The notes beneath the pieces are model-generated. The model worked only from the letters and a program-made list of their open reading frames with translations. It had not been told where the DNA came from and searched no databases. Source: a virus. Taken from it: a DNA stretch of 30,328 bases. Shown piece after piece: positions 1 to 30,328 of this stretch. Position 1 is the first letter of the stretch. Each line of letters opens with the position of its first letter. The position numbers and the translations under genes are program-made. The stretch is from IMG/VR virus record IMGVR_UViG_3300025276_000139, positions 1 to 30,328 of that record, one strand, 5' to 3'.

Positions 1-124
1 TGCTATCAGTTAAGTTGCTCCAATCAAAATCATCTAGTAATTTTCTGTAAAGTTTGATCCAAATAACATTTCTATCTGACCTCAATGGTGGCTGAAATTC
101 TTGCCAATTTTTTATCTTGTACAT
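1..124 (-). CDS. Phage replication protein, N-terminal part (cut by window edge)
   Basis: An open frame starts at the ATG at 124 and runs off the left edge, giving 41 complete codons. The start follows a strong AAAGGAG ribosome site five bases upstream; an ATG at 129 is followed at once by a stop and cannot be used. The peptide begins MYKIKNWQEFQPPLR and contains WIKLYRKLLDDFDW. This resembles the N-terminal winged-helix segment of many phage replication-initiation or replisome-organiser proteins, which typically read NWDKFQ...WIKLYR.LLDD. It is the last visible gene of the leftward early operon, after recombination genes and a Cro-like gene, as expected for a replication module. The family call is from remembered pattern and the rest of the protein is missing. 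Confidence 0.65.
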   Translation of the reverse strand, partial: MYKIKNWQEFQPPLRSDRNVIWIKLYRKLLDDFDWSNLTDS

Positions 125-145
125 TACATCTCCTTTGTTTTTGTT

Positions 146-361
146 TTAAACCACTTCTGCCTTACAAGTCATTACAACTTTTCTTTTTCTTGGTCGCTTA
201 TAAGTTCCTAGCTTTGCCTGTAATACTATAGTTCTAACCTTTGGTAACTCTTTATCAGGATTCTTTTTGTACTGATATACCATTTGGTGTGTGCACTCTA
301 GTGCTTCTGCTAATGCCTTTGCATCACCATCTAATAATTTAATTGCTTCGTTGTAAGTCAT
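146..361 (-). CDS. Cro-like helix-turn-helix DNA-binding protein
   Basis: This is a 71-residue basic protein. Residues 14-35 (AKALAEALECTHQMVYQYKK) fit a helix-turn-helix of the lambda/P22 Cro type: a helix rich in Ala/Leu, a turn, then a recognition helix starting THQMVYQ, preceded by the typical N-terminal MTYNEAIKLL. The C-terminus (KRPRKRKVV) is strongly basic and may contact DNA. The start follows AAAGGA seven bases upstream. Its ATG overlaps the TGA of a 9-codon minicistron (358-387) as ATGA. The family normally represses early promoters late in infection. The palindromic sites at 3484-3509 are a plausible target, but no direct link can be seen. No CI-type repressor is visible in the window. 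Confidence 0.7.
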   Translation of the reverse strand: MTYNEAIKLLDGDAKALAEALECTHQMVYQYKKNPDKELPKVRTIVLQAKLGTYKRPRKRKVVMTCKAEVV

Positions 362-500
362 TTGTTTTCCTTTTGTGAGGTAAACATAATTTAACTCCCT
401 TGTTAATTAATAAATAAAAAATATACATCCAACATATTATAGATACAGCTCCCATCATAATGAGAGCTAGACCTAGCACTATACTAAAAAGGGATGTCAT
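339..500 (-). CDS. Possible small membrane protein (53 aa)
   Basis: A 53-residue frame begins inside the last codons of the SSB gene (ATG at 500) and ends at TAA inside the Cro-like gene, filling an otherwise empty gap of about 120 bases in a compact operon. It starts MTSLFSIVLGLALIMMGAV, continues with a long hydrophobic stretch (about residues 4-32), and then becomes basic (KGVKLCLPHKRK), as expected for one or two membrane spans with a cytoplasmic tail. The ribosome site is weak (AGAG), so translation would depend on coupling to SSB. A competing reading is a 9-codon minicistron at 358-387 with a much better site (AAGGGAG) whose stop overlaps the Cro-like start. The family is unknown and the gene is uncertain. 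Confidence 0.4.
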   Translation of the reverse strand: MTSLFSIVLGLALIMMGAVSIICWMYIFYLLINKGVKLCLPHKRKTNDLQRSN

Positions 501-783
501 CTTTTAACTCTTCAAAACTGTTAGCCTGTTTAGGACTAGAGTTTTGCTTTGACTCACCCTGAAAAAATACTTTAGAGTTGCCAAGTATTACTCCACGAGT
601 TCCTGCTTCTCGTTCTTCTTTTGATACAGACTGTGTAAGCATTCCGTTATTACCAAATTTATCTTGGTTATCTGTATCAACAAAAGCAGTCACATCTAAA
701 TAAGTACCTTCTGTTCCTTTATATAATTTAGATTTATCAATTTTTGCTACATTAATTTTTAAATTTACTCCTATTACTGCCAT
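484..783 (-). CDS. Single-stranded DNA-binding protein
   Basis: This is a 99-residue protein with an OB-fold-like N-terminal part (beta-rich, MAVIGVNLKINVAKIDKSKL, then GTYLDVTAFVDTDNQDKFG), a polar linker rich in Ser, Gln and Asn, and the C-terminal tail ELKDDIPF. That acidic tail ending in a Pro-Phe-type tip is the partner-binding tail of bacterial SSB proteins. It would bind single-stranded DNA during phage replication and recombination and recruit partner enzymes. It is shorter than bacterial SSB (about 170 residues), as is common in phages. A clear AGGAG site precedes the start, which lies one base after the ParB-like gene. Co-location with ERF and YqaJ genes supports the role. Confidence 0.75.
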   Translation of the reverse strand: MAVIGVNLKINVAKIDKSKLYKGTEGTYLDVTAFVDTDNQDKFGNNGMLTQSVSKEEREAGTRGVILGNSKVFFQGESKQNSSPKQANSFEELKDDIPF

Positions 784-784
784 G

Positions 785-1561
785 TTATTTTCTCCTAGTT
801 AAATAAATATAATCTGTCTTGCTGTTAAAGTTGTAAATCTCCTCTATAGTTGCTAAATATATTGGTGCGTTAAGTTTATGTTGCAGCATATGCGAACAAT
901 ACTTTAATTTTTTAATAAATGTTGCATGGTTATAATCTGCATTTTGAAATAAAATTAACATAGCTTTGTTAAAAGCTCTACGATTCCATCCATTGTAATA
1001 TGGTTTTATCTGCAACATCTTTTCAGCATTTTTCTTTGCTAGTGTTACGCTTTTAATTTTAAAGTTACCATGTTTAAAATCGTTTTTTTCTGCACGATCT
1101 ATACTCGGTTTATTTAAAAGTAAACCCATCGTTGTTTGTAATGAAAATTTATATTCTTTTATAAAATGTTTAAGAATTAAATAATCATCAAAATCCCTTT
1201 CACAAAACATATTTAAATAATCTTCGCCTTTCCAATCTTTTGTGTTTGTGTTTAATCTTTGAACATCACCAATTCCACCATCAATAATTAAGTAATGAAT
1301 AGGCAAGTTTAATTGTTCTGCTGCCGCAAATCTGTGTTGCCCATCAATAATTTCCATATCTTTATTAACCAAAATAGGTTGCGGTAGATACTTTTCTTTC
1401 ATAGATTTTACTAAATTTTTTACATGAGAATTATTAAGTATCCTATTACCTCTCATTCTTTTAAATATTGCATAGTCATAGGTTATTAATATTTTACCCC
1501 CCTTACTTTTCGGTATACTGCGTAACATACTGCTACTAATTGTTTGATTTAAAAAATTCAT
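785..1561 (-). CDS. ParB/sulfiredoxin-fold nuclease-like protein
   Basis: This 258-residue protein has a ParB N-terminal-like domain at about residues 25-100. The hallmark IIDGQHRFAAAEQLNLPI (71-88) is the conserved DGQHR motif found in ParB/Srx-fold enzymes and in many phage proteins. The segment before it (ILNNSHVKNLVKSMKEKYLPQPILV) fits the usual helix and strand. The C-terminal half is basic, aromatic and rich in Lys/Tyr, with no recognised domain. The family includes CTPase partition proteins, DNA-binding proteins and nucleases; which activity applies here cannot be told. The start follows AAAGGAG. It sits between the YqaJ nuclease and SSB, so a part in DNA recombination or processing is reasonable inference. 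Confidence 0.75.
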   Translation of the reverse strand: MNFLNQTISSSMLRSIPKSKGGKILITYDYAIFKRMRGNRILNNSHVKNLVKSMKEKYLPQPILVNKDMEIIDGQHRFAAAEQLNLPIHYLIIDGGIGDVQRLNTNTKDWKGEDYLNMFCERDFDDYLILKHFIKEYKFSLQTTMGLLLNKPSIDRAEKNDFKHGNFKIKSVTLAKKNAEKMLQIKPYYNGWNRRAFNKAMLILFQNADYNHATFIKKLKYCSHMLQHKLNAPIYLATIEEIYNFNSKTDYIYLTRRK

Positions 1562-1572
1562 ACATTACTCCT

Positions 1573-2130
1573 TTAGTTAAAATTAAATACTGGTTTCCTC
1601 TTATAACGAGGTGGTTCTTTATCGTCTGCTACATAAGACAAAAACTCTTTGGCCTTTGGTATGTACCAGTCAATAAATTCTTGATCATATTGCACCAACT
1701 CCGTATGTAATTCCTCTGGAGTCCATACAACAAAGTGTGCTGCAACTGCATTACTACATAACATCTGTATCTGCATTTGTACCCAATACCTGTCAGGGAT
1801 AGTCGGATAAATTTTTTGAGTGTAAGGGCATTTAATTTCAACAGGTATGCCATTTAAAATCGCATCGGCTGATGCCCCAATAGGTAAGTCTGGATGCACT
1901 AATAACTTGTTTCCATTCTCACAAATGTCATTCATATGCCTTTCAAAAGCTCTCAATGCAGTTTCTTCGTTCGCCAATCCGTATGCAGTCATAATATTTC
2001 CAGAGAAAGGTTTTTCCCTAAATGTCTTTTCTCTCCATAACTTTTGCCTTTCATAAACTGCACCCCATGCTTGAGATGCAGTTATGATGTTATGCCTACG
2101 ATTATCTTTAAGATGTTCGTTTGAGCTCAT
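1573..2130 (-). CDS. YqaJ/lambda-exonuclease-type recombination nuclease
   Basis: This is a 185-residue member of the PD-(D/E)XK nuclease superfamily, YqaJ/lambda exonuclease branch. Visible active-site elements are GLANEETALRAFE (residues 51-63, with the metal-binding Glu), GASADAILNG (85-94, Asp 89) and PVEIKCP (96-102, the E-x-K core), followed by YWVQMQIQML (115-124), the usual Gln-containing helix. Such enzymes resect double-stranded DNA 5' to 3' and hand the single strand to an annealing protein, which here is encoded immediately upstream (ERF). I chose ATG 2130 because AAGGGA lies eight bases before it; an in-frame TTG at 2136 lacks good spacing. The gene overlaps the ERF stop by 23 bases, suggesting coupled translation of the two-component recombinase. 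Confidence 0.88.
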   Translation of the reverse strand: MSSNEHLKDNRRHNIITASQAWGAVYERQKLWREKTFREKPFSGNIMTAYGLANEETALRAFERHMNDICENGNKLLVHPDLPIGASADAILNGIPVEIKCPYTQKIYPTIPDRYWVQMQIQMLCSNAVAAHFVVWTPEELHTELVQYDQEFIDWYIPKAKEFLSYVADDKEPPRYKRKPVFNFN

Positions 2131-2647
2131 TAGCAAAGTCCCTTAATTCAGATTGTAAAATATCTGACAACTCAAAATATGCTTGTTTTAAAGCACCCAT
2201 TTCATGTGCCTCCTGTAAATCTCTTTTGGCATCAACTAACTCTTGCTTTGAAGATGGTTTATTAACTTCTGTGTTGTCTTTAGAATCTGCATCTTTGGTG
2301 TCATCCAAAAGCAATAAATTTCCAAGTGCATATTTTTTTGCGTATGAGCTGCTGCTGCCAAATGATTGAGCTATATCCATACCCTTACGAGTTGGATTAA
2401 TACCTGCCTGTGCTTTGACACTAATAGCATTTTCACCTATCTGAAATACTGCGGTGGCTTCTACATACATATAATCGCCAACCTCTTTAACTTCATCAGT
2501 AAGCAATAGCAGTGCATTGTGTTTAGCCAGTAAAGGTTTTACTGCCTCTAATATATCTTCTGCACTTCGGTAATTATAATTGCCAAATTTATTTAACTGT
2601 CCTTTTGGTGCTTTAAGCTCTTGCTGAATTTCCATTAATTCTTTCAT
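2108..2647 (-). CDS. erf: ERF-family single-strand annealing recombinase
   Basis: This 179-residue protein matches the ERF family, whose prototype is P22 Erf. It has an N-terminal MKELMEIQQELKAPKGQLN, then FGNYNYRSAEDILEAVKPLL (21-40) and the signature FGSSSSYAKKYALGNLLLL (96-114) followed by DDTKDAD. The C-terminal third is charged and helical, as is usual. It would anneal complementary single strands produced by the neighbouring YqaJ nuclease, with SSB also encoded in the operon. The ribosome site AAAGGAG lies six bases before the ATG, in a leader that is nearly identical to that of the next gene upstream. The length is close to the family norm of about 200 residues. Confidence 0.9.
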   Translation of the reverse strand: MKELMEIQQELKAPKGQLNKFGNYNYRSAEDILEAVKPLLAKHNALLLLTDEVKEVGDYMYVEATAVFQIGENAISVKAQAGINPTRKGMDIAQSFGSSSSYAKKYALGNLLLLDDTKDADSKDNTEVNKPSSKQELVDAKRDLQEAHEMGALKQAYFELSDILQSELRDFANELKRTS

Positions 2648-2661
2648 TTAAATCTCCTTTG

Positions 2662-2919
2662 TTAATCCCAGAAGTTGCCTTCTGCTAAATAGTAATCTGC
2701 TTTGCCATCATCAAACCATGCAAAGTTCCAAATCTTACCTTTATATAATTTGCGAACCTTGTTGTTCATGGCAGTCATGTAACAAGGGTCAGGGTTTTTG
2801 TAGCCAGACTTTTTATAATGTCCATAGTCATTATATTTTTCTGCTACTCGCTTGGTAATTTTATGTATCTTTTTACCAATTCTAAATAATCCAAAGTCTT
2901 TGTTTTTGTATTTTGCCAT
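2662..2919 (-). CDS. Small basic phage protein of unknown function (85 aa)
   Basis: This 85-residue protein is rich in Lys, Tyr and Asn, starting MAKYKNKDFGLFRIGKKIHK and ending in an aromatic stretch (IWNFAWFDDGKADYYLAEG). No domain is recognised. The strongly basic N-terminal half (KKIHKITKRVAEKY) could bind nucleic acid, but that is only inference from charge. The start is clear: AAAGGAG six bases before ATG, in the same AACAAAGGAGATTTAAATG context as the ERF gene. It lies in the early left operon between an unknown small gene and ERF, with 14 bases on its downstream side. Confidence 0.7.
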   Translation of the reverse strand: MAKYKNKDFGLFRIGKKIHKITKRVAEKYNDYGHYKKSGYKNPDPCYMTAMNNKVRKLYKGKIWNFAWFDDGKADYYLAEGNFWD

Positions 2920-3084
2920 TTAAATCTCCTTTGTTTTAGATGCCATGACTAATTCTTGGTAGGCATCTGGGTTTAGTTGTTTAATCATACCTAGAACAGA
3001 GTTTGCTCCAGAGTCCAGAATAATATCTGCAAAATTACTAATTGCAAAATGTTGGTTAGCTTCTTCCATTATTTTTTGTTCCAT
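2920..3084 (-). CDS. Small protein of unknown function (54 aa)
   Basis: I place the start at ATG 3084, not at the far upstream ATG 3246 in the same frame, because AAGGAG lies seven bases before 3084 and because the longer version would run deep into the neighbouring 112-residue gene. The product is an acidic to neutral helical peptide starting MEQKIMEEANQHFAIS and ending MASKTKEI. No motif is recognised. It is the second gene of the leftward early operon, and its stop lies directly against the start of the next gene (2919). Early-operon position is the only hint: such genes often modulate host functions. Confidence 0.6.
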   Translation of the reverse strand: MEQKIMEEANQHFAISNFADIILDSGANSVLGMIKQLNPDAYQELVMASKTKEI

Positions 3085-3103
3085 TTTATTATCTCCTTTG
3101 TTA

Positions 3104-3442
3104 TTAATATCTTTCATCCCAAACACCAGTTTCTTTGTCGTAGATCCAGTTGTCAGGATTATCTTCGTACTCTTTTGCTTCTTCTTCAGCATCTCGTCTT
3201 TCTTGTGCTGCATTAATTGCATCGTCTGCAATTCCGTTCCAATCAATTCTGCCTAGATATTCAGCAATTTGATATGAATTAAGTTGATCTTCAACACTTT
3301 CCAGCCACATATCTTTTAGTGCATCTACTGGTGAGTATTGTGCGTTTTCAATATCTGTTTGGTAAGTATAGTCATCTGCTATTTCAGCTACGATGTCTAG
3401 GCCTATTAAGTTAGCGATTGCTTTGTTGTCTGTTAGTATCAT
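3104..3442 (-). CDS. First gene of left early operon, acidic protein of unknown function
   Basis: This is a 112-residue, very acidic protein (many Asp/Glu, for example AEEEAKEYEDNPDNW) with several Trp and Tyr residues and a helical N-terminal part (MILTDNKAIANLIGLDIVAE). No family is recognised. It is the first gene after the leftward promoter at 3461-3488, so it should be among the earliest and most strongly expressed proteins. AAAGGAG lies before the ATG. Small acidic first-operon proteins in phages are often DNA mimics or inhibitors of host enzymes; here that is a guess from charge and position, with no motif to support it. Confidence 0.7.
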   Translation of the reverse strand: MILTDNKAIANLIGLDIVAEIADDYTYQTDIENAQYSPVDALKDMWLESVEDQLNSYQIAEYLGRIDWNGIADDAINAAQERRDAEEEAKEYEDNPDNWIYDKETGVWDERY

Positions 3443-3460
3443 TTTGTTTCTCCTTTGTTG

Positions 3461-3488
3461 TTTATAACTCTATATTACAGGATTGCAA
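3461..3488 (-). promoter_or_regulatory. Leftward early promoter (sigma-70-like)
   Basis: Read on the minus strand, TTGCAA (3483-3488) and TATAAA (3461-3466) are separated by 16 bases, matching the -35/-10 consensus well and lying just upstream of the first leftward gene (ATG at 3442). The -35 box is embedded in the 15-base palindrome at 3484-3498, which suggests that a regulator bound there would block polymerase. An alternative -10 (TAATAT) lies nearby with a poorer -35. The prediction is from the sequence only. Confidence 0.55.
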
Positions 3489-3509
3489 ACAGTTTGCATA
3501 GCAATTTGC
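3484..3509. promoter_or_regulatory. Palindromic operator-like sites between divergent promoters
   Basis: TGCAAACAGTTTGCA (3484-3498) is a perfect 7+1+7 palindrome. Three bases further, GCAATTTGC (3501-3509) is a perfect 4+1+4 palindrome sharing the TTTGC half-site. One site overlaps the -35 box of the leftward promoter and the other that of the rightward promoter. This arrangement is typical of phage operators bound by dimeric helix-turn-helix proteins. The Cro-like product of 146-361 is the only obvious candidate ligand in the window; the putative winged-helix protein at 4378-4806 is another. Confidence 0.55.
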
Positions 3510-3534
3510 ACAAATAATTTAATTAATTTATACT
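3506..3534 (+). promoter_or_regulatory. Rightward early promoter (sigma-70-like)
   Basis: TTGCAC (3506-3511) and TATACT (3529-3534) are separated by exactly 17 bases, a near-consensus sigma-70 promoter that would start transcription around 3541, about 35 bases before the first plus-strand gene (ATG 3575). The -35 overlaps the palindrome GCAATTTGC, so it is probably repressible. The spacer is almost pure A/T. Confidence 0.65.
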
Positions 3535-3574
3535 TCTGGTTATAGTGTTATTTCACACTTACAAAGGAGTTGTT

Positions 3575-3805
3575 ATGAGAGTTATTTTATTGATGTTGTT
3601 AAGCGGTAGCTTGAGTGCTGAAAGTGTTTGGACTGATGATGGATCATTAGTTATTATAGATGCACCAAATTCTATTGTGTATGTAGATGATGAGGGTTCA
3701 GTTAATTACGCAGCAGAAGTAGATAGTGATGAACCTACATTTATTTATGGAACTGATAAATTAACAGTTTGTCAGCCTACTGCAAATGGTAGTATTTGTT
3801 ACTAA
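3575..3805 (+). CDS. Small secreted or periplasmic protein (76 aa)
   Basis: The start is ATG 3575, preceded by AAAGGAG; the longer in-frame start at 3545 has no ribosome site and lies next to the predicted transcription start. The N-terminus MRVILLMLLSGSLSAESVW is a short but classical signal peptide with cleavage probably after LSA (residue 15). The mature part of about 61 residues is acidic and strand-like (SLVIIDAPNSIVYVDDEGSV) with two Cys, in TVCQPTANGSICY, which could form a disulphide in the periplasm. It is the first gene of the rightward operon, so an early envelope role such as superinfection exclusion is possible. The family is not recognised. Confidence 0.65.
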   Translation: MRVILLMLLSGSLSAESVWTDDGSLVIIDAPNSIVYVDDEGSVNYAAEVDSDEPTFIYGTDKLTVCQPTANGSICY

Positions 3806-3824
3806 TAATAATGAGGAATTAAAA

Positions 3825-4121
3825 ATGGAAGATAATATAAATCCTGACCATTATAAAAAAGGTGGTATTGAGACTATAGAATACCAACAAGCCAAAATGA
3901 GTAAGGCAGAGTTTTATGGGTATCTGAAAGGTAATGCTCTTAAGTATGTTAGCAGGGAAGGATTGAAGTCAGAGAAATTGACTGACAAGATAGATGACTG
4001 CAAAAAAGCAATATGGTATCTTGAGCAAATGGTTAAAGCTCATCAGACAGAATTAAAAATTCTAGAGGTTAAGTCCAAAGCAGATAATTGGATAGACGAT
4101 CCATTACTTGATGAAGATTAA
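3825..4121 (+). CDS. DUF3310 family protein
   Basis: This 98-residue protein begins MEDNINPDHYKKGGIETIEY and contains the DUF3310 hallmarks: NPDHYK near the start, IETIEYQQAKMS, then FYGYLKGNALKYVSR, followed by a DK.DDC+KA.WYLE segment. DUF3310 proteins are widespread in phages and have no established biochemical role; some are annotated as nucleotide-kinase-like without proof. The start ATG 3825 follows GAGGA; the upstream in-frame ATG at 3786 overlaps the preceding gene and is less likely. The protein is soluble, helical and probably early expressed. Confidence 0.88.
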   Translation: MEDNINPDHYKKGGIETIEYQQAKMSKAEFYGYLKGNALKYVSREGLKSEKLTDKIDDCKKAIWYLEQMVKAHQTELKILEVKSKADNWIDDPLLDED

Positions 4122-4257
4122 TTTAAACAAACCACATCCATGCCATGTATGTAAAAAAGAAGGAAAATTTTTTTATAAAAAATGGTGGTGTGGGCATGAC
4201 AAATATTTAAAAGGAGTTTGTAATGACAAAGGGAAAAGAGACACTAAAGAAAAATAA
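4111..4257 (+). CDS. Zinc-ribbon-like mini-protein (48 aa)
   Basis: A 48-residue basic protein starts at ATG 4111 inside the last codons of the DUF3310 gene (11-base overlap). It has PCHVCKKEGKF, then WWCGH and later GVC, giving a C-x2-C ... C-G-H ... C pattern that could bind one zinc ion. Small phage proteins with the order CHVC, K-WWC-HD, KGVC are familiar, but their function is not known to me. No ribosome site precedes it, so translation is probably coupled to DUF3310. The next small gene begins at 4223 inside its last third in another frame. Confidence 0.55.
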   Translation: MKINLNKPHPCHVCKKEGKFFYKKWWCGHDKYLKGVCNDKGKRDTKEK

Positions 4258-4381
4258 GGAAGAGTGGAAAGAACATAGATTTGTATGGGAGGGGTATACA
4301 TATTTTATAATGAGCAAGGGAAATGAGTTTCATATTGTTCATGAGCCAACAGGTAAAATTGTAACAAAGGGGAATTTATGA
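4223..4381 (+). CDS. Small basic protein of unknown function (52 aa)
   Basis: This 52-residue frame starts at ATG 4223, six bases after AAAAGGAG, and ends with a TGA that overlaps the ATG of the next gene (ATGA at 4378-4381). The product is charged at its N-terminus (MTKGKETLKKNKEEWKEH) and then looks like a short beta sheet (FVWEGYTYFIMSKGNEFHIV). No family is recognised. The good ribosome site and the exact overlap with the next gene support it as real, although it shares 35 bases with the zinc-ribbon-like gene. Confidence 0.6.
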   Translation: MTKGKETLKKNKEEWKEHRFVWEGYTYFIMSKGNEFHIVHEPTGKIVTKGNL

Positions 4382-4806
4382 AATACGAAATATTAAGAAA
4401 TCAATCTAATTTGCATTGGTATGATTTAGCTGATGGTTCTAAACTTCAGCGTTATCAATTAGCCGATAAAGTTTATGAGTTGTTTGAAAATGGAAAAGAA
4501 TTAATAATTCCAGAAGTAGCTAAAACAATTGGTATTGAAGAAGTAATTGCTGCTCATATTATTCGGAGTTTAGTTATCAAAGATTTGTTAGCTAGAAAGA
4601 ATAAACAAAAACGAAGGCACAGAATTTATTTTCAAAAACACAAATGTGCTTTGGCTAATATGCTTTATCCAAAAACAATAGTAGATAAATTTGAAATAAA
4701 AAATAGAAAATCTTACAAGATAGATGAGGGTAAAAATATATCTTACCCACTATCCACACCTCATATGTATGGTACTGTTAATACTATATATGAAGGTGGT
4801 GAGTGA
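4378..4806 (+). CDS. Putative winged-helix regulator
   Basis: This 142-residue basic protein has at residues 24-75 a likely winged helix-turn-helix: a helix ending VYELFENGKE, then LIIPEVAKTIGIEEVIAAHI and a recognition-like helix IIRSLVIKDLLARK, followed by basic residues (KNKQKRRHRIYFQKHK). The C-terminal part is polar and without motif. It overlaps its upstream neighbour by ATGA and its downstream neighbour by GTGA, so it belongs to the same translationally coupled rightward operon, just before the Q-like gene. A DNA-binding regulatory role is inferred from the HTH-like pattern only. Confidence 0.5.
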   Translation: MKYEILRNQSNLHWYDLADGSKLQRYQLADKVYELFENGKELIIPEVAKTIGIEEVIAAHIIRSLVIKDLLARKNKQKRRHRIYFQKHKCALANMLYPKTIVDKFEIKNRKSYKIDEGKNISYPLSTPHMYGTVNTIYEGGE

Positions 4807-5129
4807 GGATTAATCGTCTTATGATTATACTAGACGATTGGTCTAGGTGGATGAAATCAGATAATCATGGACTAGGTTACCCAAGCAGTACCAGTTATTT
4901 TTCTACTGGTGGTGAGTCTACATCGGAAGTGTTTGAGGATATGGTATCTAAAACTGATATGAATAATGTTAAGATTGTTGATGCTGTTATTGATGGTCTT
5001 TCTGATACTCAAAAAGCAGCAATTTATTATCGGTTTCTTGGAGGGAATAAACCTGTGTTTTATGAGAGACAGCTTGATTTAGCTATGGATAATTTACTAA
5101 CTATTACCGGGAAAAGAATATATGCCTAA
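4803..5129 (+). CDS. Antitermination protein Q-like regulator
   Basis: This 108-residue protein starts with GTG overlapping the previous stop (GTGA), preceded by AAGGTGG. The N-terminal part has the pattern LDDWSRWMKSDNHGLGYPS (10-28), closely like the LE.WG.W.....GLGYPS opening of phage Q/RinA/ArpU-type late regulators. A middle segment, DAVIDGLSDTQKAAIYYRFL, looks like their HTH-containing part with a conserved Tyr-x-x-x-Leu/Gly end. Such proteins switch on late genes by binding the late promoter and modifying RNA polymerase. As the last gene of the early rightward operon it is in the expected place. The late operon it would control starts beyond 30328. The family call is moderate; sequence similarity should be checked. 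Confidence 0.55.
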   Translation: MRINRLMIILDDWSRWMKSDNHGLGYPSSTSYFSTGGESTSEVFEDMVSKTDMNNVKIVDAVIDGLSDTQKAAIYYRFLGGNKPVFYERQLDLAMDNLLTITGKRIYA

Positions 5130-7180
5130 TTATTGGTAGCTCTTATAACACTATTTTTAAGTTTAGCATCTGGAAATACTTTTTTCACTAAATCTAAATA
5201 GTCGGCAGCTTTTTTATCTTGTTGATAACTGTCTTTAGATGTAACTCTACCAACTCCGTCTTTTTTGCCTTCAAACACACTTATATATACCTTACCATCT
5301 TTTTTAACTGCATCTTTAGCTTGGTTTAATACTTTAAGCTGATTGGCTTCACCATCTATAACATTTAATACATTGTTAATTGTAGCTGTATCAGCATTGC
5401 CACCAGAAACTGCATCAACAACATTAGCGTTATGAGCTTTGGTTCTGTTAAATGGATCATAGACTAAATTTGTAGCATCAGATTTTTGTAACAACTCATC
5501 AGCGTTGTCAAATTTACCACCACCTATATCAATATTGACACTACCCTTTTTAAACGCTTTTTCTTTAGTTAGCTGTGTAAATGCTGCCGCAGTTTTAGTT
5601 TTATTAACAGATGTATTTGCTGATGTAATTGCTTGTATAGGTTCATCCCATACAGAGCTAGTATTTTTCTGTAATAACCCACCTGATTTTGTAGGGTTGT
5701 TTGTAGTTGGATTTGAGAATGTATCTAATAAACCTTGCTGTCTTAATTTTTCTTGTTTAACTCTTTGTTCAAATTTTGGCATAACACTATCTAGCCATTT
5801 TTGATCAAACTTTTGTGTTGGAAAAGCTAATTCTGCTGAACGATTATCTGCACTAACAGGTTTACCTAACAATCTTCTTTCTGCAATAAAGTCAGGAAAC
5901 AATTCAGCGTGTGGCATTTGCACTTGTAATTCACCAACTTGAGTTCCACCTATATGGGTATTGTAAGTCGGATGTGGTACATTTGGATTTGTAATAATCA
6001 TATTGTCAGGATCTATTTTTCCAACTCTATATCCAGAATACATATTAGGTGTGTTTATTAAAGGTGGATCTGTAATTGCTTTTTTAATTGGAGCTATTTC
6101 AGGGAACCCCATATTTCTAAATTTAGCTTGACTGCCTATTTCATTAAATTGAGTTCGTAATGCTCCTGCCCCTCTTAAATATAATTGTTCTCTTGCTTCA
6201 GGATGATTTATACCTAACCATTCAGGTCTAATTTTTCTTAATGAATCATCAAACTCTTTAATTGTTTTTTTAGGTAAATTGAAAGTTCTTATTTCTTGTA
6301 AAAATCCATCTGTTAACATTGTATTAAATCTTAAAGAATCATGAGCTGAAGTAGTATAAATTGTTGCAGGATTGTACCCTTCGTCTAATAACCCTCTTGC
6401 TTGGTTACCTATTGTAGAAACTCTGCCTTTTTCTGATGCCCATATGTCATCGTTTATATCAGCAAATCTACCACCACCATGTAAAGGTACACCTTCTTTT
6501 AAAGGCACCCCATCTATTTCAGTTAATAAACCAACATTTGTTCTATCGCCTTTTGTAGTTATACCTGCTAATTTTTGATTATATAAATCTTCAGGTGTAA
6601 TTATTTTTGGTGTTTTTGTATTTTTAAACGGAACAATAATAGATGACATATCATCAATAGGTCTTAATTTTGTAGTGTCTACAGTTATTGATTTTCCACT
6701 TGCTAAACTTGGAGTTGTTAAAGGATGTATAAATCCTTGATTAACTGCATCCGTTCTTGTCATTTTGTTTTTTACATTAGATACTACTTCTTTACCTTTT
6801 TTAATTACAGGACCTGTAACTTTCTTTGCAATTCTGCCTATAGGTAAGGTTTCTAAACCAAGCAAACCAAAACCTGTAGCAACATCACCATAATTTCCTT
6901 GTGCTAATCCTCGCCCAGTATCTCTAGCTATATTTTCAGATACTCCTGAAAAACCAGTTAAATCCATAAGACCAAAATGATTTCTTCTACCAATTAAACC
7001 ATCTGCTAATGAAGAATTTTTTAATCCTAAAGCCTTACCAAAACTATCTACTGTGTTGTATGCTGACTGTTGAAAGGTAGGTTTTGCTTGTTCAAAAGAA
7101 TGATCTAAATAGGATTTTCTATTTAATGCTCTTTCCAGTTCAGACTGCATAGCAATTCTTTCTATTTCATCTAATCTCAT
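5126..7180 (-). CDS. Large putative ejected protein with C-terminal methyltransferase-like domain
   Basis: This 684-residue protein is the last gene of the late operon, starting by ATGA overlap with the gene before it. Residues 1-150 are helical with Gly-rich hydrophobic segments (GFGLLGLETLPIGRIAKKV), like phage internal virion proteins. Residues about 190-450 form a conserved-looking domain with GDRTNVGLLTEIDGVPLKEG, GGRFADINDDIWASEKGR and IGGTQVGELQVQ; I think I have seen this in large multidomain phage proteins but cannot name it. Residues 548-684 resemble a Rossmann methyltransferase: DIGGGK (551-556, motif I), LVYDPFNR (572-579, acidic motif II end), ADTATINNVLNVI (motif IV position) and a GKVYISVFEG strand. 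There is no DPPY/NPPY catalytic motif of amino-methylating DNA enzymes. It is probably packaged and injected; the substrate is unknown. Confidence 0.6.
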   Translation of the reverse strand: MRLDEIERIAMQSELERALNRKSYLDHSFEQAKPTFQQSAYNTVDSFGKALGLKNSSLADGLIGRRNHFGLMDLTGFSGVSENIARDTGRGLAQGNYGDVATGFGLLGLETLPIGRIAKKVTGPVIKKGKEVVSNVKNKMTRTDAVNQGFIHPLTTPSLASGKSITVDTTKLRPIDDMSSIIVPFKNTKTPKIITPEDLYNQKLAGITTKGDRTNVGLLTEIDGVPLKEGVPLHGGGRFADINDDIWASEKGRVSTIGNQARGLLDEGYNPATIYTTSAHDSLRFNTMLTDGFLQEIRTFNLPKKTIKEFDDSLRKIRPEWLGINHPEAREQLYLRGAGALRTQFNEIGSQAKFRNMGFPEIAPIKKAITDPPLINTPNMYSGYRVGKIDPDNMIITNPNVPHPTYNTHIGGTQVGELQVQMPHAELFPDFIAERRLLGKPVSADNRSAELAFPTQKFDQKWLDSVMPKFEQRVKQEKLRQQGLLDTFSNPTTNNPTKSGGLLQKNTSSVWDEPIQAITSANTSVNKTKTAAAFTQLTKEKAFKKGSVNIDIGGGKFDNADELLQKSDATNLVYDPFNRTKAHNANVVDAVSGGNADTATINNVLNVIDGEANQLKVLNQAKDAVKKDGKVYISVFEGKKDGVGRVTSKDSYQQDKKAADYLDLVKKVFPDAKLKNSVIRATNN

Positions 7181-7425
7181 TTTTTATTCCAAATAAATGT
7201 TAGCCAATATTTCAATTTATTTACCCTTTCTTGTTGTTGTGGTTTATCTATTTTTTTTAAAAACGTCTGTCTAAATGCTAAAGTTTTTTTAGATAAATTT
7301 AATGCTTCACAATAGACCATATAGTCTTTGCTGCAATTGTGTGTTTCTGTGCCATCTGGAAGTGTCATAGGCTTCGTGGTGCGGTTTTTATTTGTTTTTG
7401 ATACAAAGAGGTCTTGGCTAATCAT
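7177..7425 (-). CDS. Small basic protein of unknown function (82 aa)
   Basis: I choose ATG 7425, which overlaps the previous stop by eight bases, over an in-frame TTG one codon earlier. The 82-residue product is basic with MISQDLFVSKTNKNRTTKP at the start, a single pair of Cys (HNCSKDYMVYCEALN) and a helical C-terminus (QQQERVNKLKYWLTFIWNKK). No family is recognised. It overlaps the downstream 684-residue gene by ATGA, so it is probably made together with that protein, as a chaperone, partner or inhibitor; this is inference from coupling only. Confidence 0.6.
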   Translation of the reverse strand: MISQDLFVSKTNKNRTTKPMTLPDGTETHNCSKDYMVYCEALNLSKKTLAFRQTFLKKIDKPQQQERVNKLKYWLTFIWNKK

Positions 7426-7579
7426 CAAGCTCTTGTACGTTCATATATATACTATCTATAATCATCTCAACTGAACTGCCATCAGATAAATGTAATATTA
7501 TTTCTGACTCACCTTGCACAACATCAACTGCATCTATGGTTTTGTCTGCCATGTGTAAAGCTATAAGTTGTACATCCAT
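7418..7579 (-). CDS. Small acidic protein of unknown function (53 aa)
   Basis: The start is ATG 7579, giving 53 residues (MDVQLIALHMADKTIDAVDV...NVQELDD). The same frame stays open to 7750, but that extension lies inside the exonuclease gene and is best read as its shadow. AAGGAAA lies upstream. The predicted product is an acidic strand-rich peptide (SEIILHLSDGSSVEMIIDSI), possibly a small beta-barrel or sheet. It is located between the exonuclease and an 82-residue basic protein; the acidic/basic pair might interact. The family is unknown. Confidence 0.6.
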   Translation of the reverse strand: MDVQLIALHMADKTIDAVDVVQGESEIILHLSDGSSVEMIIDSIYMNVQELDD

Positions 7580-7590
7580 TTCTACTTTCC

Positions 7591-8331
7591 TTAAATGGGC
7601 ACAACGGAGTCTGATTGTATTTTTTCTATGGGTTTTTTTCCTTTTGACCATTTCCCACAATCCTGACATTGAAATCTTTGGTACTTGTTTGTTAGAGATA
7701 CTTGAGATCCTCTTTTTTGTAAGTTGTAACCCCCACAATTTGGGCAACACATTTCTTTAGTTTCTAGGTTATGGTTTGGATGTACACTAATCCAACCATG
7801 AAGTTTGTAATAAACTTCTTCTGTAATTTTAACATCGTTAATGTTGTATTTCTTCATTAACTTCCATGCTTTGGGATTCTTTGCCATACAATCAATCCAT
7901 AGTGGCATCCCCTCATGGCTAACCTTTTTCCCTACATTTAACAAATTAGCAACATAATCTAGTTTATTACTTGCAAATCTAAATTTGTTTCTAGTCGTTG
8001 TAAGAAGATCAATATCTTTGTAAGGACTTGGTGGCGGTAGTTTATGTATTAAAAACTCTTTATTAAGGGTTGGCATATCAAATCTTTTGCCGTTGTAAGT
8101 AATGACAGCATCAGCTTCATTAATTAAGTCATGTACTTCTTTAATCATTTTTGCTGCAGTTGTGTCATACACGCTAGAAAAAAATATTTTCTTTTTATCT
8201 AACCATTTTGCTGCCCAACACAATACTGTTGATGATTCTATAAGTTGATTTAAACTAATGTTTTGTTGAAATAACCCCCAATGAAATCCTTTGTGTGGCG
8301 ATGTCTCTATATCCAAAACTAATATTTTCAT
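7591..8331 (-). CDS. DEDD/YprB-type 3'-5' exonuclease with C-terminal zinc ribbon
   Basis: This 246-residue protein starts at MKILVLDIETSP. Exonuclease motif I is D7-x-E9, motif II is ITYNGKRFDMPTL (N80, D85), and motif III is YNINDVKIT (Y162, D166), with an extra acidic YKDID (106-108). This is the RNase H-like DnaQ/YprB fold that removes nucleotides from 3' ends of DNA or RNA using two metal ions. The C-terminus has C196-x2-C199 and C222-x2-C225, a zinc ribbon likely to bind nucleic acid. The in-frame extension to 8376 starts at TTG and covers a separate small gene, so I reject it. The start overlaps the stop of that 33-residue gene (ATGA). Its place just after lysis genes in the late operon is unusual. 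Confidence 0.8.
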   Translation of the reverse strand: MKILVLDIETSPHKGFHWGLFQQNISLNQLIESSTVLCWAAKWLDKKKIFFSSVYDTTAAKMIKEVHDLINEADAVITYNGKRFDMPTLNKEFLIHKLPPPSPYKDIDLLTTTRNKFRFASNKLDYVANLLNVGKKVSHEGMPLWIDCMAKNPKAWKLMKKYNINDVKITEEVYYKLHGWISVHPNHNLETKEMCCPNCGGYNLQKRGSQVSLTNKYQRFQCQDCGKWSKGKKPIEKIQSDSVVPI

Positions 8332-8429
8332 ATAATGTATATTACCAATAAGTAACTTGTTAATAATAACAAACAAATGCCAAGCATAGTTAGTAATGCT
8401 TTTAAAAGTATTTTGTGTTTAAAAAGCAT
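8328..8429 (-). CDS. 33-residue single-span membrane peptide in lysis cassette
   Basis: The frame runs from ATG 8429, which overlaps the stop of the M15 peptidase gene as TAATG, to a TGA at 8328 that overlaps the ATG of the exonuclease gene as ATGA. The product has a short basic start (MLFKHKILLK) and one hydrophobic span (ALLTMLGICLLLLTSYLLVI). The exact fit at both ends fills an otherwise empty gap of about 100 bases and argues that it is real even though no strong ribosome site precedes it (reinitiation is likely). Its position right after the endolysin suggests a role in lysis, for example as a small holin, antiholin or spanin-like element. This is unproven. Confidence 0.55.
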   Translation of the reverse strand: MLFKHKILLKALLTMLGICLLLLTSYLLVIYII

Positions 8430-8872
8430 TATTGCGAGTAAATCATTGTTCCTTTCTTATTAATAATTAACGCTTTTTTCCTAGCACTTTCTCCATCCGC
8501 TGGAAAAGCCAAATGACACCAGCTATGATGTTCCAAAATAATCTGGTCATACTGAAAATCAGACCCAAAAATAGCATCCACAATGTCATGAGGGTCACCA
8601 TACTTCGGGCAAGTAAAATCGACAGCCAGTCCTCTAATGTGTGCCGAAGTTGGCTTACTGCCGAGTAATTCATTAAGAGCCAAACAACGATAGCCACTGC
8701 TAATAAGTATAGGGTTATTACCCAATAGTTCTCTAACATTTTCCATCTCCATTGCTGTTTTGTATAGGTTGTCTAACACATCGTCAGATGGTGTATTGTC
8801 TATACCCTTTCTTGCGGCTGTCTCGCTAAAGGTTAATTCGTCTAAACTAAAGTGTGGTGATGCCCATATCAT
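8429..8872 (-). CDS. Peptidase M15 endolysin (L,D/D,D-type zinc peptidase)
   Basis: This 147-residue protein matches the M15A-type peptidase domain of phage endolysins over its full length. It begins ASPHFSLDELTFSETAARKG, has ISSGYRCLALNELLGSKPTS, then SAHIRGLAVDF (77-86), where His 78 and Asp 85 are zinc ligands, and a C-terminal LEHHSWCHLAF (113-123), where His 120 is the third ligand. It would cut peptide cross-links in peptidoglycan at the end of infection. There is no signal peptide, so release depends on holins. It overlaps the upstream holin gene by ATGA and is followed by a TAATG overlap. A membrane-protein-like reading frame with its own ribosome site lies inside it (8467-8739). Confidence 0.9.
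   Translation of the reverse strand: MIWASPHFSLDELTFSETAARKGIDNTPSDDVLDNLYKTAMEMENVRELLGNNPILISSGYRCLALNELLGSKPTSAHIRGLAVDFTCPKYGDPHDIVDAIFGSDFQYDQIILEHHSWCHLAFPADGESARKKALIINKKGTMIYSQ
8467..8739 (-). CDS. Possible nested membrane protein inside the endolysin gene
   Basis: In another frame inside the M15 gene, ATG 8739 is preceded by GGAG at seven bases. The 90-residue product would have two to three hydrophobic segments (WVITLYLLAVAIVVWLLMNY; WMLFLGLIFSM; WNIIAGVIWLF) and a basic tail ending GKKR, a holin-like profile. It may equally be a chance shadow of the endolysin, since out-of-frame reading of such sequence often gives hydrophobic peptides. I list it as a candidate only. Confidence 0.2.
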   Translation of the reverse strand: MLENYWVITLYLLAVAIVVWLLMNYSAVSQLRHTLEDWLSILLARSMVTLMTLWMLFLGLIFSMTRLFWNIIAGVIWLFQRMEKVLGKKR

Positions 8873-9240
8873 GTAGTTAATCCATTTTTCTTTTCGTAGC
8901 TACGCAATGTTCCTAAACCAAGCATACCCATTAACACTGGTAACATTGTAGATGTATCAGCTTGTGGGACTATAATACCTAATGGATGTAATAATGGAGA
9001 TATAAGAAAGTTTACAGCAAACCCTAAAACGCATACCCAACCTACTGCTGGCCTCCATCCTGCTTGAAACCATGCCCCTTTAGCATCTTCTTTATTTACT
9101 GCTATTTGTGCTAATGCAATTTCATGTGCTTGTTTTTCTGCTAGTGTAGATATTTCAAAAGCTATTTTTTGTTTAGTGTCTGCATCAGGTATAAACTTAT
9201 CTAATAGTGCAGCAACTGGTGCTATAAGTGCTTGTAACAT
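8869..9240 (-). CDS. Holin, GTA-type 3TM family
   Basis: This 123-residue protein closely follows the holin family known from gene transfer agents (GTA_holin_3TM). It has an amphipathic N-terminus (MLQALIAPVAALLDKFIPDA), a charged helical middle (EKQAHEIALAQIAVNKEDAK), the signature AGWRPAVGWVCVLGF (60-74) that begins the first strong membrane span, a second span around LPVLMGMLGLGTL, and a polar C-terminus. It would open the inner membrane for the M15 endolysin, whose start overlaps its stop. The start overlaps the stop of the 37-residue peptide gene as TAATG. The family is common in alphaproteobacterial phages and prophages. Confidence 0.8.
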   Translation of the reverse strand: MLQALIAPVAALLDKFIPDADTKQKIAFEISTLAEKQAHEIALAQIAVNKEDAKGAWFQAGWRPAVGWVCVLGFAVNFLISPLLHPLGIIVPQADTSTMLPVLMGMLGLGTLRSYEKKNGLTT

Positions 9241-9353
9241 TATTCAACCCATCCATATAATAAACAAAGTGCTACTGGTGTTACAGGTAATACAGCTAAT
9301 AAACCTATTGTAATAAGAATAGGCTTGTAAAGTTTGTTTTTTAATTTATCCAT
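9240..9353 (-). CDS. 37-residue membrane peptide in lysis cassette
   Basis: A 37-residue frame begins at ATG 9353 inside the end of the XhlA-like gene (13-base overlap) and ends with TAA overlapping the holin ATG (TAATG at 9238-9242). The product is basic at its start (MDKLKNKLYKP) and then hydrophobic (ILITIGLLAVLPVTPVALCL). This is a typical one-span topology. No clear ribosome site is present, so coupling to the XhlA-like gene is likely. Its place between two predicted holin components suggests a lysis-timing role. The exact end overlap and the otherwise empty gap support it. Confidence 0.5.
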   Translation of the reverse strand: MDKLKNKLYKPILITIGLLAVLPVTPVALCLLYGWVE

Positions 9354-9544
9354 TGTTTTATAAATATAGTGACTAACGAAGATACAAAGGCAGCAATAGC
9401 CATACCTGCCCAGAACCCACCTTTACTTTGGTTTGCTAGAGCCAACATTGCTTTCATATCTTTAGCAAGTTCGTCTTGGCTTTTTTGTAGATGCTCTATT
9501 TGTTCTTTCATTCTTCCAAACTCTTGTGGGTTAATATCAGCCAT
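9341..9544 (-). CDS. XhlA-like holin/lysis accessory protein
   Basis: This 67-residue protein has a coiled-coil N-terminal part (EFGRMKEQIEHLQKSQDELA, residues 7-26) and a C-terminal membrane span (FWAGMAIAAFVSSLVTIFI) ending KQWIN. This matches the layout of the haemolysin XhlA family and related small phage membrane proteins that assist holin-mediated lysis. The start overlaps the stop of the 718-residue ejection-type gene as TAATG. It is the first gene of the lysis cassette. The function is inferred from layout and neighbours. Confidence 0.7.
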   Translation of the reverse strand: MADINPQEFGRMKEQIEHLQKSQDELAKDMKAMLALANQSKGGFWAGMAIAAFVSSLVTIFIKQWIN

Positions 9545-11700
9545 TATCTTCCACCTCCAACAATATCTATTGAGGTGTAATCTTTATCGTCATCTAATAA
9601 ACCATACATACTAGAAGTATAAGGTGACAGTAAATCTCTTGCTCTTACTCTGTTTGGTGTAGCTCCTTGAATTGCAGAAGGAACATTTAACGCTTCTAAA
9701 GAATTTTTACCTAAAGATATATTTCTAGCAGGTGCTCCTATAATAGAATTTCCAAGTGGCAATCTATTTACCAAAGTAGATTGACCTAATTTTTCAGCTA
9801 AACTAGCAACTGCTGCTGCTGTGTTAGATGTATTAACTGCAGCACCCTTTGGTATTACTTGTTCATAACTTGCAACATTACCAATTGATTTTAATTTAGC
9901 AATTTCTGCTTTTGTAAATATTAAATTAAGTTTTTTACTGCCTAAATTTCTTAATTCTTTTTGTAATGCTGACCCACTTAAATTTGCTATTTCATTTGGT
10001 CTACCACCTGTAGCTTTTGATTTTAAATGTGCAATTACATTTTGTTTTATAGATTCTTTAAAAGTAGGGTCTAGTAACCTAAAAGTTTTTTCAAGTTGAT
10101 CCCCTGTACTTCCCATAATAATTTTTTCAAAAAAAGTATCTTGATTGATTACTGTCTTGCTATTATTTAATTGTTTAAGAGCAGGAATAGTATCTATTAA
10201 TTTTTTATATTGATATGTATATCTTCTTGCTTCTTTTTCTGCTTTTAATGCTGCTTGACCAAGTTTCTGATTAGGTAAAAGATTTGCATTTTCTATTTGC
10301 TCTCTAACTATTTTTAATGCTGTTTTAATATTTTCATTGGTAGTGTCTCTCATAGCCGCAGCTAATTGAGATTTTAATTGTGCAGCTTCATTGACATCTA
10401 AAACAACTTTGCCTGTTTTATATTCGTTTAACATTGCTTTAAATTCTGTTGGTAAAAATCTTGTATATCTAGACAACGCTACATCAGTTTTATCTAAAAA
10501 AAGTTTAGAGTCATATTTAGCAGATAACCCACCATCATCTTTTATTTGTTTATACAAATTACTTATAATTTCTTTTTGTTTGTTGTTAAAATCATCTAGT
10601 TTTTTAAATAAAATTGCACCAAAGGTTTGAGGTTCTACTGCCTTATCTGCACCTAACTCATCTAAATTTTTAAGTAGTATTTGATTATTTTCATTTTCAA
10701 TTTGTGCTAGTCTTTGTGCGTTAGGGTCATCACTGTTAGCACCTGCTTTTGCTGTATTTTTTTCTTTAGTAATTTTAGCAGGGTCTAAAGTTACAGTGCC
10801 TTGTTTTGGAGTAGCTCCAGTAACTCTATAATCAATTAATCTTTTTAACGCTTCTGATGAAATATTTGGATTTACTTTCATTGCTTCATCTATGTCTCTT
10901 TTAACTTGTACAATTACATCGTCAGACAAATCAGCTAATTTAATATTGTTATTTGTAAGCACATTATCTAGTACATTGTTTGTAGCTTGGCTTTGATTAA
11001 CAGATTGTTTTGCTGATGTAAGTTTTTTATACAAATTTGATACAGGTTTTATTATTGCTTTTTCTGCTGCGATTGGTGACAATATTGCTGCTGGTAATGC
11101 CGCTGCAAATTGAGCCCCAGTACCACCACCCATTTCTTCTACCCCTTGCATTGCAACACCTGCCCCTGTTGCTGCTACCCCTTGTTTACCAATAGATTCA
11201 GTAAATAAGTTTTTAGCAGCTTGTCCTATTTTTGAGCTTGGCATTATATATTGTAACGCTTTTGCAGGACCACCTACAGAAGTCATAAATTTAGTCCCCT
11301 CTCCCACTACTCTTTCTAATGGTGTTTCTGGATTAGGCAATCCTGCCATATCAGATAGTTTTTTACCAATAGACATTTCAGGTACTCTGTAGTCAGAGCC
11401 AAGAGCATCAGAGGCCATATTAATACCACCCCTAACTGGTGTTGCTAATAAGTCTAATATTGAGCCACCACCCTCTAAAGCATATCTTCCTGTTAAACCT
11501 ACCTGTCTAGCTAATTCATCAGGAATAGACCTTTGTGGTTTTTGTTCAACCACATCATCTGCCGCTCTATACATTCTTGCAAGTTTTTTAGCAGCTTCAG
11601 TATGTTTTTTAGCATCTTCAGTATTACCTGCTGCATCTGCCTTTTTAACTGCTGCATCTGCATTTTTAAGAGCTTTCATTATTTTTTCTTTATCTGTCAT
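9544..11700 (-). CDS. Putative internal virion (DNA ejection) protein, large
   Basis: This 718-residue protein starts with an Ala/Lys-rich helical region containing imperfect repeats (NADAAVKKADAAGNTEDAKK). Then comes QRSIPDELARQVGLTGRYAL followed by Gly- and Ala-rich hydrophobic stretches (about residues 75-215, for example TGAGVAMQGVEEMGGGTGAQ) and a long helical, Lys/Asn-rich body. This composition is typical of the large internal proteins of podoviruses that leave the head and form a channel or cross the envelope during DNA entry, such as T7 gp15/gp16 or P22 gp16/gp20. Glycine-rich membrane-active parts fit that role. The specific family is not identified. Position after two other ejection-type genes and before lysis supports the call. 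Confidence 0.6.
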   Translation of the reverse strand: MTDKEKIMKALKNADAAVKKADAAGNTEDAKKHTEAAKKLARMYRAADDVVEQKPQRSIPDELARQVGLTGRYALEGGGSILDLLATPVRGGINMASDALGSDYRVPEMSIGKKLSDMAGLPNPETPLERVVGEGTKFMTSVGGPAKALQYIMPSSKIGQAAKNLFTESIGKQGVAATGAGVAMQGVEEMGGGTGAQFAAALPAAILSPIAAEKAIIKPVSNLYKKLTSAKQSVNQSQATNNVLDNVLTNNNIKLADLSDDVIVQVKRDIDEAMKVNPNISSEALKRLIDYRVTGATPKQGTVTLDPAKITKEKNTAKAGANSDDPNAQRLAQIENENNQILLKNLDELGADKAVEPQTFGAILFKKLDDFNNKQKEIISNLYKQIKDDGGLSAKYDSKLFLDKTDVALSRYTRFLPTEFKAMLNEYKTGKVVLDVNEAAQLKSQLAAAMRDTTNENIKTALKIVREQIENANLLPNQKLGQAALKAEKEARRYTYQYKKLIDTIPALKQLNNSKTVINQDTFFEKIIMGSTGDQLEKTFRLLDPTFKESIKQNVIAHLKSKATGGRPNEIANLSGSALQKELRNLGSKKLNLIFTKAEIAKLKSIGNVASYEQVIPKGAAVNTSNTAAAVASLAEKLGQSTLVNRLPLGNSIIGAPARNISLGKNSLEALNVPSAIQGATPNRVRARDLLSPYTSSMYGLLDDDKDYTSIDIVGGGR

Positions 11701-11702
11701 AT

Positions 11703-12938
11703 TTATTCCGAATATTCATCTAATAAAGCTTGGTCTTCTTGACTTCTTGTTTCTGTTATAGAATCTAATCTTCTTCTTTCTGGTGTTTCTTTTGATTGTT
11801 TTATTGCCGCTGTTAATGCCTCATCACCACCTGCTAGTAAAACAATTTCTTTATAAATAGTTAAAACTCTGTCTACATTAAATCTTACTGTGTCATAATC
11901 TTGTGCTGTGTTTAATTGACCTAAAACAGAAGCTAACATTTCTAATTGAGCTTGTGGCACTTGACCTAAACCTGCACCACTTGCTTTAATATCTAGTAAT
12001 TTATCAATACCAATATTTGCTTGTATTGATTTAACCATTTGGTCTAAAGCATATGCTTTTGTACTTGGCACTTGTCGGAAGGCCCAAGCATCAAGCCCGG
12101 TGGTTGTTCTATCTTCATCAATTAAATCTAATGCCCTTTGTGCATCTACAATAACTGTTGCTGCAATACTTGCTTTACTGTCTTTACCTACTTTTTCTTT
12201 TTTATCTTCTTTTATTCTTTTTAAATCTTCTGCTGTGCCTTGAACAGGAAGCACATAAGGAGCTCCATCTTTTAATAAAGGTTCACCTGTTTTTGGATCT
12301 TTAGGGTAGTAATACCCATCACCAGCTGGAGGTAAATTAGATTGACCAAATGTTAATCCTGAAGGAGAGCTAACACTTGCAATCTGTTTTCTAACTTTCA
12401 TTTCTGCTTTTTGACCCTTTGTTAATTCTTGATTAGGATCTTCATCCATTGTCATTAATATAGCTAACCTTTCGCTATTAGATACTTTAACTGGTGGTTT
12501 ATTTAACACTTCATAAACTTTTACAGGATCAGTTAATGCAGCTTGTCTCAAAAGAGGATCTGCTTGTACTCTTGGGTCTGCTAATAAATCATTTTTATAC
12601 TTTTTATTTTGTTCTTCTAATGCTAAAGCCTTTTTGTTTTCTGCAATCTTTGTGTCCATCAAATACTTATCTGTCATTCCTTGAAATGGAGCTTGTGCAG
12701 CTTGATTAGCATTTAAGTATGCCTTACCAAGATAAGGTACAACACTTCCATAATTTTGATTTTTAGGTTGTGCAAGATAACTAGCTATTCCAGTCATGAT
12801 GCCTGTGCCTATTGATCTTTTGTTTGCTGATGCCATTGCTTCTGGAGTTATTAACTTTGCATCTAATAAACTTTGTGCTCTTGCATCTGGTCCTGCACCA
12901 AAAGCATTTATGTCTCCAAAATAATCAAATAAATTCAT
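11703..12938 (-). CDS. Putative internal virion (DNA ejection) protein, medium
   Basis: This 411-residue soluble, mostly helical protein starts MNLFDYFGDINAFGAGPDAR, with ASYLAQPKNQNYGSVVPYLG at about residues 52-71. Its C-terminal part contains IQANIGIDKLLDIKASGAGL followed by GQVPQAQLEMLASVLGQL, a pattern I recognise from phage virion proteins encoded near ejection proteins (IQANIGFDKL ... GxLGQVSxxEL). The C-terminus is acidic (EDQALLDEYSE). The middle is a Pro/Asp-rich linker (YYPKDPKTGEPLLKDG). It should be a component of the ejected complex or internal core. The exact equivalent in P22 or T7 is not clear. Confidence 0.6.
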   Translation of the reverse strand: MNLFDYFGDINAFGAGPDARAQSLLDAKLITPEAMASANKRSIGTGIMTGIASYLAQPKNQNYGSVVPYLGKAYLNANQAAQAPFQGMTDKYLMDTKIAENKKALALEEQNKKYKNDLLADPRVQADPLLRQAALTDPVKVYEVLNKPPVKVSNSERLAILMTMDEDPNQELTKGQKAEMKVRKQIASVSSPSGLTFGQSNLPPAGDGYYYPKDPKTGEPLLKDGAPYVLPVQGTAEDLKRIKEDKKEKVGKDSKASIAATVIVDAQRALDLIDEDRTTTGLDAWAFRQVPSTKAYALDQMVKSIQANIGIDKLLDIKASGAGLGQVPQAQLEMLASVLGQLNTAQDYDTVRFNVDRVLTIYKEIVLLAGGDEALTAAIKQSKETPERRRLDSITETRSQEDQALLDEYSE

Positions 12939-12947
12939 TGTTTTCCC

Positions 12948-13640
12948 CTATCGTGCCCTTGAAATGTATTGACCGCCAATACGCTGGCTGCCACCCTGAC
13001 CTAAACTAGATCCAGTCTGGCCTCTCATTACCATTCCTTGTTGATGTCTTAATACCTCTTTTTCTTCTGGTGTTAGTGCCTCAAGACCTTGAGTTAGAGC
13101 CAAAGAGCCTATGTCTCGTTTTGTAGGTAAATATTCTTCTAATGAACCTAACCCCATACTGTTTATGGCTTCATTATTGCTAGTTGCTTGTCCCGGCCCT
13201 GTTTGAGTATTTGCCGGCATTGTATTATTTATATTTAATAACCCATCATTAGGAGATGGTATTTCTAAAATTCCTCTAGTATTTTGCATTGACTGTGAAA
13301 TAGGCATTTGAGCTTGTCCACCGCCACCCATAATATTGCCAAAACTACCTTCTGATGCAGTAAAATTGCTAGGGTTAATATTCATTGCATCCTGAATAGG
13401 GTTAAAGCCACTCAATGCTGCATTACTTGCAGCTTGTTCAAACCCTTTTTGTGTTAAATGAGCTGGCATAGTTGATGCGGCAGTTGTTGCTCCTTGTGAT
13501 AATGCTGTGGCTGAAGGACTCATAGCACTACCAAATCCTGCTGTTGCTCCACCCACAACTGCTGATTTAAGAGGATCTTGCCCTGTAGCATAACCAGTTA
13601 CTGCTCCTATCCCTGCACCTACTAATATTGGTTTAAGCAT
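12948..13640 (-). CDS. Putative ejection protein with glycine-zipper N-terminus
   Basis: This 230-residue protein starts with a glycine-zipper-like membrane-active region (ILVGAGIGAVTGYATGQDPL and AVVGGATAGFGSAMS, residues 5-41). A Ser/Asn/Gln/Met-rich low-complexity middle follows, then an acidic helical segment (ALTPEEKEVLRHQQGMVMRG) and a Gly/Gln tail. Glycine zippers with small residues are common in small phage ejection proteins such as P22 gp7. The start overlaps the stop of the gene before it (TAATG). It is probably packaged inside the head and leaves first during infection; this is inferred from composition and neighbours. Confidence 0.55.
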   Translation of the reverse strand: MLKPILVGAGIGAVTGYATGQDPLKSAVVGGATAGFGSAMSPSATALSQGATTAASTMPAHLTQKGFEQAASNAALSGFNPIQDAMNINPSNFTASEGSFGNIMGGGGQAQMPISQSMQNTRGILEIPSPNDGLLNINNTMPANTQTGPGQATSNNEAINSMGLGSLEEYLPTKRDIGSLALTQGLEALTPEEKEVLRHQQGMVMRGQTGSSLGQGGSQRIGGQYISRAR

Positions 13641-14539
13641 TATTTACCTCCCCCACTTGAAGTAGTGCTTGAACTAATTGGTGCTGGTGCACCATAAGCT
13701 CCTGTTAAATAATTATCTAATTTCATATATGGTTTATTTTCATTGTATTCAAACCTAGAAATATCAGCATTTAAAGCATTTTTTTCATAACCTTCATATG
13801 CTTGTCCTACATTCACAAGTTGGTCAATATCTGTATATTCTGCATTACCCATTTGTGGAGCTGATGCAATAGCAGCATCTTGTCTACCTCTTTCTGTTCC
13901 GTAGTTAGAGTAAGATAATTCTGCTGCTCTACTTGTTAAAGCATTGGCTAGATTTTCTGATGCTTTTGATTCCATCTCACCCATCGCACCTGAACCATAT
14001 CTACCAGAAGCGGCTGTTCTACTACCAATGTCTCTAATAGCATTATTAAACTCTGAAACTGCAGGTCTAGCTGCACTTGCCATCATATCAGCAAAATATG
14101 GATTTCCTGCTGATAGTCTGTCACCTTCTATTGTGCTTAATTGTTGAGCTAATGCGGAAGGCAGTAATGGATTTCCTCTTAATGCCCTATCTTCTTTTGC
14201 TCCCAATCCTTCTAATGTCATACTACTTGCTCCAACATCAGTAGAGTCTGGATAATAATCTGGGCCTTCGGACTGGTATAACCCTTTGCTCTCACCTAAA
14301 CCATAAGTTATGTATGGTAAAATAGCAGGATCAATTTCTGAAGTTGTTGAAGATGAACCACCCCCTCCTTTATATTCACGCAATCCAGTCGTCGGGTTAA
14401 TAGACCCTGAACCACCATGTGCTCTTAAAAGGTTAGCTTCCCATGTATTAACATGAGCAAGTTCGGTGTCACCTTCCCTACCTAGTTTGCCTAAATTTTT
14501 AGCTAACCAGTTATATAACCATATTTTTAACTTAATCAT
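13640..14539 (-). CDS. Virion structural protein, possible ejection protein
   Basis: This 299-residue protein has a hydrophobic/basic N-terminus (MIKLKIWLYNWLAKNLGKLG), a Gly/Ser-rich linker (KGGGGSSSTTSE), then a helical core including NPYFADMMASAARPAVSEFN and the strongly conserved-looking SRTAASGRYGSGAMGEMESK. It ends in a Pro/Ser/Gly tail. Proteins with this SGRYGSGA core and following Ala-rich helices are common next to P22-like neck genes in phage genomes; their exact role is not known to me. It lies between the GNAT-like and glycine-zipper genes, both coupled by stop/start overlap. Confidence 0.6.
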   Translation of the reverse strand: MIKLKIWLYNWLAKNLGKLGREGDTELAHVNTWEANLLRAHGGSGSINPTTGLREYKGGGGSSSTTSEIDPAILPYITYGLGESKGLYQSEGPDYYPDSTDVGASSMTLEGLGAKEDRALRGNPLLPSALAQQLSTIEGDRLSAGNPYFADMMASAARPAVSEFNNAIRDIGSRTAASGRYGSGAMGEMESKASENLANALTSRAAELSYSNYGTERGRQDAAIASAPQMGNAEYTDIDQLVNVGQAYEGYEKNALNADISRFEYNENKPYMKLDNYLTGAYGAPAPISSSTTSSGGGK

Positions 14540-14958
14540 TCTATTTTCAACTCCATTAATTGATATTTTGTTTCATAACCATATAGCCTGTTCCATAACC
14601 TAGCTATACTGTCATATTTAGTAGATCCTTGTATTGCTGTACCACCATTTTGTTTGACCCAAGTTTTAAATTGTTCAAACCCTTTTTTTGTTACCATACC
14701 ACCTTCTTTTTTTGTACCGATATAAGTTATGTAACAAACTCTTTCGTGTGGGTACATAACCCATTGCACAGTCAATGCACAATAACAAACGTCATCTTTC
14801 ATAAGTAAAAGAAGCTGTTGTTGGCCTTGTGCTACTGTAAGTTTAAGTGTGTCGCTGCTAAATTCGCCATCACCTTTTTCTAAAGCTCTATTTAATATTG
14901 GTTCTGCAAGATACCAAAATCTTTGTACTTGGTTTGTAGGTACTACATAGAGTTTCAT
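14536..14958 (-). CDS. GNAT-fold protein (T7 gp13-like position)
   Basis: This 140-residue protein has a GNAT-like order of elements: a helix near the start (QRFWYLAEPILNRALEK), strands (KLTVAQGQQQLLLLM; CYCALTVQWVMYP; VCYITYIGTKKEG), a helix (FEQFKTWVKQNGG) and the end pattern SIARLWNRLYGYETKYQLME. The last resembles the C-terminal Y-G-F/Y-E strand of GNAT domains in phages. No clear acetyl-CoA loop (Q/R-x-x-G-x-G/A) is visible, so it may be a structural relative and not an active enzyme. T7 gp13, a small GNAT-like internal virion protein of similar length, is encoded at a comparable place, before the ejection proteins. This analogy is inference. Confidence 0.6.
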   Translation of the reverse strand: MKLYVVPTNQVQRFWYLAEPILNRALEKGDGEFSSDTLKLTVAQGQQQLLLLMKDDVCYCALTVQWVMYPHERVCYITYIGTKKEGGMVTKKGFEQFKTWVKQNGGTAIQGSTKYDSIARLWNRLYGYETKYQLMELKIE

Positions 14959-14963
14959 AGAAT

Positions 14964-15278
14964 TTATCCAACGATTATATAATCATATGTTACATCAGTA
15001 TTAGATGTATTTCTATGCCCTATAATAAAGCTACCTTTGGCTTTTGTTTTAATATATGTATAGTCTGACTCTGCTGCTGCATTTGCAGTTCTTGAAGACA
15101 ATATAATAACTGAATCAAAACCTGCTCTTTCACTACTAACTGTAGTTTGTGTTACTGATGTTGCTAGAGTAAAAGTGCCACTGTTATTAGTCTTGCCATT
15201 CATGGCATTATTAACTATTTCTGCTACTGCTCTAGGGTCACCACCTTGATACGGAAGTGTACGATACATTCTAGGCAT
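14964..15278 (-). CDS. Small beta-rich virion protein
   Basis: This 104-residue protein starts MPRMYRTLPYQGGDPRAVAE, followed by a short helix (IVNNAMNGKTN), and then only strands (GTFTLATSVTQTTVSSERA, SVIILSSRTANAAAESDYTY, SFIIGHRNTSNTDVTYDYII). This beginning and the Thr/Ser-rich sheet are familiar from small proteins encoded next to P22 gp10-like genes in many phages, perhaps decoration or tail-knob proteins. Its start lies directly after the gp10-like stop (TAATG). No enzymatic motif is present. Confidence 0.65.
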   Translation of the reverse strand: MPRMYRTLPYQGGDPRAVAEIVNNAMNGKTNNSGTFTLATSVTQTTVSSERAGFDSVIILSSRTANAAAESDYTYIKTKAKGSFIIGHRNTSNTDVTYDYIIVG

Positions 15279-16708
15279 TATCTATTGCCTTGCGGTTTTA
15301 AGTCTACATCTACAGAGATTGCTATTTCCCAGTTACCTGTTGGTTGCACATTAAACCGATGATACCTACCTGCACTCCTTAAACTACACCTACCCTCTAT
15401 GGTTGCTGGAACAAATGCACTAAACTCAATGTTGTCATCTAATTCTCTACGACTTGCTACTGCAACTTGAGCAGTTCCGTTATCTATTTGAGGCCTTGCT
15501 AGTGTTGCGACAGAGTTATAGCCTATCTCTACATCTGTAGTAATTAATTGTGGTGTAATTGGTGTGCCTGTAAAGGTAACAATTTTATTGCCTTTTGTAC
15601 CTGCTAGTAGAAATTTGTCTCCAATAAATAATCTTGAGTCTAGTGATGCAGGCATAGAATCTATGTCTGTATAACCAAATACAGAACTTAAACCTTCTAA
15701 TGATGTAGTTATAGAAGACATAGTGCCTACAACATCAGATGTAGTATCTGCTCTTGACCATTTTTGTAGTTCCCAGTTGTATATTAATAATTCTCTATTA
15801 CCGCTAGTGTTAGCAAAATTCCATATTACAAGATTTTTAACAGGATCTACTGCTGCACTTATTGTGCTTAATTTTGTCATATCAACCCGGTTAAAAAAGA
15901 ATCTATCTACTTTTTCTAAACCTATGTTTGTAACAATTTCTCCGTTTGAAGAATACCATCCATCATCTGATAACCAAAAAGACAAGTTACCATAGTTAAT
16001 AACAGAGTTGCCTTCTAAACATCCTTGCCCATTTGATATGGTATCCATTTGAAAGAAAAGTGGGCTACCGACGTAAGATGCTCTAACTACCCCTTTTTCT
16101 AAAAATATTAAACCAAATTCACCGCCTGTTACTGCTTGAATATTACCGCCATCAGGAATAATTTGGTAATCACTTTGGCTTGTAGTTCCCGGTGTCCAAT
16201 CGGTCTCATCATTAATATCGCTCCAGTTTACTTTGTTTGGTGTTGCTCCAATGTTAGCTGCAAAAACAAAGTCACGAACAATTGCAATATCTTTAGGTGC
16301 TGGTGCGGCTGATGCTACATCTGCAAATACTGTTGATGTTCCTATGGTCCATGCTTGTATTTTTTCAGTTCCATTACAAGCTAATACCACTCCACCAAAT
16401 TGTTCAAATTTAAATACACCAGAGCCACTATAACCACCTGATTTAGATACATCTGTTAAAACAAGGCTAGACATATTTAATTTAAATAATTTTGTAGCTG
16501 AACCTGCAAATACTTCTATAGTTGTTCCAAACTTTGCTACAAATACACTATTAAGATTTTCACTAGCAGAGTTAGAATATTCTGCTGCACTAGGAAAAGC
16601 TCCATAACCAATGCCTACAGGGTATACATTTTTAGCATCGTTTAAACTACCTGAATTATCAGGCAAGTCTGGCAACCAATCTTTAAACTGTAGTCTTTGT
16701 GTTGACAT
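15278..16708 (-). CDS. P22 gp10-like head closure / tail hub protein
   Basis: This 476-residue protein is almost the same size as P22 gp10 (472), the packaged-DNA stabilisation protein. It starts QRLQFKDWLPDLPDNSGSLN and continues NVYPVGIGYGAFPSAAEYS. It then shows repeated beta-propeller-like blades (FGGVVLACNGTEKIQAW; DFVFAANIGATPNKVNWSD; FGLIFLEKGVVRASYVG; WLSDDGWYSSNGEIVTNIG), including the widely conserved RVxWSD-like and E+G-I-RA-Y patterns of phage hub proteins. It should bind the adaptor ring below the portal and seal the DNA-filled head. The C-terminal part is a beta sandwich-like strand-rich region. Position after neck genes fits. Confidence 0.75.
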   Translation of the reverse strand: MSTQRLQFKDWLPDLPDNSGSLNDAKNVYPVGIGYGAFPSAAEYSNSASENLNSVFVAKFGTTIEVFAGSATKLFKLNMSSLVLTDVSKSGGYSGSGVFKFEQFGGVVLACNGTEKIQAWTIGTSTVFADVASAAPAPKDIAIVRDFVFAANIGATPNKVNWSDINDETDWTPGTTSQSDYQIIPDGGNIQAVTGGEFGLIFLEKGVVRASYVGSPLFFQMDTISNGQGCLEGNSVINYGNLSFWLSDDGWYSSNGEIVTNIGLEKVDRFFFNRVDMTKLSTISAAVDPVKNLVIWNFANTSGNRELLIYNWELQKWSRADTTSDVVGTMSSITTSLEGLSSVFGYTDIDSMPASLDSRLFIGDKFLLAGTKGNKIVTFTGTPITPQLITTDVEIGYNSVATLARPQIDNGTAQVAVASRRELDDNIEFSAFVPATIEGRCSLRSAGRYHRFNVQPTGNWEIAISVDVDLKPQGNR

Positions 16709-16709
16709 A

Positions 16710-17408
16710 TTAAAATTTCATTATGTAAGCAAGTGAATAGTAAGGTGTAAGGTTTTGATTTGTTCCAGAAACACCTACAGTGCTAACAGTATTAGTTACA
16801 GTATGCACATGACCTCCTGCCGCACCTGAATTAACAGTTGCAGTTTGATTTGTACCTATACCATTTGTTTGATTCTGACCCCCTTGTTGGCTACCTATGT
16901 TTGTAACAGCGTGTACATGGTCAGGAATAGTATTTGTTGTTCCTGTAGATGTGTGTGTATGACTTACAATAACAGAATCTTTAGTGCCACCAGTTTGTGT
17001 AGCCGCTCCTGTTACTGTTGTTTTAGCTGCACCAGAAGAATCTGCATCAGCACAAATAACAAACTTATTTCTTAAATCAGGTGTTCCTAATGAGCCATTA
17101 CATAATAAAAATCCAGTAGGAATAGTGGCTATAGTTCCTGACCACATTATAATCATTCCTGTTACAAATTCATTTGTAATTTGTAAATTAGCTCTAGCAG
17201 CAGATACTGTTGTTGCACCAGTACCACCAGAAGCAATAGGAATAGTGTCGCCACTATAACCTCCTTGCAAATCTCTAACTTGCTTCATCATTTCTCTAAT
17301 AGCATTGTTAATAGTTGAAGGGCTACATCCTTGGTCAATATCAATATTATTAAGATCGGTATTGTCAGAAGCCGTAACACTCCATTGCGAAATTTTAGTC
17401 TTTGCCAT
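16710..17408 (-). CDS. Phage tail collar domain fibre protein
   Basis: This 232-residue protein has an N-terminal adaptor part (MAKTKISQWSVTASDNTDLN, then a helix INNAIREMMKQVRDLQGG) and the fibre motif IASGGTGATTVSAARANL (58-75). A tail-collar domain follows: VTGMIIMWSGTIATIPTGFL (82-101), LCNGSLGTPDLRNKFVICAD, then a Gly/Thr-rich part with metal-binding-type His pairs (SHTHTS, DHVHAV, GHVHTV) and the closing PYYSLAYIMKF. This is the fold of T4 gp12-like and MdpB-type collar domains. The His pairs lie where iron or zinc is held in T4 gp12. It probably forms a trimeric short fibre. Confidence 0.85.
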   Translation of the reverse strand: MAKTKISQWSVTASDNTDLNNIDIDQGCSPSTINNAIREMMKQVRDLQGGYSGDTIPIASGGTGATTVSAARANLQITNEFVTGMIIMWSGTIATIPTGFLLCNGSLGTPDLRNKFVICADADSSGAAKTTVTGAATQTGGTKDSVIVSHTHTSTGTTNTIPDHVHAVTNIGSQQGGQNQTNGIGTNQTATVNSGAAGGHVHTVTNTVSTVGVSGTNQNLTPYYSLAYIMKF

Positions 17409-17414
17409 AAATTT

Positions 17415-17897
17415 TTATCCCTTTCGTTTCCATGTGTTAGTTCCTACTGTTGAGTCTGTCCATATATCACTACCTGCTGTAACTGTTGACCATGTATTTT
17501 CTACTACTGGAACATCTGTCCATTCTTCACCTACTATTCTTCCTATTGCTACTACTGTACCTACACCATCTATAGAAGCATTAGCGTGTTTTATTACAGA
17601 GCTTGATGCTATTAATGTTGCTAATCCTTCTACACTTGCACTTGCTGTAGCAACAAATCCACCTGTTGCAAATAATGTTGCTACTCCACTAACACTAGCA
17701 CTTCCTATTATGTCAGAGCCAGATACTTGTACATTAATTGTAGCTGTTCCATTTATAGCAGCCGTACCAAACAAAACTGATGTAATTACAGCACTTGCTG
17801 TTAAATTTGCTGTTCCATTAATACTAGCAGAAGCTAATGATGTGCTTACACCTAAACTACTAAATGGTGAACTTGAAAATGAAGTTATCCCGAACAT
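17415..17897 (-). CDS. Tandem-repeat virion protein of unknown function
   Basis: This 160-residue protein starts MFGITSFSSSPFSSLGVST and then has about five imperfect repeats of 19-23 residues, each with A-S/A-I/V-x-G-x-A-x-L/I (ASINGTANL, AAINGTATI, ASVSGVATL, ASVEGLATL, ASIDGVGTV). It ends with Trp/Thr-rich WTDVPVVENTWSTVTAG and a basic WKRKG. This looks like a stacked beta-repeat (solenoid or fibre shaft). The position between collar and a membrane protein, in the fibre region, supports a structural role. The antisense frame at 17305-17910 is open but reads like its shadow. Confidence 0.6.
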   Translation of the reverse strand: MFGITSFSSSPFSSLGVSTSLASASINGTANLTASAVITSVLFGTAAINGTATINVQVSGSDIIGSASVSGVATLFATGGFVATASASVEGLATLIASSSVIKHANASIDGVGTVVAIGRIVGEEWTDVPVVENTWSTVTAGSDIWTDSTVGTNTWKRKG

Positions 17898-17906
17898 TAA
17901 TTTGTC

Positions 17907-18233
17907 CTAAAATTTATCTAGTGTTTTTTTTATTTTATCTAATACCATAGGAATTAACTTCATGCCTGAATAACCTATAAAAAAAGCTAAAGCAGGTTCA
18001 AAAGAGGTATGTAAATTAAATGTAGCAACTAGTGGCGGAATTAAAAAAGTAATAGATGCAAGTGCTATACATATATTGTAAAACAATTCTATTCTTGCAT
18101 TTTTTCTATGAATCATCCAATTGATGTGACCACCTTTTGGCTTTCTTCCTTTTACTTTTTGTGTGTTGTAATTACACAATCCCCCAATAATACTTGCTAC
18201 AATACACAAAATATGGTCTAAAAAATAAAACAT
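17907..18233 (-). CDS. Three-span membrane protein, holin-like
   Basis: This 108-residue protein has hydrophobic spans at about residues 4-22 (FLDHILCIVASIIGGLCNY), 49-70 (ELFYNICIALASITFLIPPL) and 80-97 (ALAFFIGYSGMKLIPMVL). There is a basic loop between the first two (KVKGRKPKGGHINW) and a basic C-terminus (DKIKKTLDKF). The layout resembles LydA-type phage holins, where GG...N and a GYSG-like turn also occur, but this is only a topology match. It lies inside the fibre region, far from the main lysis cassette, and starts exactly at the RCC1 fibre stop (TAATG). Confidence 0.5.
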   Translation of the reverse strand: MFYFLDHILCIVASIIGGLCNYNTQKVKGRKPKGGHINWMIHRKNARIELFYNICIALASITFLIPPLVATFNLHTSFEPALAFFIGYSGMKLIPMVLDKIKKTLDKF

Positions 18234-20470
18234 TAAAATAAAATTGGTTTTGGTGTAAAGAAAGCAGCAGAATCATCTTCAGGTATTTGATAACCACCAC
18301 CATAACCCCATGTAAAGCAAGAACCATTATCCATTAATGCAGTAAATCCAGATTCACTAGTATACCCTTGACAAGATATATCAACTACATTTCCTTGTAG
18401 TCCATCAATTTCTGTAAATACCTTATAATTATTACCTGTTTGTCCTTGTCCTATTTGACCAGAAGCATTATAACCACAGGCATACATTTTACCTTCTGAA
18501 GTTATACAAGCTGAAATACCATAAGAAGCACCACCACCACAAAGCACTTTAGTTACAGTGAATGGATTACTTGCTGCTGATAATGTTTGATTAGTATAAC
18601 TTCCATCTGCTTGTTTTAATCTAAATTTAGATTCAGCATAAGTAGAAGTATTAGTTGTACTATCATGTCCAAGTTGACCATAGTTATTAAAACCAGATGC
18701 CCAAACAGTACCATCTGTTCTTATAACTAAAGAATGATGATTATTTGAAGTACATTTACTAACAGATACTGCTGTTACATTAGCAAGAACATTAGTTGGT
18801 TGATAATAATTAGTTGCAGTACCACCTCTGCCTAAGAAACCTGTAGTATCAGTTCCCCAAGTCCATAAGTTATTAGATGAGTCAATTGCATGAACTCCCT
18901 CATGAGAATACGCTGCTACTTTACTAATAGTTACACCATTAGTTGTTCCTACTGTTGGAACAATAGTTGGTACTGTTTGTGATGTAGTATTATTTTCCCC
19001 ATGCTGATAAAATCCTGCATAACCTGTGTGATATAAATCTCCACCAGCTGTAAGAGTCATTAAAGAGGGTGATGTACTTCCTGACATATGTATTGATGCA
19101 GCTTTTAAAGCAGTACTTGTACCAAATGTTGGATATGTTTTAAATTCATATTGAACTGCAGTATTAGCTTGTCCCATCATTCCATGAGCATTATATCCTG
19201 TACCATAAACATAACCATTTTCATCTCTAACAATAGTAGCATCACTACCACCATCAGTTGCATAAGGTAAAGCAAGTTGTACAATTTTCTTTCTTGATGC
19301 TTCAGTTGTTAAATGACCAATACCACCAGAGTTATTAGTCCTTGTTGAAATATTTACAGGAACTCCTTTTCTACCTTCAAAAGGTCCACCTGCTGTTGCA
19401 TTACCTATTCCCATATGACCTACAAGATTTCTACCCCATGTCCATAAATGTTTGTTTTTATCAATACAAGCACCAGTAGAATTATAGTTTGCAAGAAAGT
19501 TACCTGATACATTTTCTATGCCTGGAAATGATTGTGGAAAGGCTACATTAATTGGTTGACTTCTATTACTAGTAATATAACCAATACCACCTTTATAGCC
19601 AGAGTTAGTTCCCCACCATCTTAAAGTACCATCAGTCATTTGTACCATATTTGAACGATATGAGCCACCACTGTCCGCTCTTAGTTGAGCTACTTTAGTT
19701 CCTGACCTAACATCTTCTGCTGACCAAATTGGTAAGAATGTAGATTCATCAATTTTAAGAATTTGATTCTCACTTCCAACAGGTAAACTTACTAAAGTTG
19801 TACCATTATAATATAATATGTCTCCCTCAACACTGCCAGTAAAATCTACTCCTTGCGTAAATTGATTCCAAGCAGATGCAATAGCTACTGTTGTAGAAGC
19901 TGCTGCTGTAGGAGCAGTACCACCCATACCTGAATGAGCATAACAATAATAGAAAAGATTAGGTGCACTTAATGGAACAACTATTTGAATGTATCTTGCT
20001 GTTGCAGAAGTATATGCAGAACCTATCCAATCAGAGTAAGGAACTGATGAACCCCCTAGATAATATGTAACCCCACTTGTGTAAGCAGCACCACCTCCAT
20101 GAGTTCCATCAGATGTTGAGCTAAACAAAAGAGGATGTGTATTATTAGACGCATCATTTTGATAAATTTTATATGTCTTACCTTCAATTAGTTTTAAGTA
20201 TCTTTGTTTAGTATAAGTACCTGAACCATTAGTTACATCTACATAAAAGTAGTTTGCTCCGCCATCAGCTTGGACTTTAACATAGTATTCTTCAGTACCT
20301 GTACCAGCAACTCTTGTTACTGTCGCTGGGACTACTCCTGATGTCCCATCTGTAACACAAATGTATGTTGTTCCATTATATGAAACTACGTCTTGTGCAT
20401 TATAAGTTGTTCCGCTAGCATAAGCCGCTTTCCAACTAAATTTAACTTTACCTAACGAAACTGTTGCCAT
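18233..20470 (-). CDS. Fibre/receptor-binding protein with cupredoxin-like domain and RCC1 propeller
   Basis: This 745-residue protein has three parts. Residues 10-40 (FSWKAAYASGTTYNAQDVVS, then YNGTTYICV) look like a small carbohydrate-binding module of the CBM5/12 type. Residues about 68-185 look like a cupredoxin: His 112 (NNTHPLLFS), then LFYYCYAHSGMGG with Cys 176, His 179 and Met 182. This C-x2-H-x2-M spacing is that of a type I copper site. Residues about 256-745 contain about eight RCC1-like blades (MTDGTLRWWGTN, DKNKHLWTWGRN, SSNNLWTWGTD, RTDGTVWASGFNNYGQLG, SEGKMYACGYNASGQIGQG). It ends TPKPILF, like its downstream paralogue. It is probably a tail fibre or spike that binds the cell surface. 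No catalytic motif is seen. Confidence 0.75.
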   Translation of the reverse strand: MATVSLGKVKFSWKAAYASGTTYNAQDVVSYNGTTYICVTDGTSGVVPATVTRVAGTGTEEYYVKVQADGGANYFYVDVTNGSGTYTKQRYLKLIEGKTYKIYQNDASNNTHPLLFSSTSDGTHGGGAAYTSGVTYYLGGSSVPYSDWIGSAYTSATARYIQIVVPLSAPNLFYYCYAHSGMGGTAPTAAASTTVAIASAWNQFTQGVDFTGSVEGDILYYNGTTLVSLPVGSENQILKIDESTFLPIWSAEDVRSGTKVAQLRADSGGSYRSNMVQMTDGTLRWWGTNSGYKGGIGYITSNRSQPINVAFPQSFPGIENVSGNFLANYNSTGACIDKNKHLWTWGRNLVGHMGIGNATAGGPFEGRKGVPVNISTRTNNSGGIGHLTTEASRKKIVQLALPYATDGGSDATIVRDENGYVYGTGYNAHGMMGQANTAVQYEFKTYPTFGTSTALKAASIHMSGSTSPSLMTLTAGGDLYHTGYAGFYQHGENNTTSQTVPTIVPTVGTTNGVTISKVAAYSHEGVHAIDSSNNLWTWGTDTTGFLGRGGTATNYYQPTNVLANVTAVSVSKCTSNNHHSLVIRTDGTVWASGFNNYGQLGHDSTTNTSTYAESKFRLKQADGSYTNQTLSAASNPFTVTKVLCGGGASYGISACITSEGKMYACGYNASGQIGQGQTGNNYKVFTEIDGLQGNVVDISCQGYTSESGFTALMDNGSCFTWGYGGGYQIPEDDSAAFFTPKPILF

Positions 20471-20482
20471 TACTTTCTCCTA

Positions 20483-22339
20483 TTAAAATAATACTTTTTT
20501 GGGTGTTAAGCAATTAGCACTATCATCATCATTATTCATTTGGTTTACACCTGCACCGACTGTGTAAACATTCCCATCTTCTCCAAGCATAGCAAAATTA
20601 AGATTATTAGTTGCATTAATTAAATACCCTGCTATATCGTAATCAACTATTTTTTCAGGAATTTGCATTGCTGGAATACCTGCTGTTTGATAACTATATG
20701 GGTTTACGGCAGCTGTATCACCTAAACCTGTTTGTCCTAATTCACCTTGTCCCCAAACATACATATAACCATCTGTTGTTAAACTTGACAAAGTTGTACC
20801 ATAATTTTGTCCATGAACATGAAATTTAGATTTACTAAATACATCATTGCCTTCATGTAAATGTTTATTTGTTTGGTCTACTCCATTTTCTGTACTAAAT
20901 TTAAGTTTGTTAAATCCACCGCCAGTACCTGTCCCTGAACCATTTAATACTGAAGAACCATTATAACCATTCCCATGCTTTCTACCTACTCCCCAAATTT
21001 CTCCTTGAGCAGTTAAGCCATAAGTCCTTCCATATCCTCCATTTCTTGTGTGCAAATCAACAAACCCACCTACATTAACTCCTGCTACATTGCCACCAAA
21101 GGCAGCAGCTCCTCCAAATATTTTTTGTCCATCATCTGAAGTTACTTGTCCAGCACCACCTATTGTAGGAAGAGCTAAAGCTGGTAGAGGAGTAATTTCA
21201 TTTTGGTTTGTTGGATTATTACCAGCAATCCACCCTCTACCTGTTGTATCTAAAACCATACGCCTACCCATGTTTTGTACACCAGCAGTTGCATGATAAT
21301 CACTGTTATACATTCTAACAAAACTATAAGTATTTCCCAAAATCCTTGTGTATTCTACAAAACCCCCATATTCATTTTTACTTGATAATGCCCAATTAGC
21401 ACTTCCAACGGAGTATATCTTTCCTGAAGTATCTATAACATAAACAGCAGGGGTATTTGTACAAGCTGGAAATATATGTTTTTGTTTTATTGCTGGCATT
21501 GGCACACCATTAGCTAATGTAGTAATTTTAGTTGGTTTGTATTGTGGAGTTACTACACCATCACGACCACACTGACCATTTGCATTAACTCCCCAACTAT
21601 AGATACCTCCTGCATCATCTTGTGCGTACATTACAGTTTTTGCATCACCTATATTTTGGTCTCTATCTCCAGTCATGAAAGTAATTTTTTTACCTTCCAT
21701 GTCAGTACCTTTGCTGATGTCTGTTACTTTATATCTAGCTGCTACACCATAGTCAGAGTTCCATGCCCATCCTCCATAGATAGGGTCTCCACCAGAAGCA
21801 TATAAAACACCATCTTGGTCTATAATATATATGTTAAGTTGTAAACTAAAAGCATCTACTACATTTTTACCTTTAGGCATAGGAACTGTACAAGGTTGCA
21901 TATTAGATGCTGCAATATTACCTAAACCTGATTGACCACTTGTTTGTAATCCCCAGACTCTTAATGTGCCATCACTCATAATAGCACCATGATAATAGGC
22001 ATAGGAATAGCTTTCACTTGGTCTTATATGTCTCATTAATTTTATTGCTTTAGTACCTGACCTTTCTCCAGAGTGTCTAAATTCAACTGTATCTTCTTTT
22101 GAATGTAAGCTTGTACCTCTAGTACCAGTTACTCCTCCAGATAAAGAGTTAGTAACAACCTCACCTTTTGTTGTAGCTGCTTGTTGAGCTTCTGTAAAAA
22201 TAACCCAAGCACCATTTAAATATGAATATACTCCTCCCTCTTTAGCTACTACATCATAATTTATATATGTGTTTGCAGCATTATAGTCACCCTTCCATCG
22301 GTAACCTAGTTTTGTGTAATCTATAAATTGTTGAGTCAT
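20483..22339 (-). CDS. RCC1-propeller fibre protein (paralogue)
   Basis: This 618-residue protein starts with a CBM5/12-like segment (YRWKGDYNAANTYINYDVVA) and after a linker has about eight RCC1-like blades (MSDGTLRVWGLQTSGQSGLG, DQDGVLYASGG, DAGGIYSWGVNANGQCGRDG, DTSGKIYSVG, TAQGEIWGVG, TTDGYMYVWGQGELGQTGLG, GEDGNVYTVG). The RSGTK... segment before the first blade and the ending DDDSANCLTPKKVLF match the neighbouring 745-residue protein (SGTKV..., DDSAAFFTPKPILF), so both came from one ancestor by tandem duplication; this one lacks the cupredoxin part. It is likely a receptor-binding protein. The start lies nine bases after the previous stop with a plausible AAGGT site. Confidence 0.8.
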   Translation of the reverse strand: MTQQFIDYTKLGYRWKGDYNAANTYINYDVVAKEGGVYSYLNGAWVIFTEAQQAATTKGEVVTNSLSGGVTGTRGTSLHSKEDTVEFRHSGERSGTKAIKLMRHIRPSESYSYAYYHGAIMSDGTLRVWGLQTSGQSGLGNIAASNMQPCTVPMPKGKNVVDAFSLQLNIYIIDQDGVLYASGGDPIYGGWAWNSDYGVAARYKVTDISKGTDMEGKKITFMTGDRDQNIGDAKTVMYAQDDAGGIYSWGVNANGQCGRDGVVTPQYKPTKITTLANGVPMPAIKQKHIFPACTNTPAVYVIDTSGKIYSVGSANWALSSKNEYGGFVEYTRILGNTYSFVRMYNSDYHATAGVQNMGRRMVLDTTGRGWIAGNNPTNQNEITPLPALALPTIGGAGQVTSDDGQKIFGGAAAFGGNVAGVNVGGFVDLHTRNGGYGRTYGLTAQGEIWGVGRKHGNGYNGSSVLNGSGTGTGGGFNKLKFSTENGVDQTNKHLHEGNDVFSKSKFHVHGQNYGTTLSSLTTDGYMYVWGQGELGQTGLGDTAAVNPYSYQTAGIPAMQIPEKIVDYDIAGYLINATNNLNFAMLGEDGNVYTVGAGVNQMNNDDDSANCLTPKKVLF

Positions 22340-22349
22340 TCTATTTACC

Positions 22350-23123
22350 TTATATTACTAGTTTTAATTCATTGTCTACAATAGACAATGTTACAGAACC
22401 TGCTAACATCCAATTATTAAAATCAGAAACATCTACATCAGAACCACCAGAACCTTCTGTTGTCAAATTTAATGACCCAGCATCTGATACTTTTAATCCA
22501 TAAAAAGTTTCAGCAAAAGCTGCCCATGTTAATACACCAGAACCATTTGTTTGTAAAAGCTCACCTGATTCACCATCTGTTGTAGGAAATGTTAATGTAT
22601 AGCTAGCTGCTGCCGAATGAGGTGGAGATTTAAGTTTAATACCATGAGTGTTTTCAGCACAGTTTAATTGTATATATCCATCTGTCACTCCTGATGTTCC
22701 TTTAGCTTCTAAACTAGGAACAGAGCCTGTAGATATTAAATTAACTTTATCTGTTGTAACGGCATCATTAACAATATTTGTTGTGGCCACTACATTAGCA
22801 TCATTAATTACAGTGCCATTTAAAGCAACCGATTTTTCAGCAGGGTAAGTACAGAACACCGAACTTACACCTGATAAAGTAATAAGGCTGCCAGAATTAC
22901 TAGACTCTAATACTGTGTCCCTAGATAAAGTTGTGCCTGAAGATGTATAAGTGCCTAACCCTATTTCATAATCATTACCACTTGTAAGAGCATAGTAAGT
23001 TGTATTACCATTTCCTATAGCAGCAAAAGATTGAAACCCTGTACCTGCTCCAGCTAATGTAACTGTGCCTGTGCCTGTAGTTGCGGTAGTTTCTTTTACT
23101 CTATCCTTTAACACAAGAGCCAT
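22350..23123 (-). CDS. Tail fibre protein with common phage N-terminal domain
   Basis: This 257-residue protein starts MALVLKDRVKETTATTGTGT and continues with TLAGAGTGFQSFAAIGNGNT, a domain found at the N-terminus of many phage fibre and short-tail proteins, ending near VFCTYPAEKSV. The middle has the fibre motif INDANVVATTNIVNDAVTTD and a shaft-like part (YIQLNCAENTHGIKLKSPPH), and then LTFPTTDGESGELLQTNGSG, also typical of marine phage fibres. The C-terminal end (VTLSIVDNELKLVI) is beta-rich. It is probably the attachment part for the two RCC1 fibre proteins encoded next. Confidence 0.75.
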   Translation of the reverse strand: MALVLKDRVKETTATTGTGTVTLAGAGTGFQSFAAIGNGNTTYYALTSGNDYEIGLGTYTSSGTTLSRDTVLESSNSGSLITLSGVSSVFCTYPAEKSVALNGTVINDANVVATTNIVNDAVTTDKVNLISTGSVPSLEAKGTSGVTDGYIQLNCAENTHGIKLKSPPHSAAASYTLTFPTTDGESGELLQTNGSGVLTWAAFAETFYGLKVSDAGSLNLTTEGSGGSDVDVSDFNNWMLAGSVTLSIVDNELKLVI

Positions 23124-23132
23124 ATTTTATCC

Positions 23133-23525
23133 TTACGAAAATTCTACTGTTAAGTTGCCAGTCGTGATTTTAAATATATCACCAGAATCAATAGTTTTAG
23201 CACTGTCTAATGGTGTGTGAAATATCATATTACCACTAGTAGCAGCATCCCATATACCTATCCACCCTATCGTTCCCCATGTTGCAGTTGCAGTTGGGAA
23301 AGTTATGTCTGCATCTGTAGCAACTGTACCTGATGTTCCTGAAGCGGTAGCAAAAGAAGAAGCAGTCCTAGCATAAGATCCACCAGAAACTTCTGTTCCA
23401 GTTCCAGCATCTGTTGGGTCTGCTGTGTGTAATGATATATAAGGATTGTTTACTGCTGTAAAAGCAACCCCATTAAGTGTTAAGTTTAGAAGTGCAACCT
23501 CTAAATGATTTGACATTTCAGACAT
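23133..23525 (-). CDS. Phage tail/neck fibre-like protein
   Basis: This 130-residue protein starts MSEMSNHLEVALLNLTLNGV and contains YISLHTADPTDAGTGTEVSG followed by GSYARTASSFATA, a strongly recurring phage pattern (LH..DPTD.G.G.EVSG..YAR). The C-terminal half is strand-rich with WGTIGWIGIWDAATSGNMIF. Such proteins are annotated as putative tail fibre or virion proteins; no enzyme is expected. It lies between the gp4-like adaptor and the first fibre gene. Confidence 0.75.
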   Translation of the reverse strand: MSEMSNHLEVALLNLTLNGVAFTAVNNPYISLHTADPTDAGTGTEVSGGSYARTASSFATASGTSGTVATDADITFPTATATWGTIGWIGIWDAATSGNMIFHTPLDSAKTIDSGDIFKITTGNLTVEFS

Positions 23526-23531
23526 CGTAAT

Positions 23532-24155
23532 TTACCTCGTTGAGTTAGTAATAGTAAGTGGTTGAGCAGGGTATTCGGATTCATTATCACTCTTTTGTAG
23601 AGCTCTTACTCCTCTGTCATACATACTTGCCCATGTATTAAGTCTTTCATCATTCATTAAATAAGGTTCTGCTTCACCTAATGCAGCGTATAACAACAAA
23701 TCAGGTGTATTAGTTAACCAAAGGTTATTTGGGTAAGTGTCGGTCAAATATTCTGGTTTGTAAAAGTAAACCATCTGTAGTGTGTAAACGCTGTCAGGGA
23801 TTGGAGCAAATTGAAACTCTGCACCTGTCAGTGTATATTGACTAGGCAATCCAGATGTTGATGTATGAGCATTTCTAAAGAAATTACTTACAGATAAAAA
23901 TTTAATTGTTTGTGGTGGGTTACCTTGTAAATGCAAATCTTTCATAGCTACAAAATCTGAAGGCAAAGATACTGTTGCATCTCCAGCAATTGTATCTGCT
24001 GTTGCTACTTTAATCATTTGTCTAATGCGTAAATCTCTTAAAAGCCTATCTTCAGCTAATCTAATAAACTCTGGTATCTGTACTGTTAAATCAGTACGAG
24101 CCAAGTAACTAGCTATAGTTGCCTGTAGCGTTGTATAGTCTGTAAAAAATGCCAT
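23532..24155 (-). CDS. Head-to-tail adaptor (P22 gp4/connector-like)
   Basis: This 207-residue protein starts MAFFTDYTTLQATIASYLAR and has PEFIRLAEDRLLRDLRIRQM (28-47), then VSLPSDFVAMKDLHL and a strand region (QYTLTGAEFQFAPIPDSVYT; LQMVYFYKPEYLTD), and a helical end (DLLLYAALGEAEPYLMNDER). This is the pattern of phage adaptor/connector proteins forming a ring under the portal. Length is close to P22 gp4 (about 166) and related adaptors (about 200). It would connect portal and gp10-like hub. The neighbour order supports it. Confidence 0.8.
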   Translation of the reverse strand: MAFFTDYTTLQATIASYLARTDLTVQIPEFIRLAEDRLLRDLRIRQMIKVATADTIAGDATVSLPSDFVAMKDLHLQGNPPQTIKFLSVSNFFRNAHTSTSGLPSQYTLTGAEFQFAPIPDSVYTLQMVYFYKPEYLTDTYPNNLWLTNTPDLLLYAALGEAEPYLMNDERLNTWASMYDRGVRALQKSDNESEYPAQPLTITNSTR

Positions 24156-24497
24156 TTAGATTCTGCCCTGTTTTGTTCTAAAAAAACGATTATCTGGATG
24201 ATTTAAAAATTCTTTAAATCTTTTCATATCTATTACATTAAATCCTTGCATGATCTTTTTATGATTTAAGTCATCAATAACTGTATTTGGTATAGATGCA
24301 ATCTTGTTACTAAACATATCATCACCCCATTTTGATGATGAAGTAATAATTTCTTCTTTGTTCATTTCAACAATATCTGTTACATCTTGTTTTGTTTCTA
24401 TCACATAACCATCATTATCATGGTCATCGTGTTTTGTTTGGTGTCTATATTTTATTGGTTTAGACCAACTGTTCTTATATTCTTTTTTATCTTCCAT
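24156..24497 (-). CDS. Conserved small phage protein after capsid gene
   Basis: This 113-residue polar protein has a disordered basic/acidic start (NSWSKPIKYRHQTKHDDHDN) and a conserved-looking C-terminal half: KWGDDMFSNKIASIPNTVID, MQGFNVIDMKRFKEFLNHPD and NRFFRTKQGRI. Proteins ending with this FLN-x-P...R-x-FRT pattern are common in podovirus-like genomes just after the capsid gene; their role is not established. It is the first gene after the terminator, so it is expressed by read-through or from a local promoter. Confidence 0.65.
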   Translation of the reverse strand: MEDKKEYKNSWSKPIKYRHQTKHDDHDNDGYVIETKQDVTDIVEMNKEEIITSSSKWGDDMFSNKIASIPNTVIDDLNHKKIMQGFNVIDMKRFKEFLNHPDNRFFRTKQGRI

Positions 24498-24507
24498 AAT
24501 CTTCCTT

Positions 24508-24538
24508 AAAAGATATGCCCACCGAAGTGGGCTATATC
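24508..24538 (-). terminator. Rho-independent terminator after the capsid gene
   Basis: On the minus strand, GCCCAC-TTCG-GTGGGC (24517-24532) forms a strong stem with the very stable UUCG loop. It is extended by GATAT/ATATC pairing around one unpaired A (24512-24538) and followed by CTTTTAA. It sits in the 57-base gap directly downstream of the major capsid gene. A partial terminator here would limit transcription of the downstream neck and fibre genes relative to the capsid. The short T run suggests incomplete termination. Confidence 0.75.
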
Positions 24539-24554
24539 AATACTTAATATTTAA

Positions 24555-25550
24555 TTAAGCGTTTAAATCAGCAACAATTGCATGAGCTGCTTCGTTACTT
24601 ACTTGCAGAGTTAATTCTGTAAGCATTTGATGTTTTTCAGCATCACCTGTTTTAGCTAATAGATTAGACTGGAATGGTCTTAAAGTTGCTAAAGACAACA
24701 TTGTTGGATCTAAAACAAGAGCCTGTTCACCATTATTTGCTGCATAATCAGAAGTCATAAATCTTTCTGGAACTACTGAAAGCATCCCAAAATCTGATAA
24801 ATAAACATCGCTGGCACCTACGATTGCTGCGGCTTTTGTAGAAGTACCTGCGTTAGGTGTAGTAACTCGATTAGCTGCAATACCAGTAAAACCTGATACT
24901 TTAACTTTTTGGTTAGGTGGTACAATCAACATAGTTGGAGAACCGCCAGAGTTAAACGCTGCTTTCATAGCAGTTTTTAAAGATGCTTCTGTAAACGCTG
25001 CTGTGTTACCAGCTGCGGCTTTAGTTCTAATTGCTGAACCTGCTGGAGCTGCTGGAGCTGCTGGAGCACCTGCTGCTACTGTACCAACTGAAGTCCAGTT
25101 AGTTCTAATCCAAGTTTGTAGAGATGCCATTTTTGGTGCTGCACCTGCTGCTGATGTTACTGGAGCAACATTACCAAGAATAGCAAATTCTATGTCTCGT
25201 TTTAGTTCTTGTCCTGCTTTAGCTAACTGATAAGCTGTTTCTGTCTTACGACCAGCTTTATCAACTCCATCAAGAGTGCCAGTAATGTTTACTGTTTTAC
25301 CCATGATTTGAGTTCTGTTTGTAGCTCTAACTGTAGGTACGGCTGTAAATGCTGCTGCATCCGCTCCCTCAACTAATGCTGTGTTAGCCGCTGCACCTAA
25401 TGTGTCAGTCTGCCATTCGTGAAGTGTTGCTGTTGCCTTTGTTTTTCCGATAGAAGAAACTACAGGAGTCTCTGTCGGAGCAATGTTGTAAATGGTGTTG
25501 GATAAATCCTCACGCATCCCAACTGCTTGATAAGTATGAAATGAAGCCAT
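24555..25550 (-). CDS. Major capsid protein, SU10/DUF5309-type
   Basis: This 331-residue protein has the N-terminal signature of the SU10_MCP (DUF5309) group: MREDLSNTIYNIAPTETPVV (12-31), IGKTKATATLHEWQTDTLG (34-52), EGADAAAFTA, the TNRTQIMGKTVNITGTLDGV segment (77-96) and AGQELKRDIEFAILGN (112-127). It should adopt the HK97 fold and form the head lattice. A low-complexity Ala/Pro/Gly insertion (residues about 155-182) lies in the middle, encoded by a tandem nine-base repeat, and may be a surface loop. It follows the scaffold gene by 12 bases, and a terminator follows. Confidence 0.85.
   Translation of the reverse strand: MASFHTYQAVGMREDLSNTIYNIAPTETPVVSSIGKTKATATLHEWQTDTLGAAANTALVEGADAAAFTAVPTVRATNRTQIMGKTVNITGTLDGVDKAGRKTETAYQLAKAGQELKRDIEFAILGNVAPVTSAAGAAPKMASLQTWIRTNWTSVGTVAAGAPAAPAAPAGSAIRTKAAAGNTAAFTEASLKTAMKAAFNSGGSPTMLIVPPNQKVKVSGFTGIAANRVTTPNAGTSTKAAAIVGASDVYLSDFGMLSVVPERFMTSDYAANNGEQALVLDPTMLSLATLRPFQSNLLAKTGDAEKHQMLTELTLQVSNEAAHAIVADLNA
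25042..25068. repeat. Nine-base tandem repeat in the capsid gene
   Basis: Three copies of GCTGGAGCT (the last GCTGGAGCA) lie head to tail and encode the in-frame PAAPAAPAG stretch of the capsid protein. The surrounding codons are also Ala-rich. Slippage at such a repeat would change loop length by three residues per unit without breaking the frame. Confidence 0.8.
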
Positions 25551-25562
25551 TGTTATTTTTCC

Positions 25563-26582
25563 TTAAATAAAGTTTTCAAATAAAGCTGCTGCATCTCTGG
25601 CATCACCAGTTTGCAGTAACCTGTTCTGTTGTTTTTTAGTTCTGTCTGTTACAGTCTGCTTTACTTTAGCTCCACCTTTTATTGTCTTGGGAGCATTAGC
25701 GACTTTCTTTTTAACACCAGCTTTACCTGCCATTAATTTGTCGTATTGTGCCGCTTTATGTAACACTAAAACATGGCGAGAATCATAGACTTGAGATAAC
25801 TCATCATCTGTGAAACCAACCTTTTTCCCATAGTTGCGAATACTATTTCTAATTTGTTCGCCTTTGGCTTTGTCTGAAAACTCTGGCAAGGATTGTGTCA
25901 GTTTTTGTGCTTCTCCTGCTACAAACTTTTGCATTTGATCTGCTCTTACTGCGTTTTGCTCTTGAGCAAGGCGGTGTCGTTCAGATTGCACAGCTTGTAA
26001 CTGTTCTTTTTTTTCGGTCATTTCTGCGACCTTAACTGCATATCCTATTGGGTCGTTCTCTTTCATTGCAGATAAATCTTCCGGGCTGTTATTATTACCA
26101 ACCAAGAATTGTTCAACTGCTTGAAGTTTTTGAGCATAGTCATCCCTAACTTGTCTAGCTTCAAGAATAGCTTTAGCTTCTTGTTCAATTACTTTACGCT
26201 GTTCGGCCACTTCTTGAGTCTTTTTAGTGTAGTCGCTGCCAAGCTGATAAGATTTTTTAAGCTCATCAAGGGTAACTTCTTTTTCTTCACCAGCCGCTTT
26301 GACTGTGAAAGTTTGTTCTTCCTCAACTACTTCTTCATCTTCTTCAATCTCGGAGTCTTCTTCAGTTGCTTCTTCAGCTTCTTCCATCTCTGGTTCAGCT
26401 TCTTCTTCAACCTCTGTTTCCTCTACCTCTGCTTCTTGTGTATCTTCTTCCGTTTCAGTTGGTTGCTCGTTAGAGTCCTCTGGTGTGGATAACATACCCT
26501 CAAATGCAGATGTTGCATCATCTATTGTTATAGGGCTATCATTCCCACTTCCAACTTCTGGAGTCGTGGTTTCTTCACTCAT
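25563..26582 (-). CDS. Capsid scaffolding protein
   Basis: This 339-residue protein has an extremely acidic N-terminal third (residues about 35-95, mostly Glu/Asp, such as EEEAEPEMEEAEEATEEDSE), a small strand motif (TFTVKAAGEEKEVTLDEL), a long coiled-coil-like middle (YTKKTQEVAEQRKVIEQEAK and on to about residue 225) and a basic C-terminal region (GVKKKVANAPKTIKGGAKV) with terminal helix. Acidic/coiled-coil/basic layout and position between portal and capsid gene are those of phage scaffolding proteins, which guide procapsid assembly through a basic C-terminal helix and then leave. No protease domain is visible. Confidence 0.85.
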   Translation of the reverse strand: MSEETTTPEVGSGNDSPITIDDATSAFEGMLSTPEDSNEQPTETEEDTQEAEVEETEVEEEAEPEMEEAEEATEEDSEIEEDEEVVEEEQTFTVKAAGEEKEVTLDELKKSYQLGSDYTKKTQEVAEQRKVIEQEAKAILEARQVRDDYAQKLQAVEQFLVGNNNSPEDLSAMKENDPIGYAVKVAEMTEKKEQLQAVQSERHRLAQEQNAVRADQMQKFVAGEAQKLTQSLPEFSDKAKGEQIRNSIRNYGKKVGFTDDELSQVYDSRHVLVLHKAAQYDKLMAGKAGVKKKVANAPKTIKGGAKVKQTVTDRTKKQQNRLLQTGDARDAAALFENFI

Positions 26583-26634
26583 TGTATTTCCTTAATCGCC
26601 ATCTAGGTGTGGCATTACCATACAGGCTAAATGC

Positions 26635-26865
26635 CTATAATATTGTCCATGATTTATCCTTAATCTTGTCGCTGTCTACGATAGATTGAAGTCTAGTCAT
26701 CATGTTATCTATTGCCTTAATCCTGTTGTAAGCTCTTTCTCTTACATCTACATCTTCTGGATTAGAGTTCTTTATTTCTTCATAACACTCTTTGGTCATA
26801 TCCTTTATTTCATCAAGAAATGATTGAGTATTTAATACGCTTTTAATTTCAGCTTTTTTGTCCAT
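26635..26865 (-). CDS. Small helical protein between portal and scaffold
   Basis: This 76-residue charged, probably all-helical protein begins MDKKAEIKSVLNTQSFLDEI and continues with a second helix containing RERAYNRIKAIDNMMTRLQS. No family is recognised. The start overlaps the portal stop (TAATG at 26865), so it is translated with the portal. It could be an assembly helper. A 52-base gap with no gene separates it from the scaffold start at 26582; I see only a weak 4-bp hairpin in that gap. Confidence 0.65.
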   Translation of the reverse strand: MDKKAEIKSVLNTQSFLDEIKDMTKECYEEIKNSNPEDVDVRERAYNRIKAIDNMMTRLQSIVDSDKIKDKSWTIL

Positions 26866-29057
26866 TAAATTTTAGGTGTTGCTAGGTTTTGTATTTTTTC
26901 TAGTGAATTTAATATTTCTGTTGTTTTATTCAGATCAGATTTTTCTTGGTCATTGTTAGTCTTTTGCATTAGTTGCATTTCTTTCATAGCCATCTCTGCT
27001 TCAAACTGTACTTGTTTTTGTTGCAGCTCTAACATTTCTTTTTGCACTTTCAGCTCTAGCTCTTGTTTTTCTAATTCAAGCTGTGCCATTTTAGATTGCA
27101 TTTGCATTTCTGCTTTTTCTTTTTCTACTTGTGCAAGTATTTTAGCTGCTTCAGTATTAGGATCAGTCTTTGGGTTCTGTGCTTGTTGTTGTGCAAGTTG
27201 GTCAGATTCTTCTTGGGTTACATCTTTTAAGAATGCAGATTCATCTTTAAATCCTGCCATGTTTACAAATTTAGCCAGTGTGTCTCTATATTGTTTTAAG
27301 CTAACTAGTGGATTAGATAATCCGTATTCTTTAAGCATCTGCTCTTGTTTGTCTAACACCATCTGCATAACAGATAATTGCTCACTTTTAGCACCATTAC
27401 CCAGACCAACATTGACTGTGACATTGTATTCTGTATTCCATTCTCTAGGATTCATGGGTACAAATTTGTTGTTAACTTTAATAATTTTTTCTTTTTGTTG
27501 GTACTTACATACAAGCTGTAATATACCTTTCATTAGGGATGAGACTCCAGTGTCAGCAAAGATACGAGCTATCAGTTCTATTTTACCACCTGCTGCTGAA
27601 CTCATTGCTGCGACTGCTGTGGCTGTCACATTCTGGAGGATATTAGGATCAAGTCCCTGTGATGCTTCACTTACACCAGTTCTTTTGGCCTGTACAGTAT
27701 CTAAATACTCAAGCATGGGAAATGATTGTCCAGCACTAGATTGCACTGTCATTGGCACTAACGCATTAGGGTTCTTAATACGAATAACACCACCTGCGGT
27801 AGATGTTAGTAAGTCATCAAGATTAACCTGTCCCTCAACTGCACCAACACGATAGTTGTTAGTTAAGTAAAGATTGTCTAGCATCTGTCTAGTAATAGTA
27901 GATTTAATTAATTGTAAATCCATAGTTCTGTCAGCTAATGATTCACCAAAGAACTTATGTGGTATTGGGAACGGGCATACACTATGGAATGGTTGATAGT
28001 CACACTCTTCATGCATAAGCACTTTGTTGTCAGCGTAACAAACTCTATGTCGTTCTGCTATGCCATCACCATCTAAATCTGCACGAACATAACACTCGTA
28101 ATACTCAACACGCTGCATACTTTCATTATCAGAGTTGTTATTATCAAAGGGTTGCTCACCTGCACCAAACCTTGCTACCCTCTCTGGAGTAAAGTCTAAT
28201 AAATCTCCAGTAGATAATTCTGCAACAACATCCGGGTCATATCCCATTGCTATTAAATCACTGCGAGTGACTAAACTTCTTTCTGCTACAAAATCAGCAT
28301 CCTCAATATTAATAGCACTTTTGTCTATTAAAAATTCTTCTGGAGCAACTGATTCTATTTTAACTTTAGATGAGTCTATTGTTCTTTTACATTTAATATT
28401 GTAGTAAATGTTAATGATTGGTGGTACTTCCATCATCAGAGGCATACCCATCTCATCTATCATCGGTTGGCCTGTCATTGGATCTACTGCTGGTTGTGGT
28501 GCTTGTTCTATAATTTCTTCTACTTCTTCTTGAGAAACAATTTCTACTTCCTCGTCTTGCATAATCATTGCAAGTTCATCTTCTGTTAGGTTCTCGTATT
28601 TTTCTTTTGTTACATCTTTCTTGTCATCCCAGTAGCATTTAAGTACTCCTATTTTTTGACACAGTGCATCCCAAAAGAAGTCATGCAACAGTTCAAAACC
28701 ATTGTTCTGTTTATAAAAAATGTGGTTTACATATGCTGTCGCTTGTTCAGCCAACTCACCATCACCCTCGTTAACTGGTTCAAATACAACTGCCTTTTGT
28801 GATTGGGTAAAGACCTTAATAAGTTGTGGCAATGCCCCATCAACTGCTTCTGCAACCTCTGCGGTTACTATTTGACTACGACCCTCTACTTCGTTTCCAT
28901 AAGGCTCACGAAGATAATAGTCTAATGCGGATGCCCTTTGCAATTGTGTATCAGTTGCAATAAAGCCTAACGAGTCATTAATATGATCGCCAATAATATT
29001 GACTAATTCTCTATTGTCACTTTCGTTTACTTTCATTTTTTTCTTATCGTATGCCAT
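26865..29057 (-). CDS. Portal protein, P22 type
   Basis: This 730-residue protein is the size of P22 gp1 (725) and has portal features: an N-terminal helical region (QRASALDYYLREPYGNEVEG, then RSQIVTAEVAEAVDGALPQL), a beta/helix stem part with DDLLTSTAGGVIRIKNPNAL, and helical stem-crown regions (GVSEASQGLDPNILQNVTAT, then AVAAMSSAAGGKIELIARIF). It ends in a long C-terminal coiled coil (residues about 640-715, QSKMAQLELEKQELELKVQK), corresponding to the barrel of P22. An acidic, Pro/Met-rich insertion lies at about residues 175-215. The dodecameric ring would be the DNA entry and exit channel. The start follows the terminase stop directly (29058). Confidence 0.9.
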   Translation of the reverse strand: MAYDKKKMKVNESDNRELVNIIGDHINDSLGFIATDTQLQRASALDYYLREPYGNEVEGRSQIVTAEVAEAVDGALPQLIKVFTQSQKAVVFEPVNEGDGELAEQATAYVNHIFYKQNNGFELLHDFFWDALCQKIGVLKCYWDDKKDVTKEKYENLTEDELAMIMQDEEVEIVSQEEVEEIIEQAPQPAVDPMTGQPMIDEMGMPLMMEVPPIINIYYNIKCKRTIDSSKVKIESVAPEEFLIDKSAINIEDADFVAERSLVTRSDLIAMGYDPDVVAELSTGDLLDFTPERVARFGAGEQPFDNNNSDNESMQRVEYYECYVRADLDGDGIAERHRVCYADNKVLMHEECDYQPFHSVCPFPIPHKFFGESLADRTMDLQLIKSTITRQMLDNLYLTNNYRVGAVEGQVNLDDLLTSTAGGVIRIKNPNALVPMTVQSSAGQSFPMLEYLDTVQAKRTGVSEASQGLDPNILQNVTATAVAAMSSAAGGKIELIARIFADTGVSSLMKGILQLVCKYQQKEKIIKVNNKFVPMNPREWNTEYNVTVNVGLGNGAKSEQLSVMQMVLDKQEQMLKEYGLSNPLVSLKQYRDTLAKFVNMAGFKDESAFLKDVTQEESDQLAQQQAQNPKTDPNTEAAKILAQVEKEKAEMQMQSKMAQLELEKQELELKVQKEMLELQQKQVQFEAEMAMKEMQLMQKTNNDQEKSDLNKTTEILNSLEKIQNLATPKI

Positions 29058-30317
29058 TTATACTATCCATGATTTGTTAATCTCTAGTGGTTGATCCCAA
29101 GTAGAATCATCGTTACTCATTGAATCTACAACTGCACAGGTGTATCTCCAAGCATCAGCACCATGACTATATTCATCATGCAGTGGAGCTTGTGGTTCTT
29201 GTGTTGATTGATTAATACTTCTTCTGTAGTTCTTTAAACACTCTATTAATCTTTTTGCTTTATCTTGGTCAAAGTAAGCTCTCTCAAAAGTCATCCGGGC
29301 TAACTTAATACCAGTCTCTATATTTGCTTTAGGTATGACTTCTGTGTCCCATTTCAGTCGCTGCATAATTTCTTCGGCTGATGTTCCATACTTAAAGTCT
29401 TTGTTCCTAGCATCATGAGGTAGATACATTGTCCCCCAGTTGTGGCCTAATTGTTTTAGTTGGTCCGAATAACTATCTAATGTCCTGTGGTCATCTTCTA
29501 TGTAATCTATAACTCGAACCTCGGACAAATTTCTTTGGCATAAGATAATAGCCATTGAATCGTTCCATCCTAAATCCATAACAATGTGAGTCTTTAATAA
29601 AGCATCTGGATGTACATTAGTAATCCTCCCGGACTCTTGTGCTTGTCTTATCTCATTGTGATAGATAGCACCATCAGCAGCGGCTTTAGTATCACCTTCC
29701 CAGATGTTTGCATAATCTTCTGCGTTGTGATTCTTGCATCGTGTTCTTTCTATCTCCAACACTTCTGGAAAGAAAGGGTTGTCAATGTAATTAACTTTTT
29801 CTATTCTAGCGTTACTAGGCTTATTAATAATAAATCGTTTATAGGTATCATCTGTGTCCATGTAAGGATTAAATGTTACCCAAATCTCACTGTCAGGCTT
29901 TCTAATCGTAGGTATTAATATGTCCCATGATCTCTTGCTTATGTTCTGTGCTTCCTCACACCAGACTATATCAACTCCCTCAAAGGATTTAATACTTTCT
30001 ACTGTGTTTGTTGCTAAACCTGCAAAGTTAAATTCAGTGCCGTTTATACCTCGTATAGAGCTCTCTACGACCTCGTAATACTCTCCGAGGCCTAACGCTT
30101 GTATCTGGTCTTTAAGCAGCGTATGGACCGATTGCTTAATAGACTTCTGGATTTCTCTTGTACATAAAACTCTTAATTGTTTTTCTGTGCCCATCATAAG
30201 CAAAGCTCTTGCATAGTTCCAAGACTTACCTGACCCTCTCCCTCCATAAGCTACCTTATATCGGTGTGGTTCAAATAAAAACTTTAGCTTACTCGGAAAC
30301 TTTTGGGTCGGCTGCAT
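29058..30317 (-). CDS. terL: Terminase large subunit, PBSX/XtmB type (start near window edge)
   Basis: I count 419 residues from ATG 30317. The ATPase has a Walker A GGRGSGKS (25-32), Walker B DIVWCEEA (116-123, Glu catalytic) and coupling motif VTFNP (147-151). The RNase H-like nuclease has IVMDLGWND (245-253, Asp 248), RVIDYIED (268-275, Asp 271), PHDAR (300-304, Asp 302) and HGADAWRY (385-392, Asp 388). These fit a PBSX/XtmB-like large terminase that cuts concatemers and pumps DNA through the portal. The frame is also open to the window edge (TTG codons at 30323 and 30320), so an upstream start outside the window cannot be excluded, although MQPTQKFPSKLKFLF is a normal N-terminus for the family. 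A small subunit gene should lie beyond 30328. Confidence 0.93.
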   Translation of the reverse strand: MQPTQKFPSKLKFLFEPHRYKVAYGGRGSGKSWNYARALLMMGTEKQLRVLCTREIQKSIKQSVHTLLKDQIQALGLGEYYEVVESSIRGINGTEFNFAGLATNTVESIKSFEGVDIVWCEEAQNISKRSWDILIPTIRKPDSEIWVTFNPYMDTDDTYKRFIINKPSNARIEKVNYIDNPFFPEVLEIERTRCKNHNAEDYANIWEGDTKAAADGAIYHNEIRQAQESGRITNVHPDALLKTHIVMDLGWNDSMAIILCQRNLSEVRVIDYIEDDHRTLDSYSDQLKQLGHNWGTMYLPHDARNKDFKYGTSAEEIMQRLKWDTEVIPKANIETGIKLARMTFERAYFDQDKAKRLIECLKNYRRSINQSTQEPQAPLHDEYSHGADAWRYTCAVVDSMSNDDSTWDQPLEINKSWIV

Positions 30318-30328
30318 CAACAAATTCT

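Follow-up and report, generated by a model that had tools for sequence, protein, structure and literature searches.

The fibre gene and its setting

We analyzed a window of 30,328 bases, which is a whole IMG/VR virus record. Methylophilales phage Venkman EXVC282S has the nearest major capsid protein (67%), and the two phages have a gene order in common: terminase, portal, scaffold, capsid, tail tube A and B, fibre region, collar, and "stabilization protein". This synteny suggests that the window phage has a marine methylotroph host. A 745-aa frame on the minus strand (positions 18233–20470) starts with ATG, with aggag upstream at a normal distance. The gene lies between the tail-tube and collar genes and, because the gene order matches Venkman, we place it in the fibre region, the part in which Venkman and the window phage diverge most. 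Pfam found RCC1 repeats in the C-terminal two thirds of the protein (RCC1, 1.2e-18; WD40_RLD, 9e-43). A sequence-only reading had called this gene an RCC1 tail fibre; the Pfam matches and the fibre-region gene order bear this out, and a relative on a Pelagibacteraceae contig (L122) has the PF03906 N-terminal domain of tail fibres.

The protein consists of an N-terminal anchor, a cupredoxin domain, and an RCC1 beta-propeller. Residues 16–46 (20333–20425, minus strand) form a CBM_5_12-like segment (Pfam, 27.1 bits for a cut-off of 26.2). The cupredoxin domain covers residues ∼66–187 (19910–20275, minus strand), and the propeller, which is presumed to face the receptor, covers residues ∼255–745 (18236–19708, minus strand). 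For comparison only, we used the paralogous RCC1 fibre protein encoded at 20483–22339 on the same strand, which has no cupredoxin domain. The propellers of the two proteins could be aligned (blastp, 25% over the propeller), and the CBM_5_12-like segment also matched the paralogue, weakly (38% over 29 aa). The RCC1 proteins of the window had no blastp match in Venkman. By the same comparison Venkman, the nearest cultured relative, lacks the cupredoxin domain, which is therefore dispensable in this phage group.

Fold of the domain and its links to known copper proteins

An AlphaFold2 model of the window domain, built with 60 natural sequences, had a pLDDT of 91.9 and a pTM of 0.86; the model of a canonical family member reached 95.8 and 0.87. 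We compared both models with the PDB using Foldseek, in a library that holds many other beta-sandwiches, such as antibodies. The first seven matches of the window domain were all cupredoxins (AcoP and plastocyanin), AcoP matching with an E-value of 8.7e-4 and a probability of 1.00; rusticyanin followed at rank 10 and amicyanin at rank 35. The canonical member had cupredoxins at all of ranks 1–10, including rusticyanin, the cupredoxin-bearing nitrite reductase 2dv6, and the multicopper oxidase McoA. The Greek-key beta-sandwich of cupredoxins, which the sequence-only reading had implied, is thus what both fold searches put first. TM-scores were moderate (about 0.45–0.56, with E-values of about 1e-3 to 1e-2), which would fit a distant cupredoxin family with loops of its own. 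In a Foldseek search of BFVD, "beta-sandwich proteins" of the Pithovirus and Marseillevirus metagenome genomes LCPAC302, LCPAC304, and LCMAC201 also resembled the domain (ranks 36, 48, and 50).

The ligand set of type 1 copper sites, a His followed by Cys-x(n)-His-x(n)-Met, is present in the right order. On the minus strand, the proposed ligands are His112 (codon 20135–20137) on the N-terminal side, the thiolate ligand Cys176 (19943–19945), His179 (19934–19936), and the axial ligand Met182 (19925–19927). The numbering of the translation puts all four exactly where they had been reported, and they are conserved across copies of the domain. The domain itself, earlier drawn as residues 68–185, exists where it was claimed; we refined its borders to ∼66–187 and specified its strand as minus. 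In the model, H112 lies just before a strand, C176 closes the penultimate strand, and H179 and M182 occupy the loop before the last strand, a predicted placement as in cupredoxins. Together with the joint loss of the ligands (below), this placement indirectly supports a site at which the four side chains would lie near one another. C-x2-H-x2-M is the spacing of amicyanin, which the window domain has in common with that protein. Fold, ligand order, and strand context are likewise those of rusticyanin, AcoP, and the small blue copper proteins of PF00127 (plastocyanin, amicyanin, and pseudoazurin). The small blue copper proteins are free electron carriers, whereas the window domain is a module of a virion fibre, and the window protein is too distant from PF00127 for Pfam to call.

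We looked for sequence links. A PDB sequence search with the window domain gave no match at E 10; a search with the family profile, which matches the window domain at 1e-41, returned antibodies and one pseudoazurin at E 0.75, not significant. No Pfam family covered residues 60–190, and the window protein had no match to PF00127 (Copper-bind) at the gathering cut-off of 21.2 bits. Only 3 of 60 family members matched PF00127 at all (best E 0.15), and a Woeseiaceae member sits at the threshold, with 24 and 20.7 bits. In profile comparisons the family matched PF00127-positive marine proteins at 96.2%, and these matched plastocyanin-like proteins at 97.7%. The direct comparison of the family with plastocyanin-like proteins was weak (23–28%) and left the N-terminal His unpaired, so the link to cupredoxins rests on the folds and on the intermediate PF00127-positive set. 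The family signature reads N-K-Y-x-I-D-G ... H-P-L-x-F-S-T-T-S-D-G-T-H-G-G-G ... Y-Y-Y-C-x-x-H-S-G-M-G-G.

Distribution in phages and marine cells

In tblastn searches, the window copy matched the domain in 243 phage records and the canonical copy in 204, and more than 200 isolated marine phages carry it. By organism name, the carriers are Synechococcus phages or cyanophages, Prochlorococcus, Pelagibacter, and Methylophilales phages, and a few marine or uncultured phages. Their proteins are annotated as baseplate wedge subunit, gp9-like tail-fibre connector, neck, tail fibre, virion structural, or hypothetical proteins. IMG/VR contained at least 568 copies of the domain. These copies and the tblastn matches confirm that YYC..HSGMGG segments occur in structural proteins of marine phages, as the sequence-only reading had suggested. 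The unnamed domain of S-TIM5 YP_007006091 and HTVC028P gp32, found in baseplate-wedge, gp9-like, and tail-fibre proteins of Synechococcus, Prochlorococcus, Pelagibacter, and Methylophilales phages, belongs to the same family by sequence. Unlike those copies, the window copy has an added loop (residues ∼136–156), common to a viral subgroup, and stands N-terminal to an RCC1 propeller. In a close relative of the window fibre (L016, aa 75–285), about 94 residues interrupt the cupredoxin domain, as either an insertion or an assembly problem.

In GTDB genomes, the domain was found in marine plankton. On Pelagibacteraceae contigs it occurs in T7-type tail fibres (PF03906), and these copies are apparently prophage. 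Copies in SAR86, Woeseiaceae, Poseidoniales, and Actinomarina look like parts of cell proteins: lipoprotein-like proteins in SAR86 and Woeseiaceae (with an ACGGGGG box), collagen-stalked proteins in Poseidoniales, and Thr-stalked proteins in Actinomarina. The surface lipoproteins and stalked proteins of SAR86, Poseidoniales, and Actinomarina have the same domain with the His-Cys-His-Met (HCHM) site. These copies differ from the phage ones in being cellular, and they usually form the C-terminal end of collagen-like or Thr-rich stalks or of cadherin-like proteins. Three lipoprotein-like proteins of Marine Group II (Poseidoniales L131, about 4140–5171, L128, and L127) have collagen triple-helix repeats followed by a terminal cupredoxin domain, and from this architecture we read them as stalked surface cupredoxins. 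The placement of the carriers is extracellular throughout, whether they are phage baseplates and fibres, cell lipoproteins, or collagen- or Thr-rich stalks, and this favours the copper-site reading. A tree of 88 domains, which has few columns and many open forks, requires at least three well-supported changes between cells and viruses. It placed the window copy in an all-virus clade of 14 with the longer loop in common (support 98/88).

We know the fold and the site as established kinds, yet the marine phage-fibre cupredoxin family is unnamed in Pfam. The open-access literature (subscription papers and preprints lay outside the search) held nothing that joins cupredoxins or blue copper to phage tails, and no report of this family.

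Conservation of the site and its probable role

All four ligands were present in 283 of 310 distinct complete copies. H112 and the C176/H179 pair were both kept in 286 of the 310 and both lost in 22; only 2 copies were discordant. After clustering at 60% identity, 19 clusters had both, 5 had neither, and 2 were discordant (Fisher p 5e-4, indicative because such clusters are not fully independent). One scan for the family was seeded on the Cys/His/Met motif, which biases its conservation for those three residues (a few rows of its seed alignment, which served only for searching, were given their terminal G by hand). As a correction, we ran a scan whose seed covered only the N-terminal half and contained none of the ligands: H112, C176, and H179 could be read in 76 copies, and 73 of these had all four ligands. 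Two SAR86 copies (L152, 247–333, and L164, 1333–1419, in aa of the frame) read HCHQ, with Gln for the axial Met, an exchange that keeps the type 1 site in stellacyanins.

Ligands were lost in several places: in the second copy of a cyanophage baseplate protein (EGTL, KATV), in PSS2 (DATM), in a giant SAR86 protein (NSAM), and in two viral contigs (YCYY). The baseplate protein carries tandem copies in L012 and L013, one with four ligands and the second (aa 551–681) with none. G82, G97, F102, S117, T119, G122, Y130, G133, P170, L172, Y173, and G183 were kept in 20–22 of the 22 ligand-less copies; thus, the fold is retained while the site is lost, and because such copies persist the fold has uses without metal. 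We also considered His124 (DGTH) as a fifth ligand and rejected it, since most ligand-less copies still have it (as GWH). The joint keeping and loss of the ligands argues for a selected metal site as opposed to a chance motif.

Our preferred reading, to which we give a probability of about 0.68, is that residues ∼66–187 are a marine-type cupredoxin with an intact type 1-like site that acts as a structural or adhesive, metal-stabilised module in the tail fibre, linking the N-terminal anchor to the RCC1 propeller. We infer that the metal is copper. The fibre protein would fold and assemble as an apo-protein inside the host and take up copper from sea water after lysis; loading outside the cell is expected because the cytoplasm keeps free copper very low. 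Once bound, the metal would lock the connecting loops of the sandwich, and the virion exterior would thus bear a stable, protease-resistant module for adhesion or spacing. Three observations suggest a mainly structural or adhesive role: the domain has been shuffled between extracellular proteins of unrelated kinds, we noticed no redox partner, and intact copies stand beside copies without ligands.

The alternative that survives best, at a low probability, keeps the fold and the metal site and gives them an active role: electron transfer, redox sensing, or the binding of scarce copper as bait for the copper uptake of the host. An intact four-ligand set exceeds what a spacer needs, and marine cells living alongside these phages show the same domain on lipoproteins and stalks. 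There is also a parallel in print, the "Ferrojan horse" hypothesis of iron in phage tails. The two ideas are alike in a metal bound in the phage tail that may meet host metal uptake; that hypothesis concerns iron, however, whereas the window domain has a copper-type site. An unsystematic look at the window revealed no redox partner or copper-handling gene, and an active role sits poorly with the occurrence of the domain in very different proteins and hosts and with the tandem baseplate copies, where intact and ligand-less domains share one protein. Redox sensing and copper capture are speculative.

Next, and also improbable, is a cupredoxin fold that holds another metal (Zn or Fe) or none, the four residues being purely structural. 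The identity of the metal is read here from a sequence pattern, and in vitro Zn or Hg can occupy type 1-like sites made of Cys, His, and Met. However, the ligands disappear together while the fold residues stay, which speaks for a metal, and C-x2-H-x2-M with an axial Met is the pattern of copper sites, Met being rare in Zn sites. A sandwich of the immunoglobulin-like or carbohydrate-binding kind, with a C..H..M motif by chance, is very improbable: 6 of 60 members gave weak CBM_4_9 matches (Pfam, best E 0.0033) and antibodies appear lower in the Foldseek lists, but cupredoxins lead both of these lists and the motif is widely kept and linked to a distant His. We can practically dismiss a recent transfer of a host plastocyanin gene fused into the fibre, for although petE occurs in cyanophages as an auxiliary metabolic gene, the direct profile similarity to plastocyanin-like proteins is weak, the window domain belongs to the 14-row all-virus clade, and it is internal to a 745-aa structural protein, not a free-standing secreted plastocyanin.

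If the site of the preferred metal-stabilised module does carry metal, copper centres would sit on the baseplates and fibres of many cultured marine T4-like cyanophages, pelagiphages, and their relatives. Phage adsorption and particle stability would then be tied to the trace-metal chemistry of sea water, and virions would be a pool of bound copper. A broader proposal, which we put forward tentatively and consider doubtful, is that ocean phages commonly carry genuine type 1 copper centres on the outside of their virions, in a surface domain that has passed between them and marine bacteria or archaea, and that copper or redox state helps to decide stability or adsorption. The family assignment would give a name to a domain now annotated only as "hypothetical" or "virion structural", and cultured phages such as S-TIM5 or HTVC028P carry it, which makes these ideas directly testable.
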